Source of the DNA: Veillonella sp. 3310
GTDB lineage: Bacteria; Bacillota; Negativicutes; Veillonellales; Veillonellaceae
Reading direction: 5' to 3'
DNA length: 64,000 nt
NCBI RefSeq assembly: GCF_003999875.1
Contig: NZ_RQVJ01000007.1
Location: 1 to 64,000, forward strand
In this document: piece after piece, positions 1 through 64,000 of the stretch
Numbering within the stretch: position 1 is the stretch's first letter
Layout of the letters: each line of letters begins with the position of its first letter
Translations under genes and position numbers: made by a program
The notes under the pieces: generated by a model
What the model was told of the DNA's origin: nothing
The model's database searches: none
What the model saw: only the letters and a program-made list of their open reading frames with translations

Positions 1-100
1 CCGCACTCTGGCTTATGTTTACTTCTTTCGAAGTAATTACCTTACATTGTTCAGTTTTCAAAGATCAACTTTGTCATTCACAACACTGTGTTGTGGCGAC
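1..100 (-). other. rRNA operon leader (16S lies outside the window)
   Basis: On the minus strand this stretch contains CTTTGAAAACTGAACAATG (around 48-68), a sequence widely found in Firmicute rRNA leaders and spacers. It is followed by a perfect hairpin TTACTTC-tttc-GAAGTAA at 19-36. A strong promoter lies just upstream at 107-135. The 16S gene itself does not begin within the window, so the assignment rests on the leader motif and the promoter. It could instead be a spacer ahead of 23S, but the adjacent promoter favours the operon leader. Confidence 0.6.
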
Positions 101-106
101 TAGATT

Positions 107-135
107 ATAATAACAGATTCACAAGTTTGTGTCAA
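107..135 (-). promoter_or_regulatory. Strong promoter for rRNA leader
   Basis: On the minus strand TTGACA (135-130) is separated by 17 bases from TATTAT (112-107). A second overlapping -10, TATAAT, lies at 109-104 with a 20-base spacer. The predicted start is near base 100, directly ahead of the rRNA leader motif. Confidence 0.65.
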
Positions 136-178
136 CAGTTATTTTTAATCTTTTTTAATTTTCTTTAGTTACTAAGTT

Positions 179-213
179 CTAAGAAAATTAAAAGTGCTTG
201 TGTCTCAAGCACT
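179..213 (-). terminator. Intrinsic terminator facing leftward
   Basis: An 8-bp perfect stem AGTGCTTG/CAAGCACT (193-200 and 206-213) with a 5-base loop is followed on the minus strand by a T-rich tail. It sits just upstream of the rRNA promoter and would insulate it from transcripts coming from the repeat block or the nitroreductase gene. Confidence 0.55.
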
Positions 214-290
214 GAATGTATTATATGATATTTTTAAATAATTTGCAACCCCTTATCTCAATTATTTTCAAACTTTATTAAAAACTATAT

Positions 291-600
291 CTACCAAGGA
301 ACACCATCTTTGGGTAGAGCATTTTGTGACGTCATATTTGCCTAAATATAGAGATATAGAAACGAGCAACATATTCCATGACCACCCCTTGTAGCTCCAT
401 TATGTGTAGAATATTTTTGCCGTTCTTTCTCCCTAAATATAGAAACGATAAATATGTTCTAAGACCTCCCTTGGAGCGTCATCATGGGTAGAACGTTTTG
501 CGCTGTTCTTTCTACCTAAATGTAGAAACGCAAAAACGAGCAAGATGTTCTATGACCTTCCTTGGAGCGTCATCATGCGTAGAACGCTTTGTGGCTTTTT
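291..600. repeat. Degenerate tandem repeats, about 83-91 bp units
   Basis: Four imperfect copies begin near 291, 380, 463 and 554, giving spacings of 89, 83 and 91 bases. The best-conserved core is CCTTGGAGCGTCATCATG followed by GTAGAACG, then CCTAAAT(A/G)TAGAAACG. Copies 3 and 4 are most alike; copy 1 is the most decayed. Each copy can fold: left and right arms are TCTACC/GGTAGA (copy 1), ATATTC/GAATAT (copy 2) and GTTCTA/TAGAAC (copies 3 and 4). I see no convincing protein in the block, and its function is unknown. Confidence 0.6.
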
Positions 601-625
601 TACTATCTAAATTACACATATACAA

Positions 626-692
626 GAAGAGCACGGTGTGCTCCGAACAAACATTATGAAATACCGTTTGTGAGGAGTATACCGTGCTCTTC
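626..692. repeat. 67-nt compound hairpin
   Basis: Arms GAAGAGCACGGT (626-637) and ACCGTGCTCTTC (681-692) are perfectly complementary over 12 bp. Inner pairs CTCC/GGAG and ACAAAC/GTTTGT extend the fold towards the loop. It lies 45 bases beyond the nitroreductase stop on the minus strand. A terminator role is possible, but no U-tract follows on either strand. Confidence 0.6.
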
Positions 693-736
693 CCTTCATC
701 ATATTCAGTTAATAACCGCCACAAGGCAGAATAGTA

Positions 737-1477
737 TCAAAAGTGAAACCCTTGTTTTTCCGCTATTCTAATCAATGCACTTCTCTTCTCATCTTTTAGT
801 TTCAATCGACCCACTACTTGATCCGTAAATTTGGGCAATGGGTAATTTGGACTACGAAGATCGTAGTATTGGTTCATCTCTTCATCGTAATCTTCCAACA
901 ATTCATGGTAGTTATCAAACGTACTGTATGCATCATCAAATACATTCGCCTCTCTTGGCATGCGTGGTTTCAATGCCGGTTTTTGATCTGCCATACCTAA
1001 TCCAAGTCCTAACACAGGAAATGTTAATTCAGGCAATTTCAAAATTTCGATTATTTTTTCTGCATCATTTAACACACTACCTAGATACACTGTACCATAT
1101 CCTGCTAGTTCTGCGGCGGTCACCATATTTTGTGCCGCTAGGCAAGCGTCAGTCCACCCTTGAAAGAATCGATCTGCATCACTTGCTGTATCAAGGTCTA
1201 GCCCTTTTTCTTTCATAATTTGTGCATTACGATAGGCATCTACCACGAATACAAACAATTCTGGCATATCTTTCACATAGTCTTGCTTACACACCTCTGC
1301 AATGGCTGCTTTTATTTCTGGGTTTACAATACGGATGATACTAAACGTTTGCATGCCCATACTGGTGGCAGTCCGCTTCGCTACATCTAGCAAAATACTC
1401 AAATGTTGCGGAGATACACGCATCGGTTTATATTGGCGAATACTTTTATGATCTAACATAATATCAATAGGGTTCAT
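737..1477 (-). CDS. NfsA/NfrA-type nitroreductase family protein
   Basis: This is a 246-residue flavin-dependent oxidoreductase of the nitroreductase fold, expected to use FMN and NAD(P)H in the cytosol to reduce nitro compounds, quinones or flavin. The N-terminal HKSIRQYK segment matches the family's conserved N-terminal Arg/Ser FMN-contact motif. The long C-terminal arm with YDLRSPNYPLPKF resembles the NfsA/FRase I subgroup. I chose the ATG at 1477 because TAGGAG lies 8 bases upstream; the reading frame runs open 30 codons further without an equal ribosome site. It is divergent from the SIMPL gene. The physiological substrate cannot be told from sequence. Confidence 0.85.
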   Translation of the reverse strand: MNPIDIMLDHKSIRQYKPMRVSPQHLSILLDVAKRTATSMGMQTFSIIRIVNPEIKAAIAEVCKQDYVKDMPELFVFVVDAYRNAQIMKEKGLDLDTASDADRFFQGWTDACLAAQNMVTAAELAGYGTVYLGSVLNDAEKIIEILKLPELTFPVLGLGLGMADQKPALKPRMPREANVFDDAYSTFDNYHELLEDYDEEMNQYYDLRSPNYPLPKFTDQVVGRLKLKDEKRSALIRIAEKQGFHF

Positions 1478-1555
1478 AATTTCACTCCTAACTTTCATCA
1501 TATTTTCATACAGATTGTGTAGTATAATAACAATACAAGGTGTACTGCGTATATT

Positions 1556-1585
1556 ATTGTAGGGCACTCATTTTTTATTTGTCAA
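1556..1585 (-). promoter_or_regulatory. Promoter for nitroreductase gene
   Basis: TTGACA (1585-1580) and TACAAT (1561-1556) on the minus strand are 18 bases apart. The predicted start is near 1549, giving a leader of about 70 bases ahead of the ATG at 1477. Confidence 0.5.
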
Positions 1586-1614
1586 TATGTACACCACATA
1601 GAAAGGAAGAACCT

Positions 1615-2334
1615 ATGAAACATTCATTTCTTTTGAAAGCTTTCACTATCGGTGCATTCATGGCATCTGCTACAATCGGATCTATGGCAGCAGATATGAC
1701 GCCAGGTGAAATTTCCGTTACTGGCCAAGCCGTTCGTCAAGTGGCGCCATCCTATGCACTTCTTAATTTAGGGGTATCCAACAAAAACACCTCTGTACAA
1801 GCTGCCAAAGCACAAAATGATGCTGTTATGTCTAAACTCATCTCCTCTTTACAACATGTAGGAGTTTCTAGAAATAATATTCAAACATCTAACATTACTA
1901 TCAATCCTAATTACGATTATATCGATGGAAACTCAAAATTAAATGGCTATAATGTAAATAACACTGTCGTTGTTAGGGTATATGATACATCCTCGATTGG
2001 AAAAGCTATCGATGCTGCTATCGCTAGTGGTGCTTCTGATATTAATTCTCTTACCTTCCAAACAGATGTATCGCAAGAGGTTGAAGATCAATTATCTACC
2101 TCTGCCATTAGCGATGCACGTCACCAAGCAGAAGTTATTGCTCGCGCTTTAGGTCATACTGTAGGCCCTGTAAAATCGATTAGCTTAGGAACTACTCGGA
2201 CTCATACGATGGAAGTGAATCCACGATATGCTATGTTGGCTGTAAAATCTGCAGATATATCTACTTCCACACCTGTAGAAAATGGTGATATGTCTGCTAA
2301 TAAAACAGCAAGTGTAGTATTCTATTTACAATAA
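1615..2334 (+). CDS. Periplasmic SIMPL (DUF541) domain protein
   Basis: This 239-residue protein starts with a signal peptide (charged start, hydrophobic stretch, likely cleavage after SMAA near residue 23). A single SIMPL/DUF541 domain follows, with GEISVTGQAVRQVAPSYA at its start, a central LNGYNVNNTVVVRV segment and ASVVFYLQ at the end. Family members are exported proteins often linked to oxidative or envelope stress, but their biochemical role is not settled. The start at 1615 is supported by GAAAGGAAG just upstream, whereas the longer open frame lacks a ribosome site. It converges with the small gene at 2415-2573, sharing a terminator. Confidence 0.85.
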   Translation: MKHSFLLKAFTIGAFMASATIGSMAADMTPGEISVTGQAVRQVAPSYALLNLGVSNKNTSVQAAKAQNDAVMSKLISSLQHVGVSRNNIQTSNITINPNYDYIDGNSKLNGYNVNNTVVVRVYDTSSIGKAIDAAIASGASDINSLTFQTDVSQEVEDQLSTSAISDARHQAEVIARALGHTVGPVKSISLGTTRTHTMEVNPRYAMLAVKSADISTSTPVENGDMSANKTASVVFYLQ

Positions 2335-2371
2335 GGTGTATACGCATCTATACTGAGATATAATGATACAT

Positions 2372-2415
2372 AAAAAACCGTAGCGAACCTCTTCATCGGT
2401 AGCTACGGTTTTTCT
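2372..2415. terminator. Bidirectional terminator
   Basis: The stem AAAACCGTAGC/GCTACGGTTTT has A-rich and T-rich flanks, so it can stop the SIMPL transcript from the left and the small gene from the right. Its right flank overlaps the small gene's stop codon. Confidence 0.75.
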
Positions 2416-2573
2416 TATTTTTTCTTAGGCACTACTTTAAAGCTATCATGCATTTGTTGTTTCATATCGTCTGTTAATGGGCAAGGCCATTCATTGATAT
2501 CATTATGCTTTTTCAGCTTTTTCAAATCCTCTGGACTTAATTTTTGTTTTTCCGCATCATCGAATGTAATCAT
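2415..2573 (-). CDS. Small conserved-looking hypothetical protein, 52 aa
   Basis: This 52-residue frame begins MITFDDAEKQKLSPEDLKK and ends VVPKKK. It is preceded by a good ribosome site, AGAGGTG, 8 bases before the ATG. It is hydrophilic, with a Lys-rich helical first half, an INEWPCP segment and a single Cys (residue 31), and has no signal peptide or membrane segment. It is transcribed towards the bidirectional terminator at 2372-2415. I do not recognise the family. The ribosome site, full-length frame and terminator argue for a real gene. Confidence 0.6.
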   Translation of the reverse strand: MITFDDAEKQKLSPEDLKKLKKHNDINEWPCPLTDDMKQQMHDSFKVVPKKK

Positions 2574-2642
2574 GATTCCATCACCTCTACTCGGAATACT
2601 AGAAAAGGAAAGACAAATTTCTTTCTGCCCCTATTATATGAC

Positions 2643-2672
2643 GAAAAGCATCTTCTTGTGAAGATGCTTTTC
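2643..2672. terminator. Perfect hairpin, probable terminator after thrS
   Basis: A 13-bp perfect stem GAAAAGCATCTTC/GAAGATGCTTTTC encloses a TTGT loop and carries A and T runs at its ends. It lies 135 bases beyond the thrS stop. A second perfect hairpin with 11-bp arms (2736-2763, arms GAGATACTTGT/ACAAGTATCTC) lies closer to the thrS stop but lacks a U-tract. Confidence 0.5.
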
Positions 2673-2807
2673 CTATGTATACACAATACTTGTATCGTGC
2701 ATATCCTAAGGAGGATTACACACTTGAATCTATGAGAGATACTTGTGTCAGAACAAGTATCTCCGTTGGCACTCCATATACTTATAGATATCTATGAATT
2801 GCTAATA

Positions 2808-4718
2808 TTATGCACGATCTTTAATTTCTTGTTGGATGTTGGCCAAGAATTCTTCCCAAGGAATCGCACCTTGTTCGCCTACGCCACGTTTACGAACTGC
2901 CACTTTTCCTTCTTCCACTTCTTTGTCACCCACCACAAGCATGTAGGATACTTTTTCCATTTGTGCTTGACGAATTTTGTAACCAATTTTTTCGCTACGA
3001 TCATCTAGTTCCACACGTACATAGGCATCTTTAAATGCTTTACGTAATTTTTCAGCATATTCTACATGTTTTTCACTGATTGGAAGGATTTTCACTTGCA
3101 CTGGTGCCATCCAAGTTGGGAATGCGCCTGCAAAGTGTTCGATCAAGATACCAATGAAACGTTCCATAGAACCGAAGCACGCACGGTGAATCATAATTGG
3201 ACGATGTTTTTGTCCGTCTTCTGCGATGTATTCCAAGTTGAAACGTTCTGGCAAGTTCATATCCAATTGGATAGTACCACATTGCCATGTACGGCCGATG
3301 GAGTCACGAATATGGAAGTCTAATTTAGGACCATAGAACGCACCATCACCTTCGTTGATACGGTATGGAATACCTTTTGCTTCGATCGCTTCACGCAATG
3401 CTTCAGTTGCCAATTCCCAAATGGCATCGTCGCCGATAGCGCCTTCAGGTTTTGTACTTAATTCTACATGATAGGACAATCCGAATTGAGAGTAGATACG
3501 ACCGAATAGATCGATAACGCTCATTAACTCTTCTTTAATTTGAGATGGTGTCATGAATACATGCGCATCATCTTGTGTAAAGCTACGTACACGGAATAGA
3601 CCATGCAAAGCACCGCTCAATTCATGGCGATGTACTAAACCAAGTTCTGCCATACGAATTGGCAAATCACGGTAGGAATGCATTTCATTTGCATATACCA
3701 AGATACCACCTGGGCAGTTCATTGGTTTGATTGCATATTCTGCGTCATCAATTTGTGTAGTGTACATATTTTCACGGTAATGGAACCAGTGACCAGATGT
3801 TTCCCACAAATGTTGGCTCAAAATAATTGGAGTACGAACTTCTTCATAATCATAGTCGTGGTGTACTTCACGCCAAAAATCTTCTAAGGCATTGCGCACT
3901 GCCATACCTTTTGGTAAGAAGAATGGGAATCCTGGACCTTCTTCTTTGATGACGAATAAGCCAAGCTCTTTGCCCAATTTACGATGGTCACGACGAGCCG
4001 CTTCTTCTAATAAGTGTAAGTATTCTTCTAGTTCTTCTTTCTTTTCAAAAGCAGTACCGTAAATACGTTGCAACATTTTATTTTTTTCATCGCCACGCCA
4101 GTATGCTCCTGCAATACTTTGTAATTTGAAAGCTTTTACTTTACCGGTGCTTGCTAAGTGTGGGCCTGCACAAAGGTCTGTAAATTCACCTTGTTTGTAC
4201 GCAGAAATCACTGCATCCGCTGGCAAATCATTGATTAACTCTACTTTATAATTTTCATGTTTAGCCGCGAAGAAATCTAATGCTTCTTGGCGTTCCATCA
4301 ATACTTTTTCGATAGGTAAGTTTTCTTTTACAATACGGCTCATTTCCGCTTCGATTTTTGGCAAATCTTCTGGCACTAATTTATGTTCCATATCGATGTC
4401 ATAGTAAAAACCATTTTCGATAGCTGGTCCAATCGCTAATTGTGCATCTGGCCATAAACGTTTCACAGCTTGTGCCATCACATGAGATGCAGTATGACGG
4501 AATGCGTGTTTGCCACCGTCTTCTGCAAATGTTAAAAAGCTTACTTTAGAGCCTTCCACTAATACTTCACGTAAATCTGTTAATTCACCGTTTACATCTG
4601 CGGCTAATACTTTTTTTGCTAAACTATTTGATAATTGTTTTACTGCTTCACCTAATGTTGTTCCTGCTGCAAAGGCTTTAGAACTTCCATCAGGTAAAAT
4701 GATATTTACTTCACTCAT
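2808..4718 (-). CDS. thrS: Threonine--tRNA ligase
   Basis: This cytosolic class II synthetase of 636 residues charges tRNA-Thr. Domains in order are: an N-terminal TGS domain (about 1-60); the editing/zinc-type second domain with HTASH near residue 75 and LCAGPHL near 180; the class II catalytic core with FRVRSFTQDDAH and NEGDGAFYGPKLDF; and a C-terminal HGTP anticodon-binding domain. Length is normal for the family. The start follows TAGGGAGGTAAC. Expression is controlled by a T-box leader immediately upstream, so the gene is induced by uncharged tRNA-Thr. Confidence 0.97.
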   Translation of the reverse strand: MSEVNIILPDGSSKAFAAGTTLGEAVKQLSNSLAKKVLAADVNGELTDLREVLVEGSKVSFLTFAEDGGKHAFRHTASHVMAQAVKRLWPDAQLAIGPAIENGFYYDIDMEHKLVPEDLPKIEAEMSRIVKENLPIEKVLMERQEALDFFAAKHENYKVELINDLPADAVISAYKQGEFTDLCAGPHLASTGKVKAFKLQSIAGAYWRGDEKNKMLQRIYGTAFEKKEELEEYLHLLEEAARRDHRKLGKELGLFVIKEEGPGFPFFLPKGMAVRNALEDFWREVHHDYDYEEVRTPIILSQHLWETSGHWFHYRENMYTTQIDDAEYAIKPMNCPGGILVYANEMHSYRDLPIRMAELGLVHRHELSGALHGLFRVRSFTQDDAHVFMTPSQIKEELMSVIDLFGRIYSQFGLSYHVELSTKPEGAIGDDAIWELATEALREAIEAKGIPYRINEGDGAFYGPKLDFHIRDSIGRTWQCGTIQLDMNLPERFNLEYIAEDGQKHRPIMIHRACFGSMERFIGILIEHFAGAFPTWMAPVQVKILPISEKHVEYAEKLRKAFKDAYVRVELDDRSEKIGYKIRQAQMEKVSYMLVVGDKEVEEGKVAVRKRGVGEQGAIPWEEFLANIQQEIKDRA

Positions 4719-4778
4719 AGGTTACCTCCCTAGGTCTAATACTACTATGCCATTGGGGATGGCAATATTTTTTACCAA

Positions 4779-5033
4779 CAAAAAAAGACCCTCTCCCACA
4801 CAAGGGACGAAGATCTTCGCGGTTCCACCCTAGTTAGTCCCTATTCATAGGACTCACTCTTACGGACGATAACGGGTCCATACGGATTCAATTACAAGCC
4901 TAGCCTTCACTGAACCAGTTTGAAGGTGGTAACGTCTAAGTCTACACTAGATACTCACAGCCAAGGTATCTTTCTCTGAAAGTATAGATGGTTAGGGTCA
5001 TGTCCTTCGCATCACTGTTGCTTATATAATAAT
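4779..5033 (-). promoter_or_regulatory. T-box riboswitch in the thrS leader
   Basis: Minus-strand AGGGTGGAACCGCG (4831-4818) is the canonical T-box sequence that pairs with the tRNA acceptor end. It is followed by CGAAGATCTTCG and then a terminator stem with TTTTTTT at 4786-4780. An upstream arm carries a GTTACCACC segment near 4933-4925, where ACC is a threonine codon and the likely specifier. Known T-box logic is that uncharged tRNA-Thr stabilises the antiterminator, allowing thrS transcription. The specifier assignment is by eye and not folded. Confidence 0.9.
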
Positions 5034-5039
5034 ATAATT

Positions 5040-5068
5040 ATAATAAACAAAAACCCTATCCATGTCAA
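5040..5068 (-). promoter_or_regulatory. Promoter for thrS T-box transcript
   Basis: TTGACA (5068-5063), a 17-base spacer and TATTAT (5045-5040) on the minus strand place the start near 5033. This gives a leader of about 315 bases that contains the whole T-box. Confidence 0.7.
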
Positions 5069-5096
5069 GGGAGTTTTTTCGATATGCCCTTATAGA

Positions 5097-5148
5097 TAAA
5101 AAGCACTACCCTTGTCATCAACTTATCAGTTGATACTTGGGTAGTACT
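5097..5148 (-). terminator. Terminator of the mla-tamB-sigma operon
   Basis: Nested stems read on the minus strand as GTACTACCC...GGGTAGTGC with inner ATCAAC-tgataa-GTTGAT, followed by TTTTTATC. It begins about seven bases after the sigma factor stop codon. Confidence 0.7.
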
Positions 5149-5154
5149 TCATAT

Positions 5155-5790
5155 TTAACTCTTATCCCATGTTTCTTTTGCGGTTTCCAACAAACCTTTA
5201 AGACGTGCTAAGCCTTTTCTTCGCAATCGATGGATATAACTATGACTGCATTCCAAGGTATCCGCTATGGATGCTACACTGTGATCTTTGTAATACACTT
5301 CTTCCACTACGTGCTGCTCCGCTAAAGGTAACTGTTTCATAGCCGATGTAACCATAGCTCCATACATGCGTTCCTCGCAAACAATTTCTGTAGACGGACC
5401 TTCAGCGGGCAATTGTTCCCACCAAGTTTCACCATCTTCTGTTTCCGATTGTAGCACAATCCCTTCCTTACCTTCCTTACGAAGATAGTCCAAGATACGA
5501 CCTCGAATACGATGCACTGCATAGAGGGAAAAGGCTACGCCTTTCTTAGAATCATATCGCTCTACCGCTTCAATGAGCCCTATCGTACCCTCTTGAATGC
5601 AATCCATCCTATCTACCTTAGAAGATTGATACACATTAGCTTCTTTCAACACTAAAGGTTGGTAATGCTCAATGATCGTCATACGAGCCTCTAAGTCTCC
5701 TTGTTCCTCGTAAGCCTTCCAGAGCTTTTGTTCTTCTTCCCAGGTCAACAATTCAATTGTATCCACACTGGCAATATAATCATTGAGCAT
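5155..5790 (-). CDS. Sigma-70 family RNA polymerase sigma factor
   Basis: This 211-residue alternative sigma factor should bind core RNA polymerase and redirect it to a small promoter set. Region 2 is seen around residues 60-110 (MDCIQEGTIGLIEAVERYD, then FSLYAVHRIRGRILDYLRK). Region 4 lies around 152-205 with a helix-turn-helix (VASIADTLECSHSYIHRLRR). There is no region 1.1, and no anti-sigma gene is visible nearby. Its ribosome site AAAGGAGGTG overlaps the end of tamB, so it is translated as the last gene of the envelope operon. Which promoters it reads is unknown. It is larger than a typical ECF factor and closer to the general stress/sporulation size class. Confidence 0.85.
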   Translation of the reverse strand: MLNDYIASVDTIELLTWEEEQKLWKAYEEQGDLEARMTIIEHYQPLVLKEANVYQSSKVDRMDCIQEGTIGLIEAVERYDSKKGVAFSLYAVHRIRGRILDYLRKEGKEGIVLQSETEDGETWWEQLPAEGPSTEIVCEERMYGAMVTSAMKQLPLAEQHVVEEVYYKDHSVASIADTLECSHSYIHRLRRKGLARLKGLLETAKETWDKS

Positions 5791-5803
5791 ACTTTCACCT
5801 CCT

Positions 5804-8800
5804 TTAGAATCGATAACGCCACTGCGCCCCTAAGTAGTGTTTATTTTCATTATTAATCCATCCTGTAGCACTAATGCTACGATTGATATCATACTGAAAA
5901 CCATATGACACATGGTCATTTTTAAGGCCCCTAGTTAAGGTAATCATCAAATCTGGTACTACATATTTACCGATAGTAACGTTAAAATTATTTTTTTCCT
6001 GCAAATCACGAGAGTCTTTTCCATCTAAAGAACCTGTGGTAATATTCACCAAATCCAATCCCAAGGTATCTTGCAACACATCTTCAATATAGCCAAATGC
6101 CAAAGACTGTAAGCTAGATGTCAGTAATGCATTGGCATCTTCCGATGTAACTCCACTAGCATTGCCCACATTTCGACCAAATGTCAACAGCGAAATGATT
6201 TGACGTTCCGACAAATTAGGTTCAGACGTTAATTTTAATTTCATCTGCGTCGCAGGTCCTTCCGCTTGTAAAGATATGCGATAGTTTTTCACATTCGCCA
6301 TACTCCGTACATTCAGCTCAGGAATGATACTGCCCGTGACAAATTTCGCCTGTCCTTCTGTGATTTTAAAGCGATTTTTCAAATATTTTACATATCCTTT
6401 GTTGACGGATAACTTACCACTCGCCTTCGGTTCCCCTACAGTTCCTTCAAATTTAACCTTACCTTGTAAGAACATATCGTAAAGCAATGGATTATAAAGA
6501 CGCACGTTTTCTTTTGCATCGATGGTCAAGTCTAAACCCACTGGAATCGATGTATCTGAACTTTCAAAGCTCAATGGAATCGAACCCACCACGTCATGCA
6601 ATGTAATAGCTCCCACCAATTTCGGCATTTCCGGTGTATCCACAATATATAGTTCTCCATCTAACGGTCCTGTATAAAACTCATGACCAATTTCAATGCC
6701 TTTCATCTGTAACGCACCATAGTAGGATGTAATACGAGAACCCATCCAACCAATATTCCCAGATAGGCCTGCATTGCCTTTTCCCATGGTGGTGCTACCT
6801 GTAATATCTACATGATTACCACGGAACAACAACTGCCCTTTTAGTTGAGTCACTGGCTTTTTCAAAGATTGTAATTGCATGGACCCACTAGGGAGCTCTA
6901 CAGTACCATTGGCCAAGATATTCGACGAATTGCCTGTCACATGAACAACACCACGAATAGCACCGTCAGCGGACTGCACTTCTTTAAACATCAAGGGCAG
7001 AACGGACAAGTTTGCTTCATTCATATCCACGTACACGTCAAATTGCTTGCTTTTATCATCCGTTACGTATTCATTGGTTACAAAAGCGCTCAATGGTAGC
7101 TTACCACGAACTTTTATTGAAGAGTCTGATTTTTTAATCATTCCTTGTTGAATATTCACTACTTGGTCTTCCATAGTTCCTAATATACTCAACTGATCTA
7201 GACTAATACCATTGATGACTGCTTGTTCCACTTCACTGGAAAATTCTACCTTTGGCGATTTTGTAAGTCCATGTACATTGATGATAAAGTTCCAATTTCC
7301 CTGTGCATTTACATCTTTTGTAACTAGCGGCAATACGGTTTGCACTGGCACTTTTGACGCCACTAATTGAATATCCGATGAGCCATCTAAATCAGCTTTA
7401 CCTTTGCCCACAATGACCCCTTCTTTAATAGGTAACTTGAAGGTACGAATATCAATGGTTCTTCCACCATAACCTAGGTCAAGCGTAGCCGTTCCTACCA
7501 CTTCATCACGAATAGTCGCATCCTCAAGAGTCCCTTTTACATCTAATCTTGGACTGTCACTAGTACCACCTAACTCAATGGTAGCCTGCAACTTGCCATT
7601 CACATCTGGTACTTGTGCATTGGTTAATGCCAATAATTGATGCAAATCTCCATCTCGGACACGTACATACCCAAATAAGCGTTTTGGATTCTCTAATTGA
7701 ACCCCACCTTTCACTTCGTATTGACTAGTGCCACTGCCTGTGAAAGTTAACCCTTGTAGATGTACTACCTGTGGTGTAATATACACAGAACCTGCTATAT
7801 CATGCAAGGTAGTATCTTGCACCTGCATCGTATCGGACTGCACGTTTCCTTCAAAGATCGGTGCATCCACCGTGCCACCGAGATGACCTTCTGCCCCTAC
7901 ATAGCCAACCATGTGGAGTCCCGCATCACGAACGAAAGGTTCAATAGGTACTGCATCGCCTACAAAATTAATATCTAACTGCTTATCTTGTATATCCCCA
8001 TCTACAATGATAGAGGATCCATAAGTACTGATATCTAACCTTGGCAAATGGAGATGACCATCATGATATGTATAATTCCCTTCAATGGATGTAAAAAGTT
8101 TACCATATGCGGAACCATCCCAAGCTTTTAGATGACCTTCTATTTGCGGTTCTTGTAACGTTCCTTGCACATGAATATCCGTATTAAGCCATCCCATCAT
8201 AGGAATATCTGTAAAGGTTGGCAATACATCTTCGATACGCACATCCTTTGCAGAGCCTTTGATATCCATCGCACCGTCTAACTGGATAAATCCATCTAGG
8301 TCATAAGTGCTTTTTCTATATTCCAGCTCCCCTTCAAGAATAGTAAGGGTATTATCATCTAACTTTGTTTTAATAAGTCCACGGTCAAACTTGGTTGTTC
8401 CATAGGAAAGAGTTTCACCAGCAATCATAACCGTTCCTGTCGGATTTTCTAGGGCCCCTTGTAAGTTAGCCTCCACAGAAACAGTACCGCCCAACGGTTT
8501 AGGGCTCCACTCATTGAACTGTTCTAATCCAATATTAGTACCATGTAAATTAATACCAAATGTACCATTGCCTAATCGACCATTACCCGTGAAAGTGCCT
8601 TGACCCCAAGTACCATTTAGGTACGGCACTACTAGCTGTGTACCATCCCAAGATACGCTGGCATCCAAGGTATCCACTAAGATAGATTGATACCCAATGT
8701 GGCTTCCATGTACAGATCCGTTTATATTGGAAATCAATCCTTGTTCCCCTTCAATGGTTAAGGACCCACTCACTGTGCCCTGTACAGAAGGCAAGCCCTC

Positions 8801-10078
8801 AAGAGGCAGTCCATATAAGGATACATCTTGTACCTCTACTTGTGCGGAGAAATCTTCTGTATCCATATGATAGGAGCCAGTACCAGTCACAGTTCCACCT
8901 TGCGTACTCAGTTCTGCATCTCCTACATGAATCACTTGATCTCCATAGGAAAGATGAGCTTTCCCATGGTTCACTGTGATCCCTTCATAGGCAACATCTC
9001 GTACCTCTACATCGCCACTAGCTTTTACATTAGACATAGGTCCTATTAGCAGTGCCTCTGCCGTAATAGTTCCTGTCAGTGGCCATTGACCAAACGAGGC
9101 TAGATTCCATTCTTTTAAACCTACGTTGACATGTAATGTAGGATCCTCATCAAAGACATGATGTACAGTCCCACTCACACGAAGGTACTCATCATTCACA
9201 TTGGTTTCAATTCCGTCCAAGAACAACACATCTCCATGGATTTGAAGTGTCCCCTTCCCAGATGTTAACCGATAGCCTTGAATAGTTGTCCCCACGTTTT
9301 GGAAGGAAAGTCCACCTTCCCCATACCAGAAGCCCCCACGTTGTGTGACTGTCAATGCTACATCTGTCAGCTCACCAGTTATAGAACCTACCGTATTAGG
9401 TAAAGAGATTCGACTCATAATAGGAGTCATATCTAAATGTGGTGTTTCCACATAGAATGATCGATTACCACTGTCATCCAACGCCCATTGTATGTTGGAA
9501 TGAATACGATCCTTTCCTAATTGGGCATCCACTACTCCATCTAGCATATGTCCACCATCACCTAGGACGGTCACATTTACATCCGATAAGAGCAACGGTT
9601 CTGCATGAGGTAAATAAAGAGATACGCTCCCATTCTCTAATCGTAGTAATCCACTAAATTGACTAGGACTATCCGACTCTCGTTCCTTCACTAACTGTAG
9701 TACATTCCATTGTCCCTGTTCATCTTTCACCATATTGACATGCGGTGAACTAACAGTAACCGTACCGATTAAAGCATCTGGTGATACCTGTCCAAAAGGA
9801 TATTGCAATACCTTGAGCCATTGAATGGATAACGTCAACGCCTCTGCGGTAAGCACACGTTGCCCTTTCGCATCGTCTACGATAAGATCTTTCATTTGAA
9901 CGGAACCATCCCAACCAATGTGAAATGTTGAATAGGAAACAGTTCCATTCAGTGCTGTATGTAATTGTTCTTGCACATAAGGCCCTACATAGGTTTCACT
10001 CAATGGTTGTAAGCCGAATCCAACGCCTGCTACACATCCACTGAGTACAATACCTAGTAGCCAGTGTTTCCTCTTCAT
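5804..10078 (-). CDS. tamB: TamB (DUF490) translocation/lipid-bridge protein
   Basis: This very long 1424-residue protein has an N-terminal signal anchor (about residues 5-23). A long beta-rich periplasmic body of repeating strand units follows. The C-terminal TamB/DUF490 domain shows ISLQAEGPATQMKLKLTSEP and ERQIISLLTFGRN, and the protein ends in GAQWRYRF. TamB-family proteins span the periplasm as a hydrophobic groove and support outer membrane protein insertion or lipid transfer. In diderm Firmicutes, tamB is found without tamA. Here it sits 25 bases after a TolC-type gene and 13 bases before a sigma factor, in the mla operon, which supports a shared role in outer membrane homeostasis. Confidence 0.93.
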   Translation of the reverse strand: MKRKHWLLGIVLSGCVAGVGFGLQPLSETYVGPYVQEQLHTALNGTVSYSTFHIGWDGSVQMKDLIVDDAKGQRVLTAEALTLSIQWLKVLQYPFGQVSPDALIGTVTVSSPHVNMVKDEQGQWNVLQLVKERESDSPSQFSGLLRLENGSVSLYLPHAEPLLLSDVNVTVLGDGGHMLDGVVDAQLGKDRIHSNIQWALDDSGNRSFYVETPHLDMTPIMSRISLPNTVGSITGELTDVALTVTQRGGFWYGEGGLSFQNVGTTIQGYRLTSGKGTLQIHGDVLFLDGIETNVNDEYLRVSGTVHHVFDEDPTLHVNVGLKEWNLASFGQWPLTGTITAEALLIGPMSNVKASGDVEVRDVAYEGITVNHGKAHLSYGDQVIHVGDAELSTQGGTVTGTGSYHMDTEDFSAQVEVQDVSLYGLPLEGLPSVQGTVSGSLTIEGEQGLISNINGSVHGSHIGYQSILVDTLDASVSWDGTQLVVPYLNGTWGQGTFTGNGRLGNGTFGINLHGTNIGLEQFNEWSPKPLGGTVSVEANLQGALENPTGTVMIAGETLSYGTTKFDRGLIKTKLDDNTLTILEGELEYRKSTYDLDGFIQLDGAMDIKGSAKDVRIEDVLPTFTDIPMMGWLNTDIHVQGTLQEPQIEGHLKAWDGSAYGKLFTSIEGNYTYHDGHLHLPRLDISTYGSSIIVDGDIQDKQLDINFVGDAVPIEPFVRDAGLHMVGYVGAEGHLGGTVDAPIFEGNVQSDTMQVQDTTLHDIAGSVYITPQVVHLQGLTFTGSGTSQYEVKGGVQLENPKRLFGYVRVRDGDLHQLLALTNAQVPDVNGKLQATIELGGTSDSPRLDVKGTLEDATIRDEVVGTATLDLGYGGRTIDIRTFKLPIKEGVIVGKGKADLDGSSDIQLVASKVPVQTVLPLVTKDVNAQGNWNFIINVHGLTKSPKVEFSSEVEQAVINGISLDQLSILGTMEDQVVNIQQGMIKKSDSSIKVRGKLPLSAFVTNEYVTDDKSKQFDVYVDMNEANLSVLPLMFKEVQSADGAIRGVVHVTGNSSNILANGTVELPSGSMQLQSLKKPVTQLKGQLLFRGNHVDITGSTTMGKGNAGLSGNIGWMGSRITSYYGALQMKGIEIGHEFYTGPLDGELYIVDTPEMPKLVGAITLHDVVGSIPLSFESSDTSIPVGLDLTIDAKENVRLYNPLLYDMFLQGKVKFEGTVGEPKASGKLSVNKGYVKYLKNRFKITEGQAKFVTGSIIPELNVRSMANVKNYRISLQAEGPATQMKLKLTSEPNLSERQIISLLTFGRNVGNASGVTSEDANALLTSSLQSLAFGYIEDVLQDTLGLDLVNITTGSLDGKDSRDLQEKNNFNVTIGKYVVPDLMITLTRGLKNDHVSYGFQYDINRSISATGWINNENKHYLGAQWRYRF

Positions 10079-10103
10079 GATTCACCTCATATCGGTATGA
10101 TCA

Positions 10104-11519
10104 CTATCCTTGATTAACAAATTTTACACCACTACCCACTGTGGCTTCTACAGGAATACCCATAGCTTTTTCCAAAGTAGCCATGCTTAAGTTATAGTTA
10201 TATAAAGCATCTACATAATTGTTACGAGCTGTGGCCAAGGCAGTTTCTGCATCAAGGACATCCACGTTCGTGCCTACTCCAGAACGGTAGCGCAATGTTT
10301 TAATGCGGAAATCTTCCTGTCCTGCTTCTACTGCTGCATGAGTACTTTGAATTTTTTGTTCTGCTGCTTTTAAATATAAGTATCCTTCTTGGATTTGCAA
10401 TTGTACAGTTTCAATAGTTTGTGCATAGGCTTCTTTCGCTTTTTCTACATTAGCTTTTGCTGCTGTCACATTTGCTTTTGATTGTCCACCATCCCATACA
10501 TTCCAAGATAGTGTAGCCCCTACAGCCCAATTTTTAGTATCATTACCAGCCCAGTGAGTACCATTCATACCACGGCTAGCATTCGCTTTGACCACTGGAA
10601 TATCTGAGGCATCAGCACGTCTTAGATTTTCTTCAGCCCCTTTTACTAGCATCGCTGCTTGTACAATCGTGCCACGATGTAAAACACCGTAGGATTTAGC
10701 CGATTCTAATGAAATAGCATATGGTGTATAAGATAGCTCTTTATCTGCCGTTACCACCGGCGTAGACACTGGTAACCCTACATGATTATTGAACTTTGCC
10801 TCTGCTAAATTAGCAGCGTTTTTCGCTTCTACTAAAGCAGTTTTTGCATTCGCTAATCGTGTATTCGTAGCCAGTACATCAGATTTAGATACAATACCTA
10901 CTTGATATTGTAAGTTAGCATTTTTTAAATGTTCTTCGTAATCACGGACTGTTTGTTCTGCTACATTTACCTTATTACGAGACATGATAAGGGACAAATA
11001 ATTAGTTGCTGCCGTTAATTTTGCTGTTTGTGCCGCTTCCATTAATGCTGCGCTACTGCCATCACGGTTGTATTTAGCTGCTTCAATTTGCGCATCCAAA
11101 GCACGATTAAATACAGATACTCCCACACCTAATTGATGCGAAAAGGCATTTCCAGTTTTACTAACACCGTTCACTTCATTTCCTGTATGGTTAGCACTAT
11201 AATTATACGTCACTAATGGATTTCTACCACTGGTAGCAACCCCTACTTGCGCTACTGCCGCTTCATAATCCCATTGAGATTGATGTAATGTTCTATTATT
11301 TTTCAACGCTAATGCAATGGATTGTGGCAATGTAACCGACACAGATTGACCGTTTGTCTGTGCTTGGTTTTTATATACCTTTGTCATTATTGCCGCTTGC
11401 GCCGTTGCTTTTTGTTGAAAATCTACTAATTTTACTGTATCTGTTTGCGGTGCCGCTGCTCCTACTGTACATGCATAGGCAGCTAACATCGCTGCTACTG
11501 TCATTATTTTTGTATTCAT
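10104..11519 (-). CDS. TolC family outer membrane protein
   Basis: This 471-residue protein has a signal peptide (cleavage probably after VGAAA near residue 23) and the two long alpha-helical repeats of outer membrane efflux proteins. Repeated segments such as VGIVSKSDVLATNTRLANA (first half) and SGVGTNVDVLDAETALATA (second half) mark the internal duplication typical of TolC. TolC-type trimers form an outer membrane barrel with a periplasmic tunnel. No inner membrane pump or adaptor gene is adjacent; instead it lies between mlaD and tamB. Its ribosome site AGGAGG overlaps the mlaD end, so it is in the same operon. Confidence 0.93.
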   Translation of the reverse strand: MNTKIMTVAAMLAAYACTVGAAAPQTDTVKLVDFQQKATAQAAIMTKVYKNQAQTNGQSVSVTLPQSIALALKNNRTLHQSQWDYEAAVAQVGVATSGRNPLVTYNYSANHTGNEVNGVSKTGNAFSHQLGVGVSVFNRALDAQIEAAKYNRDGSSAALMEAAQTAKLTAATNYLSLIMSRNKVNVAEQTVRDYEEHLKNANLQYQVGIVSKSDVLATNTRLANAKTALVEAKNAANLAEAKFNNHVGLPVSTPVVTADKELSYTPYAISLESAKSYGVLHRGTIVQAAMLVKGAEENLRRADASDIPVVKANASRGMNGTHWAGNDTKNWAVGATLSWNVWDGGQSKANVTAAKANVEKAKEAYAQTIETVQLQIQEGYLYLKAAEQKIQSTHAAVEAGQEDFRIKTLRYRSGVGTNVDVLDAETALATARNNYVDALYNYNLSMATLEKAMGIPVEATVGSGVKFVNQG

Positions 11520-11528
11520 TGAGTCCTC

Positions 11529-12833
11529 CTAAAATGTTTTTCTTAGCCCAAAATAATTCACACGGTTATGATCATGACCATACCAAGTCCATTGACCTAC
11601 CGCATAGGTATCTTTCCATAATTGAACATCTGAACGAATCCGATAGGAACCATGGCGGATATCGAATAGAGCTCCAGATAGTGAAAGTGGTTTTCCCATT
11701 CCAAAATCAGCTCCAATACCTAATTTTCCATCAAATAAACCACCTCGCAGATATACTTGATCTAGCACTCGTTTCCCATAGGTAAGGTCTACATTAGAAC
11801 CATTTCCTATATTGGAAATCCCTAAGGTATAGATAGAGTCTTTCGTCATAAGGCGCACATCTGCATCAGTACGAGCTTTTTTATCCTCTGGATTATACAA
11901 TACCTCTGCTCCTATTTGCGTCTTAAGATCCGACTTTTTTCCATCCGAACCTGCTTTCACGTCCCCACCGGTAAGACGATTTAGCTTAGTCGTCAATTGT
12001 GCTGTATTATGCAAAGTTTCCTTAATATCTGCAGCGCTTTTAGGGTCTGTTACAACCCCTTCCATAGCGCCTGCCATTTTTGAAATACTATCTGTAGTCG
12101 TTTTCAAATTATTCACAATTTGACGCATCTCTGTACCTGCTTGTCCATCTGCATTAAATTGTTTCATATTCGTATCCATTTGATTTGTCAAGGACTCCAT
12201 ATTTCGTGTAATACCTACCATATTTGCTGTTAAAGCTGAAATATTGTCACTATTATTCGCTAACATAGCATTCATTTGAGCCGTCAAATTTGCTGTATTT
12301 TGAGCAATTAACTCTGTCGATTGTAAGGCATTGCGTAAAGCGCTTTGTGTTTTTTCATCACCAATGATGCCATTCATGGATTGCAATGTAGTGGTGGCCG
12401 CTTCCATCAATTTCGTAGCTTGCGCCATGGTTTTATCGATTTCACTTTTTCCATCCCCTGTAATGAAAGCACCATCATCTAAATACAGAGTACTACGACC
12501 CGGCGTAATTTGTATGAATTTATCTCCTAAAATACCATCGCTTTCCATGGTAAATGCAGAATCTGTAGGAATTTTTACATCCTTATCGATGTCCATAGCC
12601 ACCGTAATCCCTTTGTCAGTGACTTGCATAGATTTAACTTTACCTACTTTCACTCCAGAAAAGCGCACTGTATTGCCTTCTTTCAACCCCGTTACAGATT
12701 GAAAATTCCCAGCAATATGCATAGTAGGAGCTGCAAATATGTCAAATCGTCCTAAAAATACAATACACACAGCAAATAGGACTACCCCCACTACGGTAAA
12801 TAGGCCTACTTTCGCTTCTGTTGTCCACTTCAT
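11529..12833 (-). CDS. mlaD: MlaD-type MCE protein with C-terminal beta-barrel
   Basis: In this 434-residue protein a single transmembrane helix (about 9-28) precedes one MCE domain (about 35-115, with VTGLKEGNTVRFSGVKVGKV). A long helical, coiled-coil-like stretch rich in Asn, Thr and Met follows (about 130-290). The last roughly 125 residues are alternating beta strands ending in YFGLRKTF, with the terminal Phe typical of outer membrane barrels. E. coli MlaD lacks such a barrel; a fused MlaD of this kind has been reported in Veillonella parvula as a trans-envelope phospholipid bridge. It overlaps mlaF by four bases. Role: lipid passage between inner and outer membranes. Confidence 0.92.
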   Translation of the reverse strand: MKWTTEAKVGLFTVVGVVLFAVCIVFLGRFDIFAAPTMHIAGNFQSVTGLKEGNTVRFSGVKVGKVKSMQVTDKGITVAMDIDKDVKIPTDSAFTMESDGILGDKFIQITPGRSTLYLDDGAFITGDGKSEIDKTMAQATKLMEAATTTLQSMNGIIGDEKTQSALRNALQSTELIAQNTANLTAQMNAMLANNSDNISALTANMVGITRNMESLTNQMDTNMKQFNADGQAGTEMRQIVNNLKTTTDSISKMAGAMEGVVTDPKSAADIKETLHNTAQLTTKLNRLTGGDVKAGSDGKKSDLKTQIGAEVLYNPEDKKARTDADVRLMTKDSIYTLGISNIGNGSNVDLTYGKRVLDQVYLRGGLFDGKLGIGADFGMGKPLSLSGALFDIRHGSYRIRSDVQLWKDTYAVGQWTWYGHDHNRVNYFGLRKTF

Positions 12834-13594
12834 GGCATATCTCCTTCTTCTTGTATCTCTGTTTTTACAGATTTACGTCCCTCTATAAATTGTTGCACCT
12901 TCGGATTCTTAGAATATCTAAATTCTTCCGTTGGTGATACTTCAATAAACTTTCCTTTATCTAGTAAGGCAATGCGGTCTGCCACAAAAAAGGCTGAGTT
13001 CATATCGTGAGTGACCACGATAGAACTACATTGCAAATGAGATTGCATGCTCCGTATTAAACGACTAATGGTGCCCGATGTAATCGGGTCCAATCCTGAT
13101 GTCGGTTCATCATATAAAATGATTTTAGGATCTAAAGCAATGGCACGAGCCAAGCTAATCCGTTTTTTCATACCTCCTGATAGTTCACTCGGCATGTACT
13201 GTTCAGTCTTTGGCAATCCTACCATACGTAGCTTCTTAGCTACAGTACGCTGAATCTCCTCTTCGCTCATAGTCGTATGTTGACGTAATCCAAAGGCTAC
13301 ATTTTCACCTACACTCATAGAGTCAAACAAGGCAGAATACTGAAAGACCATTCCCATAGTTTGTCGTAATTTGTCGAACTCATTCTCATCGATTTGCGTA
13401 ATATCTACACCATCTACTAAAATCGTACCACTTGTAGGTCGTAAAAGACCGATAATCAATTTAAGCAAAGTACTTTTGCCCGCTCCAGAGCCCCCTAAAA
13501 TTGCTAGAGTTTCTCCATCATGGATAGTTAAATCTACATGATCTAAAATCGTTCTATTTTCATAGGCTAGGACCACATTTTGTAATTCAATCAT
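12830..13594 (-). CDS. mlaF: MlaF ABC transporter ATPase
   Basis: This 254-residue cytosolic ATPase powers the Mla lipid transporter. It has a Walker A GGSGAGKST near residue 34, the signature LSGGMKKR near 139, Walker B IILYDEPTSGLD and the H-loop VVTHD. The MKKR after the signature, in place of the usual QQQR, is typical of the Mla/Ttg2 group. It lies eight bases after mlaE and overlaps the start of mlaD, so the three should be co-translated. Confidence 0.95.
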   Translation of the reverse strand: MIELQNVVLAYENRTILDHVDLTIHDGETLAILGGSGAGKSTLLKLIIGLLRPTSGTILVDGVDITQIDENEFDKLRQTMGMVFQYSALFDSMSVGENVAFGLRQHTTMSEEEIQRTVAKKLRMVGLPKTEQYMPSELSGGMKKRISLARAIALDPKIILYDEPTSGLDPITSGTISRLIRSMQSHLQCSSIVVTHDMNSAFFVADRIALLDKGKFIEVSPTEEFRYSKNPKVQQFIEGRKSVKTEIQEEGDMP

Positions 13595-13602
13595 AGGTCC
13601 TC

Positions 13603-14364
13603 CTAGAATAATAACACCGATAAAAAGTAATTTAATATAAAGACTAAAATGATACTGGTTACTACAGAGCTGGTAGTGGCATAGCCAACAGCGGTAGCCC
13701 CCATATCTGTGTACATTCCTTTATAGGATCCCACTAGGGCAATCACCGCGCCGAACACGCAAGATTTTATTAATCCATAGGTCAAATCAGATAGGATGGC
13801 AAAAATTTGAATGGAATCTAAATAGGTAGAACCGGCTAGACCTTTCACCATGGTAGCCACCAAGTATCCACCACCTGTACCGATAAGAACACCATAAAAT
13901 GTCAAGATAGGTACCATAATCATACAAGCCACCACACGAGGCACCACCAGATACCCGATAGGATTTACTGCCATTACCTTGAGTGCATCAATTTGCTCTG
14001 TTACTTTCATCGTTCCTAGCTCTGCCGTTATCGCCGCACCCACACGACCTGATAAGACAACCCCTACCAGTACTGGTCCCAATTCACGACCCATGGCAAT
14101 CGCCATAATACCACCTACGGTTCCTTGTGCTCCGTAATGAATCAATACATCGGCTACTTGCAATGTCATCACAGCGCCGGCAAAAAACATAGTTAATGAT
14201 AAAATCGGCAAGGAATACACCCCTAAGTGTGCCATTTGTTCGATTGTGAGTTTCCAATTTATTTTTGGTAATTGTCCTATGGTTCTCCATAGTAACAACA
14301 TGGCCTCACCTATCTGGGATAGGAAAAAGATCATTTGCTTACCAATCCATGTTAACCAAATCAT
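13603..14364 (-). CDS. mlaE: MlaE ABC transporter permease
   Basis: This 253-residue integral membrane permease of the MlaE family has about five hydrophobic segments and the conserved core GRELGPVLVGVVLSGRVGAA followed by ITAELGTMKVTEQIDAL. It forms the inner membrane channel of the MlaEFD complex. It is the first gene of the six-gene leftward operon, with AGGAGG ahead of the ATG and an extended -10 promoter 31-60 bases upstream. No MlaA, MlaB or MlaC gene is present here, fitting a reduced system in which the MlaD barrel replaces soluble carriers. Confidence 0.95.
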   Translation of the reverse strand: MIWLTWIGKQMIFFLSQIGEAMLLLWRTIGQLPKINWKLTIEQMAHLGVYSLPILSLTMFFAGAVMTLQVADVLIHYGAQGTVGGIMAIAMGRELGPVLVGVVLSGRVGAAITAELGTMKVTEQIDALKVMAVNPIGYLVVPRVVACMIMVPILTFYGVLIGTGGGYLVATMVKGLAGSTYLDSIQIFAILSDLTYGLIKSCVFGAVIALVGSYKGMYTDMGATAVGYATTSSVVTSIILVFILNYFLSVLLF

Positions 14365-14394
14365 AGTTCCTCCTGAGTATTTGTATCAATCTTT

Positions 14395-14423
14395 AGTATA
14401 TCACAAAACTCTTTGAATGTGCA
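14395..14423 (-). promoter_or_regulatory. Extended -10 promoter for the mla operon
   Basis: Minus-strand TATACT (14400-14395) is preceded by TG at the extended -10 position. A partial -35, TGCACA (14423-14418), lies 17 bases away. The start would be near 14388, about 24 bases before the mlaE ATG. Confidence 0.5.
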
Positions 14424-14442
14424 GTAGTACCATCGGAGTTTT

Positions 14443-14481
14443 CATAATAAAAGCAGGAAATGATGGTATATCACTTCCTGC
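14443..14481 (-). terminator. Terminator after the S55-type gene
   Basis: Stem GCAGGAAGTGAT/ATCATTTCCTGC with one wobble is followed on the minus strand by TTTTATTATG. It ends the transcript of the gene at 14497-16386 before the mla promoter. Confidence 0.7.
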
Positions 14482-14496
14482 TCTCTTTAGATGAGG

Positions 14497-16386
14497 CTAT
14501 TTAGTTTTCTTTTGGTCTGACTCTTCTACTTTTACTTTCTCTTTTAACTTTGAAATTTTTTCTTTGATCCGCTGTTTACGCAAATGGTCTCTATCTTTTT
14601 TATCTACTACTTGTACCGTAAACTGTCCATCACCTAAGACAACATAATCAACGACTACCCGTGTAGCCTCGTTATTTTCTTTTTCGTCATCATCAGATGC
14701 TTTCAAACCTTTTTTATGTTTGCCCCCATTTGGCAACTCATCATCGTCCACATCTTCCTCGTCTGCTTCTAGGCGTTGCTTTTTCGCCTTGTCCCCAGAC
14801 TCTTCTACCATACTGATATCATCGGCTAAAAACTCTGCTACAATTTGGTTATTCTGATCATCTTCACTGAGATCTTTGAAATATTCATCAAAGTTTTTAT
14901 GCACTTTCAATCGCTCTACAATTTCATCTGTCAAATTATATTTTTGTTTTTCAAACAAGTATGGCAACGGAATCACGCCGCCCCCACGCACTTCAAGTGT
15001 ATAGGTTCCTAGCTTTTGATCTTCTGGCACTTTAAAGATAATTTCTCGTTGAATCTTTCCTTCGCGGTAGGCTTGTAAATTAGCGGTAATCACAATGTTG
15101 TCCCCAGGGGATACAATGACTTGGTCTGCACTAGCATCGATAATTGTAGCCGTGCGTTTTGCTTCTTCCACTTGTACATCTACTTGGATATCACGGATTT
15201 CATAGTCTTTGAACGCATTATTCATTAAACTTTCCACAATATCAAATAATTCATCGATGGATTTTTCAGATACTGAGCTACTAGAGTACACCATATTCCG
15301 TCGTTCCAACGTAGGCAACTTAAGATCTACAGGTGTAATCTTAATATTGATCTTAGCTGTACCACCACCTACACGGTCTAGTGTTTTGTTCAGCAAGCTA
15401 TATACGGAGGTCGCCACCAAGGTCGGCGTCAGTTTAGAAGATTCCACGACAGTGACCGCCGCATTTCGCTCTACTCCACGATCTAAATCACGAAGTTGCA
15501 TACGCACAGGAACACCTTTTCCAAATACCCCAACGGTACCCGCAATACCTGCTCCACGATCTTCTGTGATAACACCTACTTCTCGCCCTAAGGATCCCAA
15601 TTTAAAACCAGAGTCTATACTCTTTACTACTGTAAAAATACTGGAGTTATTCATGAAATATCCAGTAGAGCCTCGTTTATCAAATGGGTGTCCAAAAGCA
15701 ACCACTTTATCCTTATCTACATAGGTAACAGTACCTACGGCGCCCATCTTCAAATCACCTTTTACTAATAATGCCGCAATAGAGCCACCAGGCACCATCG
15801 GTTTCACCATGTCATCGCTACTATCACTAGCCGTAGCATATCCTTTATAGCCAAAATCCTTAAATTTTGTTCCCAAATACGCTAAGGATGTTTCATCATA
15901 GCCATCCGCCATCAATGGTGTACCCAATGGAATCAATTGTGTATCTTTCCACGGATTCGGTAAATCTTTTTGGTACTTCTCGTCCCACAGTTTCACCATT
16001 TGACCGATAGGTGTTACCATACCCAAAGTACCGTCTGTAAATCCCCAACCATAGGCAACGGCACCTACCAATTTTCCATCAATGTATACAGGACTACCAC
16101 TCATACCATGAACAATACCGCCAGATGCATCAATAATGGGACCTGATACTTTCACTAGAATCAAATCACCCGATGGACCACGTTGTTTCATAACGCCTAG
16201 GACTTCCACTTTAAAAGAATCAATTTTATCCCCTTGTACTACTGTATCCGCATGACCTACCATGCCACGGTGTAAATCCTCTACTTTCATAAATTCTATT
16301 GCATGAGCACTTGTAAAAGTTGCCCCACACAATAAGAGCGCCAGCACACCCTTCGTGTACCGACGCCAAAAACGATGTAATTGCAT
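14497..16386 (-). CDS. Secreted SpoIVB-like (peptidase S55) domain protein
   Basis: This 629-residue exported protein has a signal peptide (cleavage near SAHA, residue 29). It carries two S55 hallmarks: GMSGSP at residues 94-99 (candidate nucleophile Ser98) and AFGHPFD at 230-236 (candidate His233). In B. subtilis SpoIVB the His segment precedes GMSGSP, so this order is reversed. A beta-rich middle region (about 340-480) follows, then an acidic/lysine-rich, probably disordered tail with EEDVDDDE and a very basic end. Role may be a periplasmic serine protease, but no substrate is evident. Its upstream neighbour, 32 bases away, is a secreted barrel-sandwich protein. Confidence 0.75.
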   Translation of the reverse strand: MQLHRFWRRYTKGVLALLLCGATFTSAHAIEFMKVEDLHRGMVGHADTVVQGDKIDSFKVEVLGVMKQRGPSGDLILVKVSGPIIDASGGIVHGMSGSPVYIDGKLVGAVAYGWGFTDGTLGMVTPIGQMVKLWDEKYQKDLPNPWKDTQLIPLGTPLMADGYDETSLAYLGTKFKDFGYKGYATASDSSDDMVKPMVPGGSIAALLVKGDLKMGAVGTVTYVDKDKVVAFGHPFDKRGSTGYFMNNSSIFTVVKSIDSGFKLGSLGREVGVITEDRGAGIAGTVGVFGKGVPVRMQLRDLDRGVERNAAVTVVESSKLTPTLVATSVYSLLNKTLDRVGGGTAKINIKITPVDLKLPTLERRNMVYSSSSVSEKSIDELFDIVESLMNNAFKDYEIRDIQVDVQVEEAKRTATIIDASADQVIVSPGDNIVITANLQAYREGKIQREIIFKVPEDQKLGTYTLEVRGGGVIPLPYLFEKQKYNLTDEIVERLKVHKNFDEYFKDLSEDDQNNQIVAEFLADDISMVEESGDKAKKQRLEADEEDVDDDELPNGGKHKKGLKASDDDEKENNEATRVVVDYVVLGDGQFTVQVVDKKDRDHLRKQRIKEKISKLKEKVKVEESDQKKTK

Positions 16387-16418
16387 CTATATCGCCTCTT
16401 CTTATTGATTATTAATAA

Positions 16419-16709
16419 TTAGTTATTGATTACTGTTATAATTTGACCTCGTTCCACTGTAGCACCTGGCTCCACAGAGACTGTTTGTACCACGCCATTC
16501 ACGGTGGCACGGGATGCTACCATAGGTCCCCCTAATGTTTGTACTGTTAGCAATGGGTCCCCTTCTTTGACAGAAGTTCCTACACTAACCACAGATACGA
16601 CTTCACCAGATAACACAGTTTCATGACTTACCGGTGCAGCTTCTGCAGTAGATGTCACTAAAAATGCTGCTAACAATGCCCCCAAACTATATAGAAAAAC
16701 TTTTTTCAT
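16419..16709 (-). CDS. Secreted mini biotinyl/lipoyl-like domain protein
   Basis: This 96-residue protein has a signal peptide (cleavage near AEAA, residue 24). Its mature part of about 70 residues is essentially one barrel-sandwich hybrid domain (VSVGTSVKEGDPLLTVQTLG, then VNGVVQTVSVEPGATVERGQ). The position that carries the modified lysine in biotin carriers (AMKM) reads PMVASR, with no Lys in the hairpin, so it is unlikely to be biotinylated or lipoylated. It may act as an isolated periplasmic domain like those of HlyD-type adaptors. It has a good AGGAGGTG site and probably shares a transcript with the S55-type gene. Confidence 0.65.
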   Translation of the reverse strand: MKKVFLYSLGALLAAFLVTSTAEAAPVSHETVLSGEVVSVVSVGTSVKEGDPLLTVQTLGGPMVASRATVNGVVQTVSVEPGATVERGQIITVINN

Positions 16710-16743
16710 ATATATACACCTCCTACATTTTTCTTACATGTAC

Positions 16744-16752
16744 AGTATATCA
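16744..16752 (-). promoter_or_regulatory. Extended -10 element
   Basis: Minus-strand TGATATACT lies about 35 bases upstream of the barrel-sandwich gene's ATG. A poor -35 (TTGTTC) lies about 18 bases further upstream. Confidence 0.4.
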
Positions 16753-16868
16753 TATTTTCAAGAGTCAGAACAATCAATTCCTAGTAAAATAGTCTATCTT
16801 TTCATACATTATCTTACTTTCCTTATCATATACTTTGTATGTGAAAGAATCATGAAGTCAAGAGCCGC

Positions 16869-18041
16869 TTATCGTAGTTCTTCTAAGGTATCACGTAATT
16901 GATTCAACTCTGACAGCGCTTTTCCTGTACCCAAGATAACAGAATACCTAGGATGTTCCACTACATAAGCAGGACGACCCGTTTTTTCTGTAATCATGCG
17001 GTCTAAGCCACGAAGCTGAGAGCCTCCACCAGTCAAAATAATACCATGGTCATTAATTTGCGCCAATAATTCTGGCGGTGTTTTTTCTAAAATGCTAATA
17101 ATCCCTTCAATGATATGTTGTACTGGTCTTTCTAGAGCAAACTTCATATCTTTTGAAGTAATTTCCACTGCCCGTGGCAAGCCTGTCACACTATGTCGAC
17201 CTCTTACGATAGCTCGTTCCTCATCCGACCTAGGATCTACGGTTCCCACTTCAATTTTTAAGTCTTCCGCAGTGAGTGGCCCTATGAGAAGTTTTTTCTT
17301 CCGCTTCATATATTGTAGTAATGCTTCATCAAAGGTATCACTACCGATACGCAAACTCTCACTGACTACCACACCAGAATCACAAATCACAGCAATATCC
17401 GTGGTCCCACCACCGATATCAACCACCATAGCCCCTACTTGTTCCGCTTTATCCAAACCTGTCCCAATAGCTGCTGCTAACGGTTCTTCCATGAGAACTA
17501 TTTTACGAGCCCCAGCTTGTAATAGTACTTCTAAGACAGCCCGTTTTTCTACTGGAGTAATACTAGAAGGTACACAGGCTATGATGCGAGAACGAATGAT
17601 TCCCGATACAGGTACTACACGGCGGATAAAATGACGCAACATATACGCTGTAGTATCATAATCGGCAATGACCCCACCTTTCAAAGGCTGAATCACTTCA
17701 ATGCCCTCTGGGGTTCTACCTAAAATAGCTCGTGCTTCATGACCTACGGCAATCACTTCTCTAGTCTTTGTATCACACGCCACAAATCCAGGCTCATCTA
17801 GTACAATACCTCGTCCTTTAACATACATGACTACATTGGTAGTTCCCAAATCGATGCCAATATCTGTAGTCCATAAAAGGCTCATTTTTTCAAGGAATGA
17901 TACAGGACGACTTTCTCGTTTAAAAGATGTTTGTTTTGTAGTCGTTCCTATTGGTTTTCTACGTACACGACGTTGTTTACGTCTATCCTCTTTTGTTTGA
18001 GGTTGTTTTGGCTTACTCGTCCACCCGAACAATGTTAGCAC
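16869..18041 (-). CDS. mreB: MreB-family rod-shape actin homologue with basic N-terminal extension
   Basis: This 390-residue actin-fold ATPase organises cell wall synthesis at the membrane. Nucleotide motifs are clear: [19 protein letters not shown] (phosphate 1), [14 protein letters not shown] (phosphate 2) and [15 protein letters not shown] (adenosine). An unusual stretch of about 50 residues precedes the fold and is strongly basic ([11 protein letters not shown]), unlike normal MreB or Mbl. The frame begins with GTG at 18041, inside the murA end, with AAAGGA just upstream. An internal ATG at 17885 would give a conventional MreB length but lacks a good ribosome site. Veillonella cells are cocci, so its role may be in septal or local wall growth. 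Confidence 0.82.
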
Positions 18042-19269
18042 CTATTCCTTTTAATTTTGTCACTAAATTATCATAGCCACGATCGATGTGTGTTAATTGG
18101 CCTACTTTAGTCACACCAGAAGCTGCTAGCCCTGCACATACTAAGGCAGCGCCACAGCGTAAATCGGTAGCTTCCACTTCAGCACCTACCAATTGCTCTA
18201 CGCCTGTAACAATGGCTTTACGATCATCTACCTCAATAGATGCCCCCATTTTTTTCAATTCATCTACATGCATGAAACGATTCTCAAAGACTGTTTCCAT
18301 CACAGTACTTGTACCTTTTGCAATCGTTGTCATCGCCATAAATTGGGCTTGCATATCTGTAGGGAATCCAGGATATGGTAATGTTTTGATAGATGTTGCT
18401 TTCAACTGTCCATCGCTGATAACACGAATACCATCAATATCTTCTTCTACGGTAACACCAGCTTCTTTTAACTTAGCTACCACCGGCTTTAAATGCTCTG
18501 AAAGGGCATTTTCTACATATACATCGCCACCAGCCATAGCCGCCGCAATTAAATACGTACCCGCTTCAATGCGGTCTGGAATCACTGTATGTACGGCGCC
18601 CTTTAATTCTTTCACACCCTCAATACGAATCACATCCGTACCAGCACCGCGAATATTAGCCCCCATACTATTCAAGAATGTAGCTAAATCAACGATTTCT
18701 GGTTCCTCTGCAGCATTTTCAATGATGGTTTTACCTTCTGCAAAAGTGGCTGCCATAATGACATTTTCAGTAGCCCCCACACTTGGGAAGTCTAAATAAA
18801 TTAAGTTACCCTTCAAACCTTCTGGAGCCTTTGCTTCTACAAAACCTTCTCCCATAGTGATAGTCGCACCTAGTGCTTCAAAAGCTTTTAAATGCAAATC
18901 AATAGGACGACTGCCAATAGCGCAACCACCTGGTAAGGCAATACGAGCTTCCCCTTTGCGCGCCAATAAAGGTCCCATCACCAAAAAGGACGCACGCATA
19001 CGACGCACTAAATCATAAGGCGCCTCTGTAGCAGAAATTGTAGACGCATCAAAAGTAATATTTTCTCCATCTTTTGTTACTTTCACACCAAGGGATGCGA
19101 TTACATCACAAATAGTATGAACATCTTCCAAATCTGGAATTTCAAGCAGGGTGCTTGGAGTAGACGCCAATAAAGTCGCTGCAATAATTGGTAGTACCGC
19201 ATTTTTTGCACTACTTACTCGAATACGACCTTCTAGAGGCGTACCTCCTTGAATAATAAGCTTTTCCAA
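18013..19269 (-). CDS. murA: UDP-N-acetylglucosamine 1-carboxyvinyltransferase
   Basis: This 418-residue cytosolic enzyme catalyses the first committed step of peptidoglycan synthesis, transferring enolpyruvate from PEP to UDP-GlcNAc. Catalytic landmarks are present: SAKNAVLP with Lys22/Asn23, the Arg pair of [12 protein letters not shown], and Cys116 in [10 protein letters not shown] (fosfomycin target). Length is standard. The stop overlaps the start of the mreB-like gene by 29 bases, so the two are coupled and link wall precursor synthesis with its spatial control. Confidence 0.96.
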
Positions 19270-19308
19270 CTGAATTCCTCCTAATCTTATCTATTGTTAT
19301 CGTTCAAT

Positions 19309-19325
19309 GGTGATACCCTATCACC
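19309..19325. promoter_or_regulatory. Palindrome in the murA leader
   Basis: GGTGATA-CCC-TATCACC is a perfect 7-bp inverted repeat with a 3-base centre. It lies between the murA promoter and its ribosome site. It could be an operator or a small RNA hairpin; nothing identifies a binding protein. Confidence 0.35.
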
Positions 19326-19362
19326 TTTCAAACATGTTTTGACTGACAAACATTCATACTCT

Positions 19363-19391
19363 AGTATACTAAATCTTTCCTTGATACGCAA
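19363..19391 (-). promoter_or_regulatory. Promoter for murA-mreB
   Basis: Minus-strand TTGCGT (19391-19386), 17-base spacer, TATACT (19368-19363). It sits immediately after the terminator that closes the serS-transaldolase-glpX unit. Confidence 0.45.
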
Positions 19392-19392
19392 G

Positions 19393-19418
19393 AAAAAGAC
19401 CGTCTTATGACGGCCTTT
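19393..19418 (-). terminator. Terminator after glpX
   Basis: Minus-strand GGCCGTC-ataa-GACGGTC (one G-U pair) is followed by TTTTTC. Confidence 0.75.
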
Positions 19419-19439
19419 CCTAGAATAGATGTATGCTAT

Positions 19440-20402
19440 TTATTTCACTTTCATAGAAAGCTTCTTATCCAATCGATGGATAGTATCTACAAAACGAACG
19501 GTTCCTGTTTTATAACGCATCACTACGGAATGAGTACGAGCGCCACCTGGGAAGTATTTAATAGAAGATAATACGTTTCCTTCTGTGATAGCAGTAGCAG
19601 AGAAGATAACATCATCTCCACTTACTAAGTCATCGATAGTCAAGACTTTGTTTAGGTCAGTGATACCCATTTCATGACAGCGACGAATTTCTTCATCTGT
19701 AGCTGGTTTCAAACGAGCTTGCATATCCCCACCTGTACATTTTAAAGCAGCTGCTGCTAATACCCCTTCTGGAGCTCCACCAGTACCCACAACCATATGA
19801 ATACCAGAACCTTCTAAACCACATTCCATAGCTGGGTTCACATCACCGTCCGTGATCAAACGAATCCGCGCTCCTACAGCACGACATTCATCCATTAATC
19901 CTTGGTGACGTTCACGATCCAACATCACTACTGTTAAATCATCAATGGCACGTTCCATTTTTGCAGCTACACGGCGTAAGTTTTCCGTCATAGATTCATT
20001 CAAGTCGATAACACCTTTGGCACGTGGTCCTACGCACAATTTTTCCATGTACATATCTGGGGCATGTAATAAACCGCCTTTAGGAGCAATAGCCAATACA
20101 GCAATAGCACCATTTTGACCTTTTGCAATTAGATTTGTACCTTCAATAGGGTCTACGGCGATATCTACTTCTTCTCCGCCTGCCCCAACACGTTCACCAA
20201 TGTACAACATTGGCGCTTCATCAATTTCACCTTCTCCAATCACAACGGTACCAGAAATTGGCACTGTATCGAAGGTTTGGCGCATACCATCAACAGCTAA
20301 TTGATCCGCTGCATCTTTGGCTCCGCGACCACATAAACGACCACTTTTTAATGCCGCTGCTTCTGTAACACGAACAAACTCTAAGGCTAATGTGCGATCC
20401 AT
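19440..20402 (-). CDS. glpX: Class II fructose-1,6-bisphosphatase
   Basis: This 320-residue GlpX-type phosphatase hydrolyses fructose-1,6-bisphosphate to fructose-6-phosphate in gluconeogenesis, with Mn or Mg. Metal-site motifs GEGEIDEAPMLYIGE (about 56-70) and VDPIEGTN (about 82-90) and a GGAPEGVLAAAA loop are intact. It lies 24 bases after a transaldolase-type gene. Gluconeogenesis fits organisms such as Veillonella that grow on lactate and cannot rely on sugars. Confidence 0.95.
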   Translation of the reverse strand: MDRTLALEFVRVTEAAALKSGRLCGRGAKDAADQLAVDGMRQTFDTVPISGTVVIGEGEIDEAPMLYIGERVGAGGEEVDIAVDPIEGTNLIAKGQNGAIAVLAIAPKGGLLHAPDMYMEKLCVGPRAKGVIDLNESMTENLRRVAAKMERAIDDLTVVMLDRERHQGLMDECRAVGARIRLITDGDVNPAMECGLEGSGIHMVVGTGGAPEGVLAAAALKCTGGDMQARLKPATDEEIRRCHEMGITDLNKVLTIDDLVSGDDVIFSATAITEGNVLSSIKYFPGGARTHSVVMRYKTGTVRFVDTIHRLDKKLSMKVK

Positions 20403-20425
20403 TTTGATCCTCCCACTTGTGTCTA

Positions 20426-21070
20426 CTATTTATTGGCTGCTTCCCAATCCGCTAGAAAACGTGCTAATCCTGCATCTGTTAATGGATGTTTCAAGGATTG
20501 TTGTAACACATTAAACGGTACTGTAGCAATATGTGCGCCTGCTTTGGCACATTGTGTCATATGCATAGGCGTGCGAACGCTAGCTGCAATGATTTCTGCT
20601 GAAATATTATGAATCATAAAAATTTCAGCAATATCTTCGATTAATTGGATTCCATCCATAGAAATATCATCTACACGACCAACGAAAGGACTTACATAGG
20701 TAGCACCTGCACGAGCTGCCAATAATGCTTGGTTAGCAGAGAAAATCAATGTTACATTTGTTTTAATTCCCTCTTTAGAAAGTACAGATACTGCTTTTAA
20801 GCCTTCTGCTGTCATAGGTACTTTAATCACTACATTGTCACCCAACTTAATTAATTCATGGGCTTCTTTCACCATTTCTGGTGCTGTCGTAGCAATAACT
20901 TCTGCGCTCACTGGTCCCTCTACAAGATCAGCAATTTGTTGAATCACTTCGTGTAAGTCACGTTTTTCTTTCACGATTAAGGATGGATTTGTTGTTACCC
21001 CTGCAATAAAGCCCATTTCATAGGCTGCTTTAATGTCATCAAAATTAGCTGTATCAATGAAGAATTTCAT
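20426..21070 (-). CDS. fsa: Transaldolase / fructose-6-phosphate aldolase family
   Basis: This 214-residue short-form transaldolase is a Schiff-base aldolase. Key segments are [13 protein letters not shown] at the start, GVTTNPSL near residue 24 and VVIKVPMT with Schiff-base Lys83. Sequence cannot separate true transaldolase (pentose phosphate pathway) from fructose-6-phosphate aldolase in this short subfamily. It sits between serS and glpX in a tight leftward unit, so it probably works in sugar-phosphate interconversion with the bisphosphatase. The start follows AAAGGAGTCC. Confidence 0.92.
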
Positions 21071-21083
21071 AGCGGACTCCTTT

Positions 21084-22361
21084 CTAAACCTCTGGATGAA
21101 TATGAGTTAAACCACCCATATATGGTTGAAGCGCTGTCGGAATACGTACAGATCCATCTGCTTCTTGATTATTTTCTAAAATCGCAGCCACTGTACGACC
21201 TACAGCTAAACCAGATCCATTTAACGTATGTACAAATTCTGGTTTACCTTTTTGTTCACGACGGAATTTAATATTACCACGACGTGCTTGGAAATCCGTC
21301 ATGTTGGAGCAGGAAGAAATTTCACGATATACGCCTTGGCTTGGCATCCAAACTTCAATATCGTATGTTTTAGCAGAGCCGAATCCCATATCACCTGTAC
21401 ATAATGTGATCACACGATGCGGCAATTCTAAGGCTTGTAAAATGCTTTCTGCTTGCGCTGTCAATGTTTCTAACTCTGCAAAAGATTCTTCTGGTTTTGC
21501 AAATTTTACTAATTCTACTTTATTGAATTGATGTTGGCGAATTAAACCACGTGTATCACGACCAGCAGAACCTGCTTCGGCACGGAAACAAGCTGTAAAA
21601 GCTGTGTAATATTTAGGCAATTCATCAGCTGTCAAAATTTCATTGGCGTGATAGTTTGTCAATGTCACTTCCGCCGTCGGAATTAGGAAATAATTTTCCC
21701 CTTCCACTTTATACATGTCTTCAGCAAATTTTGGCAATTGACCTGTGTTTGTCAAGGTTTCACGAGTAACGATGTAAGGCGTCATCATTTCTGTAAAACC
21801 AGCACTACCGTGCTTGTCTAACATAAAGTTAATCAACGCCCGTTCTAAGCGAGCACCAATTCCTTTGTAAATCGTGAAACGAGCACCACTTTCTTTAGCC
21901 GCTCTTTCAAAATCTAAAATCCCTAAAGATTCTCCTAAATCCCAGTGCGCTTTTACATCAAAGTCAAAGGAGCGAGGTGTACCCCAACGGCGTTGTTCGA
22001 TATTTTCATTTTCATCAGCACCTACTGGCACAGAGGAATCACACATGTTAGGTAGCATCCAGGCTACTTGTTGCAACTCTGTTTCTACTTCGCGCAATTT
22101 GTTATCCAATGCACCAATTTCATCACCAACTCGTTGCATTTCTGCAATTTTATCATCTGCATTTTCTTTATTGCGTTTTAATTGACTGATTTCTGCTGTT
22201 ACTGCATTACGTACTGCTTTTAATTGTTCTACTTCTTGAATAATAGCACGTCTTTCATCGTAGAACTTCACAAAGCTAGCCAAGTCGCCCGTTGTATGAC
22301 GACGATCTAGGTTTTCTTGTACCGTTTCAATATTCTCACGGACAAATTTTAAATCCAACAT
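21084..22361 (-). CDS. serS: Serine--tRNA ligase
   Basis: This 425-residue class II synthetase charges tRNA-Ser. An N-terminal antiparallel coiled coil (about 1-105, rich in Lys/Glu/Gln) reads the tRNA long arm. The catalytic domain shows [20 protein letters not shown] (motif 2) and [10 protein letters not shown] (motif 3). I chose the second ATG at 22361 because GAGG is about 8 bases upstream of it, but only two from the first ATG at 22367. No T-box is visible upstream, unlike thrS. It lies 13 bases before the transaldolase gene. Confidence 0.95.
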
Positions 22362-22502
22362 AATCATGACCTCATAGAATTCATTTAAGTACTTAATTAA
22401 TCTATCTTTAATATTAGCACATTTACTATTACTTTTCTACCTTTATAGGCATTTACTTGGGCAATTTCCTCTTGCCCTCTCCCTATCTCTCAGAGGATAA
22501 CA

Positions 22503-22540
22503 AAACAGCGACCAAACGCATTAGTGTTTAGTCGCTGTCC
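22503..22540 (-). terminator. Terminator after lysS
   Basis: Minus-strand ACAGCGACTAAAC...GTTTGGTCGCTGT forms a 13-bp stem with one wobble, followed by TTTGTT. Confidence 0.75.
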
Positions 22541-22583
22541 ATCTACGCATCCCACAATATCTTGTGACCTACGCATACATATA

Positions 22584-24104
22584 TTATTCTTCTACTGTTT
22601 CTTCCTCTTCTACTTTCACCGCTTCTGGTTTCATAAGAGGGAATAACAACACATCACGAATAGATGCAGAGTCTGTTAAGAACATTACGAGACGGTCGAT
22701 ACCGATACCCAAACCTGCAGTTGGTGGTAAACCGTATTCCAAGGCCGTTACGAAATCTTCATCCATACGATGGGCTTCATCATCACCGGCTTCACGTTCT
22801 TTTAATTGATTTTCAAAACGTTGTTTTTGATCGATTGGATCATTTAACTCGGAATAGCCATTTGCTAATTCACGACCATAAATGAAGATTTCAAATCGTT
22901 CTGTAGTCAATGGTTTCTCACGATTTTGTTTTGCCAATGGAGAAATTTCAACTGGATGTCCATATACTACAGTTGGTTGCATCAAGTTTTCTTCTACATA
23001 TTCTTCAAAACATAAATTCATAATTTTACCAATACCATCGGCTTCACCATATTCTACATTTAAGCGATCTGCAATCGCACGTGCTTCGCTCAATGTTTCA
23101 ATAGCATCAAAATCTTCCCCAGTGTATTGTTTAATACCTTCTTGCATAGTGATACGATTCCACGGTGGAGTCAAATCAATATCCATGCCTTGGTAGTTAA
23201 TTTTTGTCGTACCTAGTACTTCTTGAGCACAGTAAGATACCACACCTTCTGTTAAAGCAATAGCATCTTCAAAGTTACCATAGGCTTGGTAGGATTCCAT
23301 CATAGTAAATTCTGGATTATGACGGATAGATACACCTTCATTACGGAAAGAACGGTTAATTTCATACACACGCTCTAAACCACCAACGATTAAACGTTTT
23401 AAGTATAATTCAGGGGAAATACGCATATAGATATCAATGTCTAAGGCATTGTGATGCGTAATAAATGGGCGTGCCGCCGCACCACCTGGGATAGCATGCA
23501 TCATAGGAGTTTCTACTTCCATGAATTGCTTGCTGTTTAAATACTCTCTAATTTTTGCTACGATTTTCGTACGTTTTACAAATGTATCACGAACACTTGG
23601 ATTTACAATTAAATCCACATAGCGTTGACGATAGCGAAGTTCTGTATCTTTTAAACCATGCCATTTCTCTGGTAATGGACGAAGGGATTTAGACAATAAA
23701 GTCAATTTATTAACTTTAACAGTAATTTCACCTTTTTGTGTTTTAAACACATGGCCCTCGATACCTACAATATCACCCATATCAAGCATTTTTACATATT
23801 TGTAATCTTCTTCTCCCATCACATCTTTACGGAAGTATACTTGAATATCGCCAGATAAATCGCGCAAATTAGCGAAGGCTGTTTTACCATGAGAACGAAT
23901 TGTCATCAATCGACCAGCAATCACAACTGGTTGACCATCAAAATCACGGAACTCATCCTTAATTTGGAGTGCCTTATGTTGAACAACAAATCGTTGTCCA
24001 AATGGATAGATATTATCCTCTTCATATTGCGCCAACTTTTCGCGGCGTACCAACATTTGATCGTTTAAATCCAATTGTTCCGGCACATGTTTTTCTTCGC
24101 TCAT
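22584..24104 (-). CDS. lysS: Lysine--tRNA ligase (class II)
   Basis: This 506-residue class II synthetase charges tRNA-Lys. An N-terminal OB-fold anticodon domain (about 55-150, with [19 protein letters not shown]) is followed by the catalytic core with [20 protein letters not shown] (motif 2) and [13 protein letters not shown] (motif 3). It ends in a short acidic tail (VEEEETVEE). The start is supported by AAGGAGG. It follows greA by 27 bases, an arrangement common in Firmicutes. Confidence 0.97.
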
Positions 24105-24131
24105 GAGGGGCCTCCTTATACTTCTTTACCC

Positions 24132-24605
24132 TTATTGAATGCTTAATATTTTAAAACTCACCATACCATCTGGTGTGTTCACTTCTACTTTGTCACCTTT
24201 CGCTTTTCCTAAAATCGCTACGCCCACAGGGGATTCGTTAGAAATACGATTATTGAAAGGATCCGCTTCAGAAGAACCTACGATAGTATATTCTAATTCT
24301 TCATTAAACTCTTCGTCCAACAAAGTCACTTTACTACCTACCGTTACTGTATCACCTGTTACATTTTCATCGATGATTTTAGCCGTATTAATTTTATTTT
24401 CCAACTCGATGATATGACCTTCGATGAAAGCTTGCTCGTTTTTCGCATCATCATATTCAGAGTTTTCTGAAATATCACCATAAGAAATAGCAATTTTAAT
24501 ACGTTCAGCCACTTCGATACGACGTACAGATTTATAATGATTTAATTCTTCTTCTAGCTTCTTCAACCCTTCGGCTGTAAGTAAGGTTTCTTTTACCTCT
24601 GCCAT
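24132..24605 (-). CDS. greA: Transcription elongation factor GreA
   Basis: This 157-residue protein rescues backtracked RNA polymerase by stimulating transcript cleavage. The N-terminal coiled-coil hairpin bears the acidic tip segment [19 protein letters not shown]. The C-terminal FKBP-like domain has [17 protein letters not shown]. The start at 24605 has GGAGAG upstream; the frame extends 16 codons further without support. A hairpin with a T-run at 24641-24660 lies in the leader between promoter and ATG and may attenuate expression. Confidence 0.95.
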
Positions 24606-24633
24606 GTATGTCTCTCCGTTTCTATTCCTCATA

Positions 24634-24660
24634 TACAGAAAACAGTGCCACACGACACTG
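24634..24660 (-). terminator. Terminator-like hairpin in the greA leader
   Basis: Minus-strand CAGTGTC-gtgt-GGCACTG (7 bp, one G-U) is followed by TTTTCTGT. It lies about 40 bases after the predicted greA start and before the greA ATG. It could therefore attenuate greA as well as end read-through from the alcohol dehydrogenase gene. Confidence 0.5.
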
Positions 24661-24708
24661 CCTCCCTTATGAAAAAGTTACTTAAATTTCTTATTAACAA
24701 TAGCTATA

Positions 24709-24737
24709 ATTATACTGACTTCTCTTATAAATGTCAA
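24709..24737 (-). promoter_or_regulatory. Consensus promoter for greA-lysS
   Basis: Minus-strand TTGACA (24737-24732), exactly 17 bases, TATAAT (24714-24709). Both hexamers are perfect consensus. Start near 24702 gives a leader of about 97 bases. Confidence 0.75.
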
Positions 24738-24778
24738 TCTGAAAGCCTATCTTAGCAAGACACACATGAGATCTGATA

Positions 24779-25954
24779 CTATTTTTTATAAACACTTTCA
24801 TAGATAGCTAAGGCATCCTCCGCTGTTAGATTGCTGTATGCAGTCGGATAGCGGACGCAACTATTCGCAATATGTGGTAAGGATTCTTTCGGAATACCTA
24901 CTTCTTCCAAGGTAGATGGAGCCCCTATTTCTTTGAAGTATGTTTCTAAAGCTTCAATACCTGCTAAGGCATAGTCTGCATCACTCAACGTACCTTGTTC
25001 AATGTCCCACACTTCCTTAGCAAACCGCATCAACCGTGCTGTAGCCTTAGGCAAAATCCAACGCAAATACGCTGGATGCATAATCGCTAAGCCTGCCCCA
25101 TGAGGAATATCATAAAAAGCTGATAGAGCATGTTCTAAGGCATGGGTCATCCAGTCTTGATTTTTTCCTAATCCTAAGGAACGATTCAAGGCTAAGGTAG
25201 CACCCCACATAATATTAGAACGTGCTTCGTAGTCTTCTAAGTTTTCCATAGATTTTCGACCATTGCGCACTATATTTTTAAAGATTCCCTCAATGGCAGA
25301 ATCCGTCACATTATCATCATCTGGTGTAGACACATATTGTTCCAATAGATGAGACAACATATCTACGATACCATAAGCAACTTGTTCTCTCGGTAATGTA
25401 TAGGTATAGGTAGGGTCTAACATAGAAAATTGAGGGAATAATACAGGTCCATAAGCACTTAATTTTTTCTGTGTTTCCCAGTCTGTAATCACACCACCAT
25501 TATTCATTTCGCTACCAGTGGCTGCCATGGTTAAGACCACCCCAAATGGCAATGCTTCCGTTACAGGTTGATGGTCTAAAAAGAAGGTTTGCCAAAAATC
25601 AACCGCATCTGCTAACTTAGCTCCGCCTGCAATGAATTTAGTGCAATCAATCACAGATCCACCACCCACAGCTAAGATAAAGTCAATGTTATGCTCTTTG
25701 CATAAAGCAATACCTTCCCGTACTTTCGTAGTCCGTGGATTTGACATAATACCACTTAGCTCAAACACTTCTTTACCCGCTTGTTCTAAGGCTTCTTTTA
25801 CCGCGTGATAAATGCCATTCTTTTTAATACTACCTCCACCATAGGTGAGTAGTACTCGGGTTCCATAGTTGCTTAATTCAGCAACTAATGATTCTTTCAC
25901 GCAATCTTTACCGAATACAATTTTGGTTGGATTATAATAAGTAAATGATTTCAT
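24779..25954 (-). CDS. Iron-containing alcohol dehydrogenase (YqhD/butanol type)
   Basis: This 391-residue group III dehydrogenase reduces aldehydes with NAD(P)H. GGGSVIDCTKFIAGG near residue 95 is the nucleotide site. Metal ligands are suggested by DMLSHLLEQY, then HALEHALSAFYDIPHGAGL. The subfamily resembles NADPH-dependent butanol dehydrogenase/YqhD. It is the last gene of the MOSC-moaA-galM unit, 31 bases after galM. The natural substrate is uncertain; aldehyde detoxification or fermentation are both reasonable. Confidence 0.9.
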   Translation of the reverse strand: MKSFTYYNPTKIVFGKDCVKESLVAELSNYGTRVLLTYGGGSIKKNGIYHAVKEALEQAGKEVFELSGIMSNPRTTKVREGIALCKEHNIDFILAVGGGSVIDCTKFIAGGAKLADAVDFWQTFFLDHQPVTEALPFGVVLTMAATGSEMNNGGVITDWETQKKLSAYGPVLFPQFSMLDPTYTYTLPREQVAYGIVDMLSHLLEQYVSTPDDDNVTDSAIEGIFKNIVRNGRKSMENLEDYEARSNIMWGATLALNRSLGLGKNQDWMTHALEHALSAFYDIPHGAGLAIMHPAYLRWILPKATARLMRFAKEVWDIEQGTLSDADYALAGIEALETYFKEIGAPSTLEEVGIPKESLPHIANSCVRYPTAYSNLTAEDALAIYESVYKK

Positions 25955-25985
25955 TAGCCTCTTATCTCCTTGCTAGTAGATACGC

Positions 25986-27008
25986 CTACCGATGATAAAA
26001 TGAATAGGCAATTGTTCTTTCATAGACAGTATCTGCTTTGGTCTTGCTTTCACCATTCATATTGATATCATTCGGCACAAATTGTGGCTCAATGGCAATC
26101 CCTGCATGACTGCCATAATGACGATCTCGACCATCCTCGTTTAACCAATTTCCTGTATATACCTGAAAATGTGGCGCATCCGTATGGAATACTGCTGTCA
26201 CATCCTTACCTTGTAACACCGCAAAAGGCACAACAGAATCTACTGCATTACTTCCTTCTACCGGAGCCGTTAGAAAATCATGGTCATATCCTTTATATTG
26301 GCTCAAGGCATCAGCATAATAGTCCAATGCTTTTTGTAGATCCATGCCTTTTCTAAAATCAAACGGTGTTCCTTCTACAGATGCTGGTTCAAGCTGAGGA
26401 ATTTGATGGTCTCCAAATGGCATATACTGATGAGATCCTAATTCTAATACATGGTTCGATAAGTCACCTTCTCCATGTAAATTAAAGTATACATGATTCG
26501 TCAAATTGACAAAGGAATCTTCTGAAGTTGTGTAAACATACGTTACTACTAGCGTCTGTTCTACCAATCTAAATACCGCCTCTACATAGACCTCCCCTGG
26601 AAATCCATCTTCAGCAGATGTAATGGAATGAGATAGATGTACCACTGTATCAGAACAACTCTCCTCCACTACATCCCATAAACGATGCCCTATATTTCCT
26701 TTACCACTATGTAATAAATTGGGTCCATTATTTGCTTCTAGCTGGTGAACTGTTCCATTCCACGTATAGGCTGCATTGGCAATACGATTTGCCACACGAC
26801 CCACGGTAGCACCTAGCTGTCCATGCTTTGTTTCATAGTCCTGCACAGAATCATAGCCCAATGCTAAATGGCGTTGCAACACTTTGTCATAGACAGCGAC
26901 AATGGTGGCACCATAATTACTAATTTGTACTCGCAGTGCGTCATTTTCTATTGTATATACATGAGCCTCTTGGCCTGTTTGTAAGTGTCCAAAAGATTCT
27001 ACTTTCAT
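25986..27008 (-). CDS. galM: Aldose 1-epimerase (galactose mutarotase)
   Basis: This 340-residue GalM-type enzyme interconverts alpha and beta anomers of aldoses. Substrate and catalytic signs are VGRVANRIANA, LLHSGKGNIGHRLWD (His), FVNLTNHVYFNLHG (His) and AIEPQFVPNDIN (Glu base). I chose the ATG at 27008, which lies 5 bases after TAGGAG; the moaA stop codon is embedded in that ribosome site. Placement between molybdenum cofactor and alcohol dehydrogenase genes gives no clear pathway logic. Confidence 0.9.
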   Translation of the reverse strand: MKVESFGHLQTGQEAHVYTIENDALRVQISNYGATIVAVYDKVLQRHLALGYDSVQDYETKHGQLGATVGRVANRIANAAYTWNGTVHQLEANNGPNLLHSGKGNIGHRLWDVVEESCSDTVVHLSHSITSAEDGFPGEVYVEAVFRLVEQTLVVTYVYTTSEDSFVNLTNHVYFNLHGEGDLSNHVLELGSHQYMPFGDHQIPQLEPASVEGTPFDFRKGMDLQKALDYYADALSQYKGYDHDFLTAPVEGSNAVDSVVPFAVLQGKDVTAVFHTDAPHFQVYTGNWLNEDGRDRHYGSHAGIAIEPQFVPNDINMNGESKTKADTVYERTIAYSFYHR

Positions 27009-27016
27009 CATAACTC

Positions 27017-27979
27017 CTAACCTCCGATACGCCACATAGGACGTTCCACTTTTTCAATGGAATTTCCATCATGACTCGCGTATCGACCTTGTAATGCCTC
27101 TTCAATGCAATGCAATATAGTTTTTGGTGTACCGCCATTTTGTATAAGTCCACGCAAGTCTAAATCTTCATCACGCAACAAACATAAGCGTAGCGATCCA
27201 TCTGCAGTGAAACGAATGCGATTGCAAGAAGAACAATATTGATTGGACAAAGGAAAAATAAAGCCAATTCGTTGTCCATCTGGCAATTGGAAGTATTGAG
27301 CTGGTCCAAATCCCAATCGGTCTGTGACTGGAGTTAACTCAGATCCCACAATGCGTTCAATCTGCTCCTTCCACTCTCCAAAGGTTGGCACATGACTTTG
27401 TTTCCCTTGGAATGGCATATATTCAATAAATCGCCAGACCACATCCCACTCTTTTCCATAATGCAACAAGGTTTCCACTTCTTTGTCAGAAAATGGCGCT
27501 TGCACTACAGTATTGATTTTTATATTTTGAAAGCCTGCAGTTTTTGCAGCTTCTATACCACGAAGCACGCCAGCTAATTGTCCATTGCGACCTACAGCTT
27601 TGGCAAATCCTTCTTCTTCCACAGAGTCTAAACTAATATTTAATCGCTGTACCCCTGCTGTAAATAAACGTTGTGCCTGAGTTTCTAATAGACTACCATT
27701 GGTAGTCATAGAAATATCGGAAAACCATTGGCTCTCTTGTATACGCTCTAACAACTCATATAGATATGGATACAATAATGGTTCTCCCCCAGTTAAGCGC
27801 AAAGCTTTGACGCCTCCTAAGTGCAATGCCTCTAACAAAGGCAACCAAAAGCTTGGCGGCAACACAGGCGCCATAGCTTCTGTAATCTCCTGAGGCCGAC
27901 AATAGGCACAACAAAAATTACACGCTTCCGTTAAGGAGATACGTGCATACTCAATGACACGCCCTTGGCTATCACGCAT
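27017..27979 (-). CDS. moaA: GTP 3',8-cyclase MoaA
   Basis: This 320-residue radical SAM enzyme starts molybdenum cofactor synthesis from GTP. It has the SAM cluster motif CNFCCAYC near residue 23, the LTGGEPLLYP segment near 70, and a second C-terminal cluster with CSSCNRIRFTADGSLRLCL. The C-terminus is unusual, ending WRIGG rather than the canonical double-Gly tail directly after a conserved segment, but two Gly are there. The start at 27979 has GAGGAG upstream and overlaps the end of the MOSC gene. No other moa or moe genes are in the window. Confidence 0.93.
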   Translation of the reverse strand: MRDSQGRVIEYARISLTEACNFCCAYCRPQEITEAMAPVLPPSFWLPLLEALHLGGVKALRLTGGEPLLYPYLYELLERIQESQWFSDISMTTNGSLLETQAQRLFTAGVQRLNISLDSVEEEGFAKAVGRNGQLAGVLRGIEAAKTAGFQNIKINTVVQAPFSDKEVETLLHYGKEWDVVWRFIEYMPFQGKQSHVPTFGEWKEQIERIVGSELTPVTDRLGFGPAQYFQLPDGQRIGFIFPLSNQYCSSCNRIRFTADGSLRLCLLRDEDLDLRGLIQNGGTPKTILHCIEEALQGRYASHDGNSIEKVERPMWRIGG

Positions 27980-28421
27980 TGACTGGCTCCTCAACAATAC
28001 GCACTGCATCACCTACTTGAATCTTTCCGCCTTCTAAAACACGTCCAAAAATCCCTTGCGTAGGCATAATGCAACTTCCTACTTGTTGCATAATTTCACA
28101 ACCTTGATGACACTCTTTGCCGATTTGTGTAACCTCTACGATAGTCTTACCTAAGGCTAATTTAGTACCCACTGGCAATTGGAATAAAGTCAAGCCTTCT
28201 ACAGTAATATTTTCTGCAAAATCACCAGGGTTCACATCAGCACCGCTTTTACGCATTAATTCGATACTTTCAATACCAAGCAAGCTCAATTGACGATGCC
28301 ATGGGCCTGCATGAGCATCTCCTTCAATACCATGATTTACTACTAACTCCGCTTCAGGGATGTTTGTTTTCTTTTGTCCTTTTGCTCTGCTAATTGAAAT
28401 AGCAATAATTTTTGCGTCCAT
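27972..28421 (-). CDS. MOSC domain protein
   Basis: This 149-residue single MOSC (molybdenum cofactor sulfurase C-terminal) domain shows VNHGIEGDAHAGPWHRQLSL and GDFAENITVEGL, plus the Cys-rich IGKECHQGCEIMQQVGSC. MOSC proteins bind or transfer sulfur to molybdenum enzymes. It overlaps moaA by eight bases, which supports a role in molybdenum cofactor use. In related Firmicutes the domain is often fused to MogA/MoaB; here it stands alone. Confidence 0.92.
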   Translation of the reverse strand: MDAKIIAISISRAKGQKKTNIPEAELVVNHGIEGDAHAGPWHRQLSLLGIESIELMRKSGADVNPGDFAENITVEGLTLFQLPVGTKLALGKTIVEVTQIGKECHQGCEIMQQVGSCIMPTQGIFGRVLEGGKIQVGDAVRIVEEPVNA

Positions 28422-28467
28422 TATATCTCCTTAGATTATTATATTTAAAATTACCTATATAGTTCCT

Positions 28468-28476
28468 ATTATATCA
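28468..28476 (-). promoter_or_regulatory. Extended -10 promoter for MOSC-moaA unit
   Basis: Minus-strand TGATATAAT about 47 bases ahead of the MOSC ATG, with no good -35. Confidence 0.45.
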
Positions 28477-28494
28477 CGTTTACACAGTAAATCT

Positions 28495-28550
28495 ATAATA
28501 AAAAGCACGTCATCTTGAAACACAATAAATGCATTTCTTTAGAGACGTGC
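28495..28550 (-). terminator. Terminator after xanthine permease gene
   Basis: Stem GCACGTC/GACGTGC with a 32-base loop is followed on the minus strand by TTTTTATTAT. Confidence 0.55.
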
Positions 28551-28584
28551 TCATTCTTTCATCAATGTTTACAGATGAAAGCAA

Positions 28585-29904
28585 TTATTCTTTTGTATCT
28601 GTATGACCTAGTCCGTTAAAGACCATGTTTAACACGACAGCTAAGATGCTGCCAAAGGTAATGCCACTTTCAAAAATAATTTTTGCAGCAGGTGGAAAAT
28701 TATGATAAAACTGAGGGGCTCCGATAGGAATCATAGCCACACCAATGCTTAAAGCCACAATCACTAAGTTATGATTATCCTCATACTCAACCTTTCCTAA
28801 GGAACGGATACCACTAGCAATAATCATACCAAACATAGCGATCCCTGCACCACCCAATACAGGACTCGGAATGGATGCTACTACAGCAGCCAATTTAGGG
28901 AACAATCCTAACACCATCAAGATTACACCAGATGTAGCCACCACGAAACGGCTTTTCACATTCGTTACTGCAATCAAACCAATGTTTTGTGCAAATGCCG
29001 TATAAGGAAAACTATTTAAAAAACCTCCAATACAAGTAGACAATCCATCCGCTTGTAAACAAGAGCTCAATGTTTTCTTGTCCACTTTTTTATCCACAAT
29101 TTCACCTATAGCAATGGCATCTCCCGTGGTCTCTACCATACAGACAGACATGACCACAAGCATAGCGATGATAGAACTCACATCAAAGGTAGGTATACCA
29201 AACGCTAATGGTGTCACAATACCAAACCAATCTGATTGGCCAACTTCTGTAAAGTTGACAACGCCTAAGAAATAGGCGATGATAGTCCCCCCCAATAATC
29301 CGATGAGAACAGATAAATTGCTGAGAAAACCTTTTGCAAATCGATTGACTAATACTACAATGAGTAATGTTAATCCTGCTAACCATAGATTCGTGGAGCT
29401 AGCATAGTTCGGATCTTCCGGAGATACGCCGGCAATCCACATGATGGCTACAGGCATCAAGCTAATACCGATAATAGTAACTATCGTCCCCGTTACTACA
29501 GGCGGAAATAATCGAATGAGACGACTAAAATAAGGAGCAATCAAAAAGGTAAATAATCCTGCCACAATGATGGCACCATATACAGCTGGTAAACCATGCT
29601 CTGTTCCGATAATAATCATAGGTGCTACTGATGCAAAGGTAACGCCTTGAATCATAGGAATACGTGCACCTACTGGTCCTATTCCTAAGGTTTGAATCAA
29701 TGTGGCAATACCACAAGCAAATAGATCCGCATTAATGAGGCGTATTAAATCCTGTGTTGATAATCCCAATGCATTTGCCAAAATAATAGGCACAGCTACT
29801 GCACCTGCATACATAGCCAATACGTGTTGTAATCCATAGGAAAACAACTTAGATAGGGGTAACATTTCGTCAACAGGGTGGACCTGTTTAGCGAGCTCAC
29901 TCAT
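28585..29904 (-). CDS. NCS2 family uracil/xanthine permease
   Basis: This 439-residue nucleobase:cation symporter has about 12-14 membrane segments. The NCS2 signature is present (AFAQNIGLIAVTNV, matching the QN-x-G motif). SIPSPVLGGAGIAMFGMI is the other conserved stretch. Overall resemblance is to PbuX/UraA-type permeases; a xanthine preference is suggested by length and by the presence of xpt elsewhere in the window, but uric acid or uracil are possible. It stands as a single gene with its own promoter and terminator. Confidence 0.9.
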   Translation of the reverse strand: MSELAKQVHPVDEMLPLSKLFSYGLQHVLAMYAGAVAVPIILANALGLSTQDLIRLINADLFACGIATLIQTLGIGPVGARIPMIQGVTFASVAPMIIIGTEHGLPAVYGAIIVAGLFTFLIAPYFSRLIRLFPPVVTGTIVTIIGISLMPVAIMWIAGVSPEDPNYASSTNLWLAGLTLLIVVLVNRFAKGFLSNLSVLIGLLGGTIIAYFLGVVNFTEVGQSDWFGIVTPLAFGIPTFDVSSIIAMLVVMSVCMVETTGDAIAIGEIVDKKVDKKTLSSCLQADGLSTCIGGFLNSFPYTAFAQNIGLIAVTNVKSRFVVATSGVILMVLGLFPKLAAVVASIPSPVLGGAGIAMFGMIIASGIRSLGKVEYEDNHNLVIVALSIGVAMIPIGAPQFYHNFPPAAKIIFESGITFGSILAVVLNMVFNGLGHTDTKE

Positions 29905-29938
29905 GTCATCTCTCCATTCATTTTTACATTATTAAGAA

Positions 29939-29955
29939 GTTGTACTAATTACAAC
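29939..29955. promoter_or_regulatory. Operator-like palindrome before the permease gene
   Basis: GTTGTA-ctaat-TACAAC is a perfect 6-bp inverted repeat just downstream of the predicted transcription start and upstream of the ribosome site. This is a typical repressor position. No regulator is assigned. Confidence 0.35.
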
Positions 29956-29963
29956 ACCATTAC

Positions 29964-29992
29964 ATTAAACCATAACTTATATAATTTGTCAA
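29964..29992 (-). promoter_or_regulatory. Promoter for the xanthine permease gene
   Basis: Minus-strand TTGACA (29992-29987), 17-base spacer, TTTAAT (29969-29964). The -35 overlaps the U-tract of the preceding terminator. Confidence 0.55.
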
Positions 29993-30022
29993 AAAATTAG
30001 CCTACTCTATGACGAGTAGGCT
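29991..30022 (-). terminator. Terminator after the exported protein gene
   Basis: AGCCTACTC-gtcata-GAGTAGGCT on the minus strand followed by AATTTTTTG, beginning six bases after the stop at 30028. Confidence 0.8.
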
Positions 30023-30027
30023 AAGGC

Positions 30028-30618
30028 TTATTTTCCTTTGTATTCTTGGACGGAAGGGTTATGATCTTTCATAGCTTGCTCTAGCCCAAAGATGACCATT
30101 TCGTTCATATATGTACGCAATTCATCATTGTGCACTTTCTCTGCATGACGCGCCAAAATACCTAAGAACTCTTCCTTGTAAGCATCTACTTCATTGGCTG
30201 ATACATAACGATGACTATTTAAATAGTTTTGATAATCTGCGTATAAGCTATTTAACACTTTTCTTCCATAGCTATCTTTTTTCCAACGATGGCTTTCAAT
30301 GTAAAAGTTTTTCCGCACATTCATATAATACAATGCATTAATGACGTCCAATTGCCCTGCAGAGATAACTTGATGCGTTTGCAATTCATATAATTGTTTA
30401 CTATGATCTTGCCCATAGTTAGCAAAGGTATCCACCACTTGCTTTACTTCCCAATTGGGACTCTCCACTGTAATCTTAGCTTGTATTTCTGAAATAACTT
30501 GTAAGCCTTCTTGCTCTGGTAACATTAACGGATCTTGTGCCGCATACGCCGTTTGACCTAAGGCTATCACACCAATAATAGCAGCGCCTAGTATCCAATG
30601 TTTACTTTGTGTTTTCAT
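30028..30618 (-). CDS. Exported protein of unknown function
   Basis: This 196-residue protein has a signal peptide (hydrophobic 8-22, cleavage after AYA near 26). The mature part is mostly helical and rich in Tyr, His and charged residues, with YYMNVRKNFYIESHRW in the middle and no cysteine. It is not a lipoprotein. I do not recognise the family. It has a good AAAGGAG site and a tight terminator. It is divergent from the SOD-like gene, with which it shares a 209-base upstream region containing a Fur-box-like sequence. Confidence 0.75.
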   Translation of the reverse strand: MKTQSKHWILGAAIIGVIALGQTAYAAQDPLMLPEQEGLQVISEIQAKITVESPNWEVKQVVDTFANYGQDHSKQLYELQTHQVISAGQLDVINALYYMNVRKNFYIESHRWKKDSYGRKVLNSLYADYQNYLNSHRYVSANEVDAYKEEFLGILARHAEKVHNDELRTYMNEMVIFGLEQAMKDHNPSVQEYKGK

Positions 30619-30744
30619 ACAAAACTCCTTTCAACCATTGATGTAACTCCATGTATTTTGATTATCTCTTATTATACCGATTTTGTATTGTTTATTCAAT
30701 GTGCAATTGTATATAGAAAGCATCTTTTAAACGTCCTTTGCTTC

Positions 30745-30773
30745 TTGACTTTTAATTCCCTATCTATTACCAT
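30745..30773 (+). promoter_or_regulatory. Promoter for the SOD-like gene
   Basis: TTGACT (30745-30750), 17-base spacer, TACCAT (30768-30773). Predicted start near 30780, just before the Fur-box-like sequence. Confidence 0.45.
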
Positions 30774-30785
30774 AGAGTTAACTGT

Positions 30786-30804
30786 GATAATATATATCAT
30801 TATC
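30786..30804. promoter_or_regulatory. Fur-box-like operator
   Basis: GATAATATATATCATTATC matches the 19-base Fur consensus GATAATGATAATCATTATC at 15 of 19 positions, with both outer hexamers intact. It overlaps or follows the predicted start of the SOD-like gene, a repressor position. Control by Fur is inference. Confidence 0.6.
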
Positions 30805-30827
30805 AAGTCTTTGCAACGGAGGTGTCC

Positions 30828-31460
30828 ATGAAATATTTTGAATTAGAACCACTGCCTTATTCTGACCGCGCCTTAGAGCCAATCATCGACAGAGAAATAC
30901 TCACGTCTTTGTATACTAATGTATACAGCCATGCCATATCTCAACTTAATGAACTAGTAGAAGAATTTACGGACCTTCGTTTCGGCCATATTGATTGTCT
31001 ACTAGGTGGTCTAAGCCATGTACCACAAGAAATTCGTGAAGACATTCAGATTTATGGTGGTACCTATAAGAATCTAACCTTATTTTTGCACACCTTGACA
31101 AGCCCGAATACAAGTACTATCGACGGACCAGTCAAAGATGCTATCAATCGATGCTTTGGTTCCTTGGAAACATTCCAAAAGAAGTTTACTGACGAGGCTC
31201 TCGCTCATATTGGTAATGGATGGACTTGGCTTGTCATCAACCCAGATAATACCCTTTCCATTACTTCCACCAAAGAACAAGATAATCCAATTATGGATAT
31301 GCAAACTGCAATATTAGGTATCAATCTATGGGAGTATATGTATTCCCATTCCAGCCGTGAAGAATATATTAACAACTTCTTCACCATTGTGAACTGGAAG
31401 ATTGTAAATCATATCTATGAAGAAACATTAAAAAATCCAAATCGCTTTGGACATGAATAA
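30828..31460 (+). CDS. Superoxide-dismutase-fold protein lacking all metal ligands
   Basis: This 210-residue protein aligns along its length with Fe/Mn superoxide dismutases (LPYSDRALEP at the start, CFGSLETFQKKFTDEA, IGNGWTWLVINPD, then VNWKIVNHIYEE). All four metal ligands are replaced. Relative to E. coli MnSOD, His26 is Leu28, His81 is Leu83, Asp167 is Asn166 and His171 is Tyr170. The second-sphere HHxKHH segment is also gone (YTNVYS). It is therefore unlikely to bind Fe/Mn in the usual way or to dismutate superoxide. The ATG at 30828 follows GGAGGTG. A Fur-like box lies upstream and a bidirectional terminator downstream. Confidence 0.85.
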   Translation: MKYFELEPLPYSDRALEPIIDREILTSLYTNVYSHAISQLNELVEEFTDLRFGHIDCLLGGLSHVPQEIREDIQIYGGTYKNLTLFLHTLTSPNTSTIDGPVKDAINRCFGSLETFQKKFTDEALAHIGNGWTWLVINPDNTLSITSTKEQDNPIMDMQTAILGINLWEYMYSHSSREEYINNFFTIVNWKIVNHIYEETLKNPNRFGHE

Positions 31461-31467
31461 AACAAAC

Positions 31468-31506
31468 AAAAGCTGTCATCACGTCGCCGTGGATGACAGC
31501 TTTTTT
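31468..31506. terminator. Bidirectional terminator
   Basis: AAGCTGTCATC/GATGACAGCTT stem with A and T runs on its two sides, placed between the convergent SOD-like and menG genes. Confidence 0.8.
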
Positions 31507-32226
31507 CTATTCTTCGGGTACCGTGCCCACATGAACTGCTACAATGCCACCTGTAAGTTTAAAATACTTAGCATCTTGTAGTCCCACATCTTTAAAAATT
31601 TGAAGAACACCTTCTTGCCCTACATAACGGCGCAAGGATTCTGGGAGCCACGCATAGGATGATTGATCACGACTCAATTTACCCAACACAGGCAAAATCT
31701 TTTCAAAATATAAATAATAGGCTTGTTTAAATCCAAACATAGTTGGCTTTGCTAATTCCAAAGTAACCACTTTGCCACCTGGTTTAACAACACGCTTCAT
31801 TTCTCGAATCGTTTGTTCAATGCTTGGCACATTGCGCAAGGCAAAACCAGATACAGCTCCATCAAAAGAATTGCTTTCATAAGGTAAATCCATCGCATCC
31901 CCTTGGGTTAAGGTCACACGATCTGTATACCCTTCTTTCTCTAACCGATTCTGTCCAACTGCAAGCATCTCAGGACTAAAGTCAAGTCCCTCTACATGTA
32001 AGGACGGAATTTCTTGTAATGCAGTTTTTGTTAACATACAGGTACCACATGCAATATCAACCAATCGCATACCTTCTGTCAATTCTAATTGCTCGATAGC
32101 AAATCTACGCCACCGCGCATCTTGGTTAAAGCTCAATAAGGTATTCATCATATCGTAATGTTTCGCAATATGAGAAAATACATCTTGCACATAGGCTTTT
32201 TTATCTTCATGTGTTTTAAATTCCAC
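31507..32226 (-). CDS. menG: Demethylmenaquinone methyltransferase
   Basis: This 239-residue UbiE/MenG-type SAM methyltransferase performs the last step of menaquinone synthesis. Motifs are RLVDIACGTCMLT (SAM loop), VSGFALRNV and RVVKPGGKVVTLELAKP. I chose a GTG start at 32226 because GGAGG lies 7 bases upstream; the frame extends 29 codons further without a ribosome site. A menaquinone pool fits the hydrogenase with cytochrome b encoded further right. Confidence 0.92.
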   Translation of the reverse strand: MEFKTHEDKKAYVQDVFSHIAKHYDMMNTLLSFNQDARWRRFAIEQLELTEGMRLVDIACGTCMLTKTALQEIPSLHVEGLDFSPEMLAVGQNRLEKEGYTDRVTLTQGDAMDLPYESNSFDGAVSGFALRNVPSIEQTIREMKRVVKPGGKVVTLELAKPTMFGFKQAYYLYFEKILPVLGKLSRDQSSYAWLPESLRRYVGQEGVLQIFKDVGLQDAKYFKLTGGIVAVHVGTVPEE

Positions 32227-32306
32227 AATATACCTCCAGTTAATTATATCGCTATTCATTATACACGAATGGCTAAGGATATTCCATAATTTGTGATTTT
32301 TTTCTC

Positions 32307-32335
32307 TTGCCAAAAGAATCTATTCCGTTTATAAT
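32307..32335 (+). promoter_or_regulatory. Promoter for sstT
   Basis: TTGCCA (32307-32312), 17-base spacer, TATAAT (32330-32335), about 70 bases before the ATG. Confidence 0.6.
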
Positions 32336-32404
32336 GTGCTTATGTCTTTTATGAGTAGATATTTGTACTCGATTTTAAGTATTTATAAGTATAAGGAGTT
32401 TTCT

Positions 32405-33625
32405 ATGAGGGCATTATTTCAATTTATCAATAAATTTAGCCTTATCCAGCAGATCTGCATAGGCCTCTTAATCGGTACCGGTATTGCCGTATGGTCACCA
32501 GAAAATGCTGTGAAGTTATCTTTATTAGGTACCATCTTCGTAGGTGCATTAAAAGGTGTAGCACCGGTGTTAGTATTTTTCTTGGTCATCGCAGCAGTTA
32601 GCCGCCATCGTTCTGGTCAAAAAACAGGCATGCGTTCCATCATCGTCTTGTATTTAATCGGTACATTTGCATCCGCAGCTATCGCTGTAGTAGGCAGTTT
32701 CTTATTCCCAACTACCTTGTTATTATCCGCATCTCCAGCCGATACAGCACCTCCTAACGGTATCACCGCAGTACTTTCTACCTTATTAACAAATATCGTA
32801 GAAAATCCTGTGAAAGCCATCTTAGGTGGTAACTACATCGGTATTCTTGGTTGGGCTTTATTATTTGGTTTCGCCCTTCGCCATGCAGCAAATGAAACAA
32901 AAGATGTGATGTCTTCTATCTCTGATGCAATCACACTAGCTGTACAATGGATCATCAAATTTGCTCCCCTTGGTATCATGGGTTTAGTGGCTCAATCCAT
33001 CGGCGAAAATGGATTAGGTGCTTTACTCACTTACGGTAAATTATTATTAGTATTATTAGGCTGCATGTTTGCCGTAGCACTCATCATCAACCCATTAATC
33101 GTAGCTATCGTAATGAAACGCAATCCATATCCATTGGTATTCCGTTGTCTTCGTGAATCTGGTGTGACAGCCTTCTTCACTCGTAGTTCCGCTGCGAACA
33201 TTCCAGTAAACATGGATTTAGCAAAACGCTTAGGTATTACACCTGATACGTATTCCATTTCCATTCCACTGGGCGCTACTATCAACATGGGCGGTGCAGC
33301 CATCACGATCACTGTAATGGCATTAGCTGCTGTATCTACATTGGGTATCCACGTAGACTTAGCCACTGCTATCTTGCTTAGCATTATTGCTACTATCTCC
33401 GCTTGCGGTGCCTCTGGTGTGGCTGGTGGTTCCCTATTATTAATCCCACTTGCTTGTTCCTTATTTGGTATTTCCAATGACGTAGCTATGCAAGTAGTAG
33501 GTGTTGGTTTCATCATCGGTGTAATCCAAGACTCTACGGAAACAGCATTGAACTCTTCTACAGATATCTTATTTACAGCTGCTGTAGATTATGCACGCAA
33601 TGGCTATCCAGCAGACAAAGTATAA
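32405..33625 (+). CDS. sstT: Serine/threonine:sodium symporter SstT
   Basis: This 406-residue inner membrane symporter of the dicarboxylate/amino acid:cation (DAACS) family imports serine and threonine with sodium. About eight membrane helices are seen; conserved elements are [14 protein letters not shown], the [16 protein letters not shown] segment and [18 protein letters not shown] (re-entrant loop). The start at 32405 has AAGGAG upstream. It is a single-gene unit with its own promoter and terminator. Serine uptake can feed pyruvate formation in organisms with poor sugar use. Confidence 0.95.
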
Positions 33626-33726
33626 GAGAACAATTCATACATAGCGTTTGAAAGGTCTACTTGTTCTTTGGTATGGGACGCCCAATAGAATATACAATAC
33701 ATATAGCTTATAAAAGTAAGCACTAC

Positions 33727-33758
33727 AAAGGACTGGCACAATCTGTACCAGTCCTTTT
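33727..33758 (+). terminator. Terminator after sstT
   Basis: AAAGGACTGG/CCAGTCCTTTT stem on the plus strand about 100 bases after the stop. Confidence 0.7.
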
Positions 33759-33897
33759 AGTATCCCTTGTATACTATTTTGGCTCTTTCCTAAGTTTTGA
33801 AGACAGCAATTAATCTGCTCAGTTTCTTTTATATAAGAACTGTAATAACATATAAATATACTGGTTTTATAATATATTTAGGGACACCAATAAGCAA

Positions 33898-33946
33898 TAG
33901 AAAAATAAGAGGCAAGTTGACATCCATTGTTCATCTTGCCTCTTAT
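33898..33946 (-). terminator. Terminator after cation efflux gene
   Basis: ATAAGAGGCAAG/CTTGCCTCTTAT 12-bp perfect stem with an 18-base loop, then TTTTTC on the minus strand. Confidence 0.7.
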
Positions 33947-33987
33947 ATTTTATATATTTATAGTTCCTAGATTTTGTCTACTTATCA

Positions 33988-35151
33988 TTATACACCAGTA
34001 TAGCCGTGCACTACATTCGGTTTCACGACAAATGTCGGCAGTACCGCTTCCACTAACTGACTCAATTTCTGTGAAAGTTCCTCTTTTGTATATTTCACAC
34101 TATGCGGTACTTGTACATCAAAGCCTATCTTTCTATTCTCCACATCGATGCGGATATCATACAAAGAGAAACTATCATCGTAGGCTTGGATAACTGATAC
34201 TAACCGTTGTTGTAAGGCCACAGTTTGCTCATTCACGACGATTGGGTCCATGTGGATTGTGAGCTTTAACTGCAATTCTTTTAAAGCTTGTCGTTCTACA
34301 CGGTCAACCATAGTATGAATGGTCATCGCATCTTGCTTGGCATCTACTTCCACGTGAATGGAGGCGTACTCATGCCCTGGACCATAGTCATGAATCATTA
34401 AGTCATGAGTGCCTAAGATACCGGGCTTAGATTCTACAAAACTAATAATCTCTTGCACACGCTCTGCTGTAGGTTCAAATCCCAATAAACGGTCTGTCGC
34501 TTCTTTCAGCACCTCAAAACCAGCTTTTGCAATGATCAATGCTACAATTAATCCCAAATACCCGTCAACACTCAATTGGAATATGCCACCTAACAATAAG
34601 CCAATAGCAATTGCTGCGGTAGCCCATACATCAGATAAAGCTTCTTTCCCATTGGCACGCAAGATAGGGGAATCAATGCGATTACCAATGGAACGCAAGA
34701 AGAAGGATAACCAAATCTTTAAAGCCATAGCGCCTAACATAACAGCTAGTGCAGACATGGAAAACTCCACTACCTCTGGGTTCATAATGTGTTCTACCGC
34801 TTCAATGCCTAATTGAGCAGCTACGACAAAGAGTAATATAGAAAAACCAATGGATAACAAATACTCCATTCGACCATGTCCATATGGATGTTCTGCATCT
34901 GCTTTACGTCCAGATAATTTAAAACTCAAAAAGGATACTAATGATCCTCCTGCATCTGCTACATTATGGATGGCATCACTAATCATGGCAATGGAGCCGA
35001 TAAGAAAACCGATGACTAATTCGCCTAAACAAACTAACACATTTACCATAATACCTGTTATGCTTGCCATAATACCATATTGTTGGCGTACACTAGTATC
35101 TTTTACTTCATCTTTGTTCTTAACAAATAAACGGATTAAAACTTCTGTCAT
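33988..35151 (-). CDS. Cation diffusion facilitator (CDF) efflux protein
   Basis: This 387-residue divalent metal/proton antiporter has about six membrane helices followed by a long cytosolic C-terminal domain (from about residue 215). The metal-site pattern is seen in MISDAIHNVADAGGS (helix 2) and KEALSDVWATAAIAIG (helix 5). HPYGHGRMEY links helices 2 and 3. CDF proteins export Zn, Fe or Mn; the metal is not evident. The C-terminus ends with an extra beta region after the usual domain. The promoter region has palindromes resembling iron-type operators. Confidence 0.9.
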   Translation of the reverse strand: MTEVLIRLFVKNKDEVKDTSVRQQYGIMASITGIMVNVLVCLGELVIGFLIGSIAMISDAIHNVADAGGSLVSFLSFKLSGRKADAEHPYGHGRMEYLLSIGFSILLFVVAAQLGIEAVEHIMNPEVVEFSMSALAVMLGAMALKIWLSFFLRSIGNRIDSPILRANGKEALSDVWATAAIAIGLLLGGIFQLSVDGYLGLIVALIIAKAGFEVLKEATDRLLGFEPTAERVQEIISFVESKPGILGTHDLMIHDYGPGHEYASIHVEVDAKQDAMTIHTMVDRVERQALKELQLKLTIHMDPIVVNEQTVALQQRLVSVIQAYDDSFSLYDIRIDVENRKIGFDVQVPHSVKYTKEELSQKLSQLVEAVLPTFVVKPNVVHGYTGV

Positions 35152-35257
35152 ACATACTTCCTTCCTTTCTTTATTCTGTACTACTTATGATAAAGGTATA
35201 TAACACAAGTATTGTATTACTCTGTGTAGCAAACCTTTTATTCTCAATTACTTTCTC

Positions 35258-35286
35258 ATTATATACTTTTATTTTTCTTTTATCAA
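35258..35286 (-). promoter_or_regulatory. Promoter for CDF efflux gene
   Basis: Minus-strand TTGATA (35286-35281), 17-base spacer, TATAAT (35263-35258). Start near 35251, leaving a leader of about 100 bases. Confidence 0.6.
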
Positions 35287-35298
35287 CTATATTTTTAA

Positions 35299-35325
35299 TT
35301 GAGAACGATAGTTTTCAAAATTATC
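35299..35325. promoter_or_regulatory. Operator-like palindrome upstream of the CDF promoter
   Basis: TTGAGAAC-gata-GTTTTCAA is an inverted repeat with one mismatch (35299-35318). The overlapping GATAGTTTTCAAAATTATC (35307-35325) matches the Fur consensus at 13 of 19 positions. It lies just upstream of the -35 element, a position that would suit an activator. Confidence 0.35.
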
Positions 35326-35494
35326 ATACCCTAAGTGTTACAGGAATAGCTCATTCCATTTTCATAGGATATAGGATCATATTGTAAACTAATCATCCAC
35401 ATTAGCATTGCCACGAAGTAGTTTTACAAGTATCCTTAGTAGCCTCCTTTATACTACTAGGGTACGATTATATACTTTACTATCTGTCATAGAA

Positions 35495-35536
35495 CTAAAA
35501 AACTGTAGTGATAGCCTCCCCATCACTACAGTTTTT
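35495..35536 (-). terminator. Terminator after lpd gene
   Basis: AAACTGTAGTGAT/ATCACTACAGTTT perfect stem with a 9-base loop and T-tract on the minus strand. Confidence 0.8.
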
Positions 35537-35558
35537 AAATTTATATATTATTAATGGA

Positions 35559-37076
35559 TTACCATTTATGTTCGTAGAACACTTGTGTCCACATAGAAAC
35601 CTCTGACAATGTTGGATGTGGAGCCATCGCCTCACCAATGGAGATAACCGATTGTGGATCCAAATACCGTGTCAATCCTTGTGCACGTAGTTCTTTTGTT
35701 GTGCTAGAACCGATGTCTTCATGAACCGGCACTAATTTCACTTCACCACTATTCATTAAATGTACATATGGTTGGAACAAAATCGATGCTTGTGGTCCCA
35801 CGATATGAGCCCCTAATAGACGATTTGTAGCTTTATCAACTACCACTTTGATGAATCCATCGTGTACATCACCTTTATCAATGCCTAGGGCCATGCCTTT
35901 GGCGGAGTTAGAATAATGGTTGATACCAACTCCTACATCATAACCGGCTTCTTTTGCTTCCGCTTCTGTCATACCAATACGACCGACTTCTGGATAGGTG
36001 AAAGTCACCATAGGAATCAAATCATAACGAGCCCAACGATAGTCTGTTGGAGACGTAGCACGATATAAGTTATGAGAGATAATATCCCCTTCATAGTTAG
36101 CGCGATGACGGAAAGCTGCATTACCATTTACATCACCTAAAGCATACACACCTTCTACCGATGTTTCTAAGAATTCATTGGTTTTAATCCAACCGCCTGG
36201 TAATTGTTCAATGTGCGTATTTTCTAAGTGCAAATCTTCTACGGACGGAGCAATACCAGTAGCCACCAAAATTTCATCTACACGGATTTCAGATACTTCC
36301 CCAGTAGTACGGTTTTTCACAGTGATCACTTTATCACTATTGTCTACTCGCACATTATCGCATACAGTATCTGTTAATACGTTTACGCCGATGGCTTTCA
36401 TTTCTTCTAAAATATGAGCAGAAATCGCTTCATCTTCTTTTGGCAACAAACGCACATTACGTTGAATCAATGTCACTTCTGTACCCGCTGCAGCAAACAC
36501 GCCAGCAAATTCTGTACCAATAGGACCACCACCAAATACAGCTAGTCGTTTATATGGTACTTTTGGATATTCATTGCCAAATAATTTCTCACTCGTAATA
36601 TATCCCGCTTCTTCTAAGCCATCTACATGGTTCACTTTAGAATGACCGCCTGTACCAATGATAATCGTAGGTGCTGTAATTTCTTCTGTTTTTGTACCAT
36701 CTTGTAATGTTACATATAACACTTTATCGCTTACAAAAGTCGCCGCTCCATGGTATACATCAGCATTATCAAAGCTTTCATAAAACTCTTTAACCCCTTT
36801 GCTTTTATTGATAGCTTTCCAAACCCGTTCACTCACTACATCCCAGTTAAGAGTCGGTGTGGCAGTTTCTACACCAATTTTTTTCCAACCATGGCTTTCA
36901 TGTACCACATCCGCTGCAGTAACCATTACTTTTGTTGGAATACAGCCACGTGTTAAACAAGTGCCACCAAAGCCTGTTTTTTCAATAACAGCTACACGTT
37001 TGCCTGCTTTTAATGCTGCATCAGCTACTAAACTGGCACCACCAGTACCAATTACGATTACATCATATTGTTTCAT
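35559..37076 (-). CDS. lpdA: Dihydrolipoamide dehydrogenase-family flavoenzyme
   Basis: This 505-residue FAD disulfide oxidoreductase has FAD-binding VIVIGTGGASLVADAAL near residue 6, the redox disulfide GGTCLTRGCIPTK (Cys40/Cys45), NAD-binding LAVFGGGPIGTEFA and C-terminal HPTLSE with the catalytic His. Typical dihydrolipoamide dehydrogenases oxidise the lipoyl arm of 2-oxoacid complexes. No lipoyl E2 or E1 gene is adjacent, so the physiological disulfide is uncertain. It is about 35 residues longer than usual. It follows the M20 gene by 89 bases with its own extended -10. Confidence 0.88.
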   Translation of the reverse strand: MKQYDVIVIGTGGASLVADAALKAGKRVAVIEKTGFGGTCLTRGCIPTKVMVTAADVVHESHGWKKIGVETATPTLNWDVVSERVWKAINKSKGVKEFYESFDNADVYHGAATFVSDKVLYVTLQDGTKTEEITAPTIIIGTGGHSKVNHVDGLEEAGYITSEKLFGNEYPKVPYKRLAVFGGGPIGTEFAGVFAAAGTEVTLIQRNVRLLPKEDEAISAHILEEMKAIGVNVLTDTVCDNVRVDNSDKVITVKNRTTGEVSEIRVDEILVATGIAPSVEDLHLENTHIEQLPGGWIKTNEFLETSVEGVYALGDVNGNAAFRHRANYEGDIISHNLYRATSPTDYRWARYDLIPMVTFTYPEVGRIGMTEAEAKEAGYDVGVGINHYSNSAKGMALGIDKGDVHDGFIKVVVDKATNRLLGAHIVGPQASILFQPYVHLMNSGEVKLVPVHEDIGSSTTKELRAQGLTRYLDPQSVISIGEAMAPHPTLSEVSMWTQVFYEHKW

Positions 37077-37124
37077 TTACGTCATCCTTTCTAAACCAAT
37101 GGATAATCTTTATTCTTTGTATAT

Positions 37125-37133
37125 AGTATATCA
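37125..37133 (-). promoter_or_regulatory. Extended -10 element before lpd gene
   Basis: Minus-strand TGATATACT, about 49 bases ahead of the ATG, with no recognisable -35. Confidence 0.4.
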
Positions 37134-37165
37134 TACATCGACTATTTTAGATATGAGAATTTTTA

Positions 37166-38485
37166 CTATTTTCCACTGGCAATAGAATCTAACAATTCAA
37201 TATACGTTTCTTTTATTAAAGGAGCTTCAAAGTTTTCTAAAATTTCTTCCGCAACCTGTGCCTCATCATATAATAAATCAACAATAGTCATGGCTAAGGC
37301 TTGAGCCGTTTTAATATAGGCTACATCTGGTACGGTAATATTATATTCCGCACTATGGAGCACCCCTTCAATACATCCCACCCAAGGGTGGATAACAGGC
37401 ATTAAATGGGATACATCGCCCATGTCAGTACTTGCTGTCATATGCACCCGTTGACGTACATTGTCTGTACCAAATAGCGGTTCTGAGTTAGACCGCAATA
37501 AACTGTTCATATCTGGATTATCACGCATCGGTAAATAGCCCGGTAGATCATGAATCACACAAGTAGCCCCCACTGCATCTCCGCCAGCTTTCAAGGCACG
37601 ATTGACACGTTGATTCCCATCCACAATAGCTTGTACATTAGAAGCACGCACATAGCTTTCAACTTGCACATAATCTGGTACACAGTTGACCAAGGTTCCC
37701 CCTTGATTAATGATAGGATGGAAACGGAAATAATCGCTCTCTTTGAAAGTCTCACGAATAGCATGGACTCCCATCACCCCCATCAAAGCTGCATTTAATG
37801 CATTAATCCCTTCATGAGGAGATGCCGCTGCATGGGCAATTTTACCATGGTATTCAATCAGTTTTGCCACAAATCCATTGGAGGTACTACCTAAATTCAT
37901 TTCTCCAGTCGGTGTGTCCGCTGTTTCCACATGCATTTGCATCGCCATATGGATATCATCAAAAGCTCCTTCATAAATCAGCTGTTGCTTACCGCCTAAA
38001 TATTTAATCATTCCTTTTTCACGCAATGTATTGCGATAATCTACTTCGATCATCTCTTCTGCTGGGACCGCAAATAAAACTACATCCCCACCGAGAGATT
38101 CCATAACACCTTCTGCTTGTAAGCCCATAGCCACTGCAAATAGATTGGCAATTTGCACATTATGACCACAACAATGGGCTGCCCCTGTTAAAGGATCTGC
38201 CTTTGGATGTCGATGACATACAATGGCATCCAGTTCACCAATCATGGCTACTGTTTTTTTAGATTTGCCGCCTTGCAGACGTCCTTTCACACCTGTAATG
38301 GCATGCCCCGTTGTAAAAGGAATCCCTAATTCCGTAAACATATCTTGTACTTTTTGAGATGTCTTATGTTCTTTATATCCCAATTCTGGTTCATCCATAA
38401 TGGCACTCGCCAACATACGCAAGCGATCTTGCCCTGCTACAATGGCATCGCATACACGTTGTTTCACTTCTTCTTTCGTTAACAT
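37166..38485 (-). CDS. M20 family amidohydrolase (AbgB/p-aminobenzoyl-glutamate type)
   Basis: This 439-residue M20D metallopeptidase-like hydrolase shows metal-site segments GELDAIVCHRHPKADPLTGA, AAHCCGHNVQIAN, VPAEEMIEVDY and MHVETADTP, with a dimerisation insert around 200-310. Such enzymes cleave amide bonds of small N-acyl or p-aminobenzoyl-glutamate compounds. A DUF3100 membrane-protein pair lies just upstream on the same strand and could import the substrate. A terminator separates the two units. The exact substrate cannot be set from sequence. Confidence 0.88.
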   Translation of the reverse strand: MLTKEEVKQRVCDAIVAGQDRLRMLASAIMDEPELGYKEHKTSQKVQDMFTELGIPFTTGHAITGVKGRLQGGKSKKTVAMIGELDAIVCHRHPKADPLTGAAHCCGHNVQIANLFAVAMGLQAEGVMESLGGDVVLFAVPAEEMIEVDYRNTLREKGMIKYLGGKQQLIYEGAFDDIHMAMQMHVETADTPTGEMNLGSTSNGFVAKLIEYHGKIAHAAASPHEGINALNAALMGVMGVHAIRETFKESDYFRFHPIINQGGTLVNCVPDYVQVESYVRASNVQAIVDGNQRVNRALKAGGDAVGATCVIHDLPGYLPMRDNPDMNSLLRSNSEPLFGTDNVRQRVHMTASTDMGDVSHLMPVIHPWVGCIEGVLHSAEYNITVPDVAYIKTAQALAMTIVDLLYDEAQVAEEILENFEAPLIKETYIELLDSIASGK

Positions 38486-38513
38486 AGTCTGTCTCCTTTT
38501 ACATTGTATGAAA

Positions 38514-38533
38514 ATACCTTCACTAAAAGGTAT
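38514..38533. promoter_or_regulatory. Palindrome upstream of M20 gene
   Basis: ATACCTT-cactaa-AAGGTAT is a perfect 7-bp inverted repeat in the short region ahead of the M20 start. It may be an operator. No strong promoter was recognised here. Confidence 0.3.
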
Positions 38534-38569
38534 CTATATATGACTCTTACATCCTATTGTATCATGAAA

Positions 38570-38607
38570 ACAAAGAGAGAGTTGATAAGAATTCATCAAC
38601 TCTCTTT
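38570..38607 (-). terminator. Terminator after the DUF3100 pair
   Basis: AAAGAGAGTTGAT/ATCAACTCTCTTT 13-bp stem, then TGTTTTC on the minus strand. Confidence 0.7.
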
Positions 38608-38640
38608 CATTAGGTTCAGCTATAACCTATATCATTGTAT

Positions 38641-39102
38641 TTAAATTACACCTTGCATATGCAATACAAAATGTGCTACTGCTGAAGCACATACAAATGT
38701 ACCAGCTGTTACCGCTAACGCTACTGGAATGATTCTCCAAGATAGACGACGGAATGCTCCCAAGTCTTTTCCTAGGGAAAGACCTGCGTAAGCCAATACA
38801 GGTGTAGTAGTGGCTAAGAATGTTACTTCTTTTGTTTGTGCAATAATCCATGCTTGTCCTGGCATGACTGGCAAGGAGGCAATGACACCTACTAAAGATA
38901 CCCAGAATACCATAGGGAAACGGTTTGCTAATGGCAAATAAGAAATAATAGCACCAATAATAGCTAAGCCTGCAATAACAAACACACCTACAAGGCTTGG
39001 GCCCAATAGATGCTTACCATCAATGATGTTCCCCACGGCAGTCATAATCGCTGCAATGCATATGACAATGACAAATTGCGTAATTTTTTCACTCATAGTC
39101 AT
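38641..39102 (-). CDS. Membrane protein, partner of DUF3100
   Basis: This 153-residue protein has about five hydrophobic helices. Recognisable stretches are GNIIDGKHLLGPSLVG near the start and TTPVLAYAGLSLGKDLGAFR near residue 97. The ATG at 39102 follows GGAGGG by 8 bases and lies directly after the DUF3100 gene. The two are probably co-translated and may form one two-part membrane complex. I do not assign a transport substrate. Confidence 0.7.
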   Translation of the reverse strand: MTMSEKITQFVIVICIAAIMTAVGNIIDGKHLLGPSLVGVFVIAGLAIIGAIISYLPLANRFPMVFWVSLVGVIASLPVMPGQAWIIAQTKEVTFLATTTPVLAYAGLSLGKDLGAFRRLSWRIIPVALAVTAGTFVCASAVAHFVLHMQGVI

Positions 39103-39103
39103 C

Positions 39104-39898
39104 TTATTGTCCCTCCTCTGCTAAATCTTGTTCACGTGTGCGGCCTGTAAAGAAATTATATGTTTTTTCCATCACCGGTAAGGATACGAAAATACCAAAA
39201 TACACACCTAATACGGTAGTCAACAAATTAGCTGCCCCTGCTAAGGCTGCAATTTGAGCTTCATACTCTGGATACACCGCAATAATAGGAGCTGTAGAAG
39301 CAGCCATCATACTAGCGCTACCTACACCTGCCCCCATAGCCAATGCCAATGGATGGAACCAGCCCATTTGAGCAAAGAATCCTGCTAGTACAGAGGCCCA
39401 CATAGCGCCAATCAATACACCACAGATATACATACCCATCACGCCACGACCCTCAGGAGAACTAAAGCCAAATTTATCGATGATAATCGCCACATTAGGT
39501 TCCCGGTCTACGGAGTAACATGCACCTACTGCTTCACGGCGCATTCCTACTAGTAATGCCACTGGTAAGCCGAATAAAATAGTACCAAAGAAATGACCTA
39601 ACTCTTGTAACATAAGAGCTAATCCAGCTGTAGATAAGATTTCTAAGTTAGGGCCAATCCCTAATCCTACTTTAACCATTAAGAGCATCACTGCAATCCC
39701 AAGATAATCCGCTGATTTTTCCATGGTTTCCACTGTTAAAATTTTGAATGATGGAATGGATACAAATAAACCCATAATCAACGCGTAAAGAAGCGGTAAG
39801 AATACCACAGCTCCAAATCGTTGGATTCCAATCATTTCTGCAATGATGGTAATCACAAGAGCCAATGCATGTAATTTCCAGTTTTGTAATACTTGCAT
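39104..39898 (-). CDS. DUF3100-type membrane protein
   Basis: This 264-residue integral membrane protein has about seven hydrophobic segments. RREAVGACYSVDREPNVAII and GMYICGVLIGAMWASVLAG are the best-conserved-looking stretches, and the assignment to DUF3100 is from recall of that pattern. Function of the family is unknown. Association with M20 amidohydrolases, as here, suggests substrate import or product export. The start follows AGGAGGT on the minus strand. Confidence 0.7.
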   Translation of the reverse strand: MQVLQNWKLHALALVITIIAEMIGIQRFGAVVFLPLLYALIMGLFVSIPSFKILTVETMEKSADYLGIAVMLLMVKVGLGIGPNLEILSTAGLALMLQELGHFFGTILFGLPVALLVGMRREAVGACYSVDREPNVAIIIDKFGFSSPEGRGVMGMYICGVLIGAMWASVLAGFFAQMGWFHPLALAMGAGVGSASMMAASTAPIIAVYPEYEAQIAALAGAANLLTTVLGVYFGIFVSLPVMEKTYNFFTGRTREQDLAEEGQ

Positions 39899-39999
39899 AC
39901 AATACCTCCTATACTAATAACTATAACTATTTCTTTATTATAGTAAAGTTTAACGTGCACGGTCAATCTGTGAGTGATTCCGAATTAGCAATCAGGTTG

Positions 40000-40045
40000 C
40001 AAAAATAAAATAAGAGGTGAATAGATATATCTATCCACCCCTTAT
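40000..40045 (-). terminator. Terminator after flavodoxin gene
   Basis: Minus-strand RNA pairs ATAAGGGGTGGATAGATAT with ATCTATTCACCTCTTAT through two G-U pairs, followed by TTATTTTTGC. The A-C mismatches on the plus strand show the intended strand is minus. Confidence 0.75.
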
Positions 40046-40089
40046 GATTAAGAGCTAGTATATTGGTGTATCATATGCCGTATATTGGC

Positions 40090-40506
40090 TTATGCATTTA
40101 CTAAAGCTTTTCCTAATGCTTCACATTGTTCTTTACCAGAATCATCAGGTTCACCCATTACTGGTAATTTGTCAACTACAACGCCATTAGCGCCTTCTAC
40201 GCGGCCAGCCCAGTCATCTAACCAAGAGCCACCCCAACCGTAGGAGCCGAACAATACTACTTTTTTGCCTGCCAATTTAGGTTCTAATGCTTCATAGAAT
40301 GGTGCAAATTCGCCGTCTTCTAATTCTTCAGCACCCATGTCAGCACAGCCTAATGCTAATTTTTCATAGCCAGCTGCTTCATCAGCAGTGATTTCAGAAA
40401 CGGATTTTACTACCACTTCTTGACCAGCATCAGCGATGCCTTTACCTACAGCTTCTGCCATTGCAGCTGTGTTACCTGTTCCAGACCAATAAATTACAGC
40501 GATCAT
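40090..40506 (-). CDS. Flavodoxin
   Basis: This 138-residue FMN electron carrier has the phosphate-binding loop YWSGTGNTAAMAEAV at the start, FGSYGWGGSWLDDWAGRV for the isoalloxazine site, and an acidic character. The ATG at 40506 follows TAGGAGG. Flavodoxins replace ferredoxin under iron limitation. It is 11 bases after the DUF3793 gene, whose promoter carries a Fur-like box. Confidence 0.93.
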   Translation of the reverse strand: MIAVIYWSGTGNTAAMAEAVGKGIADAGQEVVVKSVSEITADEAAGYEKLALGCADMGAEELEDGEFAPFYEALEPKLAGKKVVLFGSYGWGGSWLDDWAGRVEGANGVVVDKLPVMGEPDDSGKEQCEALGKALVNA

Positions 40507-40517
40507 AATGTTACCTC

Positions 40518-41084
40518 CTAGCATGCCGTTACGGCAACCAAAGACTCTAAAGATTTTCCTTTATTCAACTGTGCGTGACAGTAGTCACGGCACATTCGAA
40601 AACAATGAAATGCGTGCATAGCTGACGCTTGATTTCCATATACTTTCCAGTCACCACAGACTTTATAGCCTGCTCCTCGGAATTGAATAAACGCTTTTAC
40701 ATCTTCTAATGGATATCCTAAAAATACACCGATTTCATGAGGAAACACATCGCTCATTTCAATACGCTCACGCAAATGTAATAACCAATCTGCCAATGTT
40801 TCATAGGATTCATATCCATAATGATGTAAAAATGCTAGCACCTCAGGTTGTCTCAAATAGTCCTCAAGCATACGTTCACGAAATACGAGTAATAATTTTC
40901 GTTTTTCACAATGGCACAGTTCATAAAAGAACAGTCCTTTTTGATTAAATTTATCATTATACTCATTTGTTTTTTCTACCATCTTAGCCCCTAAATGCTG
41001 AGGTAAAGCAACAAGATTTGCCACTTTAATTCCTCGAATCGCGGGCGCACAATGGTAACCGATAATCTGCTCGATGGATTCCAT
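40518..41084 (-). CDS. DUF3793 family protein
   Basis: This 188-residue soluble protein has a conserved-looking start (GYHCAPAIRGIKVANLVAL), a repeated EL-CHCEKRKLLLVFR segment, HEIGVFLGYPLEDVKAFI and GDWKVYGNQASA. Several Cys and His residues (CHC, CFRMC-type) may bind metal. The family is unassigned biochemically. It is commonly located with flavodoxin or Feo iron genes in Firmicutes, suggesting a role in iron limitation. The ribosome site is modest (AGGCAGG). Confidence 0.8.
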   Translation of the reverse strand: MESIEQIIGYHCAPAIRGIKVANLVALPQHLGAKMVEKTNEYNDKFNQKGLFFYELCHCEKRKLLLVFRERMLEDYLRQPEVLAFLHHYGYESYETLADWLLHLRERIEMSDVFPHEIGVFLGYPLEDVKAFIQFRGAGYKVCGDWKVYGNQASAMHAFHCFRMCRDYCHAQLNKGKSLESLVAVTAC

Positions 41085-41179
41085 TTGTTGTACCTGCCTT
41101 TTTACTTATTTTGGGGAGAACACTTGCTCTCACAGCAAATAGATAATCCGGATATATATCATCTCGAAAGATGAATCAA

Positions 41180-41198
41180 AATAATGAAAATTATTTCT
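41180..41198. promoter_or_regulatory. Fur-box-like sequence at the DUF3793 promoter
   Basis: AATAATGAAAATTATTTCT matches the Fur consensus at about 12 of 19 positions and contains the palindrome AATAAT-gaaa-ATTATT-like core. It overlaps the predicted transcription start. Confidence 0.45.
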
Positions 41199-41204
41199 AT
41201 TATT

Positions 41205-41233
41205 ATAATACAAACAATCCTATCATCTGTCAA
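41205..41233 (-). promoter_or_regulatory. Promoter for DUF3793-flavodoxin
   Basis: Minus-strand TTGACA (41233-41228), 17-base spacer, TATTAT (41210-41205). Start near 41198. Confidence 0.65.
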
Positions 41234-41249
41234 TAAGCATGAGAAGTTT

Positions 41250-41343
41250 TTTCATTTAAAAACAAAAGTTGCATTCTCTAAGATATCACTATTTCAACGT
41301 CCTCTAGACCTATAGTCACTCTTAAAGTTTGCAACTTTTGTTT
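41250..41343 (-). terminator. Terminator with long loop after exported protein gene
   Basis: Arms AAACAAAAGTTGCA (41260-41273) and TGCAACTTTTGTTT (41330-41343) are complementary with about 56 bases between. A TTTTTAAAT tail follows on the minus strand. The outer arm overlaps the stop of the gene at 41342. Confidence 0.5.
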
Positions 41344-41947
41344 ATAATAAATAATTTAGTTGTTTTCTCAGCATTTCATCTTTCACATGGGTCATGACAT
41401 ATCGTAACCGTGGTGCCCCTGTTCCATCTGTGAAGAATGCAATCTGCAGATACATAGGGTATTCCACTTGTTTGAACCATGTATTCACAATGATTTCACC
41501 TATGTATACATTCTTTTTTACTTCTCGAAATGGTACAACCAGCTTGAATAGTTCTGGATGCTCCTTTACATAGGCTTCATAGTCCTGAACCATAGATATC
41601 GCGTATTTTGATCCAACCGATGTTACTGTAGGAAACCAAGATTCTCTCTGTGGACCAAACCCATAGAGCAAAGCTCCTTCTCCATAGCGGGCATAATAGT
41701 AATTATTCCCTCGCTTATCCAGTATCTGATACGATGTACTCATATCAATGCCAATTTCACGTAACCCCTCTTCTAACGGTTTTCCTACCCCAGAAGAAAG
41801 GATACTATTGCTTGAGCTTTCTTGCACCAACATGGTGGACGGCCATTTGATAGACGCCTTATCCGCTGCTTCTACACTAGTCATCATACTAGTCATAAAC
41901 CAAGCAAAAACTATCGCCCATGAAAGATATGTTATATTTCTACTCAT
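41342..41947 (-). CDS. Exported protein of unknown function
   Basis: This 201-residue protein has a signal peptide (hydrophobic 9-22, cleavage near VEAA 27). The mature part is a mixed alpha/beta domain with VNTWFKQVEYPMYLQIAFF and GNNYYYARYGEGALLYGFGPQ. No Cys or known motif is seen. It starts nine bases after glnS and is likely co-transcribed with it, though the ribosome site is weak. I do not recognise the family. Confidence 0.7.
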   Translation of the reverse strand: MSRNITYLSWAIVFAWFMTSMMTSVEAADKASIKWPSTMLVQESSSNSILSSGVGKPLEEGLREIGIDMSTSYQILDKRGNNYYYARYGEGALLYGFGPQRESWFPTVTSVGSKYAISMVQDYEAYVKEHPELFKLVVPFREVKKNVYIGEIIVNTWFKQVEYPMYLQIAFFTDGTGAPRLRYVMTHVKDEMLRKQLNYLL

Positions 41948-41956
41948 GGTATTCGC

Positions 41957-43660
41957 CTAACCTTGTTTCTTTTGTAGTTTAGCCCAAGTATCACGCATAC
42001 CTACGGTACGATTCATTACGATATGATCTGGTGTGCTATCTTTATCAGTTACAAAATAGCCGGTACGCAAGAAATGATAGTGGTCACCTGCTTGTGTCGT
42101 GCGGAATGCAGCTTCCCCTTTAGCAGCTTTCACTTCTAAAGAGTTTGGATTTAACTGTTGTAAGAAATCCTTATCTGCTGTTTCATCATCTTCAGCTTTT
42201 AATAGATAGTCATAAAGACGTACTTCCATATCCACTGCTGTAGATGCTTCTACCCAATGTAATATACCTTTTACTTTCTTTTGGCATCCTGTACCAGATT
42301 TTGTATCTGGATCGTAGGTACAATGGATTTCAGTAATATTGCCATTGTCATCTTTAACCACAGATTGACATTCAATGATATAGGCACCTTTTAAGCGTAC
42401 TTCTTTACCTGGTGCTAGGCGGAAGAATTTTTTCACCGGCTCTTCCATGAAATCACCACGTTCGATGTATACTTCACGACCAAATGTCACTTCACGAGTG
42501 CCCATGGCTTCATTTTCTGTATTATTTTCGATCACTAATGTTTCTGTTTGACCTTCTGGGTAGTTAGTAATGACAACTTTTACAGGATCCAACACTGCCA
42601 TGTACCGCGGAGCTTTCAATTTCAAATCTTCACGAATACAAAACTCTAATAAGCCTACTTCTACTAGGCTATCTGCTTTGGCTACACCAATGCGCTCACA
42701 GAAATCACGAATGGACTCTGGTGTATATCCACGACGGCGCAAACCAGAAATCGTCGGCATACGAGGATCATCCCAACCGCTCACAAGATTCAATTCAACC
42801 AATTGGCGCAATTTACGTTTACTCATGACCATATTTGTTACATTCAAGCGAGCAAATTCGATCTGTTTTGGTTTTTCTGTATCTTCCCAATCTTCTAATA
42901 CCCAATTGTATAGTGGACGATGCACTTCAAACTCTAAGGTACATACAGAATGGGTAATGCGTTCTATCGCATCAGATACCGGATGCGCATAGTCATACAT
43001 AGGATAAATATTCCATTCAGAACCTGTGCGATGATGGTCAGCGTGCAAAATACGATACAATACAGGGTCACGCATCACGATATTAGGGTCCGCCATATCA
43101 ATCTTGGCACGCAATACTTTTTCCCCATCTTTGTATTTACCTTCTTTCATTTCTTGAAAGAGTCGTAAATTTTCTTCTACACTGCGATCACGGTACGGGC
43201 TATTCGTACCAGGTGTTGTAAAATCACCACGATTAGCACGGATTTCTTCTGGTGTTTGATCATCTACGTAAGCCTTACCTTTTTTGATCAACACTTGGGC
43301 ATATTCATATAGTTTACCAAAATAATCAGATGCATAATGCACATCTCCATACCACTCAAAACCCAACCATTTTACATCTTCTTCAATAGACTCTACATAT
43401 TCCACATCTTCTTTCACTGGGTTTGTATCATCAAAACGCAAGTTAGTTAGCCCTTGATATGTTTTCCCAAGGCCAAAATTTAGGCAAATGGATTTTGCAT
43501 GTCCAATATGTAAATACCCATTTGGCTCTGGTGGAAATCGTGTATGCACACGTTTTCCATAGGTATTTTCTTCATTATCTGTATTAATAATCGCTTCAAT
43601 AAAGTTAATAGTTTGAGGCGTTGTTTCTTCCGTACTCATCATCGTCTCTTTCGATTCCAT
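41957..43660 (-). CDS. glnS: Glutamine--tRNA ligase
   Basis: This 567-residue class I synthetase directly charges tRNA-Gln. HIGH-type [12 protein letters not shown] is near residue 50, [13 protein letters not shown] holds the KMSKS-type loop, and a C-terminal beta-barrel anticodon domain follows. Most Firmicutes instead make Gln-tRNA by amidation with GatCAB, so GlnS is a less common choice in this phylum. The start is supported by GAGAGGAAG. It is followed closely by an exported unknown protein. Confidence 0.95.
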
Positions 43661-43800
43661 GTGATTCTTCCTCTCTTACATTGATTATACACAAGTGCAC
43701 GTTCTGCACATTCTCTTTATTATACCACAGGACTAGCTATGTTTCATCGGTTTCTTATGAATCTCATCATTTTCTAGCACACCTGTTAAAACACCAGAAA

Positions 43801-44787
43801 CTACTCCTCAGTGGCCTTATAATTGACACTTTCATTAACACAAGTCAACAGTGGTTTACCATGCACACCAGCAATCAGATTATTCGCCGTTAACATCGCC
43901 ATATCTTTTCGTGTACGATCTGTGAAAGACCCAATATGTGGCACCACTAAACATTTGCCTGTTTTAAGTAAAGGATGGTCTGCCCCAATTGGTTCTGGAT
44001 CCACCACATCTAGCGCGGCATAGTCAATTTGACCCGTTTCTAATGCCTTTACTAATGCATCAGTGTCCACAATTTTTCCACGGCCTACATTCACAAGTAA
44101 TGCTGTTTCCTTCATCATTTCAAAGGCCTCTGCATCGATTAAATGATAGGTTTCTTCTGTCAATGGAGCCATTACTAATATCACATCACTAGTAGTTAAT
44201 AGCTTTCCTAAGGATACATAGGTGGTCATCAACAAGCTATCATCATTACGGCGATTACGATTGTGATATTGCACGGTCATTCCAAAAGCACGTGCTCGAC
44301 GAGATACGGACACACCAATTTTACCCATGCCAATAATACCCAATGTCATACGACTTAAATCCTTCCCTTTTATATTAGAAGGACGTTCAGCCCATTTACC
44401 ATCCTTAACAAATTGAGCATTCTCATAAATTCTACGGCTCGCAGCTGCCATTAATGTGAAAGCTAGCTCCGCCGTAGTTTCTGTCAATACGTCAGGCGTA
44501 TTGCCATAAGGAATGTGACGCGCTGTTAAAGCATCAACATCAATATTATCATATCCTACAGAGGCTTGTGCAATTACTTTCAAATTAGGTGCATCTTTCA
44601 CTAGATCCTCATCTACTGTAAAATGATTAATGCTCCACAGACCATCTGCATCACGAAGCCATTCCTTTAATACTTCTTTAGGCATCTTTTCTTTTTCTGT
44701 CCACTGACGTACTGTCACATGCTCGCTCAAATAAGCCACTGCATCTTTGCGCACCAACCCTGGCACTACTACAACTGGTTTATCCAT
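43801..44787 (-). CDS. D-2-hydroxyacid dehydrogenase
   Basis: This 328-residue NAD(P)H-dependent dehydrogenase of the glyoxylate/hydroxypyruvate reductase group has GIIGMGKIGVSVSRRARAFG for the nucleotide site, NVGRGKIVDTDAL (catalytic Arg region), DVVDPEPI (Glu) and VVPHIGSFTD (His). It could reduce glyoxylate, hydroxypyruvate or other 2-oxoacids. It is a single gene between glnS and the XRE regulator. Substrate not deducible. Confidence 0.9.
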   Translation of the reverse strand: MDKPVVVVPGLVRKDAVAYLSEHVTVRQWTEKEKMPKEVLKEWLRDADGLWSINHFTVDEDLVKDAPNLKVIAQASVGYDNIDVDALTARHIPYGNTPDVLTETTAELAFTLMAAASRRIYENAQFVKDGKWAERPSNIKGKDLSRMTLGIIGMGKIGVSVSRRARAFGMTVQYHNRNRRNDDSLLMTTYVSLGKLLTTSDVILVMAPLTEETYHLIDAEAFEMMKETALLVNVGRGKIVDTDALVKALETGQIDYAALDVVDPEPIGADHPLLKTGKCLVVPHIGSFTDRTRKDMAMLTANNLIAGVHGKPLLTCVNESVNYKATEE

Positions 44788-44917
44788 AGTTCAACCTCGC
44801 TTTCACTCGTCTTATCTATCTATATACTGTATGAATATATTCTATAAGATTCATTCCTCCGCTACTGCAAATAGGCACGAACCCTCTTCAGTAAATTATA
44901 TCATATATACTTGGACA

Positions 44918-44950
44918 ATAAAAAAGACAGTCCTATTTTCATAGAACTGT
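44918..44950 (-). terminator. Terminator after XRE regulator gene
   Basis: Minus-strand ACAGTTCTAT-gaaa-ATAGGACTGT with one G-U pair, then CTTTTTTATT. Confidence 0.7.
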
Positions 44951-45064
44951 GCTTTTCATTTTGTAGATACAGTAACTTGCACTCTCAAACGTACCCGAGA
45001 GCTTCTACGCTTTCTATACGATGATATGCTATTCCACAAACGTCCCTAGAATAACATGTTTATC

Positions 45065-45424
45065 CTACCAATTGGATTTTCCTTCATTGAACATTTCAAA
45101 TGCATGTGCAATTTGGCGTCTCAATTTTAATCGTTGTGAATCACTTAATACATATTCTACACCATTGTGTGCAATTCGCCCATTTTTTACGATGCTACTC
45201 AAATCGTAAAGAATTTCTCTGGCCATGCTTGCATTGCCTGCCAATTCATCAATCGTTACATCATAATAATTAGCTAATCGCTTTAAGGTTTCCAAATCAG
45301 GCTCTCGATATCCTGTTTCGTAATTTGACAGGGCAGCATTACTAATACCAATATCACGAGCCACATCTAGTTGACTCCGCCCAATCCGTTTACGGGCATG
45401 TCTTAAATTTTCACCTAATGCCAT
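45065..45424 (-). CDS. XRE family transcriptional regulator
   Basis: This 119-residue protein has an N-terminal Cro/CI helix-turn-helix (about 5-60; RSQLDVARDIGISNAALSNY then GYREPDLETLKRLA). A short C-terminal part (about 65-119) has VLSDSQRLKLRRQIAHAF and may mediate dimers. The start has AAGGGGTG upstream. The targets are unknown; the gene stands alone with two possible -10 elements upstream (45440-45490). It lies beside no toxin or phage gene. Confidence 0.9.
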   Translation of the reverse strand: MALGENLRHARKRIGRSQLDVARDIGISNAALSNYETGYREPDLETLKRLANYYDVTIDELAGNASMAREILYDLSSIVKNGRIAHNGVEYVLSDSQRLKLRRQIAHAFEMFNEGKSNW

Positions 45425-45614
45425 TGTATCACCCCTTATACTACGTGAATCTATAGTATAAATAACCTATCCCTATTATAGCATGAGATACAATAGATAT
45501 GCTATAGAAAACCACTACTTCACATCTCACGAATTGTGTATCTCTCTACATTTTTTAGCATTTTTGAATTACATTACACGAATTGAATTGTTTATCCCAA
45601 GTGCACATGCGTAT

Positions 45615-45636
45615 TTTTGATTAATTTCAATCAAAA
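45615..45636. repeat. AT-rich inverted repeat
   Basis: TTTTGATT-aatttc-AATCAAAA is a perfect 8-bp inverted repeat 51 bases beyond the stop at 45687. It could be a weak terminator or an operator; neither flank carries a good U-tract. Confidence 0.35.
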
Positions 45637-45686
45637 GTGATGGTTTTTATTTTATTCTAATCATTTTCACTCATTAATTATTTAAA

Positions 45687-46151
45687 TCATTCATGTGCAT
45701 GTTCTGGTGGCGGTAATTGCTCAACACGGAATACCTCGCCAATAGTTTGAATTTTTCCTGGGATGTATTCAACAATTTGAGTCATTAATACATATAACAA
45801 CCGTGGATCAAAGTTAGAATTAGCACTTTGATTAATACAATCTAAATACACACTATCATCGTCTTCTTCAATATAGTATTTAAAACTTTTATATGTACTA
45901 TTTTCACGATTGATAAACGTTAAGATATCTTGACGATTTTCTTTAGTCACAACGCCGGCACCAATCAATAAGCGAATGGTAGCATAGATCGTATCATCTA
46001 ATAATAAGAACACGGGAATATCCCCTAGTTCTGTTTGTACATAGGAGCGAAATACAACTGTATGATCTTCATCTCCCACTTCACGTTTTTCAAAGCATGT
46101 CAATTTCTCATCTACAAGAAATTGTTCAAATACTCTAGCCTTTTCATTCAT
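45687..46151 (-). CDS. YbjN-like protein, second of two paralogues
   Basis: This 154-residue acidic soluble protein follows the YbjN/type III chaperone-like fold pattern: helix, VVFRSYVQTELGDIPVFLLLDD strands, then helices with a central YKSFKYYIEED. It is clearly related to the upstream neighbour (46220-46768) throughout. The ATG at 46151 has GAGGTG 6 bases upstream. A terminator hairpin whose U-run ends only three bases from that ribosome site separates it from the neighbour, so its expression may depend on read-through. Function unknown. Confidence 0.7.
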   Translation of the reverse strand: MNEKARVFEQFLVDEKLTCFEKREVGDEDHTVVFRSYVQTELGDIPVFLLLDDTIYATIRLLIGAGVVTKENRQDILTFINRENSTYKSFKYYIEEDDDSVYLDCINQSANSNFDPRLLYVLMTQIVEYIPGKIQTIGEVFRVEQLPPPEHAHE

Positions 46152-46166
46152 GGATATCACCTCGTT

Positions 46167-46196
46167 AAAAAAAGGGCATTGTTTGTCACAATGCCC
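46167..46196 (-). terminator. Terminator between the two YbjN-like genes
   Basis: GGGCATTGT-gacaa-ACAATGCCC on the minus strand followed by TTTTTTT (46173-46167). It stands directly against the ribosome site of the downstream paralogue. Confidence 0.85.
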
Positions 46197-46219
46197 ATAT
46201 AAGTTAGTTTTACTACATC

Positions 46220-46768
46220 TTAACCTTTTTTAGATTTTGTGGTTTTACGTGGTTTACTTGCTTTTTTAGAAGCTTCTTCAGTCGTTTTTTCTGTCGCTAC
46301 ATCCTCAGCAGGAGATTCTACTTTCACGCTTTCCACAGCTGCAATAATACGTGTTAAATCTTTTTGTGTATGTGGATACAATACTTCAAAAATGGTATAT
46401 GCTACCAATGCAGGATCGAATGTCTCTCCACTCAATACGCTTACATCTAGAAGAATTGCTTCATATCCATCTTCTTCCATCAAATAATGTTTGAAACATT
46501 TAAATTCACTATTTAATTGATTCAATACATCTAATGTTGCTTTTCGTTGTTCTGGGGTAAAACGACCACCTGCAATTTCTAAACGAACAAAGCCGAATGG
46601 TGTATCATCTAATACCACAAACAATGGGAATACAATATCATTGTATTCTACAGTTGCATCAAATACTACTGTATTATATGGGTCATTTTCAATCTCGCGA
46701 AGAGTGAAAAGATTTGTTAATTCATTTTCTTCAATAAACTGTTGAAATAATTCCGCTTTTTTGTTCAC
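46220..46768 (-). CDS. YbjN-like protein with basic tail, first paralogue
   Basis: This 182-residue protein has a first part of about 150 residues matching the paralogue at 45687-46151 (VVFDATVEYNDIVFPLFVVL and EFKCFKHYLMEEDGYEAI). A C-terminal tail after residue 155 is Lys/Thr/Ser rich (KKASKPRKTTKSKKG) and probably disordered or nucleic-acid binding. The family resembles YbjN, for which no clear enzyme role is known. A promoter lies upstream at 46817-46846. Confidence 0.72.
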   Translation of the reverse strand: MNKKAELFQQFIEENELTNLFTLREIENDPYNTVVFDATVEYNDIVFPLFVVLDDTPFGFVRLEIAGGRFTPEQRKATLDVLNQLNSEFKCFKHYLMEEDGYEAILLDVSVLSGETFDPALVAYTIFEVLYPHTQKDLTRIIAAVESVKVESPAEDVATEKTTEEASKKASKPRKTTKSKKG

Positions 46769-46816
46769 TGTCTTATCTCCATTTTTATTACATGTAAATT
46801 AAAACTCATTACCATA

Positions 46817-46846
46817 ATGATACCACAAAATTAGGTTTCATTTCAA
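46817..46846 (-). promoter_or_regulatory. Promoter for YbjN-like genes
   Basis: Minus-strand TTGAAA (46846-46841), 18-base spacer, TATCAT (46822-46817). Confidence 0.45.
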
Positions 46847-46852
46847 TCATTA

Positions 46853-47434
46853 TTACTTTTCATCTTCTACATAAATGCAACGATCATTTTCAAATCGCGC
46901 AATACGCACTAGGGAGTGCACATCATAGCCTGCTTTTTCTAAGCGTTCACGACCTGGTTGAAAGGATTTTTCAATGACAATAGCAATGCCTTCCACTGTA
47001 TCCCCTGCACCTTCTACTAACTTTGCTAATCCCATAGCTGCTTCACCACTAGCTAAGAAATCATCAATAATTAATACTTTTTCACCAGAAGGCAAGAATT
47101 TTTTAGAAATCGTGACATCGTAGTTTTCTTCTTTTGTATAGGAATATACCACAGAGTGATATACATCTTCTGTCATCAAAATTGATTTTTTCTTACGCGC
47201 AAATACCAATGGCACATCCAATTCGATAGCTACTTGCAAAGCAATAGCAATCCCAGAGGCTTCAATAGTAACGATACGTTCAATACCTCGTCCTTCAAAT
47301 TGCTTAGCAATTTCTTTGCCAATTTGAACAAACAATTTAGGATCAATTTGATGATTTAAAAATCCATCTACTTTCAACACTCGATTGTTCAATACAATAC
47401 CTTCTGCATCAATACGTTGTTTTAATAATTCCAC
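46853..47434 (-). CDS. xpt: Xanthine phosphoribosyltransferase
   Basis: This 193-residue salvage enzyme makes XMP from xanthine and PRPP. The PRPP loop is VLIIDDFLASGEAAMG, and the N-terminal LLKQRI-EGIVL segment and FARKKKSI match Xpt. Length is standard. It is 11 bases after a LysR regulator in the same direction, and no purine riboswitch is visible upstream, in contrast to Bacillus xpt. A xanthine permease gene lies elsewhere in the window (28585-29904). Confidence 0.94.
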   Translation of the reverse strand: MELLKQRIDAEGIVLNNRVLKVDGFLNHQIDPKLFVQIGKEIAKQFEGRGIERIVTIEASGIAIALQVAIELDVPLVFARKKKSILMTEDVYHSVVYSYTKEENYDVTISKKFLPSGEKVLIIDDFLASGEAAMGLAKLVEGAGDTVEGIAIVIEKSFQPGRERLEKAGYDVHSLVRIARFENDRCIYVEDEK

Positions 47435-47445
47435 GATGATCCTCC

Positions 47446-48336
47446 TTATTGTTTTCTGTCTTTCAATATATTGATAAATTGCGAAACGCCTTCTGTTAAT
47501 GCATCCATCCTAGACCGTACCAGTACGATACGCCGTTCAGGAATCTGCAAATTTGTTTTCAGTTCCACTAATGAACCAAGTTTTAATTTCTCTCTAGCTA
47601 CTAATTCAGGCACTAGAGAAATGCCTAAATTAATTTCTACCAAATCCATCAGTACATCTAAGCTGCCTAATTCAAAGGCCGGACTTGTACAGCGATTATA
47701 CGTAACTGCATCAAAAAATGTTCGACTACTAGCACCGATTGTCAGCAGCAACAAAGGCTCTGCCATAATATCATCGATGGTCCAAACCTTTGACTCATCT
47801 TGATACGTAGTGCCTCCTACAAATATATCTTGCATAGATGCTAGTTCCATCACCTCAAGATGATTGTTATCATATAGCTCATCATAGGCATTCACTACAG
47901 CAATTTGAGCCTCTCCAGATTCAATCATTGCCACACATTCTCGTGACGGCCGATTGGTCACTCGTAGACTAATGTCTAATTTTTTCTCTTGCCAACTTTT
48001 GAAAGCAGGCAATAAAAAATGTTTACTCAATGTATCTGTAGCCGCCAAGTGTAAACTTTTATATTCACGAGATAATCGTTCCTGTAATTTTACAATTCCG
48101 TTATCTAAAATAGAAAAAGCTTCTACGGACGTTTCAAAGAGTTCACGCCCTGCTTTTGTAAAAGCTACTGATTTAGTTGTTCTTTCAAATAAAGGAATTC
48201 CTAAATCTTTTTCTAACTGTTTAATACTTTGACTGATGGCCGATTGAGAAACACCATTTGCTTTGGCTGCTTTCGAAAAAGATAAATGCAACCCTACACC
48301 TACAAAGGCACGCAGTAATTCTGCAGATACAGACAT
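47446..48336 (-). CDS. LysR family transcriptional regulator
   Basis: This 296-residue regulator has an N-terminal winged helix-turn-helix (about 5-62; LSFSKAAKANGVSQSAISQS, FERTTKSVAFTKAG). A LysR substrate-binding domain follows. It is divergent from the flavodiiron protein gene and directly upstream of xpt, so it may control either. LysR proteins usually act on the divergent gene and bind a small effector. The effector cannot be assigned. Confidence 0.9.
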   Translation of the reverse strand: MSVSAELLRAFVGVGLHLSFSKAAKANGVSQSAISQSIKQLEKDLGIPLFERTTKSVAFTKAGRELFETSVEAFSILDNGIVKLQERLSREYKSLHLAATDTLSKHFLLPAFKSWQEKKLDISLRVTNRPSRECVAMIESGEAQIAVVNAYDELYDNNHLEVMELASMQDIFVGGTTYQDESKVWTIDDIMAEPLLLLTIGASSRTFFDAVTYNRCTSPAFELGSLDVLMDLVEINLGISLVPELVAREKLKLGSLVELKTNLQIPERRIVLVRSRMDALTEGVSQFINILKDRKQ

Positions 48337-48401
48337 AATAACCTCAATCCACTATGAAATCATATCATTTTTATCATATTTTACTATTATATATGCTTAT
48401 A

Positions 48402-48431
48402 AGTTTACCTACATTTATAACTATTGTCAAA
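48402..48431 (-). promoter_or_regulatory. Promoter for LysR-xpt
   Basis: Minus-strand TTGACA (48431-48426), 18-base spacer, TAAACT (48407-48402). Confidence 0.4.
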
Positions 48432-48481
48432 TTATAAATTGAACTTTATCTATGTATTTCTTATATACCTATATAAAATAG

Positions 48482-48510
48482 TTGCGTTCTAGCTTATAAA
48501 CTAGTAATAT
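48482..48510 (+). promoter_or_regulatory. Promoter for flavodiiron protein gene
   Basis: TTGCGT (48482-48487), 17-base spacer, TAATAT (48505-48510). The spacer contains a CTAG...CTAG pair. Confidence 0.45.
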
Positions 48511-48570
48511 ATATTTGATAAGAAAATCTGGGGCATAACAATCCCCCGTATGTATGAAAGGAATTTAACT

Positions 48571-49803
48571 ATGCATTGCGCACAAAAATTGACTGATCAT
48601 ATTTATTGGATTGGTAGCAACGATTGGAGCACTGAACGATTTGAAAATCTATTCCCAATTCCAAATGGTGTAAGCTACAATTCCTATTTTATTGATGACG
48701 AAAAAACATGTATCGTAGACTCTGTAGATGATAGCATTCGTCAAGAATTCTTTGACAATGTAGAACATTTATTGAATGGTCGTGAGTTAGATTATTTAAT
48801 CGTAAATCACATGGAACCAGACCATTGTGCAACATTAGTCGAATTACTAGACCGTTATCCAAATGTAAAAATGGTAGGTAACAAAACTACATTCCGTTTC
48901 TTTGAACAATTCTATGGCCGTCCAGCGCCTGAGAACTACTATGAAGTAAAAGAAGGTGACACCATCGATCTTGGTCGCCATAAACTTCACAGCTATACTA
49001 TGCCAATGGTTCACTGGCCAGAAGTAACTTGTACGTATGAAGCAACAACTGGTACTTTATTCTCTGCGGATGCATTTGGTACCTTCGGCACTATTAACGG
49101 CAACATCTTCGCTGATCAATTAGATTTCGATCGTGTTTACGAGGATGAAGCTCGTCGTTACTACACAAATATCGTAGGTAAATACGGTGCACAAGTACAG
49201 AACGCATTGAAAAAAGCATCTGCTTTAGATGTTAAAATCATTGCTCCACTTCATGGACCAATCTGGAGAACTCCTGAAACCATCTCTTACATCCTTAATA
49301 AATATATGCACTGGAGCACTTACAATGCTGAGAAAAAAGGCGTTGTCATCGCTTTCGGTTCTATGTACGGCAACACTGCTGAAATGGCACAACAATTGGC
49401 AAAATTATTGTCTTTACGCGGTGTAACAGATATCCGTATTTACGATGTATCTAAAACAAATCCATCCTACATAATCTCTGATGCATGGAAATATAGCCAT
49501 TTAGTATGTATGTCGCCAACCTATAACTTAGGCTTGTACTTGACTATGGAAAACTTATTACATGAATTACATGCATTAAACTTCCATAACCATAAAGTAT
49601 CTATCGTCGGCAACCACTCTTGGGCATCCGGTGCTATGAAACGCATGGTTGAGTACTTCACAAACGAATTCAAAAACATGGAAATCGTTGGTACACCACT
49701 TGATATTAAAGGGGCATTACACGACGAACAATTACCATTGTTTGAAGAATTAGCTGATGCTATCGTTACTTCCTTAGAAGAAACAGATATTAAAACTTTA
49801 TAA
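48571..49803 (+). CDS. Flavodiiron protein (FprA type)
   Basis: This 410-residue A-type flavoprotein reduces oxygen to water or nitric oxide to nitrous oxide in anaerobes. The metallo-beta-lactamase half has the diiron ligands NHMEPDHCATLVE, MVHWPE, ADAFGTFG and PLHGPIWR. The flavodoxin half begins at about residue 260 with FGSMYGNTAEMAQQL and has MSPTYN. No rubredoxin domain is fused. The ATG at 48571 follows AAAGGAA. It is divergent from a LysR regulator. Confidence 0.95.
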   Translation: MHCAQKLTDHIYWIGSNDWSTERFENLFPIPNGVSYNSYFIDDEKTCIVDSVDDSIRQEFFDNVEHLLNGRELDYLIVNHMEPDHCATLVELLDRYPNVKMVGNKTTFRFFEQFYGRPAPENYYEVKEGDTIDLGRHKLHSYTMPMVHWPEVTCTYEATTGTLFSADAFGTFGTINGNIFADQLDFDRVYEDEARRYYTNIVGKYGAQVQNALKKASALDVKIIAPLHGPIWRTPETISYILNKYMHWSTYNAEKKGVVIAFGSMYGNTAEMAQQLAKLLSLRGVTDIRIYDVSKTNPSYIISDAWKYSHLVCMSPTYNLGLYLTMENLLHELHALNFHNHKVSIVGNHSWASGAMKRMVEYFTNEFKNMEIVGTPLDIKGALHDEQLPLFEELADAIVTSLEETDIKTL

Positions 49804-49807
49804 TCAA

Positions 49808-49840
49808 CATAAGCGACTCTACTAAGTAGGGTCGCTTTTA
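49808..49840 (+). terminator. Terminator after flavodiiron gene
   Basis: AAGCGACTCTAC-taa-GTAGGGTCGCTT followed by TTAG on the plus strand. Confidence 0.7.
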
Positions 49841-49875
49841 GATTATGCACGAACCAAATATATGTGGGGCTATAG

Positions 49876-49919
49876 GAAAAATGAGCTGTTATGAAGGGGA
49901 TTCCCCATCATAACAGCTC
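49876..49919 (-). terminator. Terminator after the NfeD-FloA unit
   Basis: GAGCTGTTATGA/TCATAACAGCTC perfect 12-bp stem, then ATTTTTCC on the minus strand. Confidence 0.75.
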
Positions 49920-50035
49920 ATCTTTATATATACTATATAGCTTATTATCTAGTCCGGAATGTAAGTCTCAATCAATTGTGCATATATATCCCACTGCAGT
50001 AAAGATAGCTATTTTCCATAGATACTACTACACTG

Positions 50036-50530
50036 CTATCGATTATGGCGGCGTAACATACGTACTCCTTTAGGTTTTTCTAAAATCATAGACCACACCA
50101 TGCCATGCCTAGCAGCCAAACGCAAAGATTCCTGCCTAGAGGTACTAGGATAACCAGTTCTTTTTTCCCGAACCTCTTCAACAGATGATCTTGCAAAATT
50201 TTTTCTTGTATCTCCTGTTCGTTCATGAACTTCAGCACACATTTCCTCTGTAGTGTATCTCGACGAATCTACCGGTTTCTCATAGGTATCCACACCCATT
50301 GAATTACTTGTATTCTCAGCCCTTTCAGAGGTAGTTCCCTTCATTACATCAGGCTCCATTTTCACAGATTCATCTGAATCCCGTGACAGTGTAATCCCGT
50401 AGTATTCTTCCATTTCCTCCCAAGTCATATCCTTATTCGGAACTGGTTTTTGTGAAGACTCTTCATTGGGCTTTCCTTTTTTAAATATAAAGGAACCTAA
50501 GATAATCAGAATGAGTATCCCTATTTCCAT
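50036..50530 (-). CDS. Membrane-anchored protein downstream of floA
   Basis: This 164-residue protein has a single N-terminal membrane helix (about 3-16, GILILIILGSFIF), then a long charged, Ser/Glu/Arg-rich and probably disordered cytosolic region, ending very basic (KGVRMLRRHNR). I do not recognise a domain. It follows floA by 20 bases and shares the operon with nfeD and floA, so a role at the same membrane domains is likely. Its ribosome site GGAGG lies within the floA-proximal gap. Confidence 0.7.
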   Translation of the reverse strand: MEIGILILIILGSFIFKKGKPNEESSQKPVPNKDMTWEEMEEYYGITLSRDSDESVKMEPDVMKGTTSERAENTSNSMGVDTYEKPVDSSRYTTEEMCAEVHERTGDTRKNFARSSVEEVREKRTGYPSTSRQESLRLAARHGMVWSMILEKPKGVRMLRRHNR

Positions 50531-50550
50531 AATCGGATACCTCCTCCATT

Positions 50551-51558
50551 TTATTCATGTGTACCTTTACCATCGATAGTAGACGCATAATCACCTTCAG
50601 AAATACTTTCACGCATCTTAGTGTCCGCCATAATATTGTTCATCGAATAGTAATCCATAACCCCTAAATTACCCTCACGTAACGCTTGGGACAAGGCTTT
50701 TGGCACTTCTGCTTGGGCTTCTACTACCTTTGCTTGCATTTCTTGTGTATGGGCACGCATTTCTTGTTCTTGCGCTACCGCCATAGCACGGCGTTTTTCC
50801 GCTTGGGCTTGGGCAATTTTTTTATCTGCTTCCGCTTGGTCTGTCATCAATTGAGCACCAATATTACGTCCTACATCCACATCAGCAATATCGATGGATA
50901 AGATTTCAAAAGCTGTACCTGCATCTAAACCTTTATTCAATACAGTACGAGAAATATGGTCTGGATTTTCCAACACGTCCGTATGCTCTTCAGAGGAACC
51001 TACAGTAGTAACGATACCTTCCCCAACACGGGCGATGATTGTGGCTTCACCAGCACCACCCACTAAACGGTCAATATTAGCACGCACTGTGACACGGGCA
51101 CGAACTTTTAGTTCAATACCATTTTTAGCCACTGCAGAAATAATTGGTGTTTCAATCACTTTTGGATTGACCGACATTTGTACCGCTTCTAATACATCAC
51201 GACCCGCTAAATCGATGGCTGCAGAACGTTCAAAGGTTAACTCCATAGTCGCCCGTTCTGCCGCAATCAACGCATCAACTACACGGTCTACATCGCCACC
51301 CGCTAAATAATGGGCCTCTAATTGGTCTACTGTCACATCTAAACCTGCTTTATTGGCTTTCACCAAAGGAAGCACGATTTGAGACGGCGATACACGACGA
51401 AGGCGCATACCAATGAGGGTCATAATACTTACGTTCACGCCTGCTGCTAAGGCAGATACCCAAAGTCCTAATGGGACAAAATGTAAAAATAAAGAAATGC
51501 CGATGATGAGAATAATCGGAAAAACAATGAATCCCACAGTTCCAATAATTGTTTCCAT
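50551..51558 (-). CDS. floA: Flotillin-like protein FloA
   Basis: This 335-residue bacterial flotillin organises functional membrane microdomains. An N-terminal membrane hairpin (about 5-50) precedes the SPFH region ([20 protein letters not shown]) and an Ala/Glu/Gln coiled coil (about 235-290, [19 protein letters not shown]). Length and layout match YqfA. It is eight bases after an nfeD gene, the typical partner. Confidence 0.95.
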
Positions 51559-51566
51559 AGTACCTC

Positions 51567-52031
51567 CTATCTATCTGTAGCTCTCACTACAATACGACCA
51601 CCTGTAACAGAAATAATCTTTACCTCTGTACCCGGTTCATAAAACTCGCCATCGGTGACAACATCGAGGAATGTTCCTTCCACTATCATCGTCCCTGCTG
51701 GCCGTAATACCGTTTTGGTTTCTCCAACCTTACCTAACCAACGATTAGGGTCAGGATGACTAGCATAGCCTTTTTCCTTCGTAGATTGCAACCGTAATGT
51801 CAATCGCTCTCCTAACCGTGTGTTAGGGAAAATCGACACAATCCACCATAACAAGAGTACACCTACCACTGAAAGCACTGTAACCGTGATCAATGCCATA
51901 GGGCCTCCACCCATCCAATCATAAATACCCCAGAGAAATAGCAACAGGCCTGTTAGACCAAAGATACCAAACCCAGGTATCATCATTTCGATGAGGAGCA
52001 AAATAATACCACTTACTATAAGTCCTATCAT
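51567..52031 (-). CDS. NfeD family membrane protein
   Basis: This 154-residue protein has about four membrane helices (1-75) followed by a soluble OB-fold domain (about 95-154, with [16 protein letters not shown] and [15 protein letters not shown]). NfeD proteins pair with SPFH/flotillin proteins and are thought to stabilise them. It is the first gene of the nfeD-floA-unknown operon, with an extended -10 promoter. It is the short form, lacking the ClpP-like protease. Confidence 0.92.
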
Positions 52032-52067
52032 AATCTCTCCTTTCTAGTTATATACTAACCTACCTGT

Positions 52068-52076
52068 ATTATATCA
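52068..52076 (-). promoter_or_regulatory. Extended -10 promoter for nfeD-floA
   Basis: Minus-strand TGATATAAT 37 bases ahead of the nfeD ATG; the -35 region is weak. Confidence 0.5.
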
Positions 52077-52097
52077 CAATCTTTTTATATAAAAGAT

Positions 52098-52136
52098 GAA
52101 AAAGCTAGTATAGAATACATTCTATACTAGCTTTTA
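52098..52136 (-). terminator. Terminator after DUF898-like gene
   Basis: A long perfect stem AAAGCTAGTATAGAAT/ATTCTATACTAGCTTT (16 bp) with a 2-base centre, then TTCATC on the minus strand, begins just after the stop at 52141. Confidence 0.7.
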
Positions 52137-52140
52137 CCTT

Positions 52141-52446
52141 TTAATCTGCAAAATGCGTATGTTTCACAACCCAATGTGTAGTTTTATTAAATAACCAGAA
52201 CCCATAAATCCCCAATGTAATAATAGTTAAAACAAACCATTTTATATAATTGCCGAATAATTGAGAACCCGTACCATCAAAATAGAGTCGTTTACCATCA
52301 ACTATTGTATTTTCACAAACCCATTTATGAAAGATTACGATAGCCCAAGGAAGTCCAATACCTAATGTGCATATGCTGATTAAACTAGCTATAATGCTAT
52401 ATCCTATATATCCCAATACTGTCCCTTCAAATCTAGATTCTGTCAT
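52141..52446 (-). CDS. Small DUF898-like membrane protein
   Basis: This 101-residue protein has about two to three membrane helices. GLPWAIVIFHKWVCENTIV and LYFDGTGSQLFGNYIKWFV followed by ITLGIYGFW match the DUF898/YjgN pattern. Full DUF898 proteins carry several such modules; this is a one-module version of about a third the usual length. The start has AGAGGAG. Function of the family is unknown. Confidence 0.75.
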   Translation of the reverse strand: MTESRFEGTVLGYIGYSIIASLISICTLGIGLPWAIVIFHKWVCENTIVDGKRLYFDGTGSQLFGNYIKWFVLTIITLGIYGFWLFNKTTHWVVKHTHFAD

Positions 52447-52476
52447 CTCTATTCTCCTCTTTAATACATATGTAAT

Positions 52477-52507
52477 ACAAAAAGAGGCCTTCTAAAGAAA
52501 GCCTCTT
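52477..52507 (-). terminator. Terminator after fumarase
   Basis: AAGAGGC/GCCTCTT stem with a 12-base loop, followed by TTTTGTATTAC on the minus strand, ten bases after the stop. Confidence 0.7.
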
Positions 52508-52516
52508 AGTGATTCA

Positions 52517-53077
52517 TTAAACGTCTTCACGGTATGGAGCTTGACCGATTTCGTAGAAATCGTTTCCTTCGCTATCGATAACAACGATTGCAGGGAAATC
52601 TTCTACAGTTAATTCAGCCAAAGCTTCTGGACCTAAGTCATCATACGCAATAACATCATATTTTTTAATAGATTTAGCAATTAAAGCTGCTGCACCACCA
52701 ACGGCTGCAAAGTAAGTTACGCCATTTTTCTTCATGGATTCGATAACTTCTGGTTTACGGGAACCTTTACCAATCATGCCTTTGATACCTTGATCAAGCA
52801 TTGTTGGAGTGTAAGCATCCATACGACCAGATGTTGTAGGGCCAGCGGAACCAATTGGGTCTCCTGGTTTAGCAGGGCTTGGTCCTAAGTAGTAAACGAT
52901 TTTATCATGCCAATCGATTGGCAATTCTTCGCCACGTGCCAATGCTTCAGTCATTACTTTGTGAGCTGCGTCACGAGCACTATAGATTTTACCAGAGATA
53001 AGAACCATATCACCAGCTTTTAATTTACGGGATTGTTCTTCAGTTAAAGGTGTTTGAATACGAATTTGTTCTGCCAT
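52517..53077 (-). CDS. Class I fumarate hydratase, beta subunit
   Basis: This 186-residue C-terminal half of a class I Fe-S hydro-lyase (fumarase or tartrate dehydratase) has KLKAGDMVLISGKIYSARDA near the start, GSAGPTTSGRMDAY near 78 and YFAAVGGAAALIAK. It works with the alpha subunit encoded 14 bases upstream to interconvert fumarate and malate. Fumarase versus L-tartrate dehydratase cannot be separated firmly, but fumarase fits the anaerobic succinate route. Confidence 0.9.
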   Translation of the reverse strand: MAEQIRIQTPLTEEQSRKLKAGDMVLISGKIYSARDAAHKVMTEALARGEELPIDWHDKIVYYLGPSPAKPGDPIGSAGPTTSGRMDAYTPTMLDQGIKGMIGKGSRKPEVIESMKKNGVTYFAAVGGAAALIAKSIKKYDVIAYDDLGPEALAELTVEDFPAIVVIDSEGNDFYEIGQAPYREDV

Positions 53078-53091
53078 GGTTATTCCCCCTC

Positions 53092-53934
53092 TTAAACTTC
53101 ACCGTGAGCATGACGGCTAGCGTGGCAGCAGATAGTTACTGCTACAGGAAGACCAGCGATATGTGTTGCTGCCCACTCGATATTAACGGAAACTGCTGTT
53201 GTTGTACCGCCTAATTGAGGTCCGATACCAGTTTTGTTAACCATTGCATTGATTTCTTCTTCCAATTTTGCATATTCAGGATGTGCATTGCGTACTTCTA
53301 CAGAACGAAGAAGAGCTTTTTTGGAAAGGAATGCTGCATAGTCCATTGTACCACCGATACCAATACCTAGTACCATTGGAGGGCATGGGTTAGGGCCAGC
53401 TTTTTTAACGATTTCAAGAACTGCTTTTTTAACGCCTTCAACGCCATCAGCAGGAACCAACATTTTTACGCCAGATTTGTTTTCAGAACCAAAGCCTTTT
53501 AACTCTACATTAATATCAACTTTGTCGCCTGGAACAATTTTAGTGTAAATAACTGCTGGAGTATTATTTTTAGTGTTTACACGGTTGAACAAAGGTTCAG
53601 CTACTACGGATTTACGAAGATATCCATCAACATATCCTTTTGCTACACCAGCTTGTACCGCTTCTTCAAGATCTCCACCTTCAAAATGAACATCTTGACC
53701 AACTTCTAAGAATACGATAGTAAGACCAGTATCTTGGCAGATTGGACGATCTTCAGCATCAGCGATTTCCGCATTTTTAATGATTTGATCTAGTACCCCT
53801 TTACCTACTGGAGATTTCTCACATTCATAGCCTTTTTTCAATGCATTATACATATCTTTTGGAAGATGATATGCTGCATTCATACATAATTCTGCTACCT
53901 TTTCTGTTACTTTCTCAACGTGAATGTTACGCAA
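53092..53934 (-). CDS. Class I fumarate hydratase, alpha subunit
   Basis: This 280-residue N-terminal half carries the [4Fe-4S] cluster. Cysteines for the cluster are suggested by EDRPICQDTGLT (near 60), PNPCPPMVLGIGIGGTMDYA (near 182) and AVTICCHASRHA (near 265). Pairing with the beta gene in one operon is the usual arrangement of the heteromeric oxygen-sensitive enzyme. It has a promoter about 50-75 bases upstream. Confidence 0.92.
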   Translation of the reverse strand: MRNIHVEKVTEKVAELCMNAAYHLPKDMYNALKKGYECEKSPVGKGVLDQIIKNAEIADAEDRPICQDTGLTIVFLEVGQDVHFEGGDLEEAVQAGVAKGYVDGYLRKSVVAEPLFNRVNTKNNTPAVIYTKIVPGDKVDINVELKGFGSENKSGVKMLVPADGVEGVKKAVLEIVKKAGPNPCPPMVLGIGIGGTMDYAAFLSKKALLRSVEVRNAHPEYAKLEEEINAMVNKTGIGPQLGGTTTAVSVNIEWAATHIAGLPVAVTICCHASRHAHGEV

Positions 53935-53980
53935 AGTAATCCCTCCTCAACTTAAAACAGAGACCTTTCTCTTGTGTATT

Positions 53981-54009
53981 ATTGTAACACCATGCCTTAT
54001 CTTTTTCAA
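53981..54009 (-). promoter_or_regulatory. Promoter for fumarase operon
   Basis: Minus-strand TTGAAA (54009-54004), 17-base spacer, TACAAT (53986-53981). Confidence 0.55.
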
Positions 54010-54242
54010 TTCTTTAAGAATAGGTGCTATAACTGTTTATTATGATAGAATCTATTATCATTTATTGAAAAATGCATATAGTTCTCTATTTGTAGAGGTA
54101 TTATAAATCCTATGCCACATCCATCAGATGGACAAACATCCACCCTTTATAAACCATTTAAAATACACATATATTTAATCTTATCAATGCGTTATTTCCT
54201 ACTAAAATCTACTATGTTTAAGCATAAAATATTGTACCCGCA

Positions 54243-54283
54243 AATGAAAAACTCTCTCACTAAATTATAATGAAAGAGTTTTA
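54243..54283 (-). terminator. Terminator after hydrogenase operon
   Basis: AAAACTCTTTCA-like stem with one mismatch and a T-tract (TTTTTCATTT) on the minus strand, about 115 bases past the last gene. Confidence 0.55.
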
Positions 54284-54398
54284 TCTATACTTTTTTATAT
54301 GTTTTCTTTTAAAAATAATGTCAACTATGATTTATTGATATAGTAAACATCAGTAAACACCTAATAGGTGTAACATTTTTTATAGACAATCATACCAA

Positions 54399-54776
54399 TT
54401 ATAGGTCCGCTGCTTCGATCCACTCTTGTAAATCTGCTTCCCCACCAATGATATCTTCGTCATAAGCACCTGCTAGCTCTGGATAGCGACATACTTCGAT
54501 GGTATAGAGAATGGCTTCATCTCGACCATTGCGGAAAGTGCCAATCCATACACCACGAATGGTAGATTCATACCACTCTACCGGTTGATCTGTATCCTTT
54601 AGATGTATTGTTACATCACCACGACCTAATGTTTCTAACACTTCCACTTGTTCTTCCATCGTAAGCCCAGTGTTTTCCACATAAATCGTATAGGTTTCAC
54701 CTGTTTTGCGCAACTGTTGCAGAGCATTTTTTAATTCTTGAAATACCGCTTTTACACGGCCAAATTCATTTTGCAT
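54399..54776 (-). CDS. HyaF/HupH-like hydrogenase accessory protein
   Basis: This 125-residue protein resembles the C-terminal domain of HupH/HyaF, which helps assemble uptake hydrogenase. Recognisable is LGRGDVTIHLKDTDQPVEWY followed by STIRGVWIGTFRN and IEVCRYPELAGAYDED. The usual N-terminal half is absent, so this is a short form. It is the last gene of the hya unit, with AAGGAG ahead of its ATG. Confidence 0.75.
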   Translation of the reverse strand: MQNEFGRVKAVFQELKNALQQLRKTGETYTIYVENTGLTMEEQVEVLETLGRGDVTIHLKDTDQPVEWYESTIRGVWIGTFRNGRDEAILYTIEVCRYPELAGAYDEDIIGGEADLQEWIEAADL

Positions 54777-54821
54777 AGAAACTCCTTATCTAATCATTAC
54801 AGTTTCATATTGTGTAGCATC

Positions 54822-55331
54822 CTATGCCTTTTTTTCATTCACAGGGGTAGCTGTTACATGCCAATTAGATAAAACCCTCAGCACCCGTTCTTTCACTTCA
54901 GCTACCGCAGCTTGCGTAGCATCACTCAAAGTAAGGCCTAATTCTAAGCTTGCAGGTTCTACACCGATGACAACGGCATCCTCTAGAGGATCTTCTTGTA
55001 ACGCACGGATACGTAAGATATCTTGCATTCCTACCTCATGCACAGAAATAGCCTCTGTAAAATAACTATTCATTTCCTCATGTGGAAACTCATACACTGT
55101 ACCCGGTGCATCACCACCATTGATAGCATCTACTAATAGTAATTTTGTCATACCTCGCATATAGGTAAGAAGCTCCATGCCCATGGTTCCCCCATCTAGA
55201 ATGGTAATAGGAGGATTAAATACATAATCCTCCCGTAATTGGTTCACCACATGGACACCGAATCCCTCATCAGTGAGCAAAATATTGCCTACCCCTAATA
55301 GTACGATGGGATTACTTTTTATTTGGTCCAT
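54822..55331 (-). CDS. hyaD: Hydrogenase maturation protease HyaD
   Basis: This 169-residue nickel-dependent endopeptidase trims the C-terminus of the hydrogenase large subunit after nickel insertion. VLLGVGNILLTDEGFGVHVV is the family signature with the nickel-binding Glu, and SVHEVGMQDILRI holds the His. It overlaps hyaC by 20 bases. No hypA-F genes are in the window. Confidence 0.93.
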   Translation of the reverse strand: MDQIKSNPIVLLGVGNILLTDEGFGVHVVNQLREDYVFNPPITILDGGTMGMELLTYMRGMTKLLLVDAINGGDAPGTVYEFPHEEMNSYFTEAISVHEVGMQDILRIRALQEDPLEDAVVIGVEPASLELGLTLSDATQAAVAEVKERVLRVLSNWHVTATPVNEKKA

Positions 55332-56028
55332 ATAAGTCCTCTATATCTTCTGGATCTGTAGGGTAAAATTTCATACCTGAAACCATACTGGATACTTCTC
55401 CAGATTCTTCCATAACATCCTCTCGGAATGCCAAATATACGTGAATAATAGTAAATAACAAGAATCCCCAAGCAATATAATGATGAATCATATGCACTTG
55501 ATATTCTGTAAATAACAAATTCACTGGATTAAAAATTTGTGCCACCCAAGTATCTGGATACACTTGTGCATACATAGCAAGACCTGTACAAATTTCTAAA
55601 AACAACATCACATAGACACCCACGTAACTTGTACGAGCCAAAGAGTTACGTAAGAAACGATGCTCCCGTTGTTGTGGCAACATCATGTAATGTTTCATAG
55701 TATCCCAAATGCCAATCCAATAGGATTTTTTATGGAATCGTGGGAACAAGCGATCACCACGATATCGGATTCCTCCGTAAATACGAAATACCAAGGAGGC
55801 AATTAAAATAAAGGCTGCAATGAAATGAATCTTGCGAATCATTTCCATAGAGAACCAACCGCCCACTGCGATTGTCGGTTCCACACTACCTGGTGTAGCT
55901 TGGAACCCTGGATTTCCAATGTATAAGCCAGTCCAGAATAGAGCCGTTACGCAAAGCACCATGGTCCAATGAAAAATGCGGAGCCATAAACTAAATACAC
56001 GGTAAGGCTTTTTATTTAATGGTAACAT
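55312..56028 (-). CDS. hyaC: NiFe-hydrogenase cytochrome b subunit
   Basis: This 238-residue integral membrane diheme cytochrome b passes hydrogen-derived electrons to the quinone pool. It has four to five membrane helices with haem His candidates in RIFHWTMVL, MIRKIHFIAAF, YQVHMIHHYIAWG and IIHVYLAF. Length is normal. It lies 15 bases after the large subunit gene. Electron acceptor is probably menaquinone, given menG in this window. Confidence 0.93.
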   Translation of the reverse strand: MLPLNKKPYRVFSLWLRIFHWTMVLCVTALFWTGLYIGNPGFQATPGSVEPTIAVGGWFSMEMIRKIHFIAAFILIASLVFRIYGGIRYRGDRLFPRFHKKSYWIGIWDTMKHYMMLPQQREHRFLRNSLARTSYVGVYVMLFLEICTGLAMYAQVYPDTWVAQIFNPVNLLFTEYQVHMIHHYIAWGFLLFTIIHVYLAFREDVMEESGEVSSMVSGMKFYPTDPEDIEDLYGPNKK

Positions 56029-56043
56029 AGATGCGCCTCCTCC

Positions 56044-57945
56044 CTATTTACATAGGGCATCTGTATTAACAGATACAATTTTTTCACCTTTTTTATTATA
56101 CAAGTGTGTCGCACATGCTAAGCAAGGGTCAAAGGAATGAATACCTTTTAAAATTTCCAATGGTTTATCTGCAATTTTAACTTTTGTATCCATCATATTT
56201 GCTTCATATGCACCATGTTCGCCAGCAATTGTTTTAGGGCACGCATTCCAAGTAGTTGGTACGATACATTGATAATTATCTACACGACCATCTTTGATGA
56301 CACACCAATGGCCTAAGCCACCACGTGGAGCATCTAGTACGCCTACACCTTTTGCCTCTTTTGGCCAAGTATTAGGATCAAATTTACGCGTATCCGCCAC
56401 TACAGTATCACCAGTTTTGATATTTTCCACTAAACGATTGTAGAAATGTTGACTCAAGTTAGCTGCCACTTGTGCATCTAATCCACGAGCTGCCGTACGG
56501 CCCACTGTGGAACATAACCATACATGAGCTGGCACGCCCAATACTTTGGACACCGCATCAATTTGGTCCACCATCATTTTTTCAGCCCAAGTTGGGTCTT
56601 TGATGACGCCTTGTTTTACTTTTACATAGACAACGATATATTTTGCCAATGGGCCCACTTCGCAAGCTTTACCTTTGAAAGTAGGGGATTTAATCCAAGA
56701 ATATTTTTTCTCTTCATCCAAGAATTCCCATTTTTTGTTGGTTCCTGTTTTAGGACCTGTGAAAGCTGGTTTCGTTACACCTTCTGTTGGATGCAATGAG
56801 GTTTCACCATTTGGATATTCAAACCAAGAATGATTGATTTCTTCTGACAAGAAGTCAGGGTTCATCAAATCTTCCCCTTCTAGTGCTGTAAATGTTGCTT
56901 TTTCCCAACCAAGCTCAAAGTTTTCTACTACACCATTCGCACGAACTAGAGCTTTTTTGAAATAATCTCCATTGCTGATGCCAGTGAACGTATCATCTGG
57001 ATAGCCACCGTAGGCTAAGACGCGTTTTTTCGCCAATCCGCCACCGTCTACCATACCGGCTTTCACATATAGATGACCAATAGCCAACAAATCTGGTAAG
57101 TAGAAATAGTTCACCAAATCTTTCGCCAAGGAGATGGATTCGTCCACACTTGCCAAACGAGCTGCATTCACAGGGGCATTCATATCATCCATGGAAATAG
57201 AACAAGGCATACCTCCTACAATGTAATGAGGATGTGGGTTTTTACCGCCGAAAATAACATGTGGTGTCACAATATCACGTTGACGATCCAAAATTGTCAA
57301 ATAGTGAGAAATAGCCATCAAATGCACTTCTGGAGGCAATAATTGATAATCTGGATGATCCCACCATTGGGCGGAGAAAATGCCTAATTGACCACTTTCT
57401 ACAATTTTTTTCACTTTTGTTTGGACAGCTGCATAATACGTAGCATTCCCTTTAGGGAACTCCTTAGGGTAGGCGGATGTGGAAGATTCCAAATCGTTTG
57501 GTTGCAATCCACTCACATTGTAAGTATCTAATACTTGTTGTTGCAATTCTGCCGTTTTCTTAGGATCTGCTTTCAACGCTTCTACTGGGCTTACCCAGTC
57601 AAGAGCATGCAAATGATAGAAATGCACAATATGGTCATGTACATCTAAACAACTATGCATCATATTGCGGATATAGTTAGCATTTTTAGGGATTTGGATA
57701 CCCAATGCATCTTCCACAGCGCGAAGAGCGGCCAAAGCATGCGTAGAAGTACATACGCCACAAATACGTTGCACAAAAGCCCACACATCACGAGGGTCAC
57801 GATTTTTTGCTACTAATTCAATACCACGCCAAGCTGTACCACTGGATAGGGCGTCTTGAACCTTACCTGTGGACTCGTCAACACTGACTTCTACACGTAA
57901 GTGACCTTCAATACGGGTCACTGGATCAACTACAACTCGTTTCAT
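56044..57945 (-). CDS. hyaB: NiFe-hydrogenase large subunit
   Basis: This 633-residue catalytic subunit carries the NiFe centre. The nickel-binding Cys pairs are in QRICGVCTSTHALAALRAV (near 63) and HSFDPCLACATH near the C-terminus. HyaD would cleave after that His, removing about 19 residues (LYNKKGEKIVSVNTDALCK). N-terminal DPVTRIEGHLRVEV is typical of group 1 enzymes. It overlaps the small-subunit stop by a TAATG. Confidence 0.97.
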   Translation of the reverse strand: MKRVVVDPVTRIEGHLRVEVSVDESTGKVQDALSSGTAWRGIELVAKNRDPRDVWAFVQRICGVCTSTHALAALRAVEDALGIQIPKNANYIRNMMHSCLDVHDHIVHFYHLHALDWVSPVEALKADPKKTAELQQQVLDTYNVSGLQPNDLESSTSAYPKEFPKGNATYYAAVQTKVKKIVESGQLGIFSAQWWDHPDYQLLPPEVHLMAISHYLTILDRQRDIVTPHVIFGGKNPHPHYIVGGMPCSISMDDMNAPVNAARLASVDESISLAKDLVNYFYLPDLLAIGHLYVKAGMVDGGGLAKKRVLAYGGYPDDTFTGISNGDYFKKALVRANGVVENFELGWEKATFTALEGEDLMNPDFLSEEINHSWFEYPNGETSLHPTEGVTKPAFTGPKTGTNKKWEFLDEEKKYSWIKSPTFKGKACEVGPLAKYIVVYVKVKQGVIKDPTWAEKMMVDQIDAVSKVLGVPAHVWLCSTVGRTAARGLDAQVAANLSQHFYNRLVENIKTGDTVVADTRKFDPNTWPKEAKGVGVLDAPRGGLGHWCVIKDGRVDNYQCIVPTTWNACPKTIAGEHGAYEANMMDTKVKIADKPLEILKGIHSFDPCLACATHLYNKKGEKIVSVNTDALCK

Positions 57946-59087
57946 TATTGGTCACTACCTTTCTGTTCCGCTTCTTTTTGTTTCGCTTCTTGTTCTGCTA
58001 AATATTTTTTCTCTTCTTGGATGGAATCATATTTATGTTTCGCTAACGTAATACCACCGTGAGCGATAACTGCACCAAAGGCGCCAAATCCTGCTACGGT
58101 TCCTAATGTATCCACATCAGTGATGGTATTTGGTGTATGAATATGAGGTAATCGTTGGTAAAAGTTGTCATTGTCCCAAAATCCCTTTTCAGAGCAACCA
58201 ATACAACCATGTCCAGATTGAATTGGATAGGACAAACCATTCCACCAACGCAAATTGCCACAAGAGTTATATGTTTCTGGTCCACGGCAACCTACTTTAT
58301 ATAAACACCAGCCAGCTTTAGATGCATCATCATCGAAGTGTTCCACAAACAATCCAGAATCAAAGAAAGGACGGCGGTAGCAAGTATCATGGATACGATT
58401 TCCATAGAATTGTTTTGGTCTTCCTTCTACGTCAAGAGGTGGAATCTCACCAAATAAAGCATAATGCATAATCACACCAGTCATCACTTCTGGAATCGGA
58501 GGGCATCCTGGTACTTTAATGATCTTTTTGCCTTTTACGATAGAAGAAACAGATACTGTATTCGTTGGGTTTGGTTTTGCTGCTTGAATACCACCCCAAG
58601 CTGCACAAGAGCCATATTCGATGATGAAAGCAGCACCCTCAGCGCATTCTTTCAATACATCTACAAATGGACGTCCACCAACTTGGCAGTACGAGCCATT
58701 TTCATCCAATGGAACGCCACCTTCAACGGCCAATACATACTTACCTTTTTTACTTTCTAACAAGTGATGTAAATGATGTTCAAATGGTTCCCCTGATGCG
58801 GCAGCCAAGGTGTCATCATACTCTAAGGCAATCATATTTAAAATCACATCAGATGCGAAAGGCGATGTGGAACGAATGAAAGATTCGTCACATCCTGTAC
58901 ATTCATGACCATGCAACCAAATCACCGTAGGTAATTCTTTTGTTTCTGCCGCTGCTACGACTTTATTTGTCAATGCTGGTGGCAACCCTAAAATAGCGGT
59001 TAACGCTACGCAGGATTTCATAAACGTACGTCGGCTTAATTTACGTTCTTGGAATAAATTCCAAAGACTATTCAATGATTCTTTCAC
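57945..59087 (-). CDS. hyaA: NiFe-hydrogenase small subunit with Tat signal
   Basis: This 380-residue subunit carries the Fe-S relay. A twin-arginine signal (KLSRRTFMKS) leads it across the membrane, and a C-terminal helix (VAGFGAFGAVIAHGGITL) anchors it. Cluster motifs are ECTGCDES, EYGSCAAWGG and VPGCPP for the proximal cluster, then DTCYRR, GWCLYKVGC and CIGCSEKG. The two extra cysteines of oxygen-tolerant enzymes are glycines here. I chose GTG at 59087, which has AAAGGGG upstream; the open frame runs 20 codons further without support. Confidence 0.95.
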   Translation of the reverse strand: MKESLNSLWNLFQERKLSRRTFMKSCVALTAILGLPPALTNKVVAAAETKELPTVIWLHGHECTGCDESFIRSTSPFASDVILNMIALEYDDTLAAASGEPFEHHLHHLLESKKGKYVLAVEGGVPLDENGSYCQVGGRPFVDVLKECAEGAAFIIEYGSCAAWGGIQAAKPNPTNTVSVSSIVKGKKIIKVPGCPPIPEVMTGVIMHYALFGEIPPLDVEGRPKQFYGNRIHDTCYRRPFFDSGLFVEHFDDDASKAGWCLYKVGCRGPETYNSCGNLRWWNGLSYPIQSGHGCIGCSEKGFWDNDNFYQRLPHIHTPNTITDVDTLGTVAGFGAFGAVIAHGGITLAKHKYDSIQEEKKYLAEQEAKQKEAEQKGSDQ

Positions 59088-59220
59088 AAAAAAGCCCCTT
59101 TCTTGCAATAACTTTATAGCGTCTATACAAATTAACGTAATACACATAGTATACCACGAAACACTTGTACTCTATAGAATATAAATCACTATTTTATAAA
59201 AATAATTTTATACCCCTAAT

Positions 59221-59538
59221 TTATAGTTTTAATAACTTACGTACGGAGGCCGCTTTTTTATAGCCACCGATACGATCTTTTTGTTTTCCTTTTTTATAGC
59301 AAATAATCGTCGGTACCCCTTGTACATCTTCTTTTAAGACAATCTCTTTCGATTCATCAATATCGATGGCAATCATGCGTGCCACACCTTGCAATTCATC
59401 GTGCAACACATCTAATTCTTCTTTCATCAACTTGCATGGATCACACCATTCTGCAGTAAAACAAGCTAGTACGATTTCGTCATCCCCTTTGACAATGGAT
59501 TTAAACTCTTCATAGGTTTTAATGGATTCTAATTTCAT
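59221..59538 (-). CDS. Thioredoxin family protein
   Basis: This 105-residue thioredoxin-fold protein has the active site AEWCDPCK (a variant CDPC in place of CGPC) and the cis-Pro loop VPTIICYKKG. It lacks a signal peptide and so acts in the cytosol, reducing disulfides. The ATG at 59538 follows GTAGGAGG. It lies between rnpB and the hydrogenase operon in the same direction. A role in hydrogenase maturation, as for HyaE, is possible but not shown. Confidence 0.88.
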   Translation of the reverse strand: MKLESIKTYEEFKSIVKGDDEIVLACFTAEWCDPCKLMKEELDVLHDELQGVARMIAIDIDESKEIVLKEDVQGVPTIICYKKGKQKDRIGGYKKAASVRKLLKL

Positions 59539-59560
59539 AACGATACCTCCTACAATAACA

Positions 59561-59583
59561 AAACCGCTCCGAAGAGCGGTTTT
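59561..59583 (-). terminator. Terminator after rnpB
   Basis: AAACCGCTC-ttcg-GAGCGGTTT on the minus strand followed by TGTTATTG, right after the RNase P RNA 3' end. Confidence 0.8.
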
Positions 59584-59587
59584 GAGC

Positions 59588-59943
59588 AAGCAATCAATAA
59601 GCCGAGTTCTGTCCTGCTTTCGCAGTGGCGATTATCTTTCTAGGCGCATAGTTGCCTATACGCTCAAGCGGCACAACCCGAAAGGTAGGCGGGCAACCCT
59701 TAACCCTTTCCTATTCGGCCTTGCTCCGGATGGGGTTTACCGAGCATACATGTTACCATGTATCTGGTGCGCTCTTACCGCGACCGTTCCACCCTTACCA
59801 CCCGAAGGTGGCGGTTTACTTTTCTGTGGCACTATTCCCTATGGTCACCCACGCCGGCCGTTAGCCGGCATCCTGCCCTATGGAGCTCGGACTTTCCTCA
59901 AGTCAAGTAGACTTGCAATCGCCTTTCATACTTACTGTTTAAG
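59588..59943 (-). ncRNA. rnpB: RNase P RNA, class A
   Basis: The minus strand has the universal core GAGGAAAGTCCGAGCTCC (about 59902-59885) near the 5' end and ACAGAACTCGGCTTAT near the 3' end. P2 is GGCGATT/AATCGCC, P1 is CAGTAAG/CTTATTG, P3 is CAAGTC/GACTTG and the conserved AGTGCCACAGAAA follows. This ribozyme removes 5' leaders from pre-tRNAs. It has its own promoter (59942-59970) and terminator. Ends are set by P1 pairing and could shift by a few bases. Confidence 0.95.
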
Positions 59944-59970
59944 TCTAGCATAGACCACCAAGAGGGTCAA
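59942..59970 (-). promoter_or_regulatory. Promoter for rnpB
   Basis: Minus-strand TTGACC (59970-59965), 17-base spacer, TAGACT (59947-59942), start near 59935-59940. Confidence 0.55.
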
Positions 59971-60001
59971 TACCTCTCTTATATATTATAACCTAAACTG
60001 C

Positions 60002-61111
60002 CTAGACTTCAAAGAAAAAATCTCTTTGTACCTTACTTTCTATGACTTCTACTTCTCCATTAGTAAACGTATTTTCTATCATTCGTTTCAACAAGGTTTG
60101 GCTCATGTATTCTGTACCATAATGGCCCGCATCCACAACGGTGATGCCTAATTCTTTTGCCAGTTGCATATCATGGTATTTTACATCCCCAGTGATATAG
60201 ACATCCGCTTTTTGCTTGGCTGCTATCTTGATGAACTCTGCTCCACTACCCGTGCATAGACCAATGCGCTGAACTTCTGCTTTCTTAGCCCCACCCCAAC
60301 GCAATTCACTGTGAGGGAATACAGATTGTAATAGTTCTTTGAACTCCTCTATCGATAGTGGCTGCGATACATTGCCAATACGCCCAATATAATGTGCATC
60401 ATAGGCATTCTCTAATGCTACTACATCATAGGCAATCTCTTCATAAGGATGAACTTTTTCCATAGAAGCTAAAACCTGACCTAATAGCTTTGCAGGAACT
60501 ACCGTTTCCACTCGTTCTTCCTGTACAGCTTCCATCATTCCCGCCTGTCCGATAAAAGGATTTGTCCCTTCTAAGGGCAAGAATCTCCCTTCTCCACCAA
60601 CAGAAAAACTGCAATGACTGTAGGCACCAATATGACCTGCCCCTGCATCGCCCATAGCTTGGCGAAGTTGTTCACTATGCGTAACCGGCACATAGACAGC
60701 CACTTTATAAGCTACGTCTCGTCCTGTTTCTTCTAGCCCTTGTATATCTTGTAACCCCAGTCGTCTAGCGACTTCATCATTGAGACCACCCTCTGTGACA
60801 TCTAAGTTCGTATGCGCACTATACACATTAATGGCATGGCATAATAGATCTTTAATCATCGTTCCTTGCATCGTATCCGTATTAATAGATTTAATACCTT
60901 TGAAGATCATCGGATGATGTGTCACGATGGTATCCACGTGCCGCTCTATCGCTTCTGACACTACTTCTGGCGTTACATCTAGGGCTGTTAATACTCGTTG
61001 TACTGGGGAACTCAAAGATCCCACTTGTAATCCGCAATTATCCCAAGACTCTTGCAACTGCAATGGCGCTCGGCGCTCAATTGCTTGAGCAATATCTTTC
61101 ATAGTAACCAT
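60002..61111 (-). CDS. Nif3-like dinuclear metal centre protein
   Basis: This 369-residue YqfO/DUF34 family protein forms a toroid with a two-metal site. VTHHPMIFKGI and VDAGHYGTEYM carry metal ligands; a middle insert (about 130-240, with HPYEEIAYDVVAL) is the extra PII-like domain of the long form. Suggested as GTP cyclohydrolase-related or metal chaperone, but not settled. It follows trmK by 89 bases, a pairing common in Firmicutes. The ATG at 61111 follows GGAGG. Confidence 0.92.
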   Translation of the reverse strand: MVTMKDIAQAIERRAPLQLQESWDNCGLQVGSLSSPVQRVLTALDVTPEVVSEAIERHVDTIVTHHPMIFKGIKSINTDTMQGTMIKDLLCHAINVYSAHTNLDVTEGGLNDEVARRLGLQDIQGLEETGRDVAYKVAVYVPVTHSEQLRQAMGDAGAGHIGAYSHCSFSVGGEGRFLPLEGTNPFIGQAGMMEAVQEERVETVVPAKLLGQVLASMEKVHPYEEIAYDVVALENAYDAHYIGRIGNVSQPLSIEEFKELLQSVFPHSELRWGGAKKAEVQRIGLCTGSGAEFIKIAAKQKADVYITGDVKYHDMQLAKELGITVVDAGHYGTEYMSQTLLKRMIENTFTNGEVEVIESKVQRDFFFEV

Positions 61112-61200
61112 ATATACCTCCTATCCACCATTTCAAGGCATACTGTAACATTCTATACTCATCAATGGTTAGACATCTTTTGTGAAAGTTTCACCTATAC

Positions 61201-61884
61201 CTATTGTAAAATGCCTTGTAAGGCTTGTAATTCTTGTTCCATCACCTGAGCTGCATCACTAGACTTCGCAGCATCACGCATGTGTTGTAATATGGATTGC
61301 AAAGTTTCAATTCTACGCTGTATGTGCTGTGTCCAAACTTCAGATTGTTCTTGTTGTAACAAAGCACCATATTCCCATAACATCGAATCTCTAGGTAGCT
61401 TATTATATACGGAAGTAGCGCCTCGTTGTACTAGCCACATATCATAATATTGGTTACCCTCTACTAAGCACGCTTCTTGAACAATGCCATACCCTTGATC
61501 TACTAAAAATTGTTTCAACTCTCGCCGATGGCTTTGTGGTTGCAATACATAAGTGTCCAATAGCTCGGGTCCTACGGAGATGATGTGTTGCATCAACTCT
61601 CCACCCATGCCACAAATGACTGCACAATCTACTTCTCCCTGTTTTGTGGCTGCCAATCCATCTCCTAGTCGACATTCAATAGATTGTTCTAACTTTCGTT
61701 CTTTCACAAATCCTTTGGCAGACTCTAACGGTCCTTGATTGACATCAATGGCAATCACCTCTTTAGCCACGCCTGATTCTATACAAGCCACCGCTAAATA
61801 CCCATGATCTGTACCCACATCTGCCACCGTTTGACACTGTGGAATCATATGCAATATTTGTTCTAATCGTTTTGAAAGTGCCAT
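61201..61884 (-). CDS. trmK: tRNA (adenine-22-N1) methyltransferase TrmK
   Basis: This 227-residue SAM methyltransferase modifies position 22 of tRNA. VADVGTDHGYLAVACIESG is the SAM site and CAVICGMGGELM the catalytic loop; a C-terminal coiled coil (about 160-225) follows. The order trmK-nif3 matches Firmicute genomes, but no sigA precedes it here. Confidence 0.92.
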   Translation of the reverse strand: MALSKRLEQILHMIPQCQTVADVGTDHGYLAVACIESGVAKEVIAIDVNQGPLESAKGFVKERKLEQSIECRLGDGLAATKQGEVDCAVICGMGGELMQHIISVGPELLDTYVLQPQSHRRELKQFLVDQGYGIVQEACLVEGNQYYDMWLVQRGATSVYNKLPRDSMLWEYGALLQQEQSEVWTQHIQRRIETLQSILQHMRDAAKSSDAAQVMEQELQALQGILQ

Positions 61885-62040
61885 AGTCTATCTCACATTT
61901 CTAATATATCTCTTACTGGCATATACATTCCTATACATATTTCATATACCATCAAAAACTGACAATTACTCTTATATACTCACTATTAATTGTTATCCCT
62001 TGTAAACTTCTCTTTCATTATACAATGAACCTCTATAGAT

Positions 62041-62074
62041 AACAAAAAAACCATCTCACAAAGTGAGATGGTTT
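62041..62074 (-). terminator. Terminator after tRNA cluster
   Basis: AAACCATCTCAC/GTGAGATGGTTT with a 3-base loop and TTTTTTTGTT on the minus strand. Confidence 0.85.
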
Positions 62075-62079
62075 CCTTA

Positions 62080-62154
62080 TGGTGGGCCCACCTGGATTTG
62101 AACCAGGGACCGACCGGTTATGAGCCGGTTGCTCTACCCCTGAGCTATAGGCCC
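62080..62154 (-). tRNA. tRNA with CAT anticodon (Met or Ile2)
   Basis: A 75-base cloverleaf with encoded CCA. Acceptor GGGCCTA pairs TGGGCCC with one wobble; the anticodon loop is CTCATAA. C4 and C5 in the acceptor fit TilS identity (lysidine-modified Ile2), but elongator Met remains possible. Confidence 0.9.
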
Positions 62155-62159
62155 TCGTT

Positions 62160-62245
62160 TGGTGCGGATGATGGGACTTGAACCCATACGAGCGTACGCT
62201 CACCACCCCCTCAAGATGGCGTGTCTGCCATTCCACCACATCCGC
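62160..62245 (-). tRNA. tRNA-Leu (GAG)
   Basis: An 86-base class II tRNA with encoded CCA. The start GCGGATGTGGTGGAAT is typical of tRNA-Leu; stem CCATC/GGTGG encloses loop TTGAGGG with anticodon GAG. A long variable arm (TGAGCGTACGCTC) is present. Confidence 0.92.
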
Positions 62246-62260
62246 ATGAGGATATGTATA

Positions 62261-62336
<76 letters not shown>

Positions 62337-62380
62337 AAATATATAAATATATGAATGTACCTAAAAAAAGGTAAAAAAAA

Positions 62381-62456
62381 TGGCGACCCCGATCGGATTT
62401 GAACCGACGATCTTCGCCGTGACAGGGCGACATGTTAACCGCTACACCACGGGGCC
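62381..62456 (-). tRNA. tRNA-Asp (GTC)
   Basis: A 76-base cloverleaf with encoded CCA. Loop CTGTCAC gives anticodon GTC; acceptor GGCCCCG pairs with CGGGGTC through one wobble. It is the first of four tRNAs transcribed leftward towards the terminator at 62041-62074. Confidence 0.95.
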
Positions 62457-62550
62457 GTGTACTGAGTACTCATATACTATACCATAGGTATTACATCTTG
62501 GCAATACCTATGGACAATTTTATATATTCCTAAAATGCATAGATATTCTT

Positions 62551-63339
62551 TTAATAGCAATTGGGTTTCCGATCCCGGAACACATTGATTTTAGACCGAA
62601 TATCTTTCACTGTATCTACGTCGATAGTGACTGTTTGTATTTGTGGTGTTTCATCACATTCTAGCAGCACTTCACCCCACGGATCTACCACCATGGAATG
62701 CCCTGCCATCGGCAATTTACCAATCATTCCACAACCATTGGCACTACAGAAATACATTTGATTTTCTATAGCTCTCGCTTGATTCAATATACGCCAATGA
62801 TGTAAGCGTAACATCGGCCATTGAGCTGGTAAAAAGAATAGCTCTATCCCTTGCAAGGCAGATTTACGAATTAGCTCAGGAAAACGAATATCATAGCAAG
62901 TGGCACTAGAACAAAGTACTCCATCTAGTTCAAATTGATGAATCCCATTACCACCAGTAAAGAATTGATCTTCTTTGGCAGGGCTAAAGCCATGCATCTT
63001 ATCATAGGTAGAGAGCAATTCCCCTTCTCGGTTGTACACATAGGTTCTATTGTAGATAGAGCCGCCTTCTTTGACAGCCACAGATCCACCAAAGATATTC
63101 ACATGTTCTGATCGCGCCAATTCCTGTAGCAAAGATTGTGACCGTTGACCATCTTCATCTGCCAATGTATGTAATTCTGGGCCCGTCATGAATCCTGTAT
63201 TCCAAGTTTCTGGCAATACAACTACATCCACACTTTGCTTTGTCAAGGCTCGCACCTTTTCTGCTAGGATATTAAAATTTCTATCCACTTGCCCAATCTC
63301 TGTATCTAATTGAACAATGCCTAATCGCAACTCTTTCAT
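62551..63339 (-). CDS. Carbon-nitrogen hydrolase (omega-amidase type)
   Basis: This 262-residue nitrilase-superfamily amidase has the Glu-Lys-Cys triad: Glu in VVLPETWNTGF, Lys in YDKMHGFSPA, Cys in SATCYDIRFPE. It resembles omega-amidase/YafV, which clears 2-oxoglutaramate or 2-oxosuccinamate. The ATG at 63339 follows TAGGAGG. It is eight bases after cysE; the pair may share a transcript, and amidase action on sulfur-amino-acid salvage products is one possibility. Confidence 0.9.
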   Translation of the reverse strand: MKELRLGIVQLDTEIGQVDRNFNILAEKVRALTKQSVDVVVLPETWNTGFMTGPELHTLADEDGQRSQSLLQELARSEHVNIFGGSVAVKEGGSIYNRTYVYNREGELLSTYDKMHGFSPAKEDQFFTGGNGIHQFELDGVLCSSATCYDIRFPELIRKSALQGIELFFLPAQWPMLRLHHWRILNQARAIENQMYFCSANGCGMIGKLPMAGHSMVVDPWGEVLLECDETPQIQTVTIDVDTVKDIRSKINVFRDRKPNCY

Positions 63340-63347
63340 AGTTCCTC

Positions 63348-63974
63348 CTAGATATGCCACGCCATATGGTCCGTAAACTCGTTCGGTTCTAATGGCAATG
63401 CATGGCGCCGTGGTACATAAGATCCTTTGTCAAATCGATCTACCTTAGGACGCCGATAAATGATGTGATCTGGTTCCGTTTCAAAGATGATTACATTTCT
63501 AGGAACATCTCGTTTGATGACTAAGTTACAACCTATCTTTGAACCTGTTCCTACCGTTATATCCCCTAATACTTTGGTACCAGCACCAATAAGCACATCA
63601 TCTTCCACCGTAGGATGACGTTTTATCTTGCGCGAATCCATCCCACCAAGGGTCACACCGTGAAAGAGGGTCACATTATCTCCAACGATAGCTGTTTCAC
63701 CGATGACAACTCCCATCCCATGGTCAATGAACAAACCTTTGCCAATTTGCGCTCCTGGGTGAATTTCTATCCCTGTTACTCGCCGTGAGTGTAACGCCAC
63801 TCTTCGCGCCAAGGTAAACCAACCTTTTCGGTACAGGCGATGCGCAAAAAAGTGCCAAAACAAGGCTGTTATATGAGGATATGTCCAAACTACCATGAAC
63901 CAAGAGGTAGCCGCTGGATCAGATTGTAATACGCGCTGTATGTTATATCGAATGGAATTCCATACCTCTCTCAT
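63348..63974 (-). CDS. cysE: Serine O-acetyltransferase
   Basis: This 208-residue hexapeptide-repeat acetyltransferase makes O-acetylserine for cysteine synthesis. A short helical N-terminal part precedes left-handed beta-helix repeats (GIEIHPGAQIGKGLFIDHG, ETAIVGDNVTLFHGVTLGG). His residues in HPGA and DHGMG match the catalytic site. It is the short form, like the EpsC/CysE of Firmicutes. No cysK is in the window. Confidence 0.94.
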   Translation of the reverse strand: MREVWNSIRYNIQRVLQSDPAATSWFMVVWTYPHITALFWHFFAHRLYRKGWFTLARRVALHSRRVTGIEIHPGAQIGKGLFIDHGMGVVIGETAIVGDNVTLFHGVTLGGMDSRKIKRHPTVEDDVLIGAGTKVLGDITVGTGSKIGCNLVIKRDVPRNVIIFETEPDHIIYRRPKVDRFDKGSYVPRRHALPLEPNEFTDHMAWHI

Positions 63975-64000
63975 AAATACCTCCCTATACAGAGATAGCA

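Follow-up and report, generated by a model that had tools for sequence, protein, structure and literature searches.

A tandemly expanded copy of a composite palindromic repeat in Veillonella sp. 3310, a family confined to one genus-level clade among the genomes searched

The window analysed here is a stretch of 64,000 nucleotides from Veillonella sp. 3310 (contig NZ_RQVJ01000007.1, positions 1 to 64,000, forward strand). Positions 292-612 hold four degenerate tandem left modules and half of a hairpin arm, and this array leads into a complete hairpin at 626-692, followed by an inverted right module at about 704-748. A nitroreductase-family gene reads toward the element, and its stop codon (737-739) falls within the right module at a distance of 45 bp from the hairpin. 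Left module, hairpin and inverted right module together make up a composite palindromic repeat, and the feature is one copy of it that has expanded in tandem. Its parts are as follows.

292-353, plus strand: degenerate left-module copy 1 (unit profile, E = 4.6e-5)
361-447, plus strand: tandem unit 2, the 5' half of a hairpin arm (AAACGAGCAACATATTCC) fused to a left module (unit profile, E = 9e-23)
444-530, plus strand: tandem unit 3 (unit profile, E = 6.4e-27)
535-612, plus strand: tandem unit 4, whose left module doubles as the left module of the complete element (unit profile, E = 3.5e-23; element profile, 578-695)
626-692, plus strand: central hairpin; stem of about 19 bp with a GA/AG internal loop, upper stem CAAAC/GTTTG (inverted repeat; fold z = -9.85; covariance model)
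704-748, plus strand: inverted right module (GTTAATAACCGCCACAAGGC...AAAAGTGA), ends approximate (by eye against other copies)
737-1567, minus strand: nitroreductase-family gene, reading toward the element (open reading frame; PF00881, E = 2.2e-18 over 740-1480)

The original prediction described tandem units of about 83-91 bp, and these were recovered with the unit profile and by repeat comparison, in which the unit at 443-521 (reference) was repeated at 360-438 (61%) and 534-612 (82%) with spacings of 83 and 91, a further repeat pair with an identity of 74% being formed by 311-383 and 485-557. The array is not due to chance, because positions 200-700 gave 77 matches in the same genome at E ≤ 0.001 (self matches and opposite-strand palindrome matches counted). 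A core of one type had been noted for all four copies; in its exact form, CCTTGGAGCGTCATCATG, it is present in copies 3 and 4 only. Aligned in register, the arms of copy 2 are ATATTCC / GTAGAATAT and those of copies 3 and 4 are ATGTTCT / GTAGAACG. The covariation inside the array is weaker than claimed because the arm pairs that had been quoted as changing together sit two bases out of register; they mostly reflect this shift, and what stands, by our reading, is one true double change (A-T to G-C), at which copies 3 and 4 agree. Folded singly, the tandem units were weak and did little better than shuffles (z = -1.57, -1.89 and -1.16), which rules out the array as a stand-alone structured tandem. 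Its left modules are joined to the 5' half-arm of a stem type that differs from that of the complete hairpin, and by eye the arm type of unit 2 is that of the full hairpin at L032 2467-2583. The suggestion of a recombination relic fits the local array, as truncated left modules in tandem, again terminating in a full hairpin, also occur at L018 5676-5961. The window array may represent a stack of left-module/half-hairpin units left behind by unequal events.

No rRNA match was obtained within the window, although an rRNA operon had been thought to adjoin the array. Only a minus-strand TTGACA-17-TATTAT site at 135-107 and a leader-like sequence suggest an operon past the contig end. Closeness to an rRNA operon, which had been offered as an explanation, does not account for the feature, and an rRNA-specific feature was rejected, because the family is dispersed over the genome with copies on nine contigs.

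By far the strongest structure in the array region is the complete hairpin, whose inverted repeat arms lie at 626-657 and 661-692 and which is matched by the covariance model at 625-693 (83 bits). The segment 620-698 folds with -43.2 kcal/mol and z = -9.85 on the plus strand and with z = -6.52 on the minus strand. The strong covariation described below resides in hairpins of this type, and neither this hairpin nor the right module had been part of the original prediction. In copies elsewhere in the genomes, the full composite element extends over about 190-220 bp. Described on strand B, which is the plus direction of the window, it comprises a left module near GAGGAACGCAGTTA.GCGTAGTAGCCTTGTGGCG..CTTACTACCTAAAT, a spacer, the hairpin (stem of about 19-21 bp with a GA/AG internal loop, upper stem CAAAC/GTTTG), a second spacer (TATTCAGTTA), and the inverted right module CGCCACAGGCTACATAGC..ACAAGTGACG. 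Left and right modules are complementary and form terminal inverted repeats of the MITE type, imperfect ones, and the modules vary in internal copy number as in BOX-like modular repeats. Whole units stand in tandem with a spacing of 140-147 bp at the relatives' loci L078, L104 and L103, and hairpins appear, by our reading, nested between the halves of another at L032 9325-9794 and L033 5674-6909. Right modules also occur in tandem (ACATAGCGTTACAAGTGACGACC-like units; L061 363-743, L112 7222-7766 and L032 2337-2713), so that both element ends can expand. At L030 15084-15754, three identical copies with a period of 276 bp represent a local segmental triplication. Rfam gave no match over the element in the window, and L002 and L003 matched only miRNA families with scores under the gathering score.

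In an alignment of 16 stem types, 18 of the 26 pairs showed double changes and the covariation score amounted to 0.542, compared with 0.258 when shuffled and at most 0.180 when slid, and the number of further pair types was not above that of shuffles (30 versus 29.7). The share of paired cells is raised in this alignment because its 16 rows were picked for at least 13 Watson-Crick pairs of 18. A less selected count started from 127 full copies, of which 121 were parsed and 120 used; it gave 1894 Watson-Crick, 225 G.T, 26 A.C and 15 other cells over the first 18 stem positions. On a nearest-neighbour tree of 138 distinct stems we found 74 double compensated changes, 58 single wobbles, 42 single disruptive changes and 14 changes of other kinds. 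The left and right modules of one copy match each other better than they match those of other copies (15.20 versus 12.39-12.79), and own-partner fit exceeds the mean of the others in 83% of 118; covariation, tree and module-fit events are not fully independent because the counts use paralogues. Selection for the fold, proposed earlier for the tandem units, is not borne out by these units alone but is well supported by the complete hairpin and by the left-right module fit across dispersed copies. Continued compensation of this kind needs either selection on the folded strand or repeated conversion from intact copies, and both may act.

The better fold is on strand B for 210 of 253 distinct hairpins, and in 218 of the 253 G.T stood against A.C at 378 to 44. 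At stem positions 5-8, G.T occupies 196 of 480 cells and A.C only 1 of 480, whereas outside these positions the asymmetry is gone (29 and 25 by our sums). The G.T excess as proof of a plus-strand RNA was weakened by this confinement to positions 5-8, where it may reflect the folded B strand or a conserved sequence motif.

A search of this genome and its relatives for further copies, suggested in the original prediction, revealed a dispersed family in the whole genus. We found 66 distinct hairpins in the 1.87-Mb genome of strain 3310, both palindrome strands merged, and the covariance model built from 16 stem types gave 113 matches at E ≤ 0.01 in a scan that scored 150 of 887 first-look candidates. 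The element is present in 6/6 genomes of the genus with dozens of copies per genome. In a search at the family level at E ≤ 0.001, 7 of 28 genomes were positive, namely the six of the genus and one with a weak match (31.6 bits) in genus g2, and the covariance search at the same threshold found the element in 0 of 21 genomes of genera g3 and g4. At the order level, using stricter filters, 6 of 61 genomes were positive at E ≤ 1e-5 and none of the 55 others. Among the genomes searched, the family is thus confined to one Veillonella genus-level clade. The exact loop string (21 nt) was found in 93 stretches of the genome collection, and the 80 of these matches that were listed all belong to Veillonella sp. 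VA142, VA139, VA137, 3891 or CHU740; it was found in 0 viral contigs. A phage or plasmid origin was rejected, positions 573-760 of the window being without match in phages or plasmids. In literature searches on Veillonella and repeats of this kind, no title among the papers listed describes the family.

The density of copies is uneven, with 12 of the 66 hairpins on the 760-kb contig C1 and 16 on the 134-kb contig C5 by our count. The sign of the GC skew flips on C1 between 214 kb and 300 kb and on C5 between 38 kb and 68 kb; these changes are terminus-like and origin-like, respectively, C1 being the contig poor in hairpins and C5 the rich one. Of the 15 contigs in the assembly, two (C8 and C9) end inside a copy. 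Near another contig end of this genome, at C2:310067-310869 (L024), there is a second multi-copy cluster, beside which lies a 91% match to window positions 200-253, possibly the flank of another rRNA operon.

The sites are largely common to the species, and most of them closely follow the stop codon of a gene that is read toward the element. On both flanks, 30 of 38 clusters of strain 3310 with flanks matched an element-bearing site of a relative, at least one flank of 108 of 114 relative clusters was placed in element-bearing stretches of strain 3310, and 158 of 178 flank placements fell within 400 bp of a copy there. These counts are biased toward sharing, since possession of a copy was the criterion by which the loci of both sets had been chosen. 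Among 12 shared sites that we inspected (our selection, counted by eye), at least 8 have a stem that differs between species yet stays paired, examples being L034 5005-5385 compared with L107 and L063, and L011 compared with L106, where one T-A pair is A-T. Among the sites compared there was no clean empty site and no target duplication. One candidate empty site, L025 of strain 3310, lacks a segment of about 200 bp which in L072 contains a second copy; no target duplication is evident there, and a deletion fits equally well. Hydrophobic open reading frames of 25 codons were noticed beside hairpins in L025 (about 4393-4512), in L072 and in L080 (within 5569-6221). They are preceded by a recurring leader (CAACGTGAGTTGGGCTCATCTC or close), have no Pfam match, and presumably resemble small type I toxins.

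In 28 of 38 clusters of strain 3310 with both flanks, the hairpin match ends 13-63 bp away from a stop codon whose gene reads toward it, and the right module occupies this interval; in 32 of the 38 a gene reads toward the hairpin at any distance. When the relatives are included, 94 of 135 clusters lie within 80 bp of such a stop codon (open reading frames from 60 codons). By convention, positive GC skew marks the leading strand; in the window, skew is negative throughout and the minus strand carries 54 of the 59 open reading frames with 90 or more codons. Strand B was opposite to the leading strand, as judged by GC skew, in 130/130 scored clusters (at least 60 bits and |skew| of at least 0.05; 5 low-skew and 22 weaker clusters left out), and that every copy obeys this orientation holds only within these limits. 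Over all hairpins of strain 3310, one orientation relative to GC skew was found in 60 of 66, including 34 of 34 with both modules, and the 6 that point the opposite way are all among the 32 without both modules. Two of these exceptions (L172 and L174) look like plain terminators by our reading. At L172 3960-4152, a stop codon is followed directly by a tandem pair of divergent-type hairpins (loop CTCAGTGGAACGTAA) in the opposite orientation. Gene direction accounts for much of the orientation bias: among 143 gene ends with a gap of 100 bp or more behind them, 118 belong to the leading strand, and gene direction alone would give 38/38 with a probability of 7e-4 if sites were independent. The relatives add little independent weight on orientation because most sites are shared. 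In all 24 convergent gene pairs with clear skew, the right module is turned toward the gene on the leading strand.

By architecture and behaviour, as described in the literature, the nearest known system is BOX. According to PMC3049150, BOX elements of Streptococcus pneumoniae are likewise modular, intergenic, strongly folded, variable in internal unit number, restricted to a clade and slow in present movement. However, 60.8% of BOX lie on the leading strand, in contrast to the single orientation of 130/130 scored clusters and 60 of 66 hairpins of strain 3310. REP, REPIN and BIME sequences, as described in PMC3733652 and PMC6006769, are also palindromic, dispersed, located close behind the 3' ends of open reading frames and arranged as paired inverted units; REPs measure 20-40 bp and carry a GTAG or CGTC foot, GTAG types being tied to RAYT transposases (PMC3733652, PMC6006769) and CGTC types being said in PMC3733652 to lack one. 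The Veillonella hairpin alone has 67 nt (626-692), and the Y1 transposase domain (IS200/RAYT type) was found in 0 of 6 genomes, whereas control genomes were positive in 5 of 14; the family was not filed as REP because of this size and the missing domain. By eye, CGTAG occurs in the left module and CGTCAC in the right module, neither at the base of the main stem. Hairpins and a one-strand preference at the replication fork are shared with IS200/IS605-type transposons, as described in PMC6006769. Unlike these, the family came without a Y1 transposase in the six genomes, and, provided that the leading strand is the one with positive GC skew, its better-folding strand does not serve as the lagging-strand template. 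Miniature elements that contain tandem repeats are known from Porphyromonas gingivalis, as MITEs with internal minisatellites (PMC4596501), which differ in that no parent insertion sequence (Y1_Tnp and RVT_1 searched in 6 genomes) and no target duplication were found in Veillonella. Present mobilisation by a Y1 transposase was rejected, the domain being absent from all six genomes, as was a general reverse-transcriptase element, RVT_1 occurring in 1 of 6 genomes only. By these descriptions, we regard the family as a variant of palindromic interspersed repeats.

On balance, we lean slightly toward an old non-autonomous palindromic element, BOX/REP/MITE-like, that spread in an orientation set by replication, is now mostly fixed and has its fold kept by selection. 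The shared sites and the restriction to one clade favour a spread before the six species split, and the uniform direction of complete copies suggests either a spread coupled to the replication fork or a loss of copies facing the wrong way. The element would now be mostly immobile, growing and shrinking through local module duplication, with copies exchanged among sites by recombination, and the pairing of the hairpin would be kept because the folded single strand still matters. This strand would most likely act as RNA at gene ends, where it may serve in end formation, in stability or in blocking antisense transcription; such a role would be the simplest present function because of the position, but the T runs are poor. 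Counted against the mobile-element reading are the absence of a Y1 transposase as mobilising enzyme from the six genomes, the lack of a clean empty site among the sites compared, the 6 of 66 opposite hairpins, the large part of the orientation explained by gene direction, and the number of pair types at the level of shuffles (30 versus 29.7).

The location 13-63 bp behind a stop codon in 28 of 38 clusters would also suit a role in terminating transcription or in stabilising the 3' end of the leading-strand gene, for which the hairpins would have been kept and spread, and module-less hairpins such as those of L172 and L174 do resemble plain terminators. The 12 bases after the stem contain a mean of 7.15 T on the gene's strand compared with 5.43 on the other strand; however, TTTT comes after the stem in no more than 37 of 120 copies when the gene's strand is read and in 20 of 120 when the other is, the strand of the gene folds worse in 210 of 253 distinct hairpins, and termination alone does not predict that the right module should face the leading-strand gene in all 24 convergent pairs with clear skew, so we consider this possible but rather doubtful. 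Pairing might instead be maintained in long palindromes by template switching or by conversion from other copies, as structure without function; tandem, nested and chimeric copies are in line with this, and copies may exchange since most sites are shared. Yet such self-correction has left G.T at stem positions 5-8 in 196 of 480 cells while A.C occurs in 1 of 480, and far-apart left and right modules also fit each other, which makes it very unlikely to us. Equally slight is the prospect of a replication-polarised structural element with a folded strand that serves at the fork or in transcription facing it, and with an orientation kept by function and not by the mode of insertion. Complete copies are indeed oriented without exception and their fold is kept through sequence change, but the absence from 55 other genomes of the order (E ≤ 1e-5) indicates no general need, the density is uneven (12 of 66 hairpins on the 760-kb C1, 16 of 66 on the 134-kb C5), and gene direction explains much of the bias.

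For a repeat family, such strictness of orientation is unusual. It is conceivable, though unlikely in our judgement, that the family acts as a genus-specific mark of chromosome polarity, read by structure and not by sequence, with dozens of large hairpins at fixed sites and in one orientation relative to the fork, stems that may vary in sequence but not in pairing, and a folded strand that has its use at the fork or in transcription toward it. Genome work in this clade is affected as well, since contigs end in copies. Together with their many compensated stem changes, the orthologous hairpins of the six species would allow a direct measure of selection on a DNA or RNA fold.

Follow-up and report, generated by a model that had tools for sequence, protein, structure and literature searches.

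What becomes of a superoxide dismutase (SOD) that has lost its metal site? A functional Fe/Mn SOD (SodFM) holds its metal with three histidines and one aspartate, and a survey of 3,011 genomes describes these four ligands as universally conserved (PMC10172142). The stretch of Veillonella sp. 3310 DNA analyzed here (64,000 nucleotides, referred to as the window) encodes a SOD-like protein in which an earlier note, made from the sequence alone, had read all four ligands as replaced and had proposed retention in a non-enzymatic role rather than decay. The features of the locus, with two ordinary RNA elements found elsewhere in the window, are as follows.

4800–5021, minus strand: T-box leader, ordinary
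30028–30618, minus strand: 196-amino-acid protein with no family assigned, the divergent neighbor in six of six species
30745–30773, plus strand: predicted sigma-70 promoter as read from the sequence, TTGACT (30745–30750), 17 bp, TACCAT (30768–30773)
30785–30805, plus strand: Fur-type operator, TGATAATATATATCATTATCA
30818–30822, plus strand: ribosome-binding site GGAGG, conserved in orthologues
30828–31460, plus strand: SodFM-fold protein of 210 amino acids without metal ligands, ATG start codon
31470–31507, no strand assigned: terminator hairpin common to the convergent SOD-like and ubiE/menG genes
31507–32229, minus strand: ubiE/menG demethylmenaquinone methyltransferase, a fixed neighbor in six of six species
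59582–59935, minus strand: RNase P RNA, ordinary

The protein belongs to the SodFM fold family, with both Pfam profiles scoring above their curated thresholds (Sod_Fe_N, 29.5 bits with a cut-off of 27; Sod_Fe_C, 97.3 bits with a cut-off of 20.9) and phmmer aligning almost its entire length to solved MnSODs (E ~5e-38). In the phmmer register, with Geobacillus MnSOD (6pro) as reference and E. coli MnSOD numbering for the ligands, positions 26, 81, 167 and 171 correspond to Leu28, Leu83, Asn166 and Tyr170, in agreement with the note. The HHxKHH gateway, which the note had as lost, is here LYTNVY. Gateway residues His30 and Tyr34 are Val and Ala, the bridging Glu170-His171 pair is Glu-Tyr, and Tyr174 is deleted; His30, His31, Tyr34 and Tyr174 are gone from the outer shell, with Trp132, Trp134, Gln151, Glu169 and Tyr172 retained. 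The alignment to SOD, described previously as free of gaps, is near full length but lacks three residues after Tyr172 (in the YLKYQNRR loop that includes the gateway Tyr174) and has further one-residue gaps near residues 90–97 and 140 relative to MnSOD. Because motifs in common with 6pro flank each ligand position (LPY..ALEP-ID, GG-YKN-TLF, FGS-F--F, G-GW-WLV, ILG-N-WE--Y and EYI--F--VNW), the register is fixed on either side of every ligand, and a shifted register with His or Asp at the metal site is ruled out, the same loss being present in all four close copies. These substitutions point to a loss of activity and to a bacterial SodFM pseudoenzyme.

Structure prediction agrees with the assignment. 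The best AlphaFold2 model from a five-sequence input has a pLDDT of 82.9 (range across five models, 56.6 to 82.9) and a pTM of 0.83, although AlphaFold2 may force a known fold onto the protein from sequence similarity. This model – predicted, not a solved structure – has the full SOD fold and superimposes on 6pro with Z 28 and an rmsd of 1.5 over 199 residues; MnSODs are matched at full length, and the Foldseek and VIA match lists are occupied by true SODs. The SOD fold is therefore predicted to persist without metal, and Leu28 and Leu83 may be packed into the vacated site.

The loss is not confined to one strain. The gene is present in five of the six species of the genus that we examined, at the same locus and between the same two neighbors, with close orthologues in Veillonella sp. 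3891 (96% identity), VA139 (85%) and VA137 (84%). At the four ligand positions the five copies read LLNY, LLNY, LVNY, LVNY and QYNH, the last of these being G132, the most divergent; the aspartate is Asn and the first two histidines are replaced in all five, and at least three ligands are lost in every genus member carrying the gene. Strain-specific decay, the outcome that the orthologue survey might have revealed, is ruled out because five species have the same ligand loss. The G132 copy is 60% identical and keeps one ligand (His171, which is also dimer-bridging) together with Tyr34, Glu170 and Tyr174, so that it seems to represent a less advanced stage; it looks like a visible intermediate in which three ligands have been lost and the dimer-interface residues kept. 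In the sixth species, G124, the gene is cleanly absent, with the two neighbors 143 bp apart and their shared terminator kept.

Full-length SodFM copies in the remainder of the family have the intact HHDH set. The five metal-free copies form a single clade (100/99), sister to the ligand-intact SODs of a neighboring genus (100/99); the stem branches are long, at 0.66 and 0.60 changes per column. Across the class, with truncated and broken copies excluded, the last three ligands are present in every other SodFM, and the first is a histidine at the position or one column away, apart from one copy with no aligned residue there. One divergent group of SODs, from other families in the class, seemed to lack the first histidine but was rejected as a further case, as a histidine lies one column off and the remaining three ligands are in place. 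This group (L128–L151; LxxHFxLYxGYV around the shifted histidine) also has a different glutamine region and is possibly a separate subfamily. Within the sister genus, the sod of G140 (L055) clusters with SODs from other families of the order, which suggests replacement by horizontal transfer.

Is the gene held by selection? Codon models give an omega of 0.185 when the four close copies are taken and 0.129 with all five, and a model with omega = 1 is rejected for the former set (lnL −1353.0 versus −1385.8, 2ΔlnL ~66), so that the dN/dS check proposed in the earlier note indicates purifying selection. The youngest pairs also fall under the neutral expectation (p 0.015 and 7.5e-10), and the five frames are intact across a saturated synonymous distance; in a neutral simulation at d = 0.5 about 0.05% of ORFs stay stop-free. 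Constraint is nonetheless weak compared with canonical SODs, for which omega is 0.045 and 0.017 in two groups, making that of the metal-free SODs ~3–10 times higher, and also compared with the two flanking genes (0.046 and 0.019). Pairwise Nei-Gojobori ratios follow the same pattern, at 0.10–0.29 among the four close copies versus mostly 0.02–0.05 (maximum 0.07) among sister-genus canonical SODs. With omega below 1 yet raised against both comparisons, the gene is held by selection, though loosely, and the weaker constraint together with the loss in one species suggests that its role is dispensable or weak.

The distribution of constraint along the protein has also changed. Between G000 and G132 the active-site helix (residues 24–47) is 21% identical versus 60% overall (scan p 0.004), whereas canonical SODs of different genera are 71–75% identical in this helix; it is the least conserved part of the metal-free copies and among the best conserved in canonical SODs, which supports a shift of constraint away from the active site. 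His54, His64, His127 and His209 are invariant across all five copies, and Trp132, Trp134, Tyr172 and Gln151 are kept in the four close ones. A scan for a newly conserved surface or patch in the metal-free copies gave no significant window (best p 0.41).

The operator is better conserved than the rest of the intergenic sequence. All five copies have TTGACT, 17 bp and TAC-AT followed just downstream by TGATAATATATATCATTATCA, with TTGACTTTT and a TTAC-AT block conserved at the promoter; 19 of 21 operator columns are identical in the five species versus 102 of 191 other intergenic columns (p 0.0006). When up to two mismatches are allowed, TGATAATATATATCATTATCA matches at just one other place in the genome, ahead of an exbB/exbD operon that has a TonB-like gene after it. 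Looser Fur-type sites lie upstream of a second exbB-like gene, a TonB-dependent receptor, a haem-type substrate-binding protein (a lipoprotein) and catalase, but this pattern has 30 matches against 18 in the control, so that single weak sites are not reliable. The SOD-like gene thus has, at the level of sequence, a Fur-type operator at its promoter in common with iron-uptake genes. The genome encodes two FUR-family regulators, and the operator is predicted to be bound by Fur, or else by the second FUR-family protein; under Fur control the protein would be made when iron is scarce. The E. coli sodA gene is Fur-regulated (PMC3951346), and the metal-free gene resembles it in having a Fur-type promoter site. 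Since most canonical sister-genus sods also have a Fur-like site, AATGATAATTCATATCAA, the regulation of the metal-free gene is probably inherited. The canonical sod genes of the sister genus (L046–L054) have a conserved, perfect inverted repeat of 14 bp, GATGCA-GG-TGCATC, in their upstream regions, and no copy of it was seen ahead of the metal-free gene. A palindrome, GGATAATAATTATCC, upstream of a catalase gene (L165) is a possible Fur or PerR site.

Other defenses against reactive oxygen are encoded throughout the group. All 28 genomes of the family, the six genus members among them, encode superoxide reductase (desulfoferrodoxin); rubrerythrin is encoded in six of six genus members, and a catalase in the genome of the window. 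With both superoxide reductase and rubrerythrin available to each of the six, dismutation is probably dispensable in the genus. No second SodFM matched in the genome of the window and no Cu/Zn SOD was found in the genus, and a heterodimer with a second SOD of either of these two kinds was accordingly rejected.

The best reading of these observations, and one we consider rather probable, is that a SodFM pseudoenzyme has been retained, with Fur control predicted, in a non-catalytic role, most likely that of a metal-free scaffold or binding protein. The fuller version – a clade-wide pseudoenzyme, with an intermediate still visible in G132, that now acts as a non-catalytic protein in the iron-starvation response – is put forward tentatively, at a little below even chances. 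The metal site of an ancestral Veillonella SOD would have been lost at the base of the genus, with superoxide reductase, rubrerythrin and catalase presumably making dismutation dispensable. The fold would be kept and the empty cavity refilled by side chains that are either hydrophobic or polar (Leu/Leu/Asn/Tyr or Gln/Tyr/Asn/His). The gene stays under its Fur-type operator, with expression predicted under iron scarcity, and the protein would then serve as a metal-free binder or scaffold. Ligand loss, the predicted fold, purifying selection and operator conservation are the directly supported part of this reading. Retention is better supported by omega below 1, the conserved operator and the genus-wide distribution than by the intact frame, and loss of the metal site, retention across species and the exclusion of simple decay uphold that part of the earlier proposal; the binding, scaffold or sensing roles that it named are candidates. 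The raised omega, the clean loss in G124 and the lack of a significant newly conserved surface all count against a retained role.

The main rival, which we think unlikely without dismissing it, is a slow loss in which selection was relaxed once superoxide reductase covered the function, so that only harmless folding is constrained and the gene is disappearing. The raised omega, the absence from G124 and the catalytic loss throughout the clade all fit this, as does the sister genus, in which SOD is often lost or broken: three species have no SOD match, one sod has a stop at codon 34 and is otherwise intact (G178; L082, G178:C22), and another has an internal deletion of approximately residues 32–89 (G050; L081, G050:C1). 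Genuine decay there takes the form of stops and deletions, however, whereas the five Veillonella frames are intact despite saturated synonymous distance, the operator is conserved, and neutrality is rejected, recent branches included. Another catalytic or metal-binding activity, in the old cavity or on the surface, is very improbable: the outer-shell residues kept in four copies and the four invariant histidines could be taken to favor it, but the residues at the old site vary by species with no common ligand set, and conservation is lowest in the active-site helix. An artefact of register or sequencing, for which nothing was found in favor, is practically negligible given the conserved flanking motifs, the agreement of five separate assemblies and the orthologues, which already refute it.

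The retained pseudoenzyme has partial parallels elsewhere. It shares with SodA/SodB the fold, both Pfam domains, the aromatic shell (GWTWLV) and descent, the metal-free clade being sister to a Veillonella SodFM clade, and differs in having none of the four ligands, the HHxKHH gateway, Tyr34 or Tyr174. The fungal mitoribosomal proteins mS42/mS43 (Rsm26/Mrp1) are SOD-fold proteins that have turned structural and lost catalysis. At the exit channel for mRNA they make up a heterodimer that stabilizes the rRNA 3′ end (PMC8998825, PMC9892005). The likeness is that of a SOD fold now non-catalytic, an analogy only, and those proteins are eukaryotic, paired and ribosomal; the open-access literature searched yielded nothing that treats mS42/mS43 as SOD homologues. 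Bacillus subtilis YojM, a Cu/Zn-SOD-like protein without copper ligands, is likewise a bacterial SOD homologue with ligands lost, but its fold is unrelated and its ligand loss only partial. The open-access literature that we searched gave no account of a bacterial SodFM without its ligands. Here a bacterial clade has lost ligands described as universally conserved and keeps the protein under selection, providing a natural test of the capacities of the SOD fold without metal, with ligand-intact sister-genus relatives and the partly converted G132 copy as comparison material. A sod annotation in genomes of this group should not be credited as SOD activity.

The divergent 196-amino-acid neighbor has no Pfam or NCBIfam match; it has an apparent signal peptide, and many species of the sister genus have several copies of it per genome.
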